The position numbers and the translations under genes are program-made. 64,000 bases of DNA, taken from Acidobacteriota bacterium (GTDB lineage Bacteria > Acidobacteriota > Terriglobia > Terriglobales > Acidobacteriaceae). Below, piece by piece: positions 1-64,000 of the stretch. Below the pieces are notes generated by a model. The model searched no databases and had not been told where the DNA came from. It saw nothing but the letters and a program-made list of their open reading frames with translations. Positions within the stretch are counted from its first letter, which is position 1. The number at the start of each line of letters is the position of its first letter. Where the stretch lies: positions 289,170 to 353,169 of the forward strand of contig JABCZL010000007.1 of NCBI GenBank assembly GCA_013289685.1, read 5' to 3'.

Positions 1-836
1 AACTCCATCGACTTGGGTGCGATGGCGACGAAATGTTCCAGCGGGTAAACGCTTTTGGGATCGACATTCACGCTGCCCGTGTAGGGAACGGTGTAGACAA
101 CGTTGAAACGCGTTTCGCCGGGGCGCAGTGGAAACAGGAAGGCGTATTTGTTCCTGGCATTCGCGCCTTCAGGCACGGGCGCGGACTTCACCGGCTGGCC
201 GCCGGCGGTCATGGCCTGGGCCTCGCCGATGGTTGCGCCGTCGGGCACGTAGAACTCCAGGTTGTGCTCGTTCATCTGAGTGCGCGGCGGCTTGGAGTTG
301 TTGGTCACGGCAAAGGTGCGCTCGACCTGGAGCTGTCCTTGACTGGCCTGGAACCGCATGATGTCGGCCACAACTTCGAGGCCTTCGACTTTCTTGCCGG
401 CGTCGTAGACTTCGACCTCCACCGACGTGGTTCCGGGAGGGGCCATGCGGTGATAGGTGACTTCCTGATGGATCACGCGGATGAGGTGCGGACCCTGGGC
501 GTCGAGCTTGAAACTGAACTTGCCTTTGGCGTCGGCCTTGGTGCGGCCGGCTTCTTCCATGCCTTGACCGAGGCTGAGGAGGATGACTTCGTCGCCGGCG
601 CCGGGCTTGCCGGTGGTGGAGTTTTTTACCGTGCCGGTTAGAGTTTGGGCGGAGGCGAGGGAGGAGAGCAGGAGGACGATGATGCTTAGAACGCGTGGCG
701 CGCGGGTTCTGCGTGAGAACTCCTTGCGGGGGCAGTGGGTGACATACGCGAACACGGGGTCCTTCGACTGCGCGGGAACTGCGCTTCGCGCACTTCCCGC
801 TCCGCTCAGGATGACACTAGTTTGGGGTCGGTTCAT
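1..836 (-). CDS. Secreted/periplasmic protein with carboxypeptidase-regulatory-like N-terminal domain, 3' end outside the window
   Basis: Minus-strand reading gives ...LSIIVLLLSSLASAQTLTGTVKNSTTGKPGAGDEVILLSLGQGMEEAGRTKADAKGKFSFKLDAQGPHLIRVIHQEVTYHRMAPPG..., a signal peptide followed by a CarboxypepD_reg-like domain. The ATG at 836 overlaps the stop of the upstream gene (ATGA). Open through position 1. The real start could be a downstream GTG at 755. Confidence 0.7.
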   Translation of the reverse strand, partial: MNRPQTSVILSGAGSARSAVPAQSKDPVFAYVTHCPRKEFSRRTRAPRVLSIIVLLLSSLASAQTLTGTVKNSTTGKPGAGDEVILLSLGQGMEEAGRTKADAKGKFSFKLDAQGPHLIRVIHQEVTYHRMAPPGTTSVEVEVYDAGKKVEGLEVVADIMRFQASQGQLQVERTFAVTNNSKPPRTQMNEHNLEFYVPDGATIGEAQAMTAGGQPVKSAPVPEGANARNKYAFLFPLRPGETRFNVVYTVPYTGSVNVDPKSVYPLEHFVAIAPKSME

Positions 837-1132
837 GGTCTCGCTTTTCTTGGGGCTGAGGCGGCTTTGGCTTCGAGGCGGGCGATTTCGGCCAGGAGCG
901 TGGCGGCTTCGTCTTGCAGGGACGATTTCAGGGATTGGTAATCGGCTTCGGGCATTTTGCCGGCTTTGAATTCGAAGTTCAGGTCGCGCAGATTTTCGTA
1001 GACGGCGTCTTTGCGTTCGCGCAAGTACGAGGCGCGGGTTTTCTCCGGGCCAACCAGGAAGGTGCTGGGGGAGAAAATGTAGAAGAGAGCTGCGGCGGTG
1101 GCCAGAAGGCAGCAGGCCAGTTCGAAGGTCAT
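833..1132 (-). CDS. Small membrane protein resembling the CcmI N-terminus, c-type cytochrome biogenesis
   Basis: 99 aa, N-terminal TM helix then a coiled-coil (YENLRDLNFEFKAGKMPEADYQSLKSSLQDEAATLLAEIARLE); directly follows ccmH. Confidence 0.6.
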   Translation of the reverse strand: MTFELACCLLATAAALFYIFSPSTFLVGPEKTRASYLRERKDAVYENLRDLNFEFKAGKMPEADYQSLKSSLQDEAATLLAEIARLEAKAASAPRKARP

Positions 1133-1620
1133 AGGTCGGTCTCCTTGCGCGCCTGATCACGGAACTTTTCCAGTTCCGCTCCCCGAATCGGTGGCACGCC
1201 GGCGGGCGGGGGAGGCGGCGGCCGGTTCTTCCAATTGCGAACTACGAAAACCACAGTGAGTACTCCCACGCCGAGTGCGACGAACGGCACGATCCACGCG
1301 GTGCGATCGAAACCCGTCTTGGTGGGGGCGGCGAGTACCGTGGGTCCATACTTTTGCACGAACGCTTGCTCGACCAGGCTGTCGCTGTCGCCGCGGCTGA
1401 TGGCGGCCATCAGCTCGTTGCGCATGCCGTCGGAATCGGGGCAGCCGACGTGGTTGCACTCCAGAAGAATCTGGTTGCAGCTGCAGATGCACATCATCTG
1501 GTGGCCGAGTTCGTTGAAGCGGGTGGCGGGATCGCCGGCGCCGGTGAAGGCGAAGACGGCGAGACAGAGTGAGCCGCATTGCAGGAGGCGGCGGAGGGTC
1601 GGGTTGAGTTTTGTGGTCAT
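1129..1620 (-). CDS. ccmH: Cytochrome c-type biogenesis protein CcmH-like
   Basis: 163 aa with MMCICSCNQILLECNHVGC, then MRNELMAAISRGDSDSLVEQAFVQKYGPTVLAAP and a TM segment as in CcmH; downstream of ccmF. Confidence 0.78.
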   Translation of the reverse strand: MTTKLNPTLRRLLQCGSLCLAVFAFTGAGDPATRFNELGHQMMCICSCNQILLECNHVGCPDSDGMRNELMAAISRGDSDSLVEQAFVQKYGPTVLAAPTKTGFDRTAWIVPFVALGVGVLTVVFVVRNWKNRPPPPPPAGVPPIRGAELEKFRDQARKETDL

Positions 1621-1654
1621 TTGTTGGTTACTCGTTTTCGGTGCGAGTGGAGCA

Positions 1655-1803
1655 GCCCTCAGCGGCTAAAGCCGCAAATCCGCGCCGCTTTTATGGCACG
1701 ACTAGAAGTCGTGCCCTTCCCGGTCGTGCTCCCTTCCCATTCCGATATGCTTCCCTCAGCCGGGGCTGCGCCCGGCGAACAGCCGAGGGCGGCTGTGCCT
1801 ACA
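1655..1803. repeat. Palindromic intergenic repeat cluster (CAGCGGCTAAAGCCG / GGCACGACTAGAAGTCGTGCC type)
   Basis: Contains 'cagcggctaaagccgc' and 'ggcacgactagaagtcgtgccc' hairpins; a related copy is at 15582-15645 ('cagcggctgaagccgg...gcgcggcttgaagccgcgccc'). Confidence 0.7.
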
Positions 1804-1804
1804 T

Positions 1805-3874
1805 TTAATCTCCTGTCGCCACTGGGGCGGCGTGTTGTATCAGTCTTGCTGCTGGGACGCGGACTGGGGCTGGCGCGTTCGGGATCAGCGCCAGCACTGT
1901 GCCGCCGAGGATGATCCAGACGCCGATCCAAATCCACATGACCAGCGGGTTGAGGTGCGCTTTGATGATGGGCTGTCCGGCTTCGTTCTGGCCTTCGTAA
2001 ACCAGGTAGAGGTCTTCTTTGAAGGTCGACCGGATGCTCGGTTTGGTGGACGCCTGCCGGCTCGCCTTGTAGAACAGGCGTTGCGGCGTGACCGTGTCGA
2101 TCAGCTTGCCATTCTGGTAGACGTCCATGATCGCCCATTCGCTGGCTACGTTCGCGTTGTCGTCCTGTGTGTAGGAGCGGCAAACCATGTCGTAGCTGCC
2201 AATCGTCATGTGGTCGCCGTAGGCCAGGCCTTTTTCCGATTCTTTGTCCTGATTGAAGGCGGACCCGGCGAATCCGATGATCACGACCACCACGCCGAAG
2301 TGAACGATGTAGCCGCCGTAGCGGCGGGTGTTGCGATGCGTGAGTTGAACCATCGACGCGAACATGCCCTGGCCGGTGTGTCCCGCGATCACTTTGCTGC
2401 CGCGGTAGTACTCGCTGGCGATGGTGAGGGTGACCAGGACGCACAGGCCGATGGCCATCAGCGAATAGAAATAAGAAATGTCCTGCCAGGGACGCAGGCC
2501 GAAGGGCGATCCCCAGCTCGGCGGCGTGATCATGAGGAAGGCCATCACGGCAACCGCGCCGACTGTGGGCCACAGGAAATTCCGCTTGAGACTTTCGAAC
2601 GAAGTCTTGCGCCAGGCCAGCAACGGGCCGACGGCGGTCAGGATCAGGAGCAGCAGCGCGACCGGGATCGCCACGCGATTATAAAAAGGCGCGCCTACGG
2701 TGACTTTGTTGCCCTGTACCAGCTCGGAGATTTTCGGGAACCATGTTCCCCAGAGCACCACGAAGCAGAGCAGCACAAAGAGAAGATTGTTGAACAGGAA
2801 ACTCGACTCGCGGGAGATGAGCGACTCGAGTTTGTGCTCGCTGCGCAGGTGGTCATGGTTCTTGATGAAGAAGAAAAGGAACACAACGAAGGAGATAACG
2901 AGGAACCAGAAGAACCAGGGGCCGATTGACGATTGCGCGAAAGCGTGGACGGAGGCGATGATGCCGCTGCGCGTTAGGAATGTTCCGAGAATCGCCAGCC
3001 AGAACGCGGCGAAGACCAGCCACATGTTCCAGACTTTCAGCATGCCGCGCTTCTCCTGCATCATGACCGAATGCAGGAACGCCGTGCCGACGAGCCAGGG
3101 CATCAGCGAGGCGTTTTCGACGGGGTCCCAGCCCCAGTAGCCGCCCCAGCCGAGGACGGCGTAGGCCCAGTGCGCGCCGAGGAAAATTCCGCAGGTGAGC
3201 AAGCCCCAGGTAACCATGGTCCAGCGGCGGGTGATGTGGATCCATTTGTCGCCGGGATACTTCATGATCAGCGCGCCCAGCGCGAAGGCGAAGGGCACGG
3301 TGGTTCCGACGTAACCGAGATAAAGCATGGGCGGATGGATGACCATCTCGGGATACTGGAGAAGAGGATTCAAGCCGCTGCCATCGGCGCGCATGGGGCC
3401 TTCGAGCAGGCCGAAAGGGTTGGCGGCGAAATTCACCAGCGCGAGAAAAAAGATTTGCACGCCGGCGAGAACCACCGACGCATAGGCGAACAGGCGGGGA
3501 TCGGTCTTGTAGCGAAGGCGCAGCACGAAGCCGTATCCGGATAAGAGAAGGGCCCAGAAGAGGATTGAACCTTCCTGGCCCGACCACAAGGTGGCGAACT
3601 TATAAGGAGCAGGCAGGTCGCGGTTGCTGTGATGAAAGATGTAGGCGATGGTGAAATCGTCATGGAAGGCGGAGACGACAAGGGCGATGGCGGCGAGAAG
3701 AACTCCTCCGAAAACTACAACGCCGGCGCGACGAGCGGTTTCGCCGACACGCTCCCACATCGGGTCGCCGGGAAAGAAGAGCGCGATCAGGCCGGCCCCG
3801 AACGAATAAATGCTCAGCGCCAATGCGAGGAGCAAGGCAAAACTACCAATCTGCGCCATGTGGGAGATCCCCAA
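1805..3874 (-). CDS. ccmF: Cytochrome c-type biogenesis protein CcmF (heme lyase subunit)
   Basis: 689 aa polytopic protein with the WGGYWGWDPVENASLMPWL tryptophan-rich motif. Confidence 0.95.
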   Translation of the reverse strand: MGISHMAQIGSFALLLALALSIYSFGAGLIALFFPGDPMWERVGETARRAGVVVFGGVLLAAIALVVSAFHDDFTIAYIFHHSNRDLPAPYKFATLWSGQEGSILFWALLLSGYGFVLRLRYKTDPRLFAYASVVLAGVQIFFLALVNFAANPFGLLEGPMRADGSGLNPLLQYPEMVIHPPMLYLGYVGTTVPFAFALGALIMKYPGDKWIHITRRWTMVTWGLLTCGIFLGAHWAYAVLGWGGYWGWDPVENASLMPWLVGTAFLHSVMMQEKRGMLKVWNMWLVFAAFWLAILGTFLTRSGIIASVHAFAQSSIGPWFFWFLVISFVVFLFFFIKNHDHLRSEHKLESLISRESSFLFNNLLFVLLCFVVLWGTWFPKISELVQGNKVTVGAPFYNRVAIPVALLLLILTAVGPLLAWRKTSFESLKRNFLWPTVGAVAVMAFLMITPPSWGSPFGLRPWQDISYFYSLMAIGLCVLVTLTIASEYYRGSKVIAGHTGQGMFASMVQLTHRNTRRYGGYIVHFGVVVVIIGFAGSAFNQDKESEKGLAYGDHMTIGSYDMVCRSYTQDDNANVASEWAIMDVYQNGKLIDTVTPQRLFYKASRQASTKPSIRSTFKEDLYLVYEGQNEAGQPIIKAHLNPLVMWIWIGVWIILGGTVLALIPNAPAPVRVPAARLIQHAAPVATGD

Positions 3875-4079
3875 CGTATTTTTTCAGAAACCCAAGGTAG
3901 AGGCAACCGCGGGAAGCAGAAAGCGCGGTGCCGGAAGGACATTGCGAGAACGGGCCAGTTTCGTGCGTCAGAGATTTGAGCTGAGATGCGGCGCTGAAAC
4001 GAGGCAGGCGTAAACGTTTCCACGGAGAGCGGCGGCCGGGGCTCGGCCGCCTAGCGGCTTCAGGAGCGAGGCGCTTGCT

Positions 4080-4439
4080 TTATGCGCTGTGCTGCTGGTA
4101 GCGCTGGCGAACCTCGTGCTCCGCCGCCAGCCAGTCCTCGGTCTCGTGGCCTGATTCGAATCCGCGGCGCTCGCTCAGCAAGTAGGCAAGGCTGCGGATT
4201 TCGTCCTCGAGGTTAATGGGAACCAGGTTGGCGCGCGGTTCGGTTCTGACGATCTCGGGTTTGCGCGGGGCCCTTTTTGTTTCCGTCTTCTTGGTGTTTC
4301 CGTTGGTTGGGATTGCGGGCGACGCCTCTGCCGTCTTGATCGTGGCCTCAGGAACGGTGGCCTCAGGAACGGGCGGTGCGCTGTTGGTGGAATTGCCGTT
4401 CACGGGGTTCGTCTTCTTGGGGATTTTCGCTTTCGCCAT
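4080..4439 (-). CDS. DUF2934 domain protein
   Basis: MAKAKIPKKTNPVNG... with C-terminal LEDEIRSLAYLLSERRGFESGHETEDWLAAEHEVRQRY, DUF2934-like. Internal ATG of ORF 4080..4505 chosen. Confidence 0.65.
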   Translation of the reverse strand: MAKAKIPKKTNPVNGNSTNSAPPVPEATVPEATIKTAEASPAIPTNGNTKKTETKRAPRKPEIVRTEPRANLVPINLEDEIRSLAYLLSERRGFESGHETEDWLAAEHEVRQRYQQHSA

Positions 4440-4770
4440 GATGGGATACTCCTTGCATGCTCCTAAGTGTAGGAATGTTTGGATTTGTTGATGAATGAAC
4501 AACATACAGTTTGCCCCTGCTTATTCGTGTTGAGTATAAGTTTCGCTTTGCGGGTTAGAACTACTATATCCCTAATAGAGCCTGTGGAAGGGAATGAGTT
4601 GCACAAAAAAATGCGATGGGGCTGTGCAAAATTCCAGAGATGATAGCGGAAGTCAGCGCCAGCAATCAGAAAAAGAAAGACGAGAATCAAGCGGCCGAGA
4701 GCGCCAATCGGGCGATGGCATGCGCTGAAAACCGGCGCCGCTTTGTTATAATTTAGCTTCGCCTTCTGAG

Positions 4771-4844
4771 GCGCTATCGTCTAGGGGTTAGGACGGAAGA
4801 TTCTCAATCTTCAAACCCGGGTTCGATTCCCGGTAGCGCTACCA
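4771..4844 (+). tRNA. tRNA-Glu(CUC)
   Basis: gcgctatcgtctaggggttaggacggaagattctcaatcttcaaacccgggttcgattcccggtagcgctacca: full cloverleaf, anticodon loop TTCTCAA, encoded CCA. Confidence 0.95.
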
Positions 4845-4861
4845 GCTATCTTCCGCTAAAG

Positions 4862-4887
4862 CCCGCTCAATCAGCGGGTTTTGTTTT
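4862..4887 (+). terminator. Rho-independent terminator after tRNA-Glu
   Basis: CCCGCT-caatc-AGCGGG followed by TTTTGTTTT. Confidence 0.75.
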
Positions 4888-4970
4888 GCCTCAAAAGCCT
4901 CCTGACGCTCCTTGACCTGAATTCGCGGTCACAGCACAAAATGGTACACACGTCTTTCGGTCCCATACAC

Positions 4971-5080
4971 TGTGGCGCCGACTCGCAGGCTCGAAGTCAC
5001 GAGCGATCCGGATGACAACATGTTCCTCGATGTGCGGATGTCGAGCGAGCCGACGGCGCGTTGGGCAGAGTTGTTAGTTT
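4971..5080 (+). pseudogene. Possible remnant of a PIN-domain toxin gene
   Basis: Frame reads RRLEVTSDPDDNMFLDVRMSSEPTA, resembling the DPDDNxFLxCA segment of PIN-domain proteins, with no intact ORF around it. Confidence 0.3.
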
Positions 5081-5452
5081 TGCCAGTTCTCGTCGCTGCC
5101 GCCCCCCTATATCTTTGCGATATTCGTTGTAGTGTGGCCGGGCAGGCTCGGGTCACGGACAGGGGAGAACATAGCAAGCCTAAATAGTGGCAATCGCTGG
5201 AAGTTCTCCTAGTTCTGCAATGCTCTATTCGGCAGCCGCGGGTCGGGGTTTACATCTCGGCAGATGAAAAAACAGGTCACAAAAACGGCCGCCCGACCGG
5301 TTCGAAGGCATATTCCCGCGATCCAGGATGCGCTGTGCGGGCGTCGGTTTGTTTCCCCTTCGCTGTCGCGGTGGCAAGGTCAGGGGATTCGAAATTCTAT
5401 TGAGGCTAGAAAGCACGACGTACTAGAAGGCACGACGTACAGGAGAAAAGCG

Positions 5453-6946
5453 ATGAAGGAAAGCAACGAACGGATATCAGTGGTCCCGAACTGCTGGCTG
5501 CGCAGCCCTATCGCTCTAGTTTGCTGTCTTGTACTCAGTGGAGTTGTAGCAGGTCAGGATATCCCGACCATCGCTTCGGCTCCGGTGCCGCCACTGCCGG
5601 ACGCCCCCGGAGCCCGTCTGAATCTACAATTCATCCCGGCATACCAAAGCCCGACCCGCAAGCCCGCGGAAGGGCGTGAGAGTCGGGACGTCGTCCTCGG
5701 CGCTCGTTCGGAGCAGGTTACTACCTCGGCAGCTGCCCGGCTGATCACGCTGCAGGAAGCGCAGGAGAGAGCCGCCCCTGCGAACGGCAACCCCATGGTG
5801 CGCCTCGGCCAGCTTCAAGTTGAAGTGGCTCGGCAGACTCGGCTGGGGACGATGTCCACTTTCTTCCCGCAAATTGGTTCCACGTTCACGAACTTTCACT
5901 TCAACAAGTTCATGGGTACAGAGATTGAGATTGCGCGTCCGATTCAGGGTGGAACGATAAACGCTGGAGTGCCACTAGCTGGCAAAGATCAAACTCTGGT
6001 TGCGGTTACCGCGACCCAACCGATTACGCCCCTGTTCCAGCTTCGCGAACTCTATAAGATCAACCTGGCAGACGAGCGCATTGCGCGGGCGAAAGCGGGG
6101 ATGCCTGTCCCTGAGACAGCCAGCAAGGTCGAGAAAACCTACTACGAACTGCTAGTCGCTCAACGGCAACTGGATTTTGCCAAATTGAACGCCACGGCGA
6201 GTGCGAATAAGTGGCTGGTGGCCAGCAGCAGTGCGGCAATTCCGGTGGCATCGGCCGGCCACGACGAGGAACTGGTTGCAATCAGCAATGCGCTGGCGAT
6301 CGCAACCACAAAGGAAAAAGAATTGAGAGCTTCTCTGAATGAGTTGCTCGGATGGCCGGTTGACACAGAACTGCAGTTGGTGCCTCCCGACCCCAGCTAT
6401 GAAGAAATCTCATTGAAAGAGGCCACCGATAAAGCATTAGTGGCGAGCCCCGATGTGGTAGAGGCAGAGCAAAATGTAGTGAAGGCGCGGTCGGCCTTGA
6501 CGTTGCAGAAGTTGGCTTATGTTCCCGTCGTCGCCGTGATCGGCGGATACGCTTATAACAACAATGCAGTTCCTCTGCTGCCGCACGACTTCTCTTTCGT
6601 AGGAGTCATGGCGACCTATAACGTGTTCGATTTCGGCAAGCGCGAACACACAATCAAAGGGGCGACCGCGCAGGCTGAAATGGCGGCGATTGCCCTGCAG
6701 TTGACCAAGGCCAAAGTCGCCGCGGCGGTCAAGAGCAGCCACTTCGAACTGCAGCGCTCGCGGCAACTGAGCGAACTGACTCGCCGCCTGGATTCAGCAA
6801 TTCAGGTTCAGAGGGCGAGTTACGAAGAAAACGGTGCAGAGGTCATAGCGGCTAAGAAAGCCAAAGTAGAGGCAGAGATGTTTCAAGCCGATCTCGACTA
6901 TCGTCAGGCCCTGTCCAAGCTTAAGACCCTTATGGGCGAGCAGTAG
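5453..6946 (+). CDS. TolC family outer membrane efflux protein
   Basis: Outer membrane efflux pattern (ETASKVEKTYYELLVAQRQLDFAK..., ATYNVFDFGKREHTIKGATAQAEMA...); ATG at 5453 has RBS aggagaa. Confidence 0.85.
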   Translation: MKESNERISVVPNCWLRSPIALVCCLVLSGVVAGQDIPTIASAPVPPLPDAPGARLNLQFIPAYQSPTRKPAEGRESRDVVLGARSEQVTTSAAARLITLQEAQERAAPANGNPMVRLGQLQVEVARQTRLGTMSTFFPQIGSTFTNFHFNKFMGTEIEIARPIQGGTINAGVPLAGKDQTLVAVTATQPITPLFQLRELYKINLADERIARAKAGMPVPETASKVEKTYYELLVAQRQLDFAKLNATASANKWLVASSSAAIPVASAGHDEELVAISNALAIATTKEKELRASLNELLGWPVDTELQLVPPDPSYEEISLKEATDKALVASPDVVEAEQNVVKARSALTLQKLAYVPVVAVIGGYAYNNNAVPLLPHDFSFVGVMATYNVFDFGKREHTIKGATAQAEMAAIALQLTKAKVAAAVKSSHFELQRSRQLSELTRRLDSAIQVQRASYEENGAEVIAAKKAKVEAEMFQADLDYRQALSKLKTLMGEQ

Positions 6947-7094
6947 AGATCGAACTGCGAGCGGCAGGATTTTGTGAGAAATGCGCTTCGAGAGGGGGTG
7001 CGCACCCCGCCCACGCAGACCGGGTCATGGGGGCGCTGTCTGCATCGGCCCCGCGATGCTCCGCGACCAGTCTCCGAGGTAGATCGACATCGTT

Positions 7095-8150
7095 ATGAAA
7101 ATTGGGGCCGCAATCCTTTGCTTCACCCTTCTGTTTACCGTGCCTCTGTTCGCGCGAGAAAAGTCCGATGTCATCGTCATGAACAACGGCGATCGCCTGA
7201 CGGGCGAGATCAAAGGCCTCGATTCTGGTGTGCTCTTCGTGAAGTTCGATTACATGGACGGCACTAGCTCGATCCAATGGTCCAAGGTGAATCACCTGGA
7301 GAGCAAACAATTGTTTATGGTGAAGACCGAGGACGGATCGGTATATACCGGAACGCTGCTCACGGCGGAAGGACTTGCCGGGCGGCCGATGCAAATTCAG
7401 ATCTTGGAGAGTGCCGGGCAAGCAGAGGAGGTTGCGCAATCGCAGATCGTAAAGGTCTATCAGACCGCCGACGGATTCTGGCGGCGCCTTAATGGCGACA
7501 TCAACTCAGGGATCATGTATTCCAAAGGCAACCAAACGACCCAGTACAACCTGAGTTCGTCCGTCGAATACCCGGGAGAACGCTGGGCGGCGGGAGCGAA
7601 CATGAGTTCCTCGTTCGCCTCCAGTAGCGGGGATAGCGTGTCGACCCGAAATTCCCTGGGCATCAATGCTCTTCGTTTACTACGCTGGAACAACTGGTAT
7701 TACTCGGGCACCAGCAGCTTCCTGCAGAGTTCGACACAGGATATCCGACTGCAGACGAACCTTAGCGGAGGCATCGGACGGTATTTTAAAAACACCAATC
7801 ATGCCCAGATTTCACTGCTCGCCGGCTTCGGCTGGCAGAACACATCCTATTCGCATCCCACTAATTCGCGGGCCAGTCCAAACATCGCGGCCGCCGTGGT
7901 AACCACCGAGTTGAAGTTTTTCAGGTTCGACAAAACTAATCTGGACGTTACTGCCACGGTATTCCCAGCGCTGTCGCAACCGGGGCGCGTCTTTGTCAAC
8001 ACGAACATGACCTATTTCGTAAGGCTGTACCGCCACCTGACTTGGAACGTCTCGTTCTACGGAAATTGGGACAACCAGCCGCCATCACATTTCTCAGGCA
8101 GCGACTATGGAACCACTTCCGGACTCGGCTGGAAGTTCGGTAACAGATAG
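7095..8150 (+). CDS. DUF481 family outer membrane protein
   Basis: GDRLTGEIKGLDSGVLFVKFDYMDGTSSIQWSKV followed by a beta-barrel-like DUF481 region. Confidence 0.75.
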   Translation: MKIGAAILCFTLLFTVPLFAREKSDVIVMNNGDRLTGEIKGLDSGVLFVKFDYMDGTSSIQWSKVNHLESKQLFMVKTEDGSVYTGTLLTAEGLAGRPMQIQILESAGQAEEVAQSQIVKVYQTADGFWRRLNGDINSGIMYSKGNQTTQYNLSSSVEYPGERWAAGANMSSSFASSSGDSVSTRNSLGINALRLLRWNNWYYSGTSSFLQSSTQDIRLQTNLSGGIGRYFKNTNHAQISLLAGFGWQNTSYSHPTNSRASPNIAAAVVTTELKFFRFDKTNLDVTATVFPALSQPGRVFVNTNMTYFVRLYRHLTWNVSFYGNWDNQPPSHFSGSDYGTTSGLGWKFGNR

Positions 8151-8276
8151 GCAATTGCCGCGACGTAATCACGATGCCTGCCTGTGAATTGAGGAGTGTC
8201 CCGTCTGGCCCCGCATTTTCCCTGAGTTCGTCCCCGGGTTTCCATGCTCGCGCGGGATCAATCACGCCAGTGCTTT

Positions 8277-8720
8277 TCACAGCAGAAGAATGTTTCCGAT
8301 GAGGGTGACCAGCAGAATGGTCCCGAGCAAGAGAACGGCGGCGGCCATCTGGAAATTAGGGTTGCGGAAGACACTCTCTTTCCTGCCCATGCGCTTCAAT
8401 GTCCGGGAATACTGAGTGATCATAAGGAACAGGGGAATGATTCCCACCGCCAGCATGAAGCCGCCAATGTTCCTTGGCGTCTGAGGCCGCATGATGACTT
8501 TCATCGGAGAATGCTCCTGCACGTACTTCAGGACATTGAATATCGTGAATCCAAAGCCGATAAGTGCCATCGATGTGCGCACCCCGGCCAGCATCGTTCG
8601 GTCTGCTGCCAGAACGGTCCGTTCAACAGCAAGCCTGTCGGCCAGTTTCAGTTCTTGCTTGAATTCGTTCTCTTCTTTTTCTATTTCGCTTCCTGCCCCA
8701 CTTTTTTCTTTGTCTAGCAT
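8277..8720 (-). CDS. DUF202 (YidH-like) membrane protein
   Basis: VERTVLAADRTMLAGVRTSMALIGFGFTIFNVLKY... typical DUF202 motif. Confidence 0.8.
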   Translation of the reverse strand: MLDKEKSGAGSEIEKEENEFKQELKLADRLAVERTVLAADRTMLAGVRTSMALIGFGFTIFNVLKYVQEHSPMKVIMRPQTPRNIGGFMLAVGIIPLFLMITQYSRTLKRMGRKESVFRNPNFQMAAAVLLLGTILLVTLIGNILLL

Positions 8721-8958
8721 TTTGTTCTTTCGCCGTCTTCATCCCCTGCGATATCCACAGGCTCAGGAGCTTCAGGGGAGGTTCTGGTCGCCAATAGTAC
8801 TTGTGAACTGGCAGTCTGCACGCGGACACGGGAAAGGCTGGGGCGCACGCCCAGTCTGTGTTATGCAACGTTTTACAAAACCGGAGAACTCTGGAGTTTC
8901 GCCATTTTCTCTTCTCCTTGCGAGAGGATTCACAGCAAATGTCCGCCACCATTTCGTA

Positions 8959-9276
8959 TCACGAAGACGTCTGAAGGCCGACATAGAGGCCATCCGGGCG
9001 TGACTCAACAGGGAAGGAGCGGACGTTCAACCCCAACCCTGGCTGCAGCTCGCCGGCGGTCACGTTGACCTTCATCCCATGCGATCGGCAAGTAACCACG
9101 TAGCCATCGAGACGGCCCATTGCCAGCGATGACCCTTGGTGCGGGCAATTGTCGTCAATCGCGTACAGTCTCCCGTCAACGTTGAAGACAGCAATAGAGA
9201 TGCCTTCGACCTCGAAGGCTCTGCCCGCGCCGCGAGGCACATCGTCGATTTCAGCGATTTTGATCCACTGAGTCAT
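8959..9276 (-). CDS. Rieske (2Fe-2S) ferredoxin-like protein
   Basis: CPHQGSSLAMGRLDGYVVTCRSHG matches CxH-x(15-17)-CxxH. Confidence 0.88.
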   Translation of the reverse strand: MTQWIKIAEIDDVPRGAGRAFEVEGISIAVFNVDGRLYAIDDNCPHQGSSLAMGRLDGYVVTCRSHGMKVNVTAGELQPGLGLNVRSFPVESRPDGLYVGLQTSS

Positions 9277-9331
9277 GGTCGGCCTCGCTACGCACTCCAG
9301 TTCTGCCTAGTCCGTTGATCGCGCCCGGCAC

Positions 9332-9373
9332 AAAAAAAAGTGAGCCCTGCTACGTCAGCCGGGGCAGGACTCA
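9332..9373 (-). terminator. Rho-independent terminator downstream of the DUF849 gene
   Basis: On the minus strand: GAGTCCTGCCC...GCAGGGCTCAC then TTTTTTTT. Confidence 0.75.
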
Positions 9374-9379
9374 GCTTTC

Positions 9380-10581
9380 TTAGGCAACTTTGAGTTTTCC
9401 CGTGACCTCCACCTTATCCACCTTACCCTCCCAGTCGCCTGCGTGAATGTGTCCGCACCCACCCTGCGCAGCCGGGTGAAACCTTCCGTCAGTCTCATGC
9501 ACCATGAAGCCCATGTTGCCCGGGCGGCGGTTCGGCGGCAGGCCGAGGTTAGCGAGCGTTTCCGCAGTAGATGAGTACGTGACCCCGATCTTCAGCATCT
9601 GGCGCGCCTGTTCGGGCGTAGCAATCGCGCGCCCCAGCTCTTTGGCGAAGCGAACGTCGCGCTCGATCATTTGGATCGAGGTCATGCGCACTCCCTTGGT
9701 GGTGTTCCAGAGATTGTCCTCGATACCGGCACGGGTGTGTTGTCCCAGCGCGATGCACATCATGGCAAGCGAGTGGGTCAGACGGAACGTCGTCTGGTAG
9801 GTGAAGCACGAGCCATGCGGCGTGCGGCGTATCAGCTCCATGATGTCAAACGGATTTGCGCCGCAGGCGCCACCGGCGCCCATGCTGAAGAAGCCGTTCA
9901 TCGGCCCCATGTAGTAACCCTTGCGATCAGCCGCTCGACGATCTCAAGACCGTGGACGTGGCCGAGCGCGAAGTAAGGCTGGATCCCGTGCTGGACCATC
10001 CGCTTGATGTTCTCCAGATAGAAATCCGGTGTGGAGTCGGCGACCATGTTGGCCATGGCGTGGATCATCACCGGATTTTCAAAGCGCGTTCCCTGAAAGG
10101 CGTCATCTACCGGATGCAGTGCCGTCAGGTCCCAGAGGCCTGAGCCACACAGAATCGTGACCTGATCAGGCTTCGGATCGATCTCGGCCAGCTTGTGGCG
10201 CGCGTCGTAGCTCCCCCACTTCGCTTCTTCACCCGGCTCCGGCGCAAAAGAGATGGACCCGCCGACCTGCAGGATCATCTTGGGCACGGCCTTGCGCACG
10301 CGCGCGACCTGGTCGCCATATTCCCGGAGGTTTTTGGAGATGTGGCCGGTCTTGGGATCGCGCACATGGATGTGGAGGAGCGTGGCCCCCGCGTTATAAC
10401 AATCCACCGCGATCTGGGTTTGTTCTTCCCATGTGAGCGGGACTTGTCCGGGGAAATCGTCCGGCATCCACATCGGCCCATAGGGCGCGGCAGTGATCAT
10501 GAGCGGTGCCTGATTCTCAGGTAGTAGTGAGTCATCTGTGAAATACATGGTTGTTCTCCTCCAGTATTGGCTTACGTTCAT
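9380..10581 (-). pseudogene. BKACE/DUF849 (3-keto-5-aminohexanoate cleavage enzyme family), split by an apparent one-base deletion
   Basis: ORF 9898..10581 (APLMITAAPYGPMW...NAGATLLHIHVRDP...) continues in another frame as ORF 9380..9910 (MGPMNGFFSMGAGGACGANPFD...). The join reads LIARVTTWGR* where LIRKGYYMGPM is expected. Confidence 0.75.
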
Positions 10582-10753
10582 TTTTTGTTAGAACATCCAG
10601 CCGTTTCAGCATCCGACATCCGCAGCCCCAGCGAAATCGTTTCGCGACAGTCCCATAATGTCGACTGTCAGAATTGCCAGTCCCACTCTCAGAAGACATG
10701 TGCTTGCTCTCACACTTACTGTTGAACCACCGCCAGTGGGACAGTTGAATTTT

Positions 10754-11458
10754 TCAGTAGCGGATTCCAAAAGTAACCGCAATGAACTGGGTATTAATGT
10801 CCTTGGTCGGGGCGTAGTGAAAACGCGCCTCTGTATAGAGCCGGTAGGGAGCTTCGCCAACTCTTACCGTGAACCCTATGCCAGCGTTCACGCCCCATGC
10901 ACTTGTCGTAGAGGTTGCCAGAGTCTGATTGGCAGTTACCGTTCCCGATGTGCAAGCAAACCCCCACCAGAGCCACGCTGGTGTGCATATGGTGCCGGGG
11001 CCGACAGTGACCTGCCGGGAGAGCCAGTTCTTGCGAAAATACCAGCCGCCGCCGCCGATGAGATAGGTGCCGAACTTCTGACCGCTCAGTTCGTACCGGT
11101 AATTTCCAGTGAGAGCATAAAGGTTGCTGTTGCCGTTGAGGATGCTGGACTGCGAAGCCTCCGTTTGGAGGGGGAGCAGCACTCGGCTGGAAGGATACAT
11201 CCTGTTCCATAGAAACTCGCCGATGACTGCGTTGTTCAGGTTGAAGTTGTAGCCCACTCCTCCTGTCGCACCCCAGCCTGTTCCCATGACGTGCGCCGTC
11301 GAGCTGACGGGAATGTTGACCACCATGCCTAGATTGCTGTTGAGTTTGCACATGCCAGTGCAGTCATTCTGGGCATGGAGAAGCGGCAGGGGCGCCAGTG
11401 CTATCGCAAGAATGATGTTCCGGAGCAGCCATTTCCTGCCAGGTATTGATTTACCCAC
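10754..11458 (-). CDS. Outer membrane beta-barrel protein, hypothetical
   Basis: 234 aa with signal peptide, glycine/aromatic-rich strands and C-terminal ITVTFGIRY-like end (IAVTFGIRY). Confidence 0.6.
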   Translation of the reverse strand: MGKSIPGRKWLLRNIILAIALAPLPLLHAQNDCTGMCKLNSNLGMVVNIPVSSTAHVMGTGWGATGGVGYNFNLNNAVIGEFLWNRMYPSSRVLLPLQTEASQSSILNGNSNLYALTGNYRYELSGQKFGTYLIGGGGWYFRKNWLSRQVTVGPGTICTPAWLWWGFACTSGTVTANQTLATSTTSAWGVNAGIGFTVRVGEAPYRLYTEARFHYAPTKDINTQFIAVTFGIRY

Positions 11459-11631
11459 TCGGGGTCACCTCCAGAGATTTTTCATGGGCTTATTCCTCCT
11501 CGAGGAACCACGAAAAACGTTCTCGACCGGACACAGTCAGAACAAAAACGTATCAAGCACGATGGCGCTCCGGTTACTGGCAAAACTGCCAGTTCGTAGC
11601 AGAGAATCGGCTGGGCTGTACGCGACTGTTG

Positions 11632-11647
11632 CCCGGTAGCGCTACCA
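11632..11647 (+). repeat. 16-bp direct repeat of the tRNA-Glu 3' end (putative att site)
   Basis: cccggtagcgctacca is identical to 4829-4844. Confidence 0.65.
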
Positions 11648-11915
11648 AACCTCTTCAGCCGCGAGTGTCCTGGCGGCCGCCCCGCTGGTTCCCTTTACCA
11701 TGGCCTGATCCGGCTGTTTTCCTGCTTTTCTTCTTTTCCATGTAGTGGTATGATGCCCAACCAATCCCCCCTGGGGCAGACACTGCCTGCCCCAATACTC
11801 GCTTCCGCTGCAGACCGGAAAAGAGTCGGCCCTGATTCAAACCCATTCACTGCGGCCTGAGCGCCGTGGTTACGCCTCTCTTATGGGAGCTCGCGAGATA
11901 AGCCGGAGGATCAAA

Positions 11916-14900
11916 ATGCGCATCGACCGTTCGAAGGTATTCGCAGCCGTATCAGCGTGCCTGGTGTTTCTGGCATCGGCGACATTTGCACAGGCCGCTA
12001 CCTTCACCATCGGGGGCACCGTCTCCGGGTTGAACACCGGGACTTCGGTGACCTTGCTCGACAACGGCACCGATGCGCTCAAGGTGACGGCCAACGGAAA
12101 ATTTACCTTTAAAACGGCTCTGGCCACCGGTGCGAAGTACAGCGTCACCGTAAGCGTCCAGCCCACCGGCGAGACCTGCACGGTGACGGGCGGTTCAGGC
12201 ACAGTAGGCTCCGCCAATGTCACCACGGTCAAAGTCACCTGCAAAGCCAAGACCTACACCATCGGCGGCACAGTCTCTGGGTTGATCACCGGCCGGTCGG
12301 TGACGCTGCTGGACAACGGCACGAACGCGCTCAAAGTAACGAAGAACGGTGCCTTCACCTTCACCACAGCGCTGGCAGGCGGTGCCGCCTACAGCGTCAC
12401 CGTCGGCACGCAGCCCAGCGGCGAAACCTGCACGGTGACCAAGGGATCGGGGAAGGTGGCTGCGGCGAATGTCACCACGGTCGTGGTCTCCTGCAAGGCC
12501 AACACGTATACCATCGGCGGCACGGTCTCGGGCCTGAACACCGGCGCTTCGGTGACGCTGCTCGACAACGGCACCGATTCGCTCAAGGTGACTGCCAACG
12601 GCAAGTTCACTTTTGCAAAACCTGTGGCCAGCGGATCTGCCTACAAGGTCACGGTCAGCGTTCAACCTACAGGCGAGACCTGCACGGTGACAGCCGGTTC
12701 AGGCACAGTCGTCGCAGCCAACGTGACCAACGTGGTTGTTGCCTGCAAGGCCACCGCTACCTTCACTATCGGGGGCACAGTCTCGGGTTTGAACACTGGC
12801 GCTTCCGTAACGTTGCTCGATAACGGCGGCGATGCGCTTACGGTGACTGCCAACGGCGCCTTCAAGTTCAAAACAGCTTTAGCCACCGGCGTGAAGTACG
12901 CCGTCACCGTCGGCACACAGCCCACCGGTGAAACCTGCACCGTCACAAACGGTTCGGGCACAGTAGGCACAGCCAATGTGACCAACGTCGTGGTCGCCTG
13001 CAAATCGACCGCAACCTTCACTATTGGCGGCACCGTCTCGGGTTTGAACACTGGCGCTTCCTTGACGCTGCTCGATAACGGCGGCGATGCACTTACAGTG
13101 ACCGCCAACGGCGCCTTCAAGTTCAAAACAGCATTGGCCACCGGCGTGAAGTACGCCGTCACGGTCGGCACGCAGCCCACGGGCGAAACCTGCACGGTCA
13201 CGAACGGGTCGGGAACGGTGGGCACCGCCAACGTGACTAACGTTGCGGTCGCCTGCACAGCCCCGACCTTCACCATCGGCGGCACACTCTCGGGATTGAA
13301 CACGGGCGCCTCGATAACGCTGCTCGATAACGGCGGCGATTCGCTTACGGTGACAGCCAACGGTGCGTTCACGTTCAAAACAGCTTTGGCCAGCGGCAAG
13401 ACCTACAACGTCACGGTCGGGACGCAGCCCACGGGCGAGAACTGCACGGTCACCAACGGTTCGGGCACAGTAGGCTCAGCCAACGTGACCAACGTCGCGG
13501 TCGCTTGCAAAACCGCTGCGACCTTCACCATCGGCGGCTCGGTCTCAGGGTTGAACAGCGGTACTTCGGTGACGCTGCTCGACAACGGTGGCGATTCGCT
13601 CACGGTGAGTGCCAACGGCGCGTTTACCTTTAAAACACCCATCGCCAGCGGCTCCACGTACAGCGTCACGGTCGGCACGCAGCCCACGGGCGAGACCTGC
13701 ACGGTCACCAACGGCTCCGGCACAGTGGGGTCAGCCGATGTGACCAACGTCGCAGTTGCCTGCTCAACCGGTACCGGCGGAGGTGGCGCGTATTGGATCC
13801 CCTATTCCGCGACCCCCGTCCCCGGCGTAACCCCGACCGGAAAGAACGGCCTGTTCGTGATTCCTTCGGACAAGCTGACTTCGGCGCCCGCTCCAACTTT
13901 TGTCACCACAGACACCACCCAGTTGCTCGGGCTCGGAACGCAAATTTCCACGAAAGGCGGGTTAGCGACGTACTCGCCGCAGCTCATGATGTACGCCGAC
14001 ACCACCTCCACCGGAACCACCAAGATCTTCGGCCTGGCCTTGGCGAACACGTCGAGCGTTCCGACGCCGACCCAGGTCAGCAATCTCTCCCTGTCTTCGA
14101 CCCAACAGGTTTGTGGGGCGTTCTCCTCGGAGACTGACGTCACGCAGCCGACAACGCTGTTCATCGTCATCGAGGTCGGCACTTCAATCCAGTGCAGTTC
14201 GGGCGGAGGAACTTTCGAGGTCATCCACTACACGGATTCGGCGACCACGGCCCCAGCTGTGGTGAGCATCAACACAACCGAGATCCAATCCGTCTATCAG
14301 AACGGCAAACTGACTGCGCTGCTGCTGTACGATTCAACCACGAAGTCGTTTAACGCCTATAGCGATAACACGTTCACGTCTCCCACGCAGAAGATCACGG
14401 GCCTGAGCGGCTCCGCCTATGTCACGGGCGTCTTAGACTCAGCCACCTTAAGCATTCCCGAATTGTTCTTCACCGTGACCACCTCCGCTACCACCCCGGC
14501 GAATGAGTTGTACCGCATCGATGGAGCCACGCTGGCGGTCACTCTAATCCAGAACATTGGGAGTAGCACTCTCGACTACTCCGCCCCGCAGGACGACACC
14601 AACCTGTACTACCAGGTCCTTACCGGCACCACGAGCGTTTCCGCTGCGTTCTATCAGGTTGCGCTCGTCGGTGGCACGCCCAAGCTTCTCTACACGGCAC
14701 CGTCATACACCTCGACCGTGGGGACCAGCTATCGGCTGATCGGCAGCAACGATTCGGTTGTCGCTTTCCAATACACTTCTGGCACCTCGGACCCAACCAA
14801 AGCAACGGCAACGCTCTACACCATGCCGGTTGGAGCATCCACAACCACCCCGACCACGCTCGCCAACTACGGCACTGGCGACACGCTGCAGGTAGCTTTC

Positions 14901-15407
14901 CTGGCTGTGCCCAGCGGTGGTGCCCTTTCCAGCAGCGTGCTGTTCGCGACCGTCCAAAACGCTAAGGGAACGTTTCCGGCACTCACGTATGCTTATTCCG
15001 CGGTGTCGATACCGCTCAACGGAGGTACAGCGCCGGCTCCGATTGCAAATTCCATTTACGGAGCGCTGGCCATCGTCTCCAACCGGCTCACCGACAGCGT
15101 ATGGCAGGTGACCGGCATTACCGACACAGATGGCGGTTACGGCGGCGGCACGGCCAATACGGTGAATGTGGCCAGTCTGGCGGATACTCCGTTCACCACC
15201 ACAGGCGGCGGGAACTATGTGTTCTCGACCGGATTTATCGGATCACTCTTTGCCATCTCAAGCAATAACATCGCCATCGGCGACTTCTTCAATGAGCCCG
15301 CAGTCATCTTAGGCGGCCCGCTGCAGGTGGAGGGTGTTGCGGCTGACTTGAGCAAGAACTTCCTCTATCCGATCGCGATCACGAATACCGAGGTATTTCC
15401 GTATTAG
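11916..15407 (+). CDS. Large secreted repetitive protein, seven tandem ~83-aa beta-rich repeats plus C-terminal domain
   Basis: Signal peptide MRIDRSKVFAAVSACLVFLASATFAQA, then seven copies of TFTIGGTVSGLNTGxSVTLLDNGxDxLxVTANGxFxFxTALAxGxxYxVTVxTQPTGETCTVTxGSGTVxxANVTxVxVxCK. RBS gccggagga. Confidence 0.85.
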   Translation: MRIDRSKVFAAVSACLVFLASATFAQAATFTIGGTVSGLNTGTSVTLLDNGTDALKVTANGKFTFKTALATGAKYSVTVSVQPTGETCTVTGGSGTVGSANVTTVKVTCKAKTYTIGGTVSGLITGRSVTLLDNGTNALKVTKNGAFTFTTALAGGAAYSVTVGTQPSGETCTVTKGSGKVAAANVTTVVVSCKANTYTIGGTVSGLNTGASVTLLDNGTDSLKVTANGKFTFAKPVASGSAYKVTVSVQPTGETCTVTAGSGTVVAANVTNVVVACKATATFTIGGTVSGLNTGASVTLLDNGGDALTVTANGAFKFKTALATGVKYAVTVGTQPTGETCTVTNGSGTVGTANVTNVVVACKSTATFTIGGTVSGLNTGASLTLLDNGGDALTVTANGAFKFKTALATGVKYAVTVGTQPTGETCTVTNGSGTVGTANVTNVAVACTAPTFTIGGTLSGLNTGASITLLDNGGDSLTVTANGAFTFKTALASGKTYNVTVGTQPTGENCTVTNGSGTVGSANVTNVAVACKTAATFTIGGSVSGLNSGTSVTLLDNGGDSLTVSANGAFTFKTPIASGSTYSVTVGTQPTGETCTVTNGSGTVGSADVTNVAVACSTGTGGGGAYWIPYSATPVPGVTPTGKNGLFVIPSDKLTSAPAPTFVTTDTTQLLGLGTQISTKGGLATYSPQLMMYADTTSTGTTKIFGLALANTSSVPTPTQVSNLSLSSTQQVCGAFSSETDVTQPTTLFIVIEVGTSIQCSSGGGTFEVIHYTDSATTAPAVVSINTTEIQSVYQNGKLTALLLYDSTTKSFNAYSDNTFTSPTQKITGLSGSAYVTGVLDSATLSIPELFFTVTTSATTPANELYRIDGATLAVTLIQNIGSSTLDYSAPQDDTNLYYQVLTGTTSVSAAFYQVALVGGTPKLLYTAPSYTSTVGTSYRLIGSNDSVVAFQYTSGTSDPTKATATLYTMPVGASTTTPTTLANYGTGDTLQVAFLAVPSGGALSSSVLFATVQNAKGTFPALTYAYSAVSIPLNGGTAPAPIANSIYGALAIVSNRLTDSVWQVTGITDTDGGYGGGTANTVNVASLADTPFTTTGGGNYVFSTGFIGSLFAISSNNIAIGDFFNEPAVILGGPLQVEGVAADLSKNFLYPIAITNTEVFPY
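12000..13758 (+). repeat. Seven tandem ~250-bp coding repeats
   Basis: Repeats begin at each (T)FTIGG(T/S)(V/L)SGL motif; copies 4 and 5 are nearly identical in nucleotide sequence. Confidence 0.9.
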
Positions 15408-15463
15408 GCAGGCGGTATAGAAGAAGCTGGATGAGGGATGATTCGGTCATTCAACTCCGCGGA

Positions 15464-15493
15464 GGGGCGCCGTGCGGCGCCCTTCACTTCTTT
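15464..15493 (+). terminator. Hairpin terminator after the repetitive protein gene
   Basis: GGGCGCC-gtgc-GGCGCCC followed by TTCACTTCTTT. Confidence 0.5.
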
Positions 15494-15827
15494 GTTAAGT
15501 TGCTCAGGGAATCCGTCTTGCGTCGGGGTACGCCTTTAGAGGTTGCGGAAAAAGATATTTTGTACGGCTGAGATTCACCTCAGCGGCTGAAGCCGGCATT
15601 GATTCGACGCACGGCGCGGCTTGAAGCCGCGCCCTTTCAAGACAAGACAGAATCAGGACAAGGCAGAATCAGGACAAGGCAGAATCGTGAGTTTTTCCGC
15701 AGCCTCTTTTGCGCGCACTGGTTCGGCGGATCGCAACCTGAAAAGATTTTCATCCTGAGGCGCTGCTTCGCATCGTTTAAACTAAGCGCCTTATCTAAAG
15801 TCGGAAAATTCACACGCGAGGGTACGT

Positions 15828-17486
15828 ATGCGTTTGGGCATCAGCAGGATCATCCCGGCTGTTCTCTTTTCTCTTCTTCCGCTGGCCGCTCTGGTGGCGG
15901 TCGACAAACCGTTTCATGACGCGCCGGCCTCGGCGAAAGCGCAGAAGAATCCATTTGCCGGGCAGCAGGCGGCGGTGGACGCGGGGAAGCCGCTCTACGC
16001 CCGGAACTGCTTGGCCTGTCACGGAAAAGCCGGGAAGGGAACCGGTAACGTGCCTTCTCTCGTGGATGGCAAGTTGGCGGGAGTGGCGGCGGGCGAGGTG
16101 TTCTGGTTTATCACCAAAGGAGACCCGGAGAACGGGATGCCCTCATGGGCGGCCCTGCCGGAGCAATCCCGATGGCAGATTGTGACCTACGTGGAGGCGA
16201 TGGTTTCCGGCAATGTGGGCGCCACCGCGAAGGCAGCCCCGGTCGCGGAAGTGGACACCGGGGCGGTGAAGGACGCGTCTCCCAACGCGCCGTTCACCGA
16301 TTTCCGCTATGAGAAGCCCGGAACGACGCGCAAGATCACGGTGAAAGATCTTCCCCAGCCCTATGCCACCGATTCCTCGAGCAACGGCGCCGAACTGGTG
16401 GCGCGGCCGGAGAACGCGTGGCCGGTGGCGCCCGCCGGGTTCAAGGTGGAACTCTTCGCGGCCGGGCTCGAAAATCCACGTCTGCTTCGCACCGCTCCCA
16501 ATGGCGATATTTTCCTGGCAGAGAGCGATCCCGGACGAATCCGCGTGTTCCGCGGCATGACCGGCGACGGCAAGCCGGAGCAGTCGGCGGTTTTTGCGGA
16601 GGGGCTGAAGCAGCCGTATGGGATTGCGTTTTATCCGCCCGGTTCGGATCCGCAGTGGATTTACGTGGGCAACACCAACGAGGTGATTCGCTTTCCCTAT
16701 CACAATGGCGATCTGAAGGCGAGTGCGCCGTCGCAACACATCGCCGACCTGCCGGCTGGGGGCGGGCACTGGACGCGTGCGGTCGAATTCTCTCCGGATG
16801 GCAAGAAGATGTTTGTGGCCGTGGGCTCGGCGTCGAATGACGACGATGTGGATACGCATCCCAGGGAGAAGGATCGCGCCGACATTCTGTGGTGTGATTC
16901 GGCGAACTGCGAGTTGAAGGTGTACGCCTACGGCATTCGCAATGCCGGCGGCGGCATCGCGGTGAATCCGCAGACGGGCGAACTGTGGTGCTCGGTGAAC
17001 GAACGCGACGCGCTCGGCGACAACCTTGTGCCTGATTACATCACGCACGTTGAGGAAGGCGGATTCTACGGATGGCCGTGGTGGTACATGGGGGCGCATC
17101 AGGATCCGCGGCAGCAGGGCAAACATCCCGAGTTGAAAGATAAGGTGCTCGTTCCCGACGTGCTGCTGCAGCCGCACAACGCTTCGCTCGAATTCATCTT
17201 CTACGGGGCGGACAAGTTCCCGGCGGAATACAAGGGAGACATTCTTGCTTCGGAGCATGGATCGTGGAACAAGAAGGTGCGCGTGGGCTATGAAGTGATC
17301 CGTGTGCCGCTGCATGGGACCGGGCACGCCACCGGCGAGTATCAGGATTTCCTGACCGGGTTCGTGCTGCCGGATGGGCATGTGTGGGGACGTCCGGTTG
17401 GGATCGCCACCGCTTCGGACGGTTCGCTGCTGGTGAGCGACGACGGGTCGAATTCGATTTGGAGAGTGAGTTATACGGGGAAGTGA
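15828..17486 (+). CDS. PQQ-dependent/sorbosone-type dehydrogenase with N-terminal cytochrome c domain
   Basis: CLACHGKAGKGTG...MPSWA cytochrome c, then GSDH-like propeller (PRLLRTAPNGDIFLAESDPGRIRVFRG...). Confidence 0.85.
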   Translation: MRLGISRIIPAVLFSLLPLAALVAVDKPFHDAPASAKAQKNPFAGQQAAVDAGKPLYARNCLACHGKAGKGTGNVPSLVDGKLAGVAAGEVFWFITKGDPENGMPSWAALPEQSRWQIVTYVEAMVSGNVGATAKAAPVAEVDTGAVKDASPNAPFTDFRYEKPGTTRKITVKDLPQPYATDSSSNGAELVARPENAWPVAPAGFKVELFAAGLENPRLLRTAPNGDIFLAESDPGRIRVFRGMTGDGKPEQSAVFAEGLKQPYGIAFYPPGSDPQWIYVGNTNEVIRFPYHNGDLKASAPSQHIADLPAGGGHWTRAVEFSPDGKKMFVAVGSASNDDDVDTHPREKDRADILWCDSANCELKVYAYGIRNAGGGIAVNPQTGELWCSVNERDALGDNLVPDYITHVEEGGFYGWPWWYMGAHQDPRQQGKHPELKDKVLVPDVLLQPHNASLEFIFYGADKFPAEYKGDILASEHGSWNKKVRVGYEVIRVPLHGTGHATGEYQDFLTGFVLPDGHVWGRPVGIATASDGSLLVSDDGSNSIWRVSYTGK

Positions 17487-17490
17487 AAAG

Positions 17491-17582
17491 GCAGTGGCTA
17501 GGGGTCAGTGGTTAGTCGCGAGAAAGGTCGGAGCGTCTTTTACTAACCACTAATCACTAGCGACTAGCCACTAACCACTGCT
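17491..17582. repeat. Degenerate heptamer repeat pair in inverted orientation
   Basis: agtggct/aggggtc/agtggtt/agtcgcg ... taaccac/taatcac/tagcgac/tagccac/taaccac. Confidence 0.8.
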
Positions 17583-20500
17583 AGTGAAAGTCGTGCGAGA
17601 CAGTTTCCGCTTTCGTGACGAACAGCGGCTGCACACGTTCAGCGCGGACGGAAATGACGTTGTCCTGATTCTGCAAGATCCCTTCGATGGCGAGGAAGCG
17701 CTCGCTGGCCAGCAGCAGACGATTCTGATGAAACAGGTCGGGCGTGATGATGGCGTTGGCCACTCCGGTTTCATCTTCCAGGCTGACAAAAACAAATCCC
17801 TTGGCGGTGCCCGGGCGCTGGCGGGTGATGACGCAGCCTCCGATGCGCAGGCGCTTGCCGCTGGGAAGGTCGCGCAGTTCGCTGGCGCGGCGAATGCCCA
17901 TGGCATTGAGCCATTCGCGGCGGTAGGCCATGGGATGCGGGCCCACGGTCAGTCCGGTGCCGTGGAAGTCGGCGACCAGGCGCTCTTCGTGATTCATGGG
18001 CGCAAGCGGCGAGGGCGAATCGGGCTCGGGCTGTTGTTCGAGCAGCGGTCCGGAGCCGCGGACGGCGCGCTCGACTTGCCAGAGCGCGTCGCGGCGGTGA
18101 AGCGAGTTGCGAGTACCGGGTCCCGAGTTGCGAGATTCCTCCGCCCCTCGCGTGCGCTCGGGGGTCGGAATGACAAGGAATTTTGAGATCGCGTTCAGCG
18201 CGCCGATTTCCGCCAGCGTGGTGAGTTCGTCTTTCCGTAATTCGGGAACGCGCCGCGTGAGGTCGTGGATGGAAGTGAAGGGAGTGCGCGCGCGTTCGCG
18301 CACCAGCGCCTGGCCGGCTTCTTCGCGCATGCCGCGGACGTAGCGCAAACCCATGCGTAGCGCGATGATGGCGCCTCCTCCAAGCTCAGTGCCTTCCCTC
18401 CGGGACTCGTTCCATATGAACGGTTCTTTCCCAGGACTTCCGTCCTGGGCTAACGAATGCCGTCCCTTGCGGGACTGGTCTGGGGGCAGATCGTTAGCGC
18501 CGGTGTTCTCTTCCAATTTTCTTTGGCCAACGACCAACGACGAACGACCAACGACTTCACTAGCAACTGCCTCTAAACTGCAATTCCATTCCGACTTCGT
18601 TACATCCACGGGCAACAGCTTCAAGCCGTGGCGCTGCGCGTCTTTGACGATGGTGGCGGGTGAATAAAATCCCATGGGCTGGTTGTTGAGCAGGGCGGCG
18701 GTGAATGCGGCCAGGTAGTGGCATTTCAGATAAGCGCTGGCATAGGCGATGAGCGCGAAGCTGGCGGCGTGGGATTCGGGGAATCCGTAGAGCGCGAACG
18801 AAGTGATGGAGAGAATAATTTCTTCCTGCGCTTTTTGCGAGATTTTATTTTGCGTCATGCCGGCGCGCAGCCGGGCTTCGATTTCTTTCATGCGCGCCTG
18901 CGAGCGTTTGAAACCCATGGCGCGGCGCAGTTCTTCGGCCTCGCCTCCGGTAAAGTTGGCGGCGATCATCGCCAGCCGCAGCAGTTGCTCCTGAAACAGC
19001 GGCACGCCGAGCGTGCGTTTCAGCACGGGCTCAAGAGAGGGATGCGGATAAGTGACGGCCTCGCGCCCCTGGCGGCGCTGGATGAAAGGATTCACCATTT
19101 TACCGACGATCGGTCCGGGACGGATAATGGCGACCTGGACCACGAGGTCATAAAAACGTAGCGGACGCAGTCGTGGCAGGGACGCCATTTGCGCACGGCT
19201 TTCTACCTGGAAGAGGCCGATGGTGTCAGCCTGCTGCAATGCGGAATACACCGGCGGATCGTCGGCGGGTAGGTGCGCCAGATCGACTTCTTCGTGATAG
19301 TGGTCGCGGATGAGTTCGATCGAATCTTTTAGCACAGCCATCATGCCGAGGCCGAGCAAGTCGACTTTGATGATGCCCATGTCGGCGCAATCTTCTTTGT
19401 CCCATTGCACAACGACGCGGCCGGGCATGGACGCGGGCTCGAGTGGCACGACGGAATCGAGTTGTCCCTGGCAGATGACCATGCCGCCGGAGTGCTGCCC
19501 GAGATGGCGCGGCATATCCTGCACGGCCAGGCACAGTTCGTAATATTTGCGCAGGCGGGGATGATTGAGGTCGAGTCCGGCGTCGCGGAAGCGGCGGTCG
19601 AGCGCGTCGTTCTCGTCGCGAAATTCCCAGGTAGCGACGGCGGCGGAAATCTTCTGGAGCGTTTCCGGATCGAAGCCGAGCGCCTTGCCCATTTCGCGCG
19701 CGGCCATGCGGTTGCGATAGGTGATGACGTTGGCCGTCATGGCGGCGCCGCGTTCGCCGTATTTTTTGTAGAGATACTGAATCACTTTTTCGCGCTCGTC
19801 GCCGCTGGGCAGGTCGAGATCGATGTCGGGCCACTCGCCGCGTTCTTCGGAAAGAAAACGCTCGAAGAGAAGCTCCATGCTGACGGCGTCGACCGCGGTA
19901 ATGCCGAGCGAGTAGCAGACGGCGCTGTTGGCGGCCGATCCGCGTCCCTGCACGAGAATATTTTGCTCGCGGCAGAAGCGGATGAGATCCCAGACGATTA
20001 AAAAGTATCCCGCGAGTTTTAACCTTTCGATGAGTTTCAATTCTTTTTCGATTTGAAGACGAGCCCGGGCTTGCAGGTCGGGCGGCTTGCGGCCGTAGCG
20101 ATCGCGAAAACCTTCCCAGGAGCGCTCGCGCAGAAATGAATTCATGGTCTCGCCTTCGGGCACGGGATAGCGCGGGAACTCGTAGCCAAGATCGTTCAGC
20201 GTGAATTCAAGGCGGGAAGAAACTTCCAGCGTATGGGCGATGGCTTCCGGCAGGTCGGCGAAGAGTTGCTGCATTTCCGGCGCGGATTTCAGAAAACGTT
20301 CGGAGTTGCGGGAGAGCAGGCGCCCGGCAGTGGATAACGTACGGTGATGGCGAATCGCAGTGAAGGCATCACACAATTCGCGGGCTTTGGCGGTGACGTA
20401 GCAGACGCCGTTGGTGGCCAGCAGAGGGAGATTCAGCGAACGGGCGATGTCGATCGCGGCGCGGTTGCGGGATTCTTCTTCGCGCTGGAAATGGCGTTGC

Positions 20501-21123
20501 AGTTCGACGTAGACGTTTTTGGGGCCGAAGATGGCGATGAGTCGATCGACTTGGCGGCGGGCTTCGTCGATGCCGCCTTGCTGCAGGGCCGCGGCCAATG
20601 GGCCTTCCGCGCCACCGGTCAGGCAGATGAGGCCGTGGGCGTGTTCTTGCAGTTCGTCTGCGCACACGGCGCCTTCGCCTTTTTTGGCGCGCAACTTCAT
20701 TTTGGTAATCAGGCGGCAGAGATTTTGATAGCCGGCGCGCGAGGAGACGAGGAGGGGAAGACGGAAAGAGTTGGCATGCCCCGCCGATTTGTCATTTCGA
20801 GCGGAGCGAGGAATCCCTATCCCATTGGCAGACTGCCGGGGGTAGGGATCCTTCGACTCCGCCAGTGCTGCACTTCGTGCAGCACTGGCTCCGCTCAGGA
20901 TGACAGGATGAAGGGGAGAGCAGGTGACTTCCGCGCCGATGTGCGCCTTGATTTCCATCTTCTTTGCGGCCAGGTGGAAGCGCGGCGCGCCATACACGCC
21001 GTCGGCGTCGAGCAGCGCCATGGCCGGCAGTTTGAGCTGGGCGCACACGGCGGCCAATTCCTCGGGCAGAGACGCACCTTCGAGAAAACTGAAAGCAGAG
21101 CGGGCGTGAAGTTCGACGTACAT
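17581..21123 (-). CDS. dnaE2: Error-prone DNA polymerase III alpha subunit DnaE2 with repeat-derived inserts
   Basis: [30 protein letters not shown]...; [40 protein letters not shown]; third gene of an imuA-imuB-dnaE2 cassette. Confidence 0.93.
18090..18190. repeat. Repeat-derived in-frame insert in dnaE2 (C-terminal part)
   Basis: gagttgcgag...gagttgcgag plus a palindromic tail ending ggtcggaatgaca; encodes [28 protein letters not shown] between ALNAI and HRRDALWQ. Confidence 0.6.
18371..18575. repeat. Composite repeat-derived in-frame insert in dnaE2
   Basis: ccaggacttccgtcctgg and gtcccttgcgggac palindromes plus heptamer run caacgac/caacgac/gaacgac/caacgac; about 65 residues between KSEWNCSLE and [11 protein letters not shown]. 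Confidence 0.65.
20791..20905. repeat. REP-like GTCATCCTGAGCG...TCGAAGGATCCC element inserted in frame in dnaE2
   Basis: gtcatttcgagcggagcgaggaatccctat...gtagggatccttcgactccgccagtgctgcacttcgtgcagcactggctccgctcaggatgaca. Confidence 0.85.
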
Positions 21124-21215
21124 CAGTGGCCAGTGATTAGTGGTCAGTGGCCAGTAAAAATGTTGGAATCAATAGTTTTCACTGATCACTAACCACTAGC
21201 CACTGACCACTTGTT
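21124..21215. repeat. Degenerate heptamer repeats between imuB and dnaE2
   Basis: agtggcc/agtgatt/agtggtc/agtggcc/agt ... cactgat/cactaac/cactagc/cactgac/cactt, inverted arms. Confidence 0.8.
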
Positions 21216-22841
21216 TCAGTCATACGTTCCTTCCACGAACCAGCCGCCGCCGAGCAGATCGTGCACGAGGCGGTAGAAAGAAATCGCTTCGCCGTTGCGC
21301 AGGGCGTTGTTTTGCAGAGCGCTGTTACGCAGAGCAATGTCCCACTCGTCGCGCGACCAGGCTTCGCGCTCCCACCAGTCGCCGGAGGAGCGCCAGGGGC
21401 CGGCTTTCCAGAGCACATCGCCCTGCACTTCTTTTTTTCGACACACCAAATGCACGGGCTGACCGTTTTCCAGAGTCACGCTGGCGCGCAGCGGCGGACG
21501 AAAACGGCGCAGAGCGGTGACCACCGATTTTTCTTCCGCCTTGTCAGAAGCTTCGCGCTCACTTTTTTGCGGGACCTCAGCCACAAAGCGCTGCATGCGA
21601 AATCCCTCAGGATGATGCGTGTCGAGCAACTCCAGCGCTCCAACTTTGTTTCCGCCGACCATCCCGGCAATGCGAGCGAGGGTGAGTTCCAGTTTCTCCG
21701 GTTCCGGCGATGGAGGCAGGAACAGGCCTCCCTGCGCGGATCGCGGGCGTGCCGGTTCGGCGGCCAGATGGATTTTAACGATGGGCGCGCCCGGCGGATG
21801 CGCGTTCAAATCCAGTTGCAGCAGCTTGAGAAAAACTTTGGTGTCGAGCATGGGCAGGGGCAGCCGCAGGGTGCGGATAAATTGTTGATTGTTGATTTTT
21901 GATTGTTGATAGTGTGCAGAAAAGTTTTCCAGCTCCAGCGTTAGGCGCAGTTCCTGCGTGGCCAGGGCCCGCGAACCTAACCGCGCGCAGATTTGTTCGA
22001 GCAGGCGATTCAGCAAAAAGGCCAGAGGTTCGAGCAAGACGATGGGATGTTCCAGTTCGACGGCTTCTTCAAATACCGGCGGCGCTTCCAGGGGCACAAG
22101 CGTGCGAGAAGCGGCGCCTCGCGCCAGTTGCTGCAGGCGCAGGCCTTCTTGTCCCAGACGTTCGCTGAGCGAAACTTCTGGAAGCGCGGCCAACCCGCGC
22201 AGGTTGCGGATGCCCCAGCGGTCGAGGGTTTCGAGCAGGCGGACGGCCGTTTTTTTTTCGTCTCCATCGGGGCGGTCTTCTCCGAGATGCTCGGCTCCGA
22301 GTTGATCAGTGAACAGCACTTCCACCGGCAAAGATCCCAATTGCTCCGCTTCTTTCCCGGAAGGAATCACAGTGACGCCGGAAAAGCCACGGGCGGCGAG
22401 CACGGCCGCGTCGGGATTGGAAGCCACGGCAACGTTGGCCTCGAGTCCGAGCGCGGCCGCGCGGTTGTGGAGAGCGCGAGAAATTTCGGGCAGCGATCCG
22501 AACAGAGATTCCATGCCCGCAAGATCGAGCAGGACGGTGTCGCAGGCGGCGTCTTCCACGCACGGAGAGAACGACTGGGCGCAGTCGAGCAGGGCGGCAT
22601 GCGCGGCGGATTCCTGCAGCGGAGAACGCGTGCGTAGTGCGAGTTCCGGGCACAATTCGGCTTGCGCTTTGGTCATGCCGGGCGCGATGCCCATGCGGGC
22701 GGCCTTTGCATTGACCGCGATGGTTTTTTCCAGCGGAGGTTTGCCTTCGAGAATGGCGACCGCGCGTGCCTGCAATTCCGGTTCGGCGCGCAGGGCCGCC
22801 GCCATGGGAAAATTCGGCACGTAGATGCAGGCAAACGGCAT
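21216..22841 (-). CDS. imuB: ImuB-like Y-family polymerase homologue (mutasome)
   Basis: MPFACIYVPNFPMAAALRAEPELQARAVAILEGKPPLEKTIAVNAKAARMGIAPGMTKAQAE...; adjacent to imuA and dnaE2. Confidence 0.88.
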   Translation of the reverse strand: MPFACIYVPNFPMAAALRAEPELQARAVAILEGKPPLEKTIAVNAKAARMGIAPGMTKAQAELCPELALRTRSPLQESAAHAALLDCAQSFSPCVEDAACDTVLLDLAGMESLFGSLPEISRALHNRAAALGLEANVAVASNPDAAVLAARGFSGVTVIPSGKEAEQLGSLPVEVLFTDQLGAEHLGEDRPDGDEKKTAVRLLETLDRWGIRNLRGLAALPEVSLSERLGQEGLRLQQLARGAASRTLVPLEAPPVFEEAVELEHPIVLLEPLAFLLNRLLEQICARLGSRALATQELRLTLELENFSAHYQQSKINNQQFIRTLRLPLPMLDTKVFLKLLQLDLNAHPPGAPIVKIHLAAEPARPRSAQGGLFLPPSPEPEKLELTLARIAGMVGGNKVGALELLDTHHPEGFRMQRFVAEVPQKSEREASDKAEEKSVVTALRRFRPPLRASVTLENGQPVHLVCRKKEVQGDVLWKAGPWRSSGDWWEREAWSRDEWDIALRNSALQNNALRNGEAISFYRLVHDLLGGGWFVEGTYD

Positions 22842-22845
22842 GGCG

Positions 22846-22917
22846 ACATTGAGTCATTCAGTCATTGAGTCATTGAGTGATTGAGTGATTGAGCTATTGA
22901 GTCATTGAGTTATTGAT
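22846..22917. repeat. Octamer-like tandem repeat (attgagtc/attgagtg) between imuA and imuB
   Basis: attgagtcattcagtcattgagtcattgagtgattgagtgattgagctattgagtcattgagttattgatt. Confidence 0.85.
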
Positions 22918-22918
22918 T

Positions 22919-24136
22919 TCATCCCGCCCAGGCAGTTTTGGTTTCGAACGCGACCGAGCGTGCGGGTTTGCGGTCCAGGCGTGAGCGGATGAGTTCGGCG
23001 GTGATATTCAGTCCGGTCAGCAGTTGCGCGTGCGCGGGACGGGAAATTGCGCCAGAGGTTGTGGCGTCCCTACGGGACTTGTTGGTTTTTTCCACGGCTA
23101 CCCGGCACTGCTGTGCCGGGCTATCGCATGCCGCCGCTTCGCGGCTGGATTCTGATGGATCGAGCATCATCGTTTCTTCCTGATCGCCTGGCGCGCACAG
23201 CTGCAGCAGCAGCGACGAGCAGTTTCCGGCGATGGGGTGCTGCTCGATGGCCAGCAGGATCGTGGGCGTGTACTCCACTGCGCGGCGGAAGCGGAACCAC
23301 GTGGTCAGTGGAATATGGCGCGCCGCCTGCGGCGGCAGATCGCCGAGGTCGAGGACGATCAATCCGAAGCCGCCGCTTTCAAGCAGCAAATCCGTGGCAC
23401 GCAGGACTTGCTCCATACGGCGCTCGGATTGCCGCGAGCCATTTTCCTTCAACCCAGTTTCCTTCCATCCAGTGCGGTCGAAGTCGAGTGCTACTTGCGA
23501 GGAAACCCCCACTTCTCGCGCAAAAGGCGCGCGAGAAATGGGGCACCCGTCGCTTGATTGATCCTTGCTTGCTCGATCCTTTGAATCTTCGCCGCAGCGC
23601 ACCCACAGCAGCCGTTCCAACTCCACCCCGGCGGCTGCCGCAGACTGGGGATCGAGCGCGTCACTGGCATCGACCACCGCGCAGAATTCTCCGCGGCGAG
23701 TGGCGGCGGCCACCGCGGCCAGAAGCAAGGTGGTGCGTCCCGAGGAGGCGGGGCCGCAGATTTCAGTCAGGCATCCGCGCGGCAGGCCCCCGGTCAGGGT
23801 ATCGAGGGCCGAGACGCCGCTCGAAACCATTTCCGGCGCTGGACGAATATCTAGCTGCGAAGCCGGGGTTACGCGGGCCGGAAGGATTTTTGATGGCCGA
23901 TTTTTGATGGCGGATTGAACGCGGGCCAGGGGAGATTCCTGCGCCTCTTGCTTCTCAGAAATCTGCAGGTTTATGTAGGGACAGCCGCCTAAGCCTGCCC
24001 TGAGCGAAGTCGAAGGGGCTGTCCGGTCGAGCGAAGCTCGACTGGCGCTCGTGAGCGAGCCCACTTCAGGCTCAGTGTCGTCATCAAAAAAAGGGCGGCC
24101 CAGGGCCGCCGAAGTGGAAATCACTGCGGAAGACAT
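22919..24136 (-). CDS. imuA: ImuA-like RecA-fold protein (mutasome) with repeat-derived inserts
   Basis: VSSGVSALDTLTGGLPRGCLTEICGPASSGRTTLLLAAVAAATRRGEFCAVVDASDALDP: Walker A and RecA-like core; upstream of imuB. Confidence 0.85.
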   Translation of the reverse strand: MSSAVISTSAALGRPFFDDDTEPEVGSLTSASRASLDRTAPSTSLRAGLGGCPYINLQISEKQEAQESPLARVQSAIKNRPSKILPARVTPASQLDIRPAPEMVSSGVSALDTLTGGLPRGCLTEICGPASSGRTTLLLAAVAAATRRGEFCAVVDASDALDPQSAAAAGVELERLLWVRCGEDSKDRASKDQSSDGCPISRAPFAREVGVSSQVALDFDRTGWKETGLKENGSRQSERRMEQVLRATDLLLESGGFGLIVLDLGDLPPQAARHIPLTTWFRFRRAVEYTPTILLAIEQHPIAGNCSSLLLQLCAPGDQEETMMLDPSESSREAAACDSPAQQCRVAVEKTNKSRRDATTSGAISRPAHAQLLTGLNITAELIRSRLDRKPARSVAFETKTAWAG

Positions 24137-24309
24137 AACATTCCTCGGAAGAATTTCAGGGAGCGCCGGGGCTGGTGTTCAGAATAGAGCCGCGGAGGCG
24201 TTTTCGCTTTTTATTCGCCTTTAAAGATTCTGCTCCGGGGGGCGAGGTTTGTCAAGAGGGATGGTTTGGCGCCGGTTATGAGTGAAATGGGGATTTTTCG
24301 CCACCCCCC

Positions 24310-24990
24310 TTAAGTTCCATCAGGGCATTTGCAGGGAGTCGGTGGCGGGGGTGGTGGCGGCGGTGGCTGTAGTAGGACCGCATTCAACTGCGCAGTTGGA
24401 AGCTCGTAGAGAACGCCCACCCTCAACCAGCAATACAACGCAAGCGCAGCCACCGGAATGCCGATCAGCAAGGAGACAGCAAGTCTCTTCGAAGGCAGAT
24501 GAACTGGCTCGTTTGCCTTCCTGGCTATAAAGAACCTCCCCATCGGTAGCGCCAATCCGACTACCATCATAAAAAACACGAGGATCGACCTGACTATCTG
24601 CGTGCTCATTCCAGGCCCTGAGATCGCGTCATAGAAAAACTCTGGGAACGTAAGCATGAATTCCCCACGGGCCAGCGCTACGACAGGGGGAAGGATGAAA
24701 ACTGGAAACGCCCAGAACCACACGACGGCAAACATCACGAACCACGCCGGGCGAGAGCGCTTCGCATTCCCCGTCCACACAACAATCAGCCCGATGAGAA
24801 TAATTGCCAGGCACGCAACCCCGAAACGGTGGTCCGCATAAAGTTCTCCCTGAAAGCCTGCATCCAATTGCGCCACCGCAGCGCGGTCACTCGCGGCACC
24901 GTAATACCACAGCGCTGGTCGGACGAAGAAAAGAAGAGCAATCGTATGAAGGATGCTGGAAACAAAAACCGAATCAGGACGTACTCTCAT
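24310..24990 (-). CDS. Hypothetical polytopic membrane protein with polyproline C-terminal tail
   Basis: Hydrophobic helices, C-terminus QPPPPPPPPPTPCKCPDGT. Confidence 0.55.
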   Translation of the reverse strand: MRVRPDSVFVSSILHTIALLFFVRPALWYYGAASDRAAVAQLDAGFQGELYADHRFGVACLAIILIGLIVVWTGNAKRSRPAWFVMFAVVWFWAFPVFILPPVVALARGEFMLTFPEFFYDAISGPGMSTQIVRSILVFFMMVVGLALPMGRFFIARKANEPVHLPSKRLAVSLLIGIPVAALALYCWLRVGVLYELPTAQLNAVLLQPPPPPPPPPTPCKCPDGT

Positions 24991-25248
24991 GGCGGTCCTC
25001 CCTAACGAAGGTGCCTACGAGACCACTTTCTACTCCAAGATGCGACGATTTGCTAGTCAGGCTGACGTAACCAGGGCATTTCACTCATCCCCGCCGCTTT
25101 TGCTCTCCGTGCCCTCTCGCTCACCTCCCCTTCTTCCGTCCGTCCAATCCCAACAGTGTCGCGACAGTTTGTGCTAAATCCCAAGTTCAAGAATTCAGAT
25201 TTCTGATTCGTCGACTGCCCATCCCGGCAGGGAAAAAGGAGCTTCTCT

Positions 25249-26325
25249 ATGCCCAGATTTCGTCTGCTTGCCTTGTTGTCCGGTGTTTTGTTGATTGCAA
25301 GTTTTAGTTCCGCGCAGACCGCCACGAGCGAAACCTTGATGCTCGATCTGCCGCGACAGAGCCAGCACGCCCGCGTGATGCAGCGGATCGGCATCACCGA
25401 CATTACCGTGAACTATCACCGGCCGCTGGCCAACGGCCGCCCCATCTGGGGCAAGCTCGTGCCGTACGGGGAAGTGTGGCGCGCCGGAGCGAATGAAAAT
25501 ACGACCATCACGTTCAGCGATCCGGTGACGATTGAAGGCCAGCCGCTCGACAAGGGGACCTATGGCCTGCACATGATTCCGGGCGAGAGCCAGTGGACAG
25601 TGATCTTCTCCAAGAACTCGACCTCGTGGGGAAGTTTTTCTTATGAGCAAGGAGAAGACGCTTTGCGCGTTAACGTGAAGCCGCAAACGGCCGATGCCCA
25701 CGACGCGCTGGCCTACGATTTCGACGAGGTGAAGCCGGACTCGGCCGTCGTCACCATGCGGTGGGATAAAGTTGCGGTCCCGTTCAAAGTTCAGGTCAAG
25801 GTGAACGACATTGTTACCGCCAGCATCCACCGGCATTTGTACGGGCTTAATCAATACTACTGGGAAGGCTGGGACGACGCGGCCGGATACTTTCTGGCCA
25901 ACAAAATCAATCTCGACGAAGCGCTGAAAGATGAAGACCAGTCGATTCAGGCGGAAGAACGATTTGACAACCTGATCGGCAAATCGAGGATCCTTGAGGC
26001 GATGGGACGCAAGGAAGATGCTACGACGTTCCACGCCAAGGCGCTGGAGAAGGCCAGTGCCGTGCAACTCTACTCCTATGCCCGTCAGTTGCAGGTGGAG
26101 AAGAAACAGGACGAGGCTCTGGCGCTCTACCGGACCAGCGCGAAGAAGTTTCCCGAGGACTGGACCTCGCATCTGGGCCTGGCCCGGGTGCGCAGTGCGC
26201 AGGGAGATTTTGATGGCGCGGTGAAGGAAATGCAAATCTCTCTGACCGGCGCACCGGACGCCAACAAGAAGGCTTTAGAAGGCTATATCAAGCGGCTGCA
26301 GGCCAAGGACGACATCAATAGGTAG
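25249..26325 (+). CDS. DUF2911 domain protein with C-terminal TPR-like region
   Basis: KGTYGLHMIPGESQWTVIFSKNSTSWGSFSYEQGEDALRVNVKP is DUF2911-like; RBS aggagc region upstream. Confidence 0.8.
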   Translation: MPRFRLLALLSGVLLIASFSSAQTATSETLMLDLPRQSQHARVMQRIGITDITVNYHRPLANGRPIWGKLVPYGEVWRAGANENTTITFSDPVTIEGQPLDKGTYGLHMIPGESQWTVIFSKNSTSWGSFSYEQGEDALRVNVKPQTADAHDALAYDFDEVKPDSAVVTMRWDKVAVPFKVQVKVNDIVTASIHRHLYGLNQYYWEGWDDAAGYFLANKINLDEALKDEDQSIQAEERFDNLIGKSRILEAMGRKEDATTFHAKALEKASAVQLYSYARQLQVEKKQDEALALYRTSAKKFPEDWTSHLGLARVRSAQGDFDGAVKEMQISLTGAPDANKKALEGYIKRLQAKDDINR

Positions 26326-26331
26326 CGCATT

Positions 26332-26396
26332 GTCATACTGAGCGGAGTCGAGAGGATCGCGCAGCGATCCTCGCGGCGGAGTCGAAGCATCCCTAC
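26332..26396. repeat. REP-like element
   Basis: tgtcatactgagcggagtcgagaggatcgcgcagcgatcctcgcggcggagtcgaagcatccctac. Confidence 0.85.
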
Positions 26397-26483
26397 CTGA
26401 CGCGATTCCTTTCGGGCGGAATCGCAGTGCGGAGTCTTACTCGTGGGTGGCGTCATTTCTTTAGCAGGAGATGAGCTGGATAT

Positions 26484-26545
26484 AGGGATGCTTCGACTGC
26501 GAACGAGTCGCGCTTCGCGCAGTTCGTTCTTCGCTCAGCATGACA
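26484..26545. repeat. REP-like element, opposite orientation to 26332-26396
   Basis: agggatgcttcgactgcgaacgagtcgcgcttcgcgcagttcgttcttcgctcagcatgaca. Confidence 0.85.
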
Positions 26546-26600
26546 AGGGGTCGTGCGATCTGAAGTCTGGTCTTCCAAGCCCGTTTCATGGAGGCCGGCC

Positions 26601-26652
26601 GGGTGCCCCATTTCTCGCGCGTTCTTGGCGCGAGAAGTGGGATTTTCGCCAT
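26601..26652. repeat. CGCGAGA palindromic repeat family member
   Basis: gggtgccccatttctcgcgcgttcttggcgcgagaagtgggattttcgcc; relatives at 23508-23550 and 31774-31814. Confidence 0.75.
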
Positions 26653-26736
26653 AGCGAAGTCGAAGGGCGACCGTCGCCGCTTGAGCATCGCCACATGGGC
26701 AGGAATCACATGAGGAATCTGTGACATGATAGGGGG

Positions 26737-26886
26737 ATGAAGAAACAAGCGTCCGACCAACAATCGCATGACCGCCGCTACCAGGAGCGGAAGCGGGCTG
26801 AAGCTGCCCGGCAGCAGCCTGTGAAGAAGAAGACCGCGAACGAAGTCTCGAAACCAGCGCCTGCCGCCGATGCGCCGAAGCAATAG
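26737..26886 (+). CDS. Small basic protein, 49 aa
   Basis: MKKQASDQQSHDRRYQERKRAEAARQQPVKKKTANEVSKPAPAADAPKQ with an agggggatg start context; below the ORF-track length cutoff. Confidence 0.4.
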   Translation: MKKQASDQQSHDRRYQERKRAEAARQQPVKKKTANEVSKPAPAADAPKQ

Positions 26887-27005
26887 CCGCTTCTGCGGAG
26901 CTGATGTAGCTTTCAGATTTAAGATTGCGACTCGCTGATGGTCTCGCGGACGCAGGTCTTTAATCTGCAATCTCCAATCAGAAGTCAAAAATCATCAATC
27001 CGTTC

Positions 27006-29783
27006 TTAGCCGGTGTTATGCAGGCCGGCGGCGATTCCGTTGATGGTCGCACCCAGGGGATATTCCAGGTCCGCGCTCTGTTGTCCCTGCTGTTTCCGCC
27101 GCAACAGTTCCACCTGAATCAGGCTCATCGGGTCGACGTAGGGATTGCGCAGGCGGATCGACCGCGCCAGCACGCGATTGCGGCTCAATAGTTCCCGCTG
27201 GCCAGTCACGCGCAGAATCATGCGGCGGGAGCGCAAAAATTCCTCTTCCAGCATGGAGAAGACGCGCTTGCGGAGCGCCGCATTCCCCACCAGCCCGGAA
27301 TAGTCGCGCGCGATGCCGAGATCGGCCTTGGCCATGCCCAACTCCACGTTGCGCAGCAGTTCCGAGAACGCCGGAAAGCCGCGCGCGATCTGGCGCAGCA
27401 GTTGCTCGTGCCCCGGCCCGTTGTTTGCGAATTGTTCCAGCGCATAGCCCACGCCGAACCAGGCGGGCACGGCGTGCCGGCTCTGCATCCAGCCAAAGAC
27501 CCAGGGGATGGCGCGCAAATCTTCCAGCCTTCTGCCCGTCTTATCTATTGAACGGCCGCGGCGCGATGGCCGCGATCCGATGCGCGCCGTGTCCAGCTCG
27601 TTAACCGGAGTCGCCTGCTCGAAATATTCCAGCACATCGGGATTGTCGGCGATCTCACGGCGGTAGATGCGGTACGCCTCCTGCGACATCTCTTCGATGG
27701 CTTCCTCCCAGCGCGTGGGATGCTGCGACTGCTGTTCTCCATGCAGCGTGAGAGTTTCGAGGCTCGCCGCGATCATCAGTTCCAGATTCCACTCGGCGAG
27801 CACCGGGTCGGCATACTTCCAGTTGAGAACTTCGCCTTGCTCGGTGATGCGAATCTGGCCCGAAAAACATCCGGGCGGCTGCGCAAGGATAGCGGCGTGC
27901 GTGGGTCCACCGCCGCGGCCTACCGTTCCGCCGCGGCCGTGGAACAGGCGCAGCTTCACTCCAGATTCTTTCGCCACCTGATGCAACTCGCGATGTGCTT
28001 TATAAAGCTCCCAGGTGCTGGTCAACATGCCGCCGTCTTTGTTGGAGTCGGAGTAGCCGAGCATGACTTCCTGCCATCGCCCCCAGGAATCGAGCAGCGG
28101 CTGATATTCGGGATCGCTCCACAGGCGGCGCATGACGGAGCCAGCCGCGCGCAAAGACTCGATGGACTCAAAGAGAGGGACTGGCATCAAGCCGGGATCT
28201 TCGGCAGATCCCGCAACTTGAACGTTGGCGGCCTTGGCTAACCGAATCACACCCAGGACATCGTCTTCCGACTCCGCGCCGCTGATGATGTAGCGGCAAA
28301 TTGACTGCGCGGGATACATGCGTTTCAGTTTGGCGATGGTACGAAAGGTCTCGAGCAGTTCGCGGCTCTCGGCGGAATTCGTACTGCGCTCGGGCGTGGG
28401 CCCCAGTTCCTCGATAACCCGCGCGTGCACGCGGGCGTGCTGCCGGATGTCGAGCGTGTGCAGGTGAAAGCCAAACGTGCGCACCTTCCGCAGCAAGGAA
28501 CTGACGTAGGTCCGCGCCAGGCGTTCTCCGCGATGGGTTTGCAGGCTGCTTTGTACTAAAAGAAGATCGCTCTCAAACTCTGCGGCGTCGTGGTAAGCGG
28601 CGGGCGCGTCCACCGCCTCGCGGCTCTGCTGGAGCTTGTGGAACATATAAGAGAGGAAGCGGCGATAACTTTCGGTCGTGTTGTGCGGCCCCCAGGCCAG
28701 ATGCACGCCGGCAATCGAGCGTTCGTACTGCTTCAATCGCGAAAGCAATTCTTCCGAAACTCCGGTCTGGCGGCGCGAAGAACTGAGGCGGTCGCTCAGC
28801 GCCTCAACGTCGTTCAGGTACTCGCGCAGGATCAGCCCGCGGGCCATCTCCAGCGCGCCACGAATGCAATCCGGCTTGACCAGGGGGTTGCCGTCGCGGT
28901 CTCCGCCAATCCACGAGCCGAAGTGCACCAGATTGGGCAAGTTGTTTTCGTCGAGGTCGAGGCCGTAGACGTCGCGAAAGGCTTCCGCGATCTCGGCATA
29001 GATTTTCGGCAGCGCATCAAACAGGGAGAGCCGGAAGTAGCGCAGGCCCATGCGGATCTCGTCGTCGACCGTGGGCTTCGCCATGCGGACTTCGTCGGTC
29101 TGCCATAGCGACGTGACTTCGGCGCGAATGTTGTTTTCGCAGTCTTCCGCTTCTTCCGCCGTGAGCGGAAGGCGATCAAGGCGTTCCAGTTCCTGCGCGA
29201 TGCGGCGGCGCTTCAGCAGCACGGTCTGCCGCGCGACCTCGGTGGGATGTGCCGTGAACACGGGAGTGATCGCGATCTGGTTGAGCGCCGCCACGGCGTC
29301 CTCTGCCGAAATCCCAGCTTCTTTCATGCGCAGAAGTGTGCCCCGAAACGATCCGGGCAGCGGCGGATGCTCGCGGTCGAGTTGGCCAGCGCGGCGGCGG
29401 CGGCGACGGTGGTTGGTCTCGGCCAGATTGGTGAGCTCGAAATAAGTCGCGAAGGCCTTGGTGACCTGGTAGGCGCGCGGCAAGTCCATCCCGGCAACGA
29501 TCTCTTGCGCCTTGACCATGAGCTCCGGCGAAGACAGCTGCTCCGGACTGCGGCGGACGGTCTCGCGATGCTCGATCAGCAGTCGCCGCAATTCTTCCAC
29601 GGAGTCGTACAAGTCCTGACCGGACTGCTCGACCAGCACTTGTCCCAGGATCGAGCCCAGCGAACGAACGTCACGGCGCAGCGGATTATCTTTCGCAGGC
29701 TCGTCCGAATGCGCAATCACTTCGGCCAGGCGGGCGTGCTGGTCGTCGGCTTTCCAAAGCGGCTTGGGCTGGCTCGAAGGCAT
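27006..29783 (-). CDS. ppc: Phosphoenolpyruvate carboxylase
   Basis: 925 aa; VFTAHPTEVARQTVLLKRRRIAQ, LGYSDSNKDGGMLTSTWELYKAH, FHGRGGTVGRGGGPTHAAILAQPP. Confidence 0.96.
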   Translation of the reverse strand: MPSSQPKPLWKADDQHARLAEVIAHSDEPAKDNPLRRDVRSLGSILGQVLVEQSGQDLYDSVEELRRLLIEHRETVRRSPEQLSSPELMVKAQEIVAGMDLPRAYQVTKAFATYFELTNLAETNHRRRRRRAGQLDREHPPLPGSFRGTLLRMKEAGISAEDAVAALNQIAITPVFTAHPTEVARQTVLLKRRRIAQELERLDRLPLTAEEAEDCENNIRAEVTSLWQTDEVRMAKPTVDDEIRMGLRYFRLSLFDALPKIYAEIAEAFRDVYGLDLDENNLPNLVHFGSWIGGDRDGNPLVKPDCIRGALEMARGLILREYLNDVEALSDRLSSSRRQTGVSEELLSRLKQYERSIAGVHLAWGPHNTTESYRRFLSYMFHKLQQSREAVDAPAAYHDAAEFESDLLLVQSSLQTHRGERLARTYVSSLLRKVRTFGFHLHTLDIRQHARVHARVIEELGPTPERSTNSAESRELLETFRTIAKLKRMYPAQSICRYIISGAESEDDVLGVIRLAKAANVQVAGSAEDPGLMPVPLFESIESLRAAGSVMRRLWSDPEYQPLLDSWGRWQEVMLGYSDSNKDGGMLTSTWELYKAHRELHQVAKESGVKLRLFHGRGGTVGRGGGPTHAAILAQPPGCFSGQIRITEQGEVLNWKYADPVLAEWNLELMIAASLETLTLHGEQQSQHPTRWEEAIEEMSQEAYRIYRREIADNPDVLEYFEQATPVNELDTARIGSRPSRRGRSIDKTGRRLEDLRAIPWVFGWMQSRHAVPAWFGVGYALEQFANNGPGHEQLLRQIARGFPAFSELLRNVELGMAKADLGIARDYSGLVGNAALRKRVFSMLEEEFLRSRRMILRVTGQRELLSRNRVLARSIRLRNPYVDPMSLIQVELLRRKQQGQQSADLEYPLGATINGIAAGLHNTG

Positions 29784-29876
29784 TTAAGGATGTAGGCAGA
29801 ATAAACGACGCGGCCGGAGCGTGCGATGAAAAGAGTAAATGATAGGAATTACCTTGCCCTGTCATGAGCTTGCACT

Positions 29877-29939
29877 GTCATCCTGAGCGGAGAGGCTGGT
29901 CCGCGAAGTGGACCAGCCTCGGAGTCGAAGGATCCCTAC
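29877..29939. repeat. REP-like element
   Basis: gtcatcctgagcggagaggctggtccgcgaagtggaccagcctcggagtcgaaggatccctac. Confidence 0.88.
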
Positions 29940-30033
29940 TTCGCTCATAGAAGCATGGACGTGGAAGGGAGTTCTATCTTGATGCCCGAACTGAGGGAGA
30001 ACTCCCTGAAGCGGCGAAGTTGAATCCAGATTG

Positions 30034-30094
30034 TAGGGGTCCTTCGACTGCGTGTTCGTCCGCTTCGCGGACGAACACTTCGCTCGGGATGACA
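30034..30094. repeat. REP-like element, opposite orientation to 29877-29939
   Basis: taggggtccttcgactgcgtgttcgtccgcttcgcggacgaacacttcgctcgggatgaca. Confidence 0.88.
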
Positions 30095-30120
30095 CATAAT
30101 GGTTATGGTGCGCTATCGCG

Positions 30121-30924
30121 CTATTTTGGCACTTCGAAGCGGTAGCCGATGCCGCGGAGGGTCTTCAGGTATTGCGGGTGGCGGGGGTCGCCCTCGATCT
30201 TTTCGCGGAGACGCCGTATGTAAACGTCGATGGATCGCGGCGTCACGAAAGGAGTTTCTTTCCACACCGCGTCGAGAAGTTGATCGCGTGTCAGAACGCG
30301 GCCGCGATGGGTGGCCAGGTATTCCAGCAGTCGGAATTCGCGCACCGTCGTGAGCACGTTGCGACCCTGCACCTGTACGGTCATCGACGAGACATCGATT
30401 TCCAGTTCGCCCAATCGCATGACTTCACCGGGCGCGGGAATCTGGCCTAATCCGCGCAGCACGCTGCGAATGCGGGCCACCAGTTCGCGCGGGCTGAACG
30501 GCTTGGTGATGTAATCGTCGCCCCCCAGTTCCAATCCCTTCACCCGGTCGGCCTCGGAGGTCTTGGCCGTAAGAAAAATGATCGGCGTGGCGGAAAGGAT
30601 GGGGGTCTGGCGGATGTGGCGGCAGAGTTCGAAGCCGTCGGTCCCCGGCAGCATCACATCGAGCAGAAACAGTGCCGGCATTTCCCGCACCGCCTCCGAG
30701 AGCACCGAAGCGCCGCTGACAAAGCTCTGCACCTCAAACCCGGCCGCCTGCAGATTGTGCGAAATGAGGCGGGCGATGTCCTCATCGTCCTCGACCACAA
30801 AGATGACTGGACGGAACGGGGTGGGGCCGCTGGAGTTCCCGTTCCGTTCGTGGAATTCGACTGGCTGCTGCATTTTTGGCGTCAGGGCCCACGAAGTCAC
30901 AGGACTTTCCCAAGGGGAGGGCAC
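30121..30924 (-). CDS. PhoB/OmpR-type response regulator
   Basis: Receiver domain (VIFVVEDDEDIARLI...LLDVMLPGTDGFELC) and winged helix (REFRLLEYLATHRGRVLTRDQLLDAVW...RSIDVYIRRLREKI). Confidence 0.92.
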   Translation of the reverse strand: MPSPWESPVTSWALTPKMQQPVEFHERNGNSSGPTPFRPVIFVVEDDEDIARLISHNLQAAGFEVQSFVSGASVLSEAVREMPALFLLDVMLPGTDGFELCRHIRQTPILSATPIIFLTAKTSEADRVKGLELGGDDYITKPFSPRELVARIRSVLRGLGQIPAPGEVMRLGELEIDVSSMTVQVQGRNVLTTVREFRLLEYLATHRGRVLTRDQLLDAVWKETPFVTPRSIDVYIRRLREKIEGDPRHPQYLKTLRGIGYRFEVPK

Positions 30925-31029
30925 GTATCCAAGACTGTATTGGGCAAATGTTGCGCGAATGTTTCCCCCGTGTTAATGAACGATGAATTTGTGAGGGAGT
31001 TCTGAGGCCGTGAGCCAAGAGCCGAGACC

Positions 31030-31764
31030 CTAATTCGTCGCCTTCTTCTTCGGCAGATGCCGCAGGCTGCGGCCTTCAATTAGGCTGTAGAGGTCTTCGG
31101 CGAGGTTTGTGGTGTGATCGCCGGCACGTTCCAGGGCCTGGGCCATGAGCAGCACATCGAAACCCGTGGTATCCCCCTGCGCCACGGTTTCCGCCAGATG
31201 CTTCTGGAACAGGGCGTGACAAACGCGGTCGATCTCTTTATCCATCTGCAAGACCTTCCGGGCACACTCCAGATCGAGCGTGGAGAATCCCTGGTGCACC
31301 AGGTCCAGCATGTCGCGCAGCACCACCGACATTTCCACCAACTGGCGCACATCGGCTGCCGCCATCTTTGAGGTCCGAGCCTGCACCCGCATGGCCACGC
31401 TCATCACCAGATCCCCAATGCGCTCCAGGTCGGTGGTGGACTTCAGACTGGAAAGCAACTGCCGGGCGCGCGCCTCATTCACCCGCGTGATGGCCTCCGG
31501 CAGACGCTCGTCGATCTGCCGCTCGATCAGGTCGAGTTCCTTTTCGCAATCCTTGATGGCGAGAAACGCCATGCGCGAAGAACTGGTGAGCAAGTCGCGC
31601 ACGTTGAACGCGGCGTCGCGGGCGATGAGGCAAGCCTTCAGCGCGAGCCGCGCCAGGTCGTCTGGCCCGCCCAGTTTCGGCTCCGCCGCGGTCTTTGCCG
31701 GACGCTGGCTCGCTTCAACTTCCTCGGCAGCGGTATTTCGGGACGCTGGCGCTTTGCGTGGCAT
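31030..31764 (-). CDS. phoU: PhoU family phosphate regulatory protein
   Basis: LERIGDLVMSVAMRVQ...ERAGDHTTNLAEDLYSLIEGRSLRHLP. Confidence 0.88.
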   Translation of the reverse strand: MPRKAPASRNTAAEEVEASQRPAKTAAEPKLGGPDDLARLALKACLIARDAAFNVRDLLTSSSRMAFLAIKDCEKELDLIERQIDERLPEAITRVNEARARQLLSSLKSTTDLERIGDLVMSVAMRVQARTSKMAAADVRQLVEMSVVLRDMLDLVHQGFSTLDLECARKVLQMDKEIDRVCHALFQKHLAETVAQGDTTGFDVLLMAQALERAGDHTTNLAEDLYSLIEGRSLRHLPKKKATN

Positions 31765-32230
31765 GAAAGATGCGGGTTCCCCATGTCTCGCGTCTTTTGC
31801 GAGACGTGGGGGACTGGTGTCCTAATCGCGCCCCGACGCTGCCGGGCGCAACCCAACTCTGCAGTCTAATCCCGAATTGTGAAAGGATGGTTACAACCGC
31901 CGGATTCGCATCCGCTTGTTTCTATTTCTTTGTCCCTTCCACTACGTAGCCATTGAGGTCGGAAACTTTAACTCGTTCCCATGCATAGTCCGGATATTCG
32001 CGCTCGGCTCGGCTCATGACTTCGTTCGCTGCGTTCGCGCGTATTTCAACGGCCTCTTGCCGGGCAAAAACAATGTGGAATCGACGCGGGCTCTTGGGTT
32101 CGCGCCAATTGGGTTTCTCGATATGCAGCCATGCCTTCAAGGCAAGGCAATTCTCTCTCCCCTCCCTTTCTCCAGCAAGTCAAATTCGGCCACGGCCATT
32201 GCCTGTCGGCCACGCTACGGGCTACATTGG

Positions 32231-32764
32231 ATGAGTCGCCACTACTCACGCGATGGAGGCCATTTCGTGAATCTTGCCGATTATCTGCGCCGTGAGTTCG
32301 CCTATGATGAATGGGCGAACCGCGAGGTGTTGGCCGCGATCCGAGCCGCGGGCGGCGCGAACCCCAGCCCCGCGAATCACCGATCGTTGCAGCTGCTGTC
32401 CCACATTCTGGCCGCCGAGCGGGTGTGGCTGGAGCGGCTGAAACAGCAGCCCCAGAGTGTCCCCGTCTGGCCCGAGCCCGATCTCGCGCAGTGTGAGGCG
32501 GAAGCGGCCACGCTGGGCGGGCTCTGGCTCGAATTTCTCGACCTGATCACCGCCGGGGACGTGTCTCAAACCATCACCTATAAAAACAGCAAGGGCGAGC
32601 AGTGGACCAGTACCATTGTGGACGTTCTGACCCACGTCGTGCTGCACTCGGCCTATCATCGCGGCCAGATCGCCACCCACATGCGCGCCAACGGCCAGAC
32701 TCCGGCCTACACCGACTTCATTCACGGAGTCCGCCAGGGACTCATCAAGGAGGCGAGGGTTTAG
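32231..32764 (+). CDS. DinB family protein
   Basis: DYLRREFAYDEWANREVLAAIR...LLSHILAAERVWLERL...DVLTHVVLHSAYHRGQIATHMRANG. Confidence 0.85.
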   Translation: MSRHYSRDGGHFVNLADYLRREFAYDEWANREVLAAIRAAGGANPSPANHRSLQLLSHILAAERVWLERLKQQPQSVPVWPEPDLAQCEAEAATLGGLWLEFLDLITAGDVSQTITYKNSKGEQWTSTIVDVLTHVVLHSAYHRGQIATHMRANGQTPAYTDFIHGVRQGLIKEARV

Positions 32765-32838
32765 TCAAAAGGGTTTAGTCAAATCATCACCCGCCGCCCG
32801 CTTTGCCGCTGTGGGCCTGAAGACGTAATATCTCACCA

Positions 32839-33897
32839 ATGAAGAAACTCCCTGTCTTCCTTCTCCCACTGCTGTTCGTGGCCCTGTGCGCCGCATTCCT
32901 GTTGGCGGCTGAGAATTCGAGAGTCCCGCCCATGCCCGTCGCGGTTTCCAACAACGCGGTCGCGTCGCTCAAGAGTGGCATCGAGCTCTATTCGCTGATG
33001 GGCGTCGGCACCAAGAAAACCTGGGACGACATCACCAACAAGATGTACGTTCTGCGCTTCAAGTCGGGCAAGTGGGTCGAAGGCCGCCCGGTGCCGGGAG
33101 TCGCCGGACGCCTGGCCGCGTCCGCCGTGGGCGCGCGGGGGCAAGTTTTTGTTTTCGGCGGATATACGGTCGACGGGCAGGGCAGTGAAACCACCATCGG
33201 GGACGTAAATTCCTTTTTGGCCGACGGGCACCGCTGGTACCGCGCGAAAGATATCCCTGTGCCGGTCGATAGCGCGGTCATCGGCGTCAATCACGACCGC
33301 TACATTTATCTGGTGGGCGGAAGATCGAAAAACGGGCCGGTCAACCTGGTTCAGGTCTACGACGCCGAGAGAGATACCTGGAGCGACGGTACTCCCTTTC
33401 CCGGAACCCCGGTTTTCGGTCACGCCGGGGGCTTGTCTGACGATACGATCGTGTACGTCGATGGCGCCATGAAGAATCCCGCGGCGGGCGCTCCCTACGT
33501 CGCGTCCGACCAGTGCTGGATGGGCAAGATCGACAAGAAAGATCCCGACAAAATCACCTGGAGCAAGTTGCCTCCACATCCCGGGCCCGGGCGGTTCGGC
33601 ATCATCGCGGGCGCTGGCGAACACCAACACAAGATTCTGTTCTCCGGAGGCACCACCACTCCGCATAACTACAAGGGCCTGGATTCCGACGGCAAACTCG
33701 CCGAGATCTCCCCCGTCACGTTTGCCTTTGAAGTGCACGGGTCTCACTGGGAGATGGTGACGGAGGACACATTTGACGTGCGCGCCGACGGCCGCGGAAT
33801 TTTGTCGACGCCGCTGGGTCCAGTGATTCTTGGCGGCATGCTGAAGAACGGTGCGGTCTCGGCGCGAGTGTTAAACCTGGCGCAGAAGCAGGAATAG
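32839..33897 (+). CDS. Kelch-repeat secreted protein
   Basis: GRLAASAVGARGQVFVFGGYTV..., DRYIYLVGGRSKNGPVNLVQVYDAERDTWSDGTPFP kelch motifs; signal peptide. Confidence 0.75.
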   Translation: MKKLPVFLLPLLFVALCAAFLLAAENSRVPPMPVAVSNNAVASLKSGIELYSLMGVGTKKTWDDITNKMYVLRFKSGKWVEGRPVPGVAGRLAASAVGARGQVFVFGGYTVDGQGSETTIGDVNSFLADGHRWYRAKDIPVPVDSAVIGVNHDRYIYLVGGRSKNGPVNLVQVYDAERDTWSDGTPFPGTPVFGHAGGLSDDTIVYVDGAMKNPAAGAPYVASDQCWMGKIDKKDPDKITWSKLPPHPGPGRFGIIAGAGEHQHKILFSGGTTTPHNYKGLDSDGKLAEISPVTFAFEVHGSHWEMVTEDTFDVRADGRGILSTPLGPVILGGMLKNGAVSARVLNLAQKQE

Positions 33898-34247
33898 CGA
33901 TTCGAGGGCCAGCAAGCACGGACGTAGCTGCGAATTCCGACAATCCGACGTTGCAGCACTCATTGGACGAAAACCGCGAACCGCGAATATTGTGTTCCGC
34001 TGTAATCACCCTTAAGGCGAGCGTAGGTAGGGGCTCAATTTGAAAGCCTTCGCGTACTTTGCGGCTTTCCTTTGCGAACTCTGCGGTCAAAGGCCCTTGT
34101 TACTGGGCGGAAAAAGAGAGACTTTAACCGCTAACTGCGCGAAGAAACAAAGTACGCGAAGAAATTCAAACTGAGCCACTACTCGAGCGTAGTTTTCGGA
34201 CTGCTGGGCAGCGTAGCCAGAAGTATACTAGGCGAATCGGAGGAACC

Positions 34248-35009
34248 ATGAGCACCGTAACTATCCCCTCTCCCATCCACCTTGAACCGGCGCTCCTTGG
34301 GCAGACGGTTGTTGTGATCGGCGGTAGCGCTGGCATCGGATTCGAAACGGCACGTCGTGCACGTGCCGAAGGGGCCAAGGTGATCCTCACGGGCCGGAAT
34401 GCCGAGCGCCTCCGGCACGCTGCCAGTGAGCTTGATGCCCTGAGTACCGCTGCCTTCGACGCCACGGATCCAGTTGCTCTCGATCGGTTCTTCCGTGACC
34501 TCCCGACCATCGACCACGTGATGGTGACAGCCGGTCGGCCATACTACGGACGCCTCGCCGATATGGACTTCGCGAAGATTCGCGATCTTATCGGCGAACA
34601 CCTCTTGCAGGCACTTTACGTCGCGCGCAACGCGGCCAACAAAGTGCGACCGGGAGGAACACTGATCCTCATGGGCGGCACTGGTGGTCGACGCCCCGCG
34701 ATCGGCATGAGCATCGCTGGCGCAGTCACCGCTGCGCTCCCCTCGCTCACCGCTAACCTGGCGCTTGAGATCGCGCCCGTGCGAGTTAACCTCATCGCCG
34801 CGGGATTCGTGGACACGCCTTTGTCCGCGGAACTGCTGGGCGATCAGCTCGAAAAACGTCGCAACCAGCTGCGCACCACGCTTCCCATCGGACGTGTAGT
34901 TGGCCCCGCGGACGTGGCCGCGCTCGCCGTACACATCATGACCAATACCGCCCTCACGGGCGCAACCTACGACATCGACGGTGGACAGCAGGTCGTAGCG
35001 CCTAGCTAA
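34248..35009 (+). CDS. SDR family oxidoreductase
   Basis: VVVIGGSAGIGFETARRARAEGAKVILTGRN...TALTGATYDIDGGQQVVAPS. Confidence 0.9.
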   Translation: MSTVTIPSPIHLEPALLGQTVVVIGGSAGIGFETARRARAEGAKVILTGRNAERLRHAASELDALSTAAFDATDPVALDRFFRDLPTIDHVMVTAGRPYYGRLADMDFAKIRDLIGEHLLQALYVARNAANKVRPGGTLILMGGTGGRRPAIGMSIAGAVTAALPSLTANLALEIAPVRVNLIAAGFVDTPLSAELLGDQLEKRRNQLRTTLPIGRVVGPADVAALAVHIMTNTALTGATYDIDGGQQVVAPS

Positions 35010-35111
35010 AGAAGCCATTATGAGCAGTATCGACCGGAGTAATCAAAACTAGACTCAGAATCCCGGGAGTGCCGGGACGAGAAAGGGAGCACGCGTGTCC
35101 ACGACCCATAG
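34923..35111 (+). repeat. Copy A of a ~188-bp direct repeat (SDR 3' end + spacer + start of next gene)
   Basis: ctcgccgtacacatcatgaccaataccgccctcacggg...aaactagactcagaatcccgggagtgccgggacgagaaagggagcacgcgtgtccacgacccata; copy B at 36253-36440. Confidence 0.9.
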
Positions 35112-35183
35112 GAGGAATCACAATGCATCCTTTTACACAAACTATGGGAATCCGCAGGTAAACCCGAAATCATAGGAGGATTT

Positions 35184-36230
35184 ATGGCAACGTTGAGAAT
35201 CACACCCAAACCAGCAACTGCAACCATGAAGGCTGCTCAGATTTCTAAGCCCGGAGGGGATTTTGAAATCGTCGATCGCCAAATTCCTCAGCCCGATGCA
35301 GGGCAGGTGCGCATTAAAGTCAAGGCCTGCGGCGTCTGCCACAGCGATGTGCTGGTGAAAGAAGGACTGTTGCCGGGAAGCCAATTTCCGCGCGTTCCGG
35401 GACACGAAGTCACGGGGGTGATTGATGAAGTTGGCGCGGGTGTGACTATGTGGCACGAAGGTCAGCGTGTGGGAGTCGGCTGGCATGGTGGCCACGACAA
35501 TACCTGTCGCGAATGCCGCCGTGGCGATTTTCGTAATTGTCGCAACGTCAAGGTGACCGGCTACAGCTACGACGGCGGATATCAGCAATACATGATCGCT
35601 CCCGTGGAAGCATTGGTGCCGATCCCGGATGGCCTTACGGACGTCGAAGCTGCGCCCCTGCTCGACGCCGGAATTACGACTTACAACGCCCTCCGCAACA
35701 GCGACGCGATGCCTGGCGACCTCGTTGCCGTGCAGGGTATCGGCGGCCTGGGCCACCTCGGTATCCAGTTCGCTAACAAATTTGGCTATAACGTCGCGGC
35801 CATTGGACGCGGTTCCGAAAACGCAACGCTGGCCAAGAAGCTGGGAGCACACGTCTACATTGACAGTCAGGCGACGAATGCGGCCCAGGAATTACAAAAA
35901 CTCGGAGGAGCGCGGGTCATCCTCGCGACCGCACCCAGCTCCAAAGCCATGTCAGCGTTGGTTGACGGTCTCGGACCGAACGGCAAACTGGTTGTGGTGG
36001 GTGCGGCACTCGAACCAATTGAGGTTACGCCGTCGCAGCTTATTTTTGGCAGCAAGACGATCCAGGGATGGGCTGCGGGAACACCTGCGGCTTCAGAAGA
36101 CACTCTGCATTTCTGCGTAATGTCCGGCGTGCGCCCCATGATCGAAACCTATCCGCTCGAAAGGGCGGCCGACGCCTACGCACGGATGCTGAGCGGTAAG
36201 GCTGAGTTCCGGGTGGTCCTGACAATGTGA
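35184..36230 (+). CDS. Zinc-type alcohol dehydrogenase
   Basis: VKACGVCHSDVLVKEG...PRVPGHEVTGVIDEVG...GHDNTCRECRRGDFRNC...VQGIGGLGHLGIQFANKFG; RBS aggagg. Confidence 0.93.
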   Translation: MATLRITPKPATATMKAAQISKPGGDFEIVDRQIPQPDAGQVRIKVKACGVCHSDVLVKEGLLPGSQFPRVPGHEVTGVIDEVGAGVTMWHEGQRVGVGWHGGHDNTCRECRRGDFRNCRNVKVTGYSYDGGYQQYMIAPVEALVPIPDGLTDVEAAPLLDAGITTYNALRNSDAMPGDLVAVQGIGGLGHLGIQFANKFGYNVAAIGRGSENATLAKKLGAHVYIDSQATNAAQELQKLGGARVILATAPSSKAMSALVDGLGPNGKLVVVGAALEPIEVTPSQLIFGSKTIQGWAAGTPAASEDTLHFCVMSGVRPMIETYPLERAADAYARMLSGKAEFRVVLTM

Positions 36231-36252
36231 AACTCGCCAACAATGGAGTCGA

Positions 36253-36440
36253 CTCGCCGTACAAATCATGACCAACACCGCCCTCACGGGCGCAACCTAC
36301 GACATCGACGGCGGACAGCCGTTCGTCGCCGCCTAGCTAAAGAAGGCAGTATGAGGCGTGGGGACTGGTTATTTAAAAACTAGACTCAGATTCCCGGGAG
36401 TTCGGGAAGCGAAAGGGAGCGATGCATGTCCACGATCCAT
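36253..36440 (+). repeat. Copy B of the ~188-bp direct repeat
   Basis: ctcgccgtacaaatcatgaccaacaccgccctcacgggcgcaacctacgacatcgacggcggacag...gcatgtccacgatccata. Confidence 0.9.
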
Positions 36441-36892
36441 ATGCACCAGACGACCACCTCAACGCCCGAGCAGTACGTCGCCGGGCTCACCGACTTCGGA
36501 CCTGGCCGCTCGAACCTTTTTGGCAACAGCGCCGATGAGTACCTCAAGGTGCATAGCCGCGGCCCCACCCAAGCCGACGTCACCGAAGGCTCGGGCGGCA
36601 TCTGGGAACGCCTTCATTACGACTGGTCCGATCCCAACCACGTCGTCCTCACGACCACCGACTCCAACACGTGGGGAGGCGCGTCCAGCCACACCTACAC
36701 CTTCACACGTCGTCCCGATGGTCTGACCGAATCGACGTGGTCGTGGTACGCGAGGGCAAGAACCTGAAGGGATGGTTGCTCGGCCTCGTAGTCGGAACCA
36801 TCGGCAAGGGCGTTTTGGAAAAGGCATTTGTAAACTCGGTCAAGGCCATCGAAGCCCGGAACGGCGACGCGAGACAGGCGCGCGCATCATGA
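36426..36892 (+). pseudogene. SRPBCC/polyketide-cyclase-like gene with an apparent frameshift
   Basis: Frame 1 (36426..36767) MSTIHMHQTTTSTPEQYVAGLTDFGPGRSNLFGN...YTFTRRPDGLTE; continuation DVVVVREGKNLKGWLLGLVVGTIGKGVLEKAFVNSVKAIEARNG is in the frame of 36671..36892. Confidence 0.6.
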
Positions 36893-37015
36893 GAGACTGA
36901 AGAGTTGCGGCCGGTTTTGCCTGTCACTCGGGCACAATCGCAGGCGGTTTACCGTATTCCGTTCCGCAAAGTCTACCTGGACCGGAGGGAACCGAAGTGT
37001 CAACTGGCCATTCGT

Positions 37016-39001
37016 TTAACGTCCCCGCATCGGTAGCTCCACATAAGACCCCAACCCGCTCTGCCGATAAACCGTCCAGGTGACGTCACCAACCGGCGGG
37101 TAGCGGCGGAAAGTGCCAGCATCCGCGCCTGCCAGGGCAACGCGAATCTGGTGACCTTTTCGCAACCGGATGGATGTTGGCCACATGCAGATCTTCAATT
37201 CGGCCGGTTCTCCGGGAACAAGCGGCTGGGCATTGTGGCGGGAACTTCCAGAGGCCGGGCAGGGTGAATTATACGGACGTTCGCGCGTATCCATCTGCTT
37301 GCGGTTGATCGCCCGCAGTTCTCCCTCGTCCACGTAGGTGACGTGGCCGTCGGGTGCGACGTCTTCCAAATAGGCGAAAAATGCCCCATCTGTGGCTGTG
37401 GAACCGACTTCGAGCACCACTACCGGCGAGCCCGAGATTTCCACGTCTGTATCCAGCGGAGCGCCAGTATAAACCAGGAGTTTGCCGTCTTCACTGGAGC
37501 GGTCAGGGTAGAGGATGTCGAGATCTAGTTCCGTCGTCCAGCGATCTTCCTTGCCCGTTGATGCTGTGAAGTTGACCGGATAAATGTCGCTTGCTGTGGC
37601 GGTCACTGGTGGCGCTGGGCTGAGCGCATGATTCTCCGCGAAATAGAGCCGGCTTGCACGGTCGAATCCCTGCGGCGGCCAGACCTTGGTGTCATGCCAT
37701 TGGCCCTCGCCCATGGTGTAGTAACGGATTCCGGATTCAATCGAGGTCGATGCATCAGAACGAAGCAGACGCTCGAAGAAATCCGCCATGATGCGGTTCT
37801 GCTGCTCGACCGTAGGTTCCGGAGGGGAGTGCTGGGCGGGAGTGAGAAAAGGATCGGCATTGAAGTCCAAGCCGTGGGAAAAGGGACCGATGATGACTTG
37901 CTGCGGATTCTTGAAGGTCAAATAGCGCGACAGAGCGCCCTCGCAAACGTCTGAGTCCAGCCAGCCGCACCAGACTTGCATCGCTACCTGAGACGATTCA
38001 ATTTGGGTGCGATGCCCGAACGAGCTTATCTCCGCGAAAGTGGTGGAAGATCCGCCGAGCAACGGCAGCGGGTCGTCCCGAAACTCGGCCTGTGATAGTA
38101 GCTCCGTCGGATATTGGTTGTGCCGCTGAGCTAGTATTTGGGCAAGCTGCCGTCCGTCCGAATCGGCATCCACGCGCTTCACACCCCGCAGGAATCGCCC
38201 AGCCCACCAGCAACGAAGACTGCTCAACCCGTTTGCAATGCAAACATCGCCGCCGCTGGTGTCCAGTCTGCGAATTAGATCGCTCCAGGACTGCAGCACG
38301 GCCTGGTCATAGACTCCACCTGGGAATGCCAGCATTCCCACGTCGAACTGACTGGAAAATGGAGCAACCGCTTTAAGTGCGGCTGGGTTCGTCACTGCCG
38401 TCAGCTCTGCCGTCGCTCCCTCGTAGGAACCGCCGAAGGTTCCAACACGGCCATTGGACCAGGGCTGGATTGCCGCCCAGTTGACGAGTTCGCCCAGATC
38501 GGAAATCTCTTCGCGGGAAAACTCCGTTTCACGATGACCACCGCTGGCACCGCTGCCGCGCGCATCTGCCACGATTACGACAAAGTGGCGCTGATTCAGA
38601 TAGTCGGTCTGCTCGTCATGCGGATCAGTCTGCTTGAAAGCCACTGCCAGGCGATATGCCCAGCCAAACTGGCCGTCGCGCCCGTAGCGCGTGGTCCGGA
38701 GCAGCGCCGGCAGCCGCTGCCCCGCCTGATAGTCCTGCGGAAGGTAGACGTCCGCGGCAATCTGCACGCCGTCGCGCATCGTGATATATAAAGCTGTGTC
38801 CTGGCGGACACCTGCTGGAGTCTTCTCCTCTCCGGGAAGTTTTGTAGTTGAGGCGAGAATTGCGAGTACGCTCAGGGTCAACACGGCCAATCCTGCGATC
38901 CCCAGAACCGCACGCTTCAGCCAACGCTTTGGTTGTTCTGTTTTCATCTCTGTCCTCGCTCGCCTCTCAAGTATCACGCGGAACATGCCGGCGCTGATCA
39001 T
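37016..39001 (-). CDS. CocE/NonD family hydrolase (X-Pro dipeptidyl-peptidase-like)
   Basis: YITMRDGVQIAADVYLPQ...VVIVADARGSGASGG...GRVGTFGGSYEGATAELTA...IGPFSHG. Confidence 0.88.
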   Translation of the reverse strand: MISAGMFRVILERRARTEMKTEQPKRWLKRAVLGIAGLAVLTLSVLAILASTTKLPGEEKTPAGVRQDTALYITMRDGVQIAADVYLPQDYQAGQRLPALLRTTRYGRDGQFGWAYRLAVAFKQTDPHDEQTDYLNQRHFVVIVADARGSGASGGHRETEFSREEISDLGELVNWAAIQPWSNGRVGTFGGSYEGATAELTAVTNPAALKAVAPFSSQFDVGMLAFPGGVYDQAVLQSWSDLIRRLDTSGGDVCIANGLSSLRCWWAGRFLRGVKRVDADSDGRQLAQILAQRHNQYPTELLSQAEFRDDPLPLLGGSSTTFAEISSFGHRTQIESSQVAMQVWCGWLDSDVCEGALSRYLTFKNPQQVIIGPFSHGLDFNADPFLTPAQHSPPEPTVEQQNRIMADFFERLLRSDASTSIESGIRYYTMGEGQWHDTKVWPPQGFDRASRLYFAENHALSPAPPVTATASDIYPVNFTASTGKEDRWTTELDLDILYPDRSSEDGKLLVYTGAPLDTDVEISGSPVVVLEVGSTATDGAFFAYLEDVAPDGHVTYVDEGELRAINRKQMDTRERPYNSPCPASGSSRHNAQPLVPGEPAELKICMWPTSIRLRKGHQIRVALAGADAGTFRRYPPVGDVTWTVYRQSGLGSYVELPMRGR

Positions 39002-39029
39002 CGGACCTTCCCACGCCCCCGCAGAAATT

Positions 39030-40424
39030 CTAATCAGGCAGCTCAGCGTGTTCTGGCTCGTGCAGCCAGAAACTCCCGATTAATGACATCGAATAGGCCA
39101 GGACCGCGACCGTGCCGGCCGAATAAGCTAACCGAGCTGCGGTGCCTCCGCCAGGCATGACGTTGGCGAGTTGGGTTGTGACCAGCGCCGCCGAAGCCCC
39201 CAACAATCGGCCCCCTATGTTCAGCGCGAAGCTCTCTCCCGTGCCGCGCAGGTGGGTCGGGTACATGCGCGGCAGGTAATTCCCCCAAAGGCTAAACGCT
39301 CCATTCAGAAATAGACCCGCGAGGAAGATTCCCAGCTTGAGAAGTGCCAGACTGTGTGTGGCGGCGAAAAAGTAGACCCAGGCAAACACTGCCAAGCCGG
39401 GAACGAGGAAAATGCGCAAGAGAGTCCGCTGCGTGGCGATCCGAACAACTAGAAGGGCGAACACCAAACGCCCCGCAATCGTTCCGAGTTCCTGAAAAAC
39501 CTGCACGCTGCTCACCGTTTGCTCTATTTGACGGGGCAACATGTTGCGCACCTCGGTCAGTCCGGGCACCATGCGCGGCATGTGCAGTATGACTCCTGAC
39601 GCGAGAGCATAACTGCACGCCACCAGCATTGTGCTGACCAGCGTGGTCTTTCGCAGAGCTGGCCGGAAGATTTCGGCCACGCTAGGCCGCTTCAACGTTC
39701 CCTGGGATTTTTTCTTTTGCCAGACCGTTGATTCAGCCAAGAATGGCCGCATCAGGATGAGCGGAATCGCTGGTATGAGTCCTGACAGCAAGGCGTAGCG
39801 CCAAGCCTCGTGGCCCATCCGGATGGCGGGAAAGCGCTCGGCATAGGTGACGGCAACGTAGTAGGCTCCAGTCGCCATCAGTCCTCCCAGGCCAAAGGCT
39901 GCTTGCGTATAGCCCAGTGCGAATTCGCGTTGCTTAGGATTGGAGAAGAGTTCCGCTACCCAGGCAACTCCAGCCACGTATTCCACACATACGCCGATGA
40001 TGGTGGTACAGCGGAAAATCAAGAACTGGGGCAATGTCGCAGCATAGGCGGTCGCGCACGCCGAAAACGCATATAACAGGATGCTCCAAACGAGGACTCG
40101 CCGGCGGCCCAGAAGGTCCGTCAAGTAGCCTCCAAGAAGCCCAAACACCCCGCCACAGGCCAATGGAACATAGAACATCAGTCCCACCCAAAGATTGAAC
40201 TCAGGACTGCCTGGCTTGAGGCTTCCGAGGGCGATGAGTACAGGTCGCACGACGAGCGGCAGGATCACGATTTCGTACAAGTCAAAGGCGAAGCCGAGAG
40301 CCGCGACTCCGCAGATGATCCATTGGCGGAGCTTCAGACTGACAAAAGCCGGTTCCGAGGCCCGGGCGCCGGCAATCGAGACGCGCTGTTTGCCTGGTAA
40401 GTCTTGCAAGGGACGTTCCTCCAT
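39030..40424 (-). CDS. MFS transporter
   Basis: 464 aa polytopic; GYLTDLLGRRRVLVWSILLYAFSACATAYA. Confidence 0.85.
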   Translation of the reverse strand: MEERPLQDLPGKQRVSIAGARASEPAFVSLKLRQWIICGVAALGFAFDLYEIVILPLVVRPVLIALGSLKPGSPEFNLWVGLMFYVPLACGGVFGLLGGYLTDLLGRRRVLVWSILLYAFSACATAYAATLPQFLIFRCTTIIGVCVEYVAGVAWVAELFSNPKQREFALGYTQAAFGLGGLMATGAYYVAVTYAERFPAIRMGHEAWRYALLSGLIPAIPLILMRPFLAESTVWQKKKSQGTLKRPSVAEIFRPALRKTTLVSTMLVACSYALASGVILHMPRMVPGLTEVRNMLPRQIEQTVSSVQVFQELGTIAGRLVFALLVVRIATQRTLLRIFLVPGLAVFAWVYFFAATHSLALLKLGIFLAGLFLNGAFSLWGNYLPRMYPTHLRGTGESFALNIGGRLLGASAALVTTQLANVMPGGGTAARLAYSAGTVAVLAYSMSLIGSFWLHEPEHAELPD

Positions 40425-40529
40425 CGTGACGGAGCCGCCGACCGGAATTCTGCCGCCGCATTATTTCAATTCATGCCGTCTTGTGACACAAGTTCAAATA
40501 TATTAACAATTGTTGAGGTATTATCAAGA

Positions 40530-41444
40530 ATGGACTTTACCTCCCGCCAGTTTCGAGCTTTCTCGCTGGTGGCCCAGCATCGAAGCTTCTCGCGTGCGGC
40601 GGAAGCACTTTACATCACCCCATCCGGGTTGAGCGTTTTGATTCGAGAGTTGGAAACCCAACTCGGATTCCGGCTATTTGATCGCACGACTCGCCACGTC
40701 GGCCTAACGAGTTCCGGCAGCGAACTGCTGGGAGTGGTCCGGGAGAGTCTTGAGAAGTTCGATGCCGCCGTATCCCGCGTCGGGCAATCGGCGGCTGAAG
40801 CTAGCCTCTCCTTATCGGTTGGCGCGCCGCCACTGGTCGCGGCCAACATACTGCCGGAAGCAATTAAGGAATTTCGAAGTAACCGGCCCGACCTCCGCAT
40901 TCGATTGTTCGATGTCGGCGGAGAGGCCCTCACGCGACTGGTTGAAGAGGGCAAACTCGATATGAGCGTGGGTGCGTTTTTTAAGCCCGCGCCGGGACTC
41001 CGCCGGACGCCGTTGTTTCGCTTTTCGTTGATGGTGATTCGCCCCGACAACGATCTGGCATTGCGCCGCACGTCTACCACGTGGTCCGCTCTGAAAGGAG
41101 AGCCGCTAGTCTCGCTGGCGCCGGGCAATCTGGTCCAGCAGTTCATCGACAGGCATCTGGCCCGTGCCGGTGTTTTCGTCCACCCGCGCGCCGTCTTCAA
41201 CTATCTGGAGACCATGATCGCCATGGTGGAAGCCGGCGAGGGCAATGCTGTCATCCCTTCGTTCGTGTTACCTGCCTGCCGAAATCGCAAAGTCGTGATG
41301 AGCAGGCTGATCAATCCCATTGTGAACTTGGACTTGTGTCGGATCAGCCTCCGAGGAAAAAAACTCCCGCCGGGCGCTGACGACTTCACCTCTTTCTTGC
41401 GGACCTATATCGCCCGTTGGGCCGGGAGCGCGGGCATTCTGTAG
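40530..41444 (+). CDS. LysR family transcriptional regulator
   Basis: MDFTSRQFRAFSLVAQHRSFSRAAEALYITPSGLSVLIRELETQLGFRLFDRTTRHVGLT; divergent from the MFS gene. Confidence 0.92.
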   Translation: MDFTSRQFRAFSLVAQHRSFSRAAEALYITPSGLSVLIRELETQLGFRLFDRTTRHVGLTSSGSELLGVVRESLEKFDAAVSRVGQSAAEASLSLSVGAPPLVAANILPEAIKEFRSNRPDLRIRLFDVGGEALTRLVEEGKLDMSVGAFFKPAPGLRRTPLFRFSLMVIRPDNDLALRRTSTTWSALKGEPLVSLAPGNLVQQFIDRHLARAGVFVHPRAVFNYLETMIAMVEAGEGNAVIPSFVLPACRNRKVVMSRLINPIVNLDLCRISLRGKKLPPGADDFTSFLRTYIARWAGSAGIL

Positions 41445-41656
41445 CCGGACAGGTATTCTTATCCACCTTAGTGGGAGGGAGTACGGCGGTTAAGTTTGCG
41501 CTTATGTGGGAGTTGCCCCGCTTGCCTTATTGGGATTGCTCCCGAAAGGAGACCGCCTGCACGAAAATCAGCCCGGGAAGTACCTTCGTGCTCTCATCTC
41601 CTGCCGTCCCGGGAATAGCATGGCCTTGTAGCGAACTTCACTCACCTCCTGAGTAG

Positions 41657-41699
41657 GCGGCGGATGGACTTCCGACCCATCCGCCGCTTTCCTGTTTTT
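41657..41699 (+). terminator. Strong rho-independent terminator
   Basis: GCGGCGGATGG-acttccgac-CCATCCGCCGC followed by TTTCCTGTTTTT. Confidence 0.75.
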
Positions 41700-41982
41700 G
41701 CTGGCAAAAAGCCGGGAACTTGAGATAAAATCCCGCCTGTTCGGTTCAGTGGGGCCCGCGATTTCGACCGATCCAAACGAACCGATCCCAAGCTGAGGAA
41801 CGCCATGTCCAGCCCTCGCTAACTCGCCATCCTGTTCGGCCCGCTGCTACGCGGGCTTCCTGACTATCTTTCATTGTCTGTTGTGGAATGTCTGTTGTGG
41901 AATGGTCCATCTTGAAAATGGTCGGTTCGAAATGCGCCTGCTTCCGTGGATTTTCCCGGACGCGGTCGCGGAAAGCTAAAGG

Positions 41983-43404
41983 TTGGTTATGGACGCGAGT
42001 TCTGTTGCTGCGCAGCCGCAGCGTTCCCTGTGGTCGTCGCTGGTGGAGGCTGTCAGAGGTTCTCATCAGGACTACACCGCGGGCAGTCTGAACCGGGCCA
42101 TTCTCCTGCTGGCCGTGCCCATGGTGCTGGAGATGGTGCTGGAGTCCCTGTTTGCCGTGGTGGACGTATTCTGGGTGAGCCGCCTTGGGGCCAACGCCGT
42201 TGCTACGGTGGGGCTCACCGAGTCCATGTTGAGCCTGGTGTTCGCGGTAGGCATGGGACTCAGTTTGTCCACCACGGCCATGGTCGCGCGCCGCATCGGC
42301 GAAAAAGATCCCGAGGGTGCGGCGGTGGCGGGCGTGCAGGCGATCGCCCTGGGCTTCATTGTTTCTCTGGCCATCGGGCTGCCATGCCTGCTGCTGGCTC
42401 CGCGGCTTCTGAGGTTGATGGGGGCTACTCCAGAAATCATTGCGGTGGGCAGCGGCTATACCCGAATCTGCCTGGGCGGCAGTTGTGCCGTCCTGCTGCT
42501 GTTTCTGAACAACGCCATCTTTCGCGGCGCCGGAGATGCTGCCATCGCCATGCGCCTGCTCTGGGTGTCGAACATCATCAACCTGATTCTGGATCCTTGC
42601 CTCATCTTCGGCTGGGGGCCGTTCCCGCGGATGGGTGTGACGGGCGCGGCGCTGGCGACATTCACCGGGCGCAGCATTGGCGTGATCTACCAGTTCTACC
42701 GCCTGCTGAAAGGCACGGAGAGGATTCATATCCTCGCCCGGCAACTTCGCGTGCGCTTCGACGTGCTGTGGCGGCTGGTACGAGTGTCGCTGACCGGGAT
42801 TCTGCAATTTGCTATCGCCCACACCAGTTGGATCGGGCTGGTGCGCATCATCAGCATCTTCGGTGCCGCCGCCCTGGCGGGATACACGATCGCGATCCGC
42901 ATCGTGATTTTCGTGATTCTGCCTTCCTGGGGATTGAGTAACGCGGCGGCCACGCTGGTGGGGCAGAATCTGGGCGCCGGCAAGCCGGACCGCGCCGAAA
43001 CGGCTGTCTGGCGCACCGGCCTCTACAACATGATCTTCCTGGGAACGGTGGGAGTTCTCTTCGTCATCTTCGCGGAGCCGGTCGTGCGGTTATTCACCAA
43101 TGATCCTGCCGTCGTGCCCCTGGCCGCGTCCTGCCTGCGCATCGTCAGCTACGGCAATATTGGATACGCCTACGGTATGGTCATGCTGCAGGCGTTCAAC
43201 GGCGCCGGCGACACGATTACGCCGACCATCGTGAATTTCTTCGGCTTCTGGCTGCTGGAGATCCCCCTGGCCTACTGGCTGGCGATTCGTGTGAACCTGC
43301 AGTCGAAGGGGGCGTTTTGGGCCATTGTGATAGCCGAGGGGGCGATTGCCGGCGCCAGCGCCATCCTGTTCAAGCAGGGGCGCTGGAAAAGGCAGAAAAT
43401 CTGA
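41983..43404 (+). CDS. MATE family efflux transporter
   Basis: AVPMVLEMVLESLFAVVDVFWVSRLGANAVATVGLTESM...VGQNLGAGKPDRAE. Confidence 0.92.
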   Translation: MVMDASSVAAQPQRSLWSSLVEAVRGSHQDYTAGSLNRAILLLAVPMVLEMVLESLFAVVDVFWVSRLGANAVATVGLTESMLSLVFAVGMGLSLSTTAMVARRIGEKDPEGAAVAGVQAIALGFIVSLAIGLPCLLLAPRLLRLMGATPEIIAVGSGYTRICLGGSCAVLLLFLNNAIFRGAGDAAIAMRLLWVSNIINLILDPCLIFGWGPFPRMGVTGAALATFTGRSIGVIYQFYRLLKGTERIHILARQLRVRFDVLWRLVRVSLTGILQFAIAHTSWIGLVRIISIFGAAALAGYTIAIRIVIFVILPSWGLSNAAATLVGQNLGAGKPDRAETAVWRTGLYNMIFLGTVGVLFVIFAEPVVRLFTNDPAVVPLAASCLRIVSYGNIGYAYGMVMLQAFNGAGDTITPTIVNFFGFWLLEIPLAYWLAIRVNLQSKGAFWAIVIAEGAIAGASAILFKQGRWKRQKI

Positions 43405-43620
43405 GGCCGTATGCCTCTCTTGAAGGAAAAACTGGGGCGGGAGGAACGGTTTCGAACCGTCATCTCCGGGATGGAGCCCCGGCGCATTGCCGTGGTTATG
43501 CTACTCCCGCGTACCGAGTTGTGAACACCAAGGCACCAAAGGTATTGCATGACGGTTCTGATGTCAACCCGCAGAGGCGTGCCAATCGCGGCGATTCGAT
43601 AGGGGCGGAGGAAAGGCATT

Positions 43621-43705
43621 AACCACCAAGGGCACGAAGTAGCACGAAGGCTAATGTTGCCAAGGTCTTCCTTCGTGAACCTTCGTGTCCTTGCTGGTTG
43701 ATGCC
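43621..43705. repeat. AACCACGAAGG-type inverted repeat
   Basis: aaccaccaagggcacgaagtagcacgaagg...ccttcgtgaaccttcgtgtccttgctggtt; relatives at 46409-46493 and 47384-47469. Confidence 0.85.
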
Positions 43706-43713
43706 TTTGATCT

Positions 43714-45903
43714 TCATCGCGCCCGGGCCAGGACCAGGGTCACATCGTCGGGCTGTTCGTTATCGCCGATCCAGTTTTCCACGGCCAAGGTTACGATCTG
43801 GCTGATTTCGGGCAGAGGCAGGTCCCGGTTCTCACGGACCAGATCAATCAGCCGCTGCTCGCCGAATTCCCCGAAATCATTCTCCGGCTCGGTCACGCCG
43901 TCACTGTAGGCCAGGAAAATTTCGCCGGGCTGCATTTCGACCGCGCCCTCTTCGTACGTCATATTGTCGAACAGGCCCACCACGGTTCCCCCGGCCTCCA
44001 ACCGCCGGATGGTGCCATCTTTCCCGATCAGGATGGGAGGCAGATGTCCGCCGTTGCTGTAGGTCAGGTGGTGCGAACGTCCGTCATAAATTCCCAGGAA
44101 CAGTGTGGCGTATTTCTCCGGCGGAGTGCTTTCGTAGAGCTGATGGTTGAGCAGGCTGAGCAGGGCTCCGGGAGACACCTCCACGCCTTCGGGCCAAGCC
44201 GCCAACACCCGGCCTGAGCCTGCCACCGCGCCCACGGCGACCGGTTCCCGCATCTGGGGCAGATTCTCCACACTGTAGGCGCGCACCGCTGAGTGGATGG
44301 TCGCCATCAGCAACGCGGCGGAAATTCCTTTTCCGCTGATGTCCCCGACCGCCAGAATCAGCTTGTGCGAGCTGGCCGTCAAAAAGTCGTAGTAATCTCC
44401 GCTGACCGTGCGCGCCGGACGGCAGAATCCATGCACCTCCAGCGACTCGAGTTCCGAAACCTGCCGCGGAAATAGCTGTGCCTGTACTTCCTGGGCGATG
44501 GCCAGCTCGTTCTCCAGGCGCTGCTTTTCCTTCTGCTCCAGGATCAGTTTCTCGATGGAGGCGGTCATCGAGTTGAACGAGTGCGCCAGATCGGCGAGCT
44601 GGTCGCTCGATTTCACCGGGATGCGGTGGCTGAAGTCGCCGCGGTCGACATGCCTGGTGGCGTCGTGCAACTGCGCTACAGCCGCCGTCACGGTGCGGGT
44701 CATGCGCGTGCCGATGATCAGGGCGATCAGCTCGATGATGGCGAAGAAAATTCCCACGCCGATCAGGATGTACGCCACACCCTGGACAAATTCTCCCAGC
44801 GCCGCGAATAGATGGCCGTACAGCACCGAGGGACGGGTTCGAACTCTGACCAGCGCCCTCTGCCTGCGTTCGCCGGTGTCCCAATCCACTACCGTGAGCG
44901 AAGTGCCGGCGAGTGGGATCTCAAGATCGAGCCGATCGGCCGGGCCGGGCAGAGTACCGACCGTGAAGGTGGGTTGCAGCACTTGCTGGTCGACTTCCAC
45001 CGAGGTCCCCTGCTGGTTTGTGTTGATGGAGATTCGACCGTCACTTTTTTGGGGACTGCTTGAAGCGGCAGCGCGAGTCACGGCCGCACGATCCGCCGCT
45101 GCCGCAGGGTTCAGCATGATTCCCGACGCAAAAAGCGTGATTTCGCCCAGATCGGTAGCAATGTTTCCCACCAGCTCTTTGTCAAAAGGCTCGCTGGTCA
45201 CCACGGTCAGAGTGCTCGATTTGATCGGAAGCGACGTGGCCACACGTAGATGCAGTTCATTGTGATCGCGGACGATCTCGCGAAATCGGTCCTTCACGAA
45301 CTGTGGACGCGTGAGCGCCGCTCCTTTAAATTCGTTGCATAGGGGCAGCGGTTTGTCACCGTACCAGGCGCAAACCTGACGCCGTCCCCAAGCGGGATCG
45401 CGCTTGCGCAATCCTGCCAGGGATTCAGCGGCAGGATTATCTCCGCGCTCCAGTCGCGCCGCCAGTTCATTGCTGACCGCGGCGTTGGCCGCCTCCAGAC
45501 TTCTGAGCTGAGAGTGAATTTCTGAGGTCACGAGAAAAACGGCAAACTGCCCCGCCAGCCCGTAGAGCGTGACGAACGCCATCGTAACCAGCAGCACAGC
45601 AGGGATCACTCCAATGAAAACGTAGGTGACGATCAGTCGGTTCCGCAGCCGCCACAGGACTCTGCGCTTTAGCCACCTGAAGGCGAGAACAAAAAACAGC
45701 ACGGCAGCGAGAAACGCCAGGAATCCTACCCATCCGCCCAGGTGATCGCCCCAGGAAGGAGCCAACAGCCCCAGCAATTTCTCCACGGCATAGAGCAGAC
45801 CGGCCATGGCCGCCAGATAGCAGGCCAGGCGTGCCATGCGGCCTTCGGGCCACAGTCCGGCCTTAATCAACCGGAGCCGCAATTCTGGATAGGACCATTG
45901 CAT
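43714..45903 (-). CDS. SpoIIE-type PP2C phosphatase with TM region and HAMP domain
   Basis: HAMP-like TRHVDRGDFSHRIPVKSSDQLADLAHSFNSM; AIAQEVQAQLFPRQ...VSGDYYDFL...AVGDISGKGISAALLMA; LAYSDGVTEPEN. Confidence 0.92.
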   Translation of the reverse strand: MQWSYPELRLRLIKAGLWPEGRMARLACYLAAMAGLLYAVEKLLGLLAPSWGDHLGGWVGFLAFLAAVLFFVLAFRWLKRRVLWRLRNRLIVTYVFIGVIPAVLLVTMAFVTLYGLAGQFAVFLVTSEIHSQLRSLEAANAAVSNELAARLERGDNPAAESLAGLRKRDPAWGRRQVCAWYGDKPLPLCNEFKGAALTRPQFVKDRFREIVRDHNELHLRVATSLPIKSSTLTVVTSEPFDKELVGNIATDLGEITLFASGIMLNPAAAADRAAVTRAAASSSPQKSDGRISINTNQQGTSVEVDQQVLQPTFTVGTLPGPADRLDLEIPLAGTSLTVVDWDTGERRQRALVRVRTRPSVLYGHLFAALGEFVQGVAYILIGVGIFFAIIELIALIIGTRMTRTVTAAVAQLHDATRHVDRGDFSHRIPVKSSDQLADLAHSFNSMTASIEKLILEQKEKQRLENELAIAQEVQAQLFPRQVSELESLEVHGFCRPARTVSGDYYDFLTASSHKLILAVGDISGKGISAALLMATIHSAVRAYSVENLPQMREPVAVGAVAGSGRVLAAWPEGVEVSPGALLSLLNHQLYESTPPEKYATLFLGIYDGRSHHLTYSNGGHLPPILIGKDGTIRRLEAGGTVVGLFDNMTYEEGAVEMQPGEIFLAYSDGVTEPENDFGEFGEQRLIDLVRENRDLPLPEISQIVTLAVENWIGDNEQPDDVTLVLARAR

Positions 45904-46007
45904 GCTGTTCGTTGGCTTACTACTTTCTCAGATTTATCGTGCTGCGCGAAGCGAAATCCCGTGCGGTGCGCAGCTTGGCAGGTCTGTCATCCCGACCAAT
46001 CCGATTT

Positions 46008-46110
46008 GTCTTCCTGAGCGAAGGCGAAGGACCTATGTAGTTTGACGGCGCGAGTGCATGGGTCCCTTCGACAGGCTCACGGCAGGCTCTTCGCTTTGCC
46101 CGGGATGACA
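46008..46110. repeat. REP-like element
   Basis: tgtcttcctgagcgaaggcgaaggacctatgtag...gggtcccttcgacaggctcacggcaggctcttcgctttgcccgggatgaca. Confidence 0.75.
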
Positions 46111-46159
46111 GGCCATTCTGATTTCGCGCATTTTCAGGCCCGCCGTTAGATCTCCGGGT

Positions 46160-46360
46160 CTAGATCTCCGGATAAAGATCGAAGAACGCTTCCAGACTGG
46201 TGCGCAACTGCTTTTCGATATCTTCCTTGCTGCCTTCGAGCACGTGCATGGTGACGTGGGCTTCCCGTCCACTTGTGAGCTTCACGGGAGCCTGACCCAC
46301 CTCGGCCACATCCTCGGACGGCAGCAGCCTCATGCCATAAACCAGCGTCAGATTTGCCAT
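46160..46360 (-). CDS. Small hypothetical protein, 66 aa
   Basis: MANLTLVYGMRLLPSEDVAEVGQAPVKLTSGREAHVTMHVLEGSKEDIEKQLRTSLEAFFDLYPEI. Confidence 0.55.
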   Translation of the reverse strand: MANLTLVYGMRLLPSEDVAEVGQAPVKLTSGREAHVTMHVLEGSKEDIEKQLRTSLEAFFDLYPEI

Positions 46361-46408
46361 AGCTCGATTTTACGACGTTCCCGGCGGCTCCCGCGAATTC
46401 CAGGTCTT

Positions 46409-46493
46409 TACCACGAAGGCCACGAAGTATCACGAAGGACTTCGTTTGGTTGGTTTCCTTCGTGTAACCTCGTCCCCTTCGTGGTTGAGCCTT
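46409..46493. repeat. AACCACGAAGG-type inverted repeat
   Basis: accacgaaggccacgaagtatcacgaagga...tccttcgtgtaacctcgtccccttcgtggtt. Confidence 0.85.
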
Positions 46494-46567
46494 TCTCTTG
46501 CAGGTGAAGTGACCTCTGGCATCTTTTGGGATTTAGGATTCCGGGCGTTCTCGTTTAGAATTCTCCA

Positions 46568-47359
46568 GTGCCCAGAACGCTGCTTACGGTTTCCACACTC
46601 TTGAGTGGTCTTTTCGCTTTGGCGCTGGCGCAGGGAGTTTCCGCGCAGGACCAGCCCGCGAATCCGCAAACCCAAACTCAGTCGGCCCAGCCGCAGGTGA
46701 AAGTCAACATGCTGAACGTGTGCACGCCGTCTGCCGCGGAGCAGAAGGAAATTGCCGCCGCGCTCGACCGCGTTCCCAAGGCGCCCCTGTTCGGCGCGGA
46801 TTTTGAAGTGTCCCGCGGGCGTTCGACACTGAGCGACATGCCGAACCTGCTGCAGCCCGGAGCCAGCACGCACTTCGCCGACGAAAAATCGGTGGCGAGT
46901 TACGTTCGCATTCGCCGCGAGTTCTCGGTGCAGGCGCTGTTCTCCAGCGTGCAGTATTCCTTCAGCAACGACGGCCAGACCATGGTCGAGACGCTGGTGC
47001 TGCACGTGCGCGATCCCAAGGATCTGATTCAGGTCTCGCTCGAAGACAGCGCGTCGTCGGTCACCAGTTCCGAGGCCATGCTCACGTCGAATACTCCCGC
47101 CAGCCGGGTGCGCCTGGAGCGCTTCGGCAAACCTTCGATCGCGCTCGCCCGCTGTTTAGCGACCGAAGGCGGTCCCGCGCCCGATCAGAGCGCCTACGAA
47201 CCGCTGTTCCGCAGCGCGTCGGGAGTGCTGGCGAACTATCGCGCCCTGCTGGGCATCAAGAAAATTGTGCCCGAGGAACTGGCGAACATCAGCGTGGAGT
47301 CGAGGCCGAAGCCTGCACCAACGAACAAAATGAAAAGGCCCATCGAAGAAAAAAAGTGA
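46568..47359 (+). CDS. Hypothetical secreted protein
   Basis: MPRTLLTVSTLLSGLFALALAQGVSAQ signal peptide; 263 aa. Confidence 0.6.
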   Translation: MPRTLLTVSTLLSGLFALALAQGVSAQDQPANPQTQTQSAQPQVKVNMLNVCTPSAAEQKEIAAALDRVPKAPLFGADFEVSRGRSTLSDMPNLLQPGASTHFADEKSVASYVRIRREFSVQALFSSVQYSFSNDGQTMVETLVLHVRDPKDLIQVSLEDSASSVTSSEAMLTSNTPASRVRLERFGKPSIALARCLATEGGPAPDQSAYEPLFRSASGVLANYRALLGIKKIVPEELANISVESRPKPAPTNKMKRPIEEKK

Positions 47360-47383
47360 GCTGCATTGTCGCGAACGAAGAAG

Positions 47384-47469
47384 CATGAACCACGAAGGAT
47401 ACGAAGTATCCCGAAGGAATTCATCTGTAATGTTTCCTTCGTGAACCTTCGTGTCCTTCGTGGTTTAGG
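47384..47469. repeat. AACCACGAAGG-type inverted repeat
   Basis: aaccacgaaggatacgaagtatcccgaagg...ccttcgtgaaccttcgtgtccttcgtggtt. Confidence 0.9.
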
Positions 47470-47532
47470 CCGTTAAACCTGAGCGTGCATCAAAATCGAA
47501 ACTCGGCCATCTAATCTGCAACGACTAAACTC

Positions 47533-48465
47533 ATGAGCGAAACTCGCGACGTAGTCATCATCGGGTCCGGATGCTCCGGACACACTGCCGCGCTTTACAC
47601 GGCGCGCGCCAACCTGAAGCCGCTGGTCATCGAAGGCCACGAGCCCGGCGGACAGCTCTCCATGACGACGATGGTCGAGAACTTCCCCGGATTTCCTGAA
47701 GGCATTCTGGGCCCGCAGCTGGTCGAGAACATGCGCAAGCAGGCCGAGCGCTTCGGCGCGGAATACCGCATGGCCCACCTCACCAGCGCCGACCTCAGCA
47801 AGCGGCCGTTTCTGCTGCATCTGGGGGTTCATCAAGTCCACGCCCAGACTCTGATCATTGCCAGCGGTGCCTCCGCCCGGTGGTTAGGATTGCCGCATGA
47901 GCAACAGCTGATCGGCCACGGCGTGTCGTCCTGCGCAACCTGCGACGGCTTCTTTTTTTCCGGCAAGGAGATCGCTGTGGTCGGCGGCGGCGATTCCGCC
48001 ATGGAGGAAGCGCTTTTCCTGACACGCTTCGCGAGCAAGGTGACCATCATTCATCGGCGCGACGCCTTCCGCGCCTCGAAGATCATGCTCGATCGCGCCC
48101 AGCATCACGAAAAAATAAAATTCCTGCTCAACACGGTGGTGGAAGATGTTTACGACATCAACCACAAAGAGGTTACCGGCCTCAAATTGCGCGATGTGAA
48201 GACGGGCAACGTGTGGGACTTCCCCACCAACGCGCTGTTTCTCGGCATTGGCCACGAGCCCAACGCGAAGATGTTTGCCGGCCAGCTCGATACGGACGCC
48301 GACGGCTACCTCAAAACCCACAACTACGTTTTCACGCGCGTGCACGGCGTCTACGCCTGCGGCGATGTGCAGGACCGCCGCTACCGCCAGGCCATCACGG
48401 CCTCCGGAACCGGCTGCATGGCCGCGATGGAAGTGGAGAAGTTTCTGGAAGGGCACGGCAAGTAA
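47533..48465 (+). CDS. trxB: Thioredoxin-disulfide reductase
   Basis: VIIGSGCSGHTAALYTARANLKPLVIEG...CATCDGFFFSGKEIAVVGGGDSAMEEALFLTRFA...YACGDVQD. Confidence 0.93.
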   Translation: MSETRDVVIIGSGCSGHTAALYTARANLKPLVIEGHEPGGQLSMTTMVENFPGFPEGILGPQLVENMRKQAERFGAEYRMAHLTSADLSKRPFLLHLGVHQVHAQTLIIASGASARWLGLPHEQQLIGHGVSSCATCDGFFFSGKEIAVVGGGDSAMEEALFLTRFASKVTIIHRRDAFRASKIMLDRAQHHEKIKFLLNTVVEDVYDINHKEVTGLKLRDVKTGNVWDFPTNALFLGIGHEPNAKMFAGQLDTDADGYLKTHNYVFTRVHGVYACGDVQDRRYRQAITASGTGCMAAMEVEKFLEGHGK

Positions 48466-48625
48466 TCCCAGAATGTTCACGATGCGGGCGACACCCGCCC
48501 CGCAAGAATCACTCCCGCCTGCGTTCTATTGAAGGTAGGCTGAAGCCGGGCGGCTCATCACAGCCGCTTCCTGCTTCAAAGCCATCGAGAGCCAGGCTCC
48601 CCGGCTCTTGCGGAGGATTACCTTC

Positions 48626-50113
48626 ATGAACGCTCGCTTCGTCTGTTTTCTCGCCCTCGTCCTCGTCCTCGGTGGCAGCCTTTATGCGCAGCAGGCCACG
48701 CAACCGTCACTCACCATCTATAACCAGGATTTCGCCGTGGTCCGCGAGGAGCTCCCTCTCGATCTGAAGTCTGGCGAGAACATGGTGAACGTGAACAACA
48801 TCACCATGCACCTCGAGCCCGATTCGGTGATCCTGCGCGATCCTTCGGGTAAACACGCGGTGAACGTGCTGGAGCAAAATTACCGCGCCGATCCGGTCTC
48901 GCAGTTTTCCTTGCTCTCACTCTACGAGGGCCGGACCATTGATTTCGAACAGCCCGGCGGCTCTATCGTAAAGGGCAAGGTCGTACGCAGCGGATTCGTG
49001 CGCCCCGATACTTTCAATATGAACGGTTACGCCCAGAACTATCCGGGCCAGGAAGAGCCGATCATCGAGGTCGCGGGCCAGTTGCGCTTCGGCCTTCCCG
49101 GCACGCCCATCTTTCCCGACCTGACGGCCGAGACCATCCTCAAGCCGCGCCTGGAGTGGCTGCTTGCCACCGACAAGCCGGGCAAGTTTCCCGCCGAGCT
49201 TTCTTACGTCAGCGGCGGCATGACCTGGCAAGCCGACTACAACATTGTGGCGCCCGAAAAAGGAGACCTGGTCGACATCGTCGGCTGGATCACCATGGAC
49301 AATCGCAGCGGCCGCACTTTCGAGAACGCCCGCATCAAGCTTATGGCGGGCGATGTGAACAAGATTCAGCCGGGTGCGATGCGTGGCCGCCAGGTTGCCC
49401 AGATGGTTGCGGTTGCCGGGGATATGTTCACCCCGCCCGTCACCGAGAAAGCCTTCGACGAATACCACCTCTACACGCTCGAACGCAGCACCACGTTGCG
49501 CGACAGCGAAACCAAGCAGGTGGAATTCATCCATGCGGCCGGCGTGGCCGCCAAGCAGGTTTATATCTACGACGGCGCTAAGATCGACCCCAACCGCTAC
49601 AACGGCTGGAACTGGGAGAACATCCGCAACGACCATAACTACGGCACCGAAAGCAATACGAAAATCTGGGTGATGCGCGAGTTCGTCAACTCGCAGGCCA
49701 ATCATCTCGGCATGCCACTGCCCAAGGGGCGCGTGCGCTTCTACCGGCACGGCGACGACGGCCAGGTTGAGTTCACCGGCGAGAACATGATCGACCACAC
49801 TCCGCGCGACGAGACCATCCGCGTCTATACCGGCAACGCCTTCGATCTCACCGGAGAACGCCGCCGCACCAACTACACCGTCGACGTCAACCGGCGCGAA
49901 GCGACCGAGTCCTTCGAGATCAAAGTCCGCAACCACAAGAAAGAACCGGTGGACGTGCGCGTCGTCGAGCGCCTGTATCGCGGCGCGAACTGGGAAGTCG
50001 CCGCCAAGTCTGACGAGTTCAAGAAAAAAGACAGCCAGACCATCGAGTTTCCCGTGACCATTGCTCCCGACGGGGAGAAGAAGATCACCTACACGGCTCA
50101 CTACACCTGGTGA
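48626..50113 (+). CDS. DUF4139-like secreted protein
   Basis: Signal peptide, LTIYNQDFAVVREELPLDLKSGENMVNVNNITMHLEPDSVIL..., C-terminal GEKKITYTAHYTW; RBS gcggagga. Confidence 0.7.
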   Translation: MNARFVCFLALVLVLGGSLYAQQATQPSLTIYNQDFAVVREELPLDLKSGENMVNVNNITMHLEPDSVILRDPSGKHAVNVLEQNYRADPVSQFSLLSLYEGRTIDFEQPGGSIVKGKVVRSGFVRPDTFNMNGYAQNYPGQEEPIIEVAGQLRFGLPGTPIFPDLTAETILKPRLEWLLATDKPGKFPAELSYVSGGMTWQADYNIVAPEKGDLVDIVGWITMDNRSGRTFENARIKLMAGDVNKIQPGAMRGRQVAQMVAVAGDMFTPPVTEKAFDEYHLYTLERSTTLRDSETKQVEFIHAAGVAAKQVYIYDGAKIDPNRYNGWNWENIRNDHNYGTESNTKIWVMREFVNSQANHLGMPLPKGRVRFYRHGDDGQVEFTGENMIDHTPRDETIRVYTGNAFDLTGERRRTNYTVDVNRREATESFEIKVRNHKKEPVDVRVVERLYRGANWEVAAKSDEFKKKDSQTIEFPVTIAPDGEKKITYTAHYTW

Positions 50114-50340
50114 AGGCTGGGTTTTGAGTGTAATCGCCTGGTTTCGCCAACCAAGCCCTGCGCACATCCTGCCTATGGAGTCTCGGGTCCGAGGATTTTG
50201 CCCGAGATTACCACGTAGATACTGTGTGCAATTGTGCATGAGCTTTATTGACCATGCACGTCATATTCCCGAGCCACATGATTTATTTTTCTATACGGAG
50301 GACGGTACTCCCAATTGAATTGATTGTACCGAGGAGCCAG

Positions 50341-51018
50341 ATGGCGATTGAACAAACTCTTGGTTTCAGTTCCACAGTTTTCCGCAAAAAATTCCGGTCT
50401 GCGATGACTGTGCGGAGCTTCCGAGACAACGAGATCATTTTTTCCCAAGGTGACAAAGCCGATGCAGTTTTCTATATCCAGAGCGGTACGGTTAAGCTCA
50501 CGATGGCCGCTACGCGTCGCAAAAGAGCGATAATCGCCGTCCTGCTGCGGGGTAGTTTTTTTGGCGAAGGCTGTCTGGGCGGGCAATCTCTGCGGATGTA
50601 CACGGCGCGATCAATCGGGCCCTCCAATATCACTCGCTTGCAGAAGGAGAGCACGCTTAGCACGCTCAAGCGCGACCCGCAGTTTGCAGCGTTGCTTAAT
50701 GCGTATCTGCTTTCCCGAGTTATTCGAGTCGAGGAAGACCTGGCAGATCAATTCTTCAATTTCAGCGAAAAGCGGCTGGCACGGGTTCTGTTGTTGTTTG
50801 GGCAAATAACCAAGGAATCAAAGCCAGAGAACCCCCTGAAGGTGAGCCAAGCAACCCTCGCGGAAATGGTTGGTACGACCCGCGCAAGGGTAAGCAAATT
50901 TATGAATGCGTTCAAGAAGAAAGGCTTCGTCAGCTACAACGGCGGCTTGCAAATAAACAGCTCGCTCATCAGCGCATTTCTGCAAAATCGCCCGATGTCC
51001 GTTGTCAGGAGGGCGTAG
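50341..51018 (+). CDS. Crp/Fnr family transcriptional regulator
   Basis: cNMP-binding-like FRDNEIIFSQGDKADAVFYIQSGTVKLT... and HTH VSQATLAEMVGTTRARVSKFMNAFKKKGFV. Confidence 0.87.
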   Translation: MAIEQTLGFSSTVFRKKFRSAMTVRSFRDNEIIFSQGDKADAVFYIQSGTVKLTMAATRRKRAIIAVLLRGSFFGEGCLGGQSLRMYTARSIGPSNITRLQKESTLSTLKRDPQFAALLNAYLLSRVIRVEEDLADQFFNFSEKRLARVLLLFGQITKESKPENPLKVSQATLAEMVGTTRARVSKFMNAFKKKGFVSYNGGLQINSSLISAFLQNRPMSVVRRA

Positions 51019-51082
51019 ACCCGTCCAGATGGCATCCCGTAGCTTGATCTAGTTGACCAACCTTTTGTACGTGAAGGTTTGT

Positions 51083-51259
51083 GTGGCAAAAGAACTCACC
51101 CCAAAGCAGGCGCTCGCTGTTCGGTGTCCGACTTGTGGAGCCGCTCCGGGAGAGAAGTGTGAACTCAGCACTGGGCAACCGCGCACCAGTCCGCATCGCG
51201 ACCGCGTATGGATCACAAAGGATCGACTGTCGCACATCCGGAATCCCCAGATCGGATGA
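51083..51259 (+). CDS. Small zinc-ribbon-like protein
   Basis: VAKELTPKQALAVRCPTCGAAPGEKCELSTGQPRTSPHRDRVWITKD (CPTCGA...GEKCE). Confidence 0.55.
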   Translation: MAKELTPKQALAVRCPTCGAAPGEKCELSTGQPRTSPHRDRVWITKDRLSHIRNPQIG

Positions 51260-51335
51260 TTGACGAAAAATCCCCATTTCGCTCACTGAGTGGTTCTAAG
51301 CGCTATCGCCGTATTACACAGCAGCACGTCTGGCC

Positions 51336-51905
51336 TCAGGGTACTTCTGCCCCCTCGTAAATCCGTCCTTTTTCCACCCTCATCTTTTTGAACTCTACGC
51401 CACTGAGTGCGCCATCTAGGCATGCTAGCGTACCACGTTTCGTCAGGCGGCCGCGGTAAGTATCAGGACCCTCATCGGCCTCAAAATCAACTGGGAACTC
51501 GACGCTTCCCTTATGATCCGGCCTCATCGTGACCTTTTGGAGATAAGTGCCAATCGGGTGTAGTTCGGCGGAGTAGCCGTTTGCGACCATTACAAATTCG
51601 AATTTGCTTCCCCGATTTTCGCCTGAACAGTTCAGGCTCCGGTACTCAGACCACACAGTCCCGATTGCCACCCATGTCCCGGTAATCTCAGAGGCCTCGG
51701 GAAGCCGCCCCTGTTGAAAAGATGCTGCCAACTCTCTACGCGACTTCGGTTGACCGACACACGGGGTATTTTGAGGAACGGAATCCCGAGGCACTTCTTC
51801 AGATGAACCGTCGTTTGAAGTGAGAGTCTGAGCTTGAGCAAGGCTCGTTTCTGACGCAAGCACTTGGAGGGCGAGAACCAAGAGAATTGGCAAGAATCGA
51901 CGCAT
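51336..51905 (-). CDS. Hypothetical secreted protein
   Basis: MRRFLPILLVLALQVLASETSLAQAQ signal peptide; 189 aa. Confidence 0.55.
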   Translation of the reverse strand: MRRFLPILLVLALQVLASETSLAQAQTLTSNDGSSEEVPRDSVPQNTPCVGQPKSRRELAASFQQGRLPEASEITGTWVAIGTVWSEYRSLNCSGENRGSKFEFVMVANGYSAELHPIGTYLQKVTMRPDHKGSVEFPVDFEADEGPDTYRGRLTKRGTLACLDGALSGVEFKKMRVEKGRIYEGAEVP

Positions 51906-52167
51906 GGCGGCACACCTAGGATGATTATTAGTCCACGAACGCTCCGATTGAAGAGTACCGAAGTGTTGTGCTGGCCCCAAGTCCCGAGGGGGTAGTTGGT
52001 GCAAAGTCCCCATTTCACTCATTGACCCCGGATGGACGCTCCCCACCGTCTCCGCGCAGACCGGTCCATGTCCCGCGAATCTCCAGTTGTGGTACAAATT
52101 TCAGTGGTCTCATAATGCACGTGGCGGCTATTCCTCTTCTCATCTTTCCACAGACGGCAGGTACTTC

Positions 52168-53094
52168 ATGCTGAGGACGTTCTTCGTCCGTCTTTCTGAA
52201 AATCGCTCTCTGCGCAGTTTTGCCGAGCGATCCGCCATCGGACGCCGCGTTTCCGGCCGGTTCGTGGCGGGCACGGAAATCGCCGACGCGGTGCGCGTCA
52301 CCCAGACCGTGAACCGCGCGGGCATGAGCGTCAGCATCGACAACCTGGGCGAGAACGTCACCAATCCCGACGAAGCCCGCCACAGCGCCGCGCTCTATGA
52401 GCAGATTCTCGACGCCATCGCGGCCAAACAGCTCAACGCCAACATCAGCCTGAAGCTGACCCACATGGGCCTCGACGTCGATGAGCAGTTGGCCCGCGAC
52501 ATTGTTGCAGGCTTGGTCGCCAAAGCGGCAGCGATGATGCCGCCGGGTTTTGTGCGCGTCGACATGGAAGGTTCTCCGTATACGCAGCGCACGCTGGACT
52601 TCGTTCACGAACTGCACCGCATGCCGGGGAACCAGTCGAGCGTCGGCACCGTGATTCAGTCTTACCTGAAGCGCTCTGAAAGCGACGTCGAAAAATTGCT
52701 GGCGGGAGGCATCCGCATTCGATTGTGCAAGGGAGCCTACAAGGAACCCGCGAGCATCGCGTTTGAAAGCAAAGCCGACGTGGACGCGAACTACATCAAG
52801 CTGATGAAGATTCTGATGAAGAGCGGCATCTATCACGGCCTGGCCACGCACGACGAGAGGATCATCAAAGAAGCCCAGGCCTTCGCGATCCGCGAAAAGA
52901 TCGCGCGCGACTCTTTCGAGTTCCAGATGCTGTACGGCATTCGCCGCGACCTGCAGCAGAGGCTGGTGCGCGACGGCTGGCGCATGCGCGTCTACATCCC
53001 CTTCGGCACCGAGTGGTACCCCTACTTCATGCGGCGGCTGGGCGAGCGTCCGGCGAATGTGTTCTTTATTGCGCGGAATATGCTGCGGAAGTAG
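52168..53094 (+). CDS. Proline dehydrogenase
   Basis: ISLKLTHMGLDVDEQLA...VDMEGSPYTQRTLDF...GTVIQSYLKRS...RIRLCKGAYKEP...FEFQMLYGIRRDLQQRLV. Confidence 0.9.
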   Translation: MLRTFFVRLSENRSLRSFAERSAIGRRVSGRFVAGTEIADAVRVTQTVNRAGMSVSIDNLGENVTNPDEARHSAALYEQILDAIAAKQLNANISLKLTHMGLDVDEQLARDIVAGLVAKAAAMMPPGFVRVDMEGSPYTQRTLDFVHELHRMPGNQSSVGTVIQSYLKRSESDVEKLLAGGIRIRLCKGAYKEPASIAFESKADVDANYIKLMKILMKSGIYHGLATHDERIIKEAQAFAIREKIARDSFEFQMLYGIRRDLQQRLVRDGWRMRVYIPFGTEWYPYFMRRLGERPANVFFIARNMLRK

Positions 53095-53101
53095 GGGCCG
53101 G

Positions 53102-53155
53102 CTTTCGGCTCTCGGCTCTCGGCTTCCGGATCAGTTCTCAGTTCTCAGTTCTCTC
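53102..53155. repeat. Heptamer runs (tcggctc)n and (agttctc)n
   Basis: gctttcggctctcggctctcggcttccggatcagttctcagttctcagttctc. Confidence 0.85.
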
Positions 53156-53523
53156 GTGACGATGCATTCTCACCGCACGAGGATTCTGGATCCGAGAGCC
53201 GGAAGCCGCGTATCTTGTTGCGTTCTCGTGCAAGTCGTTACGTCTTCGTGTAAGTCGTTGAAATGTCGTAGGGACGCTTTACAGGCTCAAGGACGCGGGT
53301 TCTCTTCACGGACGATGCTTCGACTACCTGCGTCGATGATCGTCGCTGCCAGGGTCGTTTCCGGCTCAAGGAAGGGCATCCCACACGCCACCCGAAACTG
53401 AAAAAGCGAGGCTCCTCGACCCGACGCTGGGGAAAATACGTACATGGATGTACGTACAAATGGGCCCAAAGTATAGTCCGCGCTGACGTTAAGCGTCTTG
53501 AGGATGGGAAGCTAAGAGACAGA

Positions 53524-53560
53524 GGCGCCGAAAGCCGAAAGCCGAAAGCCGAAAGCCGAC
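53524..53560. repeat. Heptamer run (gccgaaa)n, inverted relative to 53102-53128
   Basis: gcgccgaaagccgaaagccgaaagccgaaagccgac. Confidence 0.88.
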
Positions 53561-53566
53561 CTACTC

Positions 53567-54268
53567 CTACGGCCCCTCGCCACCTTCGGCAGGAGCGAGA
53601 GGCAGACGGGTAGCCCCGCGCATCATCTCGCGCTCCTGGGGCGAGAACATCCCTTTGAATCGTCCGGAGTCGATGATTCTTTCCCGCTGGTCCGGCGGCA
53701 TCGAACGCAAGTCGCGAACGGCTGTGGTCACCATGCGCTGGCGCTCCGGTGGAAGCTGCCGCATCTGGCCGTAGATCTGTCGCGCCTGTTGTTTCTGCGC
53801 GGGGGTCAGATGCTCCCAGGTCTCCATGCGGTTCAGCACGCGCAACTGCTGTTGCGGCGGGAGGTTCGAGAAATGCTGCAAGCGTTGCCGAAGAATCTGT
53901 TGTTGCTGCGGCGGCAGACGGCGAAACCCGGGATCCCGCTGCAGTTCGCGTTCCTGCTCGGCGGGGGGCATGTCTTTGTAGCGCCGCAGCCAATCTCCCG
54001 CATGGCCCTGCGGCCGCGGGCGTCCCTGCATTTGCGGCCGTCCCTGGAATTGCGGCCGTCCCTGCGGTGGCCGGGCTGCCGGCGGCCGAGGCGCCTGTTG
54101 CCGCGGTGCCGGAGGAGGCGCGGCCACATGCCTCTGCTGCGACGGGTGGAATGCGCCGCTGAGCGCGAGACCGGGAAGGGGAATGGTCATAGCGACCGCC
54201 AATCCGGCAGCCGCCAGCCAACCCGCCCTGTATTGTCCCCGGCTCATTTTTCCCGCCTTGCCTTGCAC
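53567..54268 (-). CDS. DUF3106-like glutamine/arginine-rich protein
   Basis: PEQERELQRDPGFRRLPPQQQQILRQRLQHFSNLPPQQQLRVLNRMETWEHLTPAQKQQARQIY. Confidence 0.7.
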   Translation of the reverse strand: MQGKAGKMSRGQYRAGWLAAAGLAVAMTIPLPGLALSGAFHPSQQRHVAAPPPAPRQQAPRPPAARPPQGRPQFQGRPQMQGRPRPQGHAGDWLRRYKDMPPAEQERELQRDPGFRRLPPQQQQILRQRLQHFSNLPPQQQLRVLNRMETWEHLTPAQKQQARQIYGQMRQLPPERQRMVTTAVRDLRSMPPDQRERIIDSGRFKGMFSPQEREMMRGATRLPLAPAEGGEGP

Positions 54269-54340
54269 TTCGCCGTTCAGTATGCAACTTCGACAAATAG
54301 CGCGCGAATCTTCTATTGGATCCGCTACCTATTGGATCCG

Positions 54341-54817
54341 CTACGGATTCGCTACGACATCCTGCTGCACATCCAGGTCATCGAGCATCTCGAAATCCGA
54401 ATACATGTCGTGATTATTTTCCAGCGCCTGCAGATCGCTGACCGCCGTGCCCGGTTGTTCAACAATCGTGGCTTCCTGTCCATGATTGCTGATCTTGCCC
54501 CGCGCAAAGAACAGGCCCACGCCCACTCCCAGAATCACGGTGAGCGCGGCCGCCAGCACGGGACGGCGAAACCAATGCAGCCAGCCCGCCTGTGGTTTGG
54601 CCATTTCTTCACGGAGGCGGGCCTGCAGGCGCACGTCAAAATACGGCGTCGGCTCCGGAACCTGCCATTCATCGAGTACTGTCATGGTCGAGCGCATGGC
54701 CTGCAATTGCTCGGCGCACGCGCCACAACTTTCGAGATGCTTGCCTTCGTCCACGGTGAGTTCGCTGAACCCAGCCGCCACGTCGGGCATCCGTTCACGA
54801 ATTTCATTGCAATTCAT
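54341..54817 (-). CDS. Anti-sigma factor with zinc-finger-like N-terminus
   Basis: MNCNEIRERMPDVAAGFSELTVDEGKHLESCGACAEQL plus one TM helix; directly downstream of the ECF sigma gene. Confidence 0.75.
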   Translation of the reverse strand: MNCNEIRERMPDVAAGFSELTVDEGKHLESCGACAEQLQAMRSTMTVLDEWQVPEPTPYFDVRLQARLREEMAKPQAGWLHWFRRPVLAAALTVILGVGVGLFFARGKISNHGQEATIVEQPGTAVSDLQALENNHDMYSDFEMLDDLDVQQDVVANP

Positions 54818-54913
54818 AACCGCTTCCCCTTTACCACTCTCTTCTCTCTTCGCCACTGTCTCTTCGTTTTCGCTCTTCGCTCACAATCAGTGCTCACAAA
54901 TAAATCAGTCTGG

Positions 54914-55693
54914 CTACACAAATTCTTTTAACTGTTCCCGCAAAGTCTCATACGCCCGGAAGAGCAACGATTTGGTCGCCGACTCACTCTTCTTCAGTAC
55001 TTCGGCAATCTGCTTGTAGTCCATCTGCTGGTACTTGTGCATGACCACCGCCAGCCGCTGCTGCTCGGGCAAAGCTTCCACTTTACTGCGAATGGCCAGC
55101 ATGCGCTCGCGCCGCACCATGACCTGCTCGGCGGTCAAATTGCCGTCGGGCAACTCGAGCGTGGCGCCGCTTTCCTGGTCCGGCTCGTCGAGGCTGACCT
55201 GCACCTCGGGCCGCTCGTGGCGCGTATCGCGCGCATGATTTACCGCGAGATTGGTCGCGATGCGATACAGCCACGTCGTAAACTTTGCGCTGGCCTCGTA
55301 ACTGGCCCGCGAGCGATACACCCGCAAAAAAACTTCCTGCGCCAGATCTTCCGCCGCTGCCGCGTTGCGCACCATCCGGTACATAAAACTGATCATCGGA
55401 CGGCGATACTTCTGCACCAGGTAATCGAACGCCGACGAGTCGCCCACCTTGGCGCGCAGCATGATCTCGGCGTCGGACGGCTCTCCGCCCACCACCGCCG
55501 GTGAGAACGCAGACGAAGGTTGCGGCGTCGTCGCAGCCATCAGCATGCCCCGATCCAGTGCAGCTGTGCTCACATTAGTTTCAACCCCGTCGGGGCCCGA
55601 AAGTTGCGTGCCTTGCTGGCCGTCAGGAGGCGCGGAAGTCCCTTTGGATGAAGGAGATACAGGTGTCCGCGAGGGTTTTGGCTCGAGCGCCAT
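54914..55693 (-). CDS. ECF RNA polymerase sigma factor (RpoE-like)
   Basis: FDYLVQKYRRPMISFMYRMVRNAAAAEDLAQEVFLRVYRSRASYEASAKFTTWLYRIATNLAVNHARD...YKQIAEVLKKSESATKSLLFRAYETLREQL. Confidence 0.92.
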   Translation of the reverse strand: MALEPKPSRTPVSPSSKGTSAPPDGQQGTQLSGPDGVETNVSTAALDRGMLMAATTPQPSSAFSPAVVGGEPSDAEIMLRAKVGDSSAFDYLVQKYRRPMISFMYRMVRNAAAAEDLAQEVFLRVYRSRASYEASAKFTTWLYRIATNLAVNHARDTRHERPEVQVSLDEPDQESGATLELPDGNLTAEQVMVRRERMLAIRSKVEALPEQQRLAVVMHKYQQMDYKQIAEVLKKSESATKSLLFRAYETLREQLKEFV

Positions 55694-56001
55694 GGGAAAG
55701 ATGATTTAGCCAGGACGCAACCGGGCCCCGAGCCCGCCCTTTGCGCCGCCGCCGATAGGCTACCATGCGCGGGCATGGGGCCGAAACCCGGTAGCGGCAA
55801 GGCGCGAGCTTGGGGATGGAGAGAAATTGCTGATTGTTGATTTTTGACTGCTGATTGAAAACCTTCAACCGCGGGAAGCTTGGGTTTCAATCGAATCAAG
55901 AATCAGGAAATCACAAATCCCCCAACCGCGCGCCAGAAGCGGCAGTCGGCCCGGCAAGTTGCATAATCCGCGCGCAAATGTTTGAATGAAATGACTCTCG
56001 C

Positions 56002-56076
56002 GGGCGCTTAACTCAGCGGTAGAGTGCCATCTTCACACGGTGGAAGTCATAGGTTCGAATCCTATAGCGCCCACCA
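56002..56076 (+). tRNA. tRNA-Val(CAC)
   Basis: gggcgcttaactcagcggtagagtgccatcttcacacggtggaagtcataggttcgaatcctatagcgcccacca; anticodon loop TTCACAC. Confidence 0.93.
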
Positions 56077-56208
56077 TTTTTTCATTCCCATGGCGGGGAG
56101 CGTCTCTCCCGCCCGTCCGATTCTTCCCCGGCTCCTGACTGTGCGAGCTTGCGATCGCGGGTTTGGGATCGCTCCAACTGCGGGTAAAATGAAGTCTGTG
56201 GTTCGCGC

Positions 56209-56249
56209 GGGCGCGTAGCTCAAACGGATAGAGCATCGGATTTCTAATC
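56209..56249 (+). pseudogene. 5' half of tRNA-Arg(UCU), truncated after the anticodon loop
   Basis: gggcgcgtagctcaaacggatagagcatcggatttctaatc; the expected continuation (ccga...) is replaced by gtccaactcac. No T-arm or acceptor 3' strand follows. Confidence 0.85.
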
Positions 56250-56545
56250 GTCCAACTCACTTTTCCCGCCTGCCTATTTTCTTGCAGTTACAACGACTTG
56301 GGAAATTCCCCGCGTGCGGAATGTGCGGTCCGGTGAGGACCTGTCGAGAGGTGTTGGGCATAGTTTGGGCACGATTTTCCGCGCGGCGCATCCGACAGAA
56401 AAGTCCGTCGCGCTGCGGGCAATTCCGTTTCAGTAGAGGTCCATCGTCCAAGGGCGGGTGAGATCGTCGCTCCTAGGCCTGTTTGCGGCCTCGCACGGGC
56501 CATTCTAAGAGACACACTGGTATCCGATCCGGCACCTTCTGTGGA

Positions 56546-56791
56546 TTAGTGTTTCCGCGGTGGTTTGTTCTTCTGGAGTGCTTCTTCCGCTGCTCGTCGG
56601 GCTAAGGTCAAAATCAAGGTAGAGCGCGACAACTGGACCCCTGGCCACAGCTGTGCAGCGGCTTCTTGCAGCAGCTTCCAATCAGACTCACTTAGCTTTA
56701 CAGAGGCGGCGATCGTTCGCTTCGTGTTCACGTCTTCAATTCTGCTGTTCTCCGGCCTTCTGGCACAACAAAATAATACTAGTGAATCCAA
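56546..56791 (-). CDS. Small putative ribbon-helix-helix/regulatory protein
   Basis: VNTKRTIAASVKLSESDWKLLQEAAAQLWPGVQLSRSTLILTLARRAAEEAL; divergent from the small-ORF operon. Confidence 0.5.
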   Translation of the reverse strand: MDSLVLFCCARRPENSRIEDVNTKRTIAASVKLSESDWKLLQEAAAQLWPGVQLSRSTLILTLARRAAEEALQKNKPPRKH

Positions 56792-56866
56792 GGATTCTTT
56801 TTGCTACACTCTCAGCCGAAGGTATACCTTCGGTCCACTCAGGACCACACAGAAAGAGAGTGACCC

Positions 56867-57133
56867 ATGGGACACGCAATCGCAGCACCTCTCCGCAACT
56901 CCCTCCGCACACCTATTCCTTTTCCGACAGCCTACGAAACGATCATCAAAGATCGGGTCGACCGCAAACAGGTAAAGCTGCTCTTGTGCGACCTGCATCT
57001 CGACCGCGCGAGCGAATCGGCTTTCTGCATTTTGACGGGCACGATTGCGCCGGCAGCGTGCTGTGATCAATGCCAGATCGAACAGGCTGAAGCACTGGCG
57101 ACCGCGCCGCGGCCGGACTGGGGGCGCTTATGA
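56867..57133 (+). CDS. Hypothetical phage-type small protein
   Basis: 88 aa, stop overlaps next ATG (ATGA at 57130). Confidence 0.5.
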   Translation: MGHAIAAPLRNSLRTPIPFPTAYETIIKDRVDRKQVKLLLCDLHLDRASESAFCILTGTIAPAACCDQCQIEQAEALATAPRPDWGRL

Positions 57134-57351
57134 TTGATGCGCGCCACTCGCCGTATGAACGGCGCCGCTCCGATCTTTCCACCCTTCGCGGGCTCTCTCC
57201 GAAGTTGGCCGCGATGATCTGGCGTCTGCTCGTAATTCTCCTTCTGGCCGCGATGATCCTTTTCTCGTGGGCTTGGCTCAGCCACAACAATGCAGGGCCG
57301 TCCGGTGTCAGCTGTGGCACAGAAACGGGGGAGCCGTGCGGCAAGCCGTGA
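57130..57351 (+). CDS. Hypothetical small membrane protein
   Basis: 73 aa with one TM (MIWRLLVILLLAAMILFSWAWL); overlapping start/stop on both sides. Confidence 0.5.
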   Translation: MIDARHSPYERRRSDLSTLRGLSPKLAAMIWRLLVILLLAAMILFSWAWLSHNNAGPSGVSCGTETGEPCGKP

Positions 57352-57629
57352 AACGAATAAAGCTGCTTGTGAAGGGAACCATGAGCCAGGCGGAGTCTGC
57401 CGCGTTGGCGCATGGCATCCAGTTGGGCGCCGTCACACAAACGAAATGCAAGGATCAATCGTTTTACTGCGAGGCCTTCGTCGACGAAAGCTACCAGGCC
57501 GCGGTCCGGATCTGGTTTGCGGCCGCGGATCATAAAAACTTGGTCGGATATTCTCACGGGTCGCTGCTGTGGTTTGCAATCGAGGAGCAGGCGATCGAGC
57601 ATGAAAGCGAGGTCAGCCATGCCGGCTAG
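57348..57629 (+). CDS. Hypothetical protein, GTG start
   Basis: GTGA overlap with previous stop; (M)KRIKLLVKGTMSQAESAALAHGIQLGAVTQTKCKDQSFYCEAF... Confidence 0.45.
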   Translation: MKRIKLLVKGTMSQAESAALAHGIQLGAVTQTKCKDQSFYCEAFVDESYQAAVRIWFAAADHKNLVGYSHGSLLWFAIEEQAIEHESEVSHAG

Positions 57630-57792
57630 TCGCATCCAACGGGACGTTTGGCGGGAGTTCTCGACTGGCGACATCGAAAACATTGTCGCCTGCCTTGTTC
57701 TGCGATGCGACGCTGGGGTGATCGAGGAAGATGAGCTGTCGGTCCTTTGGCTTTGCGGGTGCGAATTATTCCGGCGCCGGAGGGCAGCATGA
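57619..57792 (+). CDS. Hypothetical small protein
   Basis: MPASRIQRDVWREFSTGDIENIVACLVLRCDAGVIEEDELSVLWLCGCELFRRRRAA; overlaps both neighbours. Confidence 0.4.
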   Translation: MPASRIQRDVWREFSTGDIENIVACLVLRCDAGVIEEDELSVLWLCGCELFRRRRAA

Positions 57793-57908
57793 AGATGCTC
57801 TGGTGTTCCGAGATCGTTCTAATCGGGCTCACAACCGTGGTGATCACCGCCGCGCTGGTCGATGCGGTGAGGGAGCACCGAAAACGACGCAGGGAAAAAC
57901 AGCTATGA
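57789..57908 (+). CDS. Hypothetical small membrane peptide, 39 aa
   Basis: MKMLWCSEIVLIGLTTVVITAALVDAVREHRKRRREKQL; ATGA overlaps on both sides. Confidence 0.4.
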   Translation: MKMLWCSEIVLIGLTTVVITAALVDAVREHRKRRREKQL

Positions 57909-58060
57909 GCGAGCGCTGGCAAGAATTTTTGCTCGCGGCCGTCGTCCTGCTCTGCGCTTTTTTGTGGAAATGGAAACGCGAACGCCGGCGCGCGCGAGAA
58001 ACGCGAAGGGCGCAGCAGCGCGCCGGCTACCGGATCGACGGCTCCGCCGGTACGCCCTAA
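57905..58060 (+). CDS. Hypothetical small membrane protein
   Basis: MSERWQEFLLAAVVLLCAFLWKWKRERRRARETRRAQQ: one TM plus basic tail. Confidence 0.45.
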   Translation: MSERWQEFLLAAVVLLCAFLWKWKRERRRARETRRAQQRAGYRIDGSAGTP

Positions 58061-58094
58061 AAACAGGCTTGCCGACGGGGGAGTCGGCAGTGAC

Positions 58095-58143
58095 GAGGAA
58101 CGGCGAGCGGCTCGGGGGAGTACGCTCGCCGGTTCTCTTTTTC
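58095..58143 (+). terminator. Terminator-like hairpin
   Basis: gaggaacggcgagc...gctcgccggttctc followed by TTTTT (imperfect stem). Confidence 0.6.
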
Positions 58144-58552
58144 GGAGGGGATCTTGAGTCGCAATCCAATTTGGCCGTTGTATGGCGTGGTGCGGATCGC
58201 GGACATTCTCGCCAGGTGGACGGTGCGGGCTGACAAAGAGCGCAAGTACCAGCAGAGCCGACGAAGACGCACGGATGTGCTGTACGGGAGACGCGCCTCC
58301 GATGTGACCTCGCCTCGTGGCCTTCACTCGCTCCACATTCATTGGCTGCCAGCGCTTCTGCTCGGAGGCCTGGGCGCGCTGATTCTGCATTGGCTGTGGG
58401 TCGGAGCGACGATCAGCCGCTAACGGCGATTCTTTGGGCGCATTTCGGGCACCATCACTGCGAAGCCGCGCCCCGTAAGGCTTTTCGGGGACGCTCCGGA
58501 TATCGAATCCGCTGTGCCCTGCCTTTTGCAATTCGCGCTGGACTGATCACTA

Positions 58553-59044
58553 GTGAATCGGGCAGAATTGTTATCCGTGAAGATCATTGAAAACGCGGTA
58601 GAAGTGCTTCAGGATCCGGCGTTCGTCCGAGACCTCGTGGATCTAGTGGTGAGCTTGGCGGATTCCGAATGGCATTCCGAATGGCATGTGACGGATGCGA
58701 TCGTCGTCCCCAGAATTTTCTGGGTAATCACCAACCATAGCTTTAACCCTCCCCCGACCGACGCTCAACTGGAAGAACTGAAACGCGATGCACACACCAG
58801 CCGCCACGAGGGAGAGATTGTTCGGATTCTTGATAAGAGCAAATTGCCGGAGGCCCTGAGGAAACGCGCTGCTGCGGCTGCTGAGATTCAAGCTGTCAAG
58901 GATGGCACAGCTCCCCGCGACGTGTCCGAAAGACGGCTGCTCTATCTTGCCTCGCAACTCGAAGCGCAGTGGCCCGAGATTCCACCGTCTCCCGGGAGAA
59001 GAGCGCCCGGAGTTCCCGAGAAGAAGAGAGGGAAAAAGGTGTAA
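58553..59044 (+). CDS. Hypothetical protein
   Basis: 163 aa, MNRAELLSVKIIENAVEVLQDPAFVRDLVDLVVSLADSEWHSEWHVTDAIVV... Confidence 0.45.
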   Translation: MNRAELLSVKIIENAVEVLQDPAFVRDLVDLVVSLADSEWHSEWHVTDAIVVPRIFWVITNHSFNPPPTDAQLEELKRDAHTSRHEGEIVRILDKSKLPEALRKRAAAAAEIQAVKDGTAPRDVSERRLLYLASQLEAQWPEIPPSPGRRAPGVPEKKRGKKV

Positions 59045-59657
59045 AATTCCGCCAGTACAGCGCAACATTCCAACGCTGTCTATATCCATAAGCATCGATC
59101 TTTCCAGCCACACACCGCGTCCCGTCAAGGATTTCCATACATAGGCCTTGATCGATATTGACATTCTCCCCTTCCTGCGCTACGTTCGCCTCAGAACGAT
59201 GCGCAACACCGTCGAAAGTGTTGCGCAACACGCAACAGGGGGACGGGCCTCATGGCGGAGACGTACGAAGTTCTCTGGAGCGGCACGAAGGACACGGAGT
59301 TCCAGAAATCTCAACAGCGACCAGCCACAGAGCTTCCGCTCGATGCACGACAGCACATTGGAAACGCTGGGGTTGCGCGCAAGCGCAGGCAGCATGCAAC
59401 TTCGGACGATGCGAACGCGGCGCGAATCCGAGAGCAGTGGCACCGCGAAAATCAACCGATCGCGACCAGCAGCTTACCGAGAGGCGAGCCGATCAAAACT
59501 TAGCCATGCCGCAACAATCGCTACAGTCCGAACCGCGGAAACGGCGAGGCTCTCAGCTTCCTTGGGATGGCCCGAAACCGCGCAGGAAGCCGAAGGGCAA
59601 GCCAGAGATGCGGCTGCCACAGCTAGTGCTCTTTCCTGAGAGCCAGCAGGCGACCCG

Positions 59658-60191
59658 ATGAGCGCCGTCTGTTCCATTTGTCGGAGAGAGGACCGCACGG
59701 CGATCGAGGAGAGCCACGTCGCTGGCATGAGCCTGCGCGCGATCGCGAAGGCCCATCCTGGAACGACCGCATGGAGTCTGCGTCGACACTTCGCGCATGT
59801 GCCGGCGATCATCGAGCAGCAGCAGCAGCTGCAGGTACGCCAGGTGCAGAACGATCGAGTGACTGCGAAGTTACCGGCACGCGTTGAATCGTTGCTTGCC
59901 GAGCTGGAGCGCATGACCGTGAACGCCAATCGACGCCGGGATTACGCGGCCGCGCTGAATGCAATCCGCGCCAGGCTCGCATGCTTGGAGATGTTGGGCA
60001 AGATCAGCGGCGAGCTGCGAGCAGGTGCCGGCGAGTTCGTGCCGGGAAATGTGGCGGCGGTTCAGCTGAACATCGCGCCCGCGGCTGCGCCCGAAAAAGA
60101 TCCTCAGTGGCTGGTGCGGCGCATGTGCGAAATCTACGGTCTGCAATGGCCGCGCGAGCATGCGGAGAGCGACGAGAGGAAGCCGAACTAG
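59658..60191 (+). CDS. Phage-type protein with Cys pair and HTH-like N-terminus, possibly small-terminase-like
   Basis: CSICRREDRTAIEESHVAGMSLRAIAKAHPGTTAWSLRRHFAHVPAI; ATGA overlap with the preceding small ORF. Confidence 0.5.
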   Translation: MSAVCSICRREDRTAIEESHVAGMSLRAIAKAHPGTTAWSLRRHFAHVPAIIEQQQQLQVRQVQNDRVTAKLPARVESLLAELERMTVNANRRRDYAAALNAIRARLACLEMLGKISGELRAGAGEFVPGNVAAVQLNIAPAAAPEKDPQWLVRRMCEIYGLQWPREHAESDERKPN

Positions 60192-60716
60192 TTCGCCGGT
60201 GAGCGGACCAACCGACCCGGCAGGCAGGAGCGGGAGGCAAACCAGCCCTCCGCTCTTTTCCTTTGTGGGAATGTAGGAAACCGACTGACGCGGAGCAGAA
60301 AGTATCTTCGCCAGGGGTTCCGAATCCGTCCACCGGTGGACAGATTCACACGGGCATGGTACGGGCATTGTCGCTCGGGAAGCACTGCCCAGCGCGCGTT
60401 TCCAGCCTCGCAGCGGATCATCAGTCCGCTGCGCCGGGAAGTGGAAAGTGGCGCAACTTTGCACTTGCGTCCTCGTGTTCATTCTGGTAATCCTGATCTT
60501 GTCTTGGTTTTGCGGGCGTGCGGCGACACTCCTTTGACCGGATGACCCCGCGCCCCGCAAAACAAGGTTATCCGGTCACATGGCTTCCACACACAATTCG
60601 ATTTCGCCATTCGCCGGGCCGATCTCCGCGCGCAGCACAGCGCCTTCCCCAATCAGGTCCAATCGGACCGCTCTAACAGGAGCGACCTTCGACGGGTCGC
60701 CACCGAGCGGCCACCG

Positions 60717-60959
60717 ATGGGATCCGAACCTTCTGAAGTAATCCAGCAACCGCGGTCGAATGATCAACTGGTAGCGGCCTACGCACACCTGCGTCTGAGC
60801 CAGGAGCGTGCACGGCTCCTCCAGGAGGCAGCGAAGCAGCGCGCGAAACATCCGGTACAGGCGGGCCTCACGTTAGCACGAGCGAACGCGCTCAAGGTCG
60901 CGCTGAATTTCTTTAAGGCCCTACAGAAAGAGAATGCGGGCACAACGGCCAGCGAGTGA
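60717..60959 (+). CDS. Hypothetical small protein
   Basis: 80 aa ending at a strong terminator hairpin. Confidence 0.4.
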   Translation: MGSEPSEVIQQPRSNDQLVAAYAHLRLSQERARLLQEAAKQRAKHPVQAGLTLARANALKVALNFFKALQKENAGTTASE

Positions 60960-60995
60960 GAGGTGCAGCTCTCATTTGCTGGCCGTTTTTGTTTT
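60944..60995 (+). terminator. Strong rho-independent terminator overlapping the upstream ORF stop
   Basis: AACGGCCAGCGAGTGAGAG-gtgcag-CTCTCATTTGCTGGCCGTT followed by TTTGTTTT. Confidence 0.85.
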
Positions 60996-61042
60996 GCGGA
61001 GGAAGGCACGGCACGACAAACGAGTTTGGCAGGAGCAAGAGC

Positions 61043-62263
61043 ATGGCTGCACGAGCTGAGCAAGAACCGAAACCAAAACTATCGCTAGAGATCCGCATTG
61101 GCGAGTCGACGCTCTATGACCATGCACCGGGAATGCGCGCCGTCTTAAAGGAAATAGCGATCATGACATCGTCGCCGGGATCGGAGAAGAAACCAAAGAG
61201 TGATGGTTTCGACGCGGGGTGGAACTGGGCCGGCTGGTGTTGGCCCCAGGAAAAGACTCTTGCTGGTCGCACAGGCAATTGTGAGCGACTAGTGAGAAAA
61301 GCCGTGCATCGATTCCAGGCGGATAGCGTCGTTGAAATCCGCAGTTGGCGGGATCGATCGGGACGGCCGCATAACGCCTATCGCATCCGGGAAGAAGTGA
61401 TCGACGCGGCAAGGCGTAAACCGGGTGAGGATCGGAAGCGCCGGAGTGATCGCAAGGCGAATGCTACCAGCTACAAAAGCCATAGGAACGCTGAGAGCCA
61501 TAGGAACGCCTGTCCCATCGACGTTGCGACGGAAAGCCATAGGAACGCTGAGCCAGCAGCCATAGGAACGCTGAGCCATGAGCCACAGGAACGCGAGCCA
61601 CGAAAGCCACAGGAACTAGATGCCGTGGAGGTTGGTTTAGTACGAGGTGGGTGTATTGAGGTATGTGAAGAGGGGGGTGTTAGGGGGGAGAGTTCAAGTC
61701 AGACGTTGACAGCAGAAGAGCAACACCGCGCGCCCAAAACCGGCGCGCCTTTTTTTCCAGATCCTTCACCCCAAATTCAGCAGCAAGAGCAACCGCAACC
61801 GCAACCGCAAAACCTTCCTGGGGAAGTGGAAGAGCAACGGCAACGGCAACAGCAAGAGCAACCGCCAGAGATCGATCAACCTACTCCACAGAATCATTTC
61901 GAACCTGGTGCGCACGAGATCCTCGCGGCCTATCCACGCCAGAGCGGCTGCATTCCGATTCTCGATGCACGGGCAGCGCTGGAGCGCGTAAAGCAGGCAG
62001 GATTGTCCGCATCCTGGCTGCAGGCCCAAGTTTGGGAGTTCGGAAAGAATCCGGGCGGGTTAGTTCCACCATTCGGGACGTGGATGCGCCGAAATTTGGA
62101 GAGGCTAATCAGCGCGGCATCCGCTGTGCAGACCGACGTCAGACTGGAGACAGGAGAACAGAACGATGAACTCAAGCGCGCAGTTGAAAGCGGTAACGTT
62201 GCGACCGATGCGAGCGTGGAGAGGCCACGAGAAGGACCTGGACGCGCTGCTGGTCTCGATTGA
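61043..62263 (+). CDS. Candidate phage replication initiator (lambda O-like layout)
   Basis: N-terminal basic region with winged-helix-like sequence (WNWAGWCWPQEKTLAGRTGNCERLVRKAVHRFQADSVVEIRSWRDRSGRPHNAYRI), central DNA repeats, Q/P-rich linker, C-terminal helical region. ATG at 61043 preferred over 60956 because of the intervening terminator. Confidence 0.55.
   Translation: MAARAEQEPKPKLSLEIRIGESTLYDHAPGMRAVLKEIAIMTSSPGSEKKPKSDGFDAGWNWAGWCWPQEKTLAGRTGNCERLVRKAVHRFQADSVVEIRSWRDRSGRPHNAYRIREEVIDAARRKPGEDRKRRSDRKANATSYKSHRNAESHRNACPIDVATESHRNAEPAAIGTLSHEPQEREPRKPQELDAVEVGLVRGGCIEVCEEGGVRGESSSQTLTAEEQHRAPKTGAPFFPDPSPQIQQQEQPQPQPQNLPGEVEEQRQRQQQEQPPEIDQPTPQNHFEPGAHEILAAYPRQSGCIPILDARAALERVKQAGLSASWLQAQVWEFGKNPGGLVPPFGTWMRRNLERLISAASAVQTDVRLETGEQNDELKRAVESGNVATDASVERPREGPGRAAGLD
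61478..61616 (+). repeat. Iteron-like array, six copies of AGCCAyAGGAACGCtGAG
   Basis: Copies start at 61478, 61496, 61535, 61558, 61581 and 61605; core agcca(t/c)aggaac. Confidence 0.88.
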
Positions 62264-62468
62264 GGACCGCGTCGTCGCCTGGCTGAACCAACACGGCGGA
62301 CCGGTCAACGACGACATTCGCCGGCAGATTGGCTGGCAGTTCATCGTCGGGATGGGATGGAACCGGCTGCAGCCCGAGGAAGCGCCGCGGTTGGAGATCG
62401 TTTCGCGGAGAGATGTAGAGCCGTCAGTGCAGGGCGAGTTGTTCGATCGGCCGGAGGCAGTGCGATGA
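62166..62468 (+). CDS. Hypothetical protein
   Basis: 100 aa, overlaps the initiator 3' end and the next ATG (ATGA at 62465). Confidence 0.45.
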   Translation: MNSSAQLKAVTLRPMRAWRGHEKDLDALLVSIEDRVVAWLNQHGGPVNDDIRRQIGWQFIVGMGWNRLQPEEAPRLEIVSRRDVEPSVQGELFDRPEAVR

Positions 62469-62835
62469 ACGAGCGGTTAGCCGACATCTGGGACGACTAC
62501 GCGGTGAAGCAGGAGATGGAGCGAGACCTTGGCGACAACGAACCGGAGGAGAACGATGAAGACGAAGAGCACGAAGGCCGGCAACGGAGTGGACCCCATC
62601 GAGCGCGCCCGAGTTGAGCGAGTGGGAAAACTTCTGGCGCAGGTTCTGACAGAGCTGCGCTGGCGGAGGAGTTGTGCAAACTTTATCCGATGCAGGTCGG
62701 GAAGTTGCAGTGACTTTTTCAGGGCACAGTTCGGGCACGGTTGCGCAAAAGGCAGGCCCAGAGCGGCTTTCGAGAGGCGCGGAGGACTAAGAGTCCGCGG
62801 TGGATGAACGCAGAACGGCACGGAGGGCGCGACGA

Positions 62836-63006
62836 ATGAAGAACGGCGATACGGGGAAGTGTCCGTTGTGCGGCAAGCCATGCCGCTGGGACGAGGAAAT
62901 TGTACAGATGCACGCGGGCACCGATGGTTTCGTGCATTTCGACTGCCTGCAGGAGACGGCGGAATCTCTCGTCGACACCGAGCGCGAGATCGGGAGGCGC
63001 GCGTGA
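62836..63006 (+). CDS. Small zinc-ribbon protein
   Basis: MKNGDTGKCPLCGKPCRWDEEIVQMHAGTDGFVHFDCLQETAE: CPLCGKPC...HFDC. Confidence 0.5.
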   Translation: MKNGDTGKCPLCGKPCRWDEEIVQMHAGTDGFVHFDCLQETAESLVDTEREIGRRA

Positions 63007-63446
63007 GGGTTGAGGTTTTCGCTTCCGGGCGTTGCGTGCCGTCGCAGGGCGGAATCGGAATTTATGGCTGCGTTTTGAAAACCGATGGTGTAGTGACCTG
63101 GACTGACTCCGGGTGTTCGGGACGTGTGGGTCAGACGATCTTGTCCGCGAAGTTTGCGGGCGCAATCGTTGCGCTGCGCAAGTTGACCGACGAGCACGAG
63201 GCGCATCCCGAATCGGCGCTCGCGTTGTTTGTCGACGACCGACAAACAAAGCTGCAGCTCGATGGGACGTGGATCGTTGGCCAGAGCGATCTCCACTTTC
63301 CGCTGTGGAAGGAAGCGCGCGAACTTTATTTCGTGCTGAACCAGTACCGCGAATTTTATCTGGGCTGGAGAAACGACAACGTGGCCGCGGAGTTGGTCGC
63401 GCAGACAATGCGACGGCATCGTCTCTGTGGAGAGATCTCGCGATGA
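63003..63446 (+). CDS. RNase H-fold-like protein
   Basis: GTG start overlapping previous stop; GGIGIYGCVLKTDGVVTWTDSGCSGRVGQTILSAKFAGAIVALRKL...ALFVDDRQTKLQL resembles RNase HI layout. Confidence 0.45.
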   Translation: MRVEVFASGRCVPSQGGIGIYGCVLKTDGVVTWTDSGCSGRVGQTILSAKFAGAIVALRKLTDEHEAHPESALALFVDDRQTKLQLDGTWIVGQSDLHFPLWKEARELYFVLNQYREFYLGWRNDNVAAELVAQTMRRHRLCGEISR

Positions 63447-63673
63447 GCCCGATGCATGGGCCGACGCAGGAGCATCTTCGTTTTCTCGCGGCGAAGGCGA
63501 TCATCGAACGCGCGAGGGCTCGCGCTGGCGTGAGGCTTCCGCCTTACACTCGTGCGCAGTGGGACCGTGAGCAGCAGCAGTTGCGTGCGAGTGTAGCTAG
63601 GAAGCGGCGGATCCAGCGAGTTGCGATGTTCGAAAGCCGGATTCATGGCGTGAAGTTAACGGAGGCCTCGTGA
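63443..63673 (+). CDS. Hypothetical basic protein
   Basis: MSPMHGPTQEHLRFLAAKAIIERARARAGVRLPPYTRAQWDREQQQLRASVARKRRIQ; ATGA overlap. Confidence 0.4.
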   Translation: MSPMHGPTQEHLRFLAAKAIIERARARAGVRLPPYTRAQWDREQQQLRASVARKRRIQRVAMFESRIHGVKLTEAS

Positions 63674-64000
63674 AAGCGAAGGATGGTGATCACAAACTCG
63701 AATCGATGGTTGCCGATTTCTCGTGGCCGGCAGAACCCGAATTGAGGCAGGCGACGCGACTCGCATCTCGTGGAGGCCGATCGGAGCGCGACTGCGGATT
63801 ATCTTCGGCGCCAGGGCGCGAGATCGAGGAGCTGCTGCCGCGCGCGCAGCAGTTCGCCGACGCGCGGAGTCGCGAAGTGCTCAAGCTGCTCGACCTGGAG
63901 GCGGATGTGGCTGCAGCGCGGCGCTGCTCTAGTCGACGGCCACGGAAACTCGATCCGGTTCGCGATCATGTCGTGGCATTTCTGGCGCGGCATTCGGAGA

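Follow-up and report, generated by a model that had tools for sequence, protein, structure and literature searches.

A lambda-O-like candidate initiator gene with a putative iteron array inside its coding sequence in an integrated acidobacterial element

Introduction

In phage lambda, the replication origin lies in the middle of the initiator gene O, and lambdoid phages carry four to six iterons of about 18–23 bp, with six in the Stx phages P27 and 933W (PMC7466680, PMC4488673). The N-terminal half of lambda O is the DNA binder, and binding between O and ori is highly specific, such that other lambdoid phages fail to complement (PMC7466680, PMC4488673). A strand-asymmetric stretch lies beside the iteron array of lambda ori (PMC4488673). 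An origin inside its own initiator gene is an arrangement already known from the lambdoid phages. Iteron plasmids of the RepA/RepE type also combine a winged-helix initiator with iterons, here of about 22 bp and usually located outside the rep gene. Among satellites, PICIs, which a helper phage induces and packages, measure about 12–15 kb, have a specific att site and an integrase but no structural genes, and carry a pri-rep module and two sets of iterons flanking an AT-rich region (PMC6092414).

Here we analyzed a 64-kb stretch of an Acidobacteriaceae genome (the window), in which a single ORF contains six short repeats. We consider it probable (roughly 0.85, judged from sequence) that this ORF encodes a lambda-O-type initiator, that the six in-gene repeats are its iterons, and that gene and origin form one unit. 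The earlier note on this DNA had likened the locus to lambda ori within O, and the likeness extends to two features and, in part, to a third. The array lies inside the candidate initiator gene between the DNA-binding and C-terminal parts, the N-terminal part is predicted to be a winged helix, and a strand-asymmetric stretch directly follows the array. Unlike lambda, neither the window protein nor its homologues match a Pfam O family, no relative was present in the deposited phages searched, and the candidate unwinding stretch is G-rich and just mildly AT-rich (47–52%). A gene for a lambda P-type helicase loader was likewise not recognized beside the initiator among the neighboring and element ORFs scanned, and the hosts are Acidobacteriaceae. 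The window locus resembles iteron plasmids in its predicted winged-helix initiator with iterons, but it is chromosomally integrated, and a PLSDB search returned no plasmid-encoded relative of the window protein.

Results and discussion

The repeat array is read in three frames

Six copies of the 12-bp core AGCCAYAGGAAC lie at 61478-61616, inside the ORF at 61043-62263, with start-to-start spacings of 18, 39, 23, 23, and 24 bp.

61478..61489, + strand, putative iteron 1, frame SHRN
61496..61507, + strand, putative iteron 2, frame SHRN
61535..61546, + strand, putative iteron 3, frame SHRN
61558..61569, + strand, putative iteron 4, frame AIGT
61581..61592, + strand, putative iteron 5, frame EPQER
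61605..61616, + strand, putative iteron 6, frame KPQEL, then TGCCGTGG

A recount returned the same six copies, coordinates, spacings, and frames as the earlier note. Copies 1–3 are read as SHRNA, copy 4 as AIGTL, and copies 5 and 6 as EPQER and KPQEL, using all three reading frames. The repeat had been described as an 18-mer, which is correct for copies 1, 3, and 4, all three without a mismatch (with up to three mismatches allowed, these were the three matches, against 0.10 expected in the shuffled window); copies 2, 5, and 6 have the core in common but differ beyond it. When the codons of the ORF were shuffled synonymously with protein and codon usage held fixed (n = 5000), the mean was 0.20 cores and the maximum three, and six were reached in 0/5000 shuffles. 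Since the shuffles rarely give cores and never six, the protein sequence does not account for the repeat. Together, the three frames and the shuffles uphold the proposal that the repeat is conserved as DNA and not as protein.

The 6.85-Mb genome contains nine cores in total, six in the array and three as isolated singles, and a reversed-pattern control of the core gave seven matches in the same genome. Of 397 genomes from the order, one contains closely spaced pairs of cores, and these lie solely at the window locus. Such repeats are not widespread in genes of the host, and we rejected a genome-wide dispersed repeat. A CRISPR-like array was also rejected, as the repeats are too short and coding and the spacers irregular.

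The encoded protein has a predicted winged-helix domain

60944..60987, + strand, terminator-like stem-loop with T-rich DNA after it, in the gap separating the initiator gene from the ORF upstream; kept in the sister element
61043..62263, + strand, candidate replication initiator gene, 406 aa from ATG; the frame is open up to a GTG at 60956
61127..61414, + strand, predicted winged-helix domain, residues 29-124 (AlphaFold2 models; Foldseek)

AlphaFold2 predicted a winged helix comprising helices at residues 29–43, 70–77, and 81–93 and a beta hairpin at 97–103/109–115, with a mean pLDDT of 71 for the N-domain construct (moderate confidence). Foldseek searches with this N-domain returned solved winged helices and viral HTH proteins, among them the O replication protein of Escherichia phage Min27 (9.2e-5). 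Modeled at full length, the protein has a pLDDT below 50 over residues 136–261, which cover all of the repeat-coded residues, and helices are predicted between residues 309 and 382, C-terminal to this stretch of predicted disorder. The modeled domain layout is that of an O-type initiator with its putative origin placed over the linker. The window protein matches PHROG replication-initiation families weakly (E 0.0034), and its relatives match O-like and replication-initiation families better, at 4.8e-6 for L010 and 1.7e-6 for L040. A profile search of the PDB returned nothing. Based on the predicted O-like N-domain and the PHROG and Foldseek matches, we retain the designation of this ORF as a candidate initiator gene.

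Relatives carry arrays at the same place

Relatives were sought in 300 relatives, 398 family genomes, 396 phylum genomes, GTDB species genomes, and viral contigs. These searches gave only four homologues that carry arrays. L010 and L011 come from Acidobacteriaceae MAGs of the same genus and L040 from the same family; L022, found by its DNA repeat pattern, is encoded on a viral contig of 42.5 kb together with a terminase large subunit (5.8e-26). N-domain identity to the window protein is 34–42% for L010, L011, and L022 and 30% for L040. The arrays of L010 and L011 comprise six units at 60, 23, 23, 23, and 23 bp in three frames, and in both, as in the window, the last unit is followed by TGCCGTGG. 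L022 has five units at 22, 23, 23, and 23 bp, which read SHRNSQP, LPQEQSAD, SHRNGQ, NAIGTVS, and REPQEHP and again occupy all three frames. The repeat core in L010, L011, and L022 is GCCAYMGGAAC, as in the window. Between the window and L022 genes, the N-domain DNA is 55% identical, and all shared exact 12-mers fall inside the repeats.

The most distant of the four, L040, has a diverged unit, TACCGTAAGTTCAACGG, present as six direct copies at 22–24 bp plus one inverted copy. Its array (1285-1441, minus strand; genome G429) lies between an N-domain ORF terminated by a stop and a separate downstream ORF, a split layout that may reflect a frameshift or a sequencing error. Across these relatives the repeat sequence co-varies with the N-domain, as judged by sequence comparison, which favors the reading that the encoded initiator binds the repeats as iterons and that the origin lies inside the gene. 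As for the prospect of homologues lacking the repeats, L010, L011, L022, and L040 all carry the array at the same place. The search of phage contigs for the repeat in homologues, suggested in the earlier note, gave one such homologue, L022, by DNA pattern; the other 18 of 19 viral contigs with the DNA dyad pattern were rejected as simple, protein-level, or unrelated repeats.

No close relative was found when viral contigs were searched with the window protein alone, nor among the INPHARED phages, and a profile search of the phylum yielded no addition apart from the own genome. L014, a more weakly matching relative, has the strongest O-like PHROG match (3.5e-19) and a DnaB-like ORF, identified by eye, directly downstream of its initiator. 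The L014 gene also contains four AAGGGTGAAA repeats (1468-1560), 22–24 bp apart and in two frames.

A sister element differs in both initiator and repeats

The same genome carries a sister element where contig C1 ends (L053, G000:C1:828001-838508), with its initiator region at 8273-9328. Its flanks are 77% identical to those of the window up to the initiator start and 94% identical from the initiator 3' end onward. The right border of this exchanged cassette is marked by a small gene.

62166..62468, + strand, small downstream ORF, overlapping the initiator 3' end

This ORF is 96% identical in the sister element and, in a search of 300 relatives, turned up nowhere but in the two elements carried by the own genome. 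The N-domain encoded by the C1 gene is unrelated to that of the window, and its in-gene array consists of six copies of CTTCCCTCAKATT (also represented as CTTCCCTCAGATTC) at 24, 42, 22, 23, and 21 bp, one of them out of frame with the others. With the flanks kept and both N-domain and array different, initiator and repeats have been replaced together. The C1 protein does not match O-like PHROGs significantly (E 0.21–0.28), so its label as an initiator rests on position, array, and flanks. The C1 repeat was not found in viral contigs, and searches of phages, of viral contigs, and of 200 related genomes gave no relative of the C1 N-domain.

One tentative extension is that a single gene serves as a complete replicon cassette, swapped between small satellite-like acidobacterial elements. 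If so, the two sisters in one cell might have shared backbones and different origins that do not cross-react. The C1/window pair offers a natural test of whether embedding keeps initiator and origin linked under recombination.

Sequence features next to the array

61627..61686, + strand, strand-asymmetric stretch, candidate unwinding element, GC skew 0.94, 47% AT; adjoins putative iteron 6
61728..61748, strand not assigned, GC-rich inverted repeat GCGCGCC-CAAAACC-GGCGCGC, downstream of the array, then a run of T

Within the 64 kb, a GC skew of 0.94 is matched by just 0.011% of windows 60 bp long. The AT content is 52% at gene nucleotides 571–630, compared with 43% overall; an AT-rich peak directly after the array is present in L010 and L040 and absent in L022 and C1. 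The GC-rich inverted repeat occurs at only two places in the genome, in the window contig C7 and in C1 (L053:8826-8846), where it also lies downstream of the array, and a search of viral contigs gave no copy. The C7 and C1 copies share one reading frame (RAPKTGA), and the inverted repeat may act as a hairpin signal of the origin or may simply be coding sequence that is conserved. Together with its T run, the window copy looks like an intrinsic terminator within the ORF.

The gene lies in an element at a tRNA gene

56207..56249, + strand, left attachment site; its 43 bp contain the 5' half of tRNA-Arg(TCT)

This 43-bp site is identical to the region of an intact tRNA-Arg on contig C32 (C32:6510-6552; L048:6510-6552). 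The intact tRNA lies at the integrase end, and integration of the element duplicates the tRNA 5' half; the element thus carries the 5' part of the tRNA rather than the usual 3' part. C32 also encodes a tyrosine integrase (PHROG 2.1e-43, Pfam 1e-22) and an excisionase-like ORF (1.4e-5). The window end overlaps the start of C32 by exactly 127 bp, which gives an element of about 14.2 kb. Because C1 ends in the same 127 bp, common to C7 and C32, the join of C7 to C32 rests on the att match, and we regard it as likely but not certain.

Among the element ORFs scanned, no structural, terminase, primase, or helicase genes were recognized. The locus may be a chromosomally integrated phage, satellite, or remnant. 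The earlier designation of a phage origin fits the relative L022, with a terminase on its contig; for the window element, in which structural genes were not detected, it is one possible reading. An ORF of 257 aa at L048:2174-2947, rich in Gly, Ala, and Pro and without a family match, could encode a structural protein. Like PICIs, the window element is about 14 kb, sits at a tRNA gene, and combines an integrase, an excisionase-like gene, an initiator, and iterons with no detected structural genes. Unlike PICIs, it has no primase or pri-rep pair among the ORFs scanned and no recognized master repressor, and its single array is inside the initiator gene rather than in two flanking sets.

A candidate gene-origin unit and its alternatives

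A lambda-O-like initiator with its own origin inside the gene is by far the best explanation of these observations. The N-terminal winged-helix domain would bind each repeat of about 23 bp, and several initiator molecules together would form a nucleoprotein complex over the array. The adjoining strand-asymmetric stretch downstream would then open, and the C-terminal helical part may help to recruit the host replicative helicase. The repeat-coded residues would form a flexible linker in which any reading frame is tolerated. The tRNA-Arg-integrated element of about 14 kb could use this gene-origin unit to replicate after excision. We infer initiator-repeat binding, unwinding, helicase recruitment, and origin activity from sequence comparisons and predicted structures.

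The array could instead be a site for another protein, such as an operator or a partition/centromere-like site, that lies in the initiator gene by chance. Clustered repeats at about two helical turns are typical of operators and iteron-like centromeres as well. We consider this improbable, since the repeat changes together with the initiator N-domain, both across relatives and in the C1 sister with its shared neighbors, and a site for a separate protein should not track the initiator gene. It is very improbable that the repeats act as a protein-level linker peptide or arose by recent slippage without a DNA function. The region does code for what is predicted to be an unstructured linker, and such linkers tolerate tandem duplications, but the repeats give three unrelated peptides in three frames, the synonymous shuffles never reached six cores, and the same core persists where N-domain DNA is 55% identical. 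The regular 23-bp phasing in relatives, and the L040 array located after the stop codon of its N-domain ORF, also argue against a role at the protein level.

A further question is whether the gene is a degenerate remnant of a decayed prophage or satellite whose origin no longer works, which would be compatible with a lambda-O-type ancestry. Consistent with decay, the element is only about 14 kb, structural, terminase, and primase genes were not detected, and the initiator ORF falls under the cut-off of a codon-usage caller trained on the host. Loss of function nevertheless seems rather unlikely: the 406-aa frame is intact with its stop, the integrase frame and att sites are intact, and the core is unbroken in all six copies. 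An element this small and with no structural genes detected would also be in keeping with a satellite such as a PICI (PMC6092414).

The earlier suggestion of a new sequence family agrees with the lack of close relatives in INPHARED and PLSDB and of a Pfam O match; the in-gene arrangement itself is classical for lambdoid phages. Within the reach of the searches, novelty lies in the initiator family, its repeat, and the way acidobacterial elements exchange the cassette, and the literature searched yielded no paper joining Acidobacteria, prophage, and iteron. The lambda-type arrangement would thereby reach the mobile elements of a soil phylum that has been little studied, with a protein and a repeat of a new family. 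If working, the locus would be a compact one-gene replicon and a possible basis for plasmids in Acidobacteriaceae. Farther downstream in the window, a small ORF at 62800-63006 encodes two CxxC motifs and weakly matches DUF2175 as well as function-unknown phage families; the sister element has a similar ORF (L053:9622-9834).
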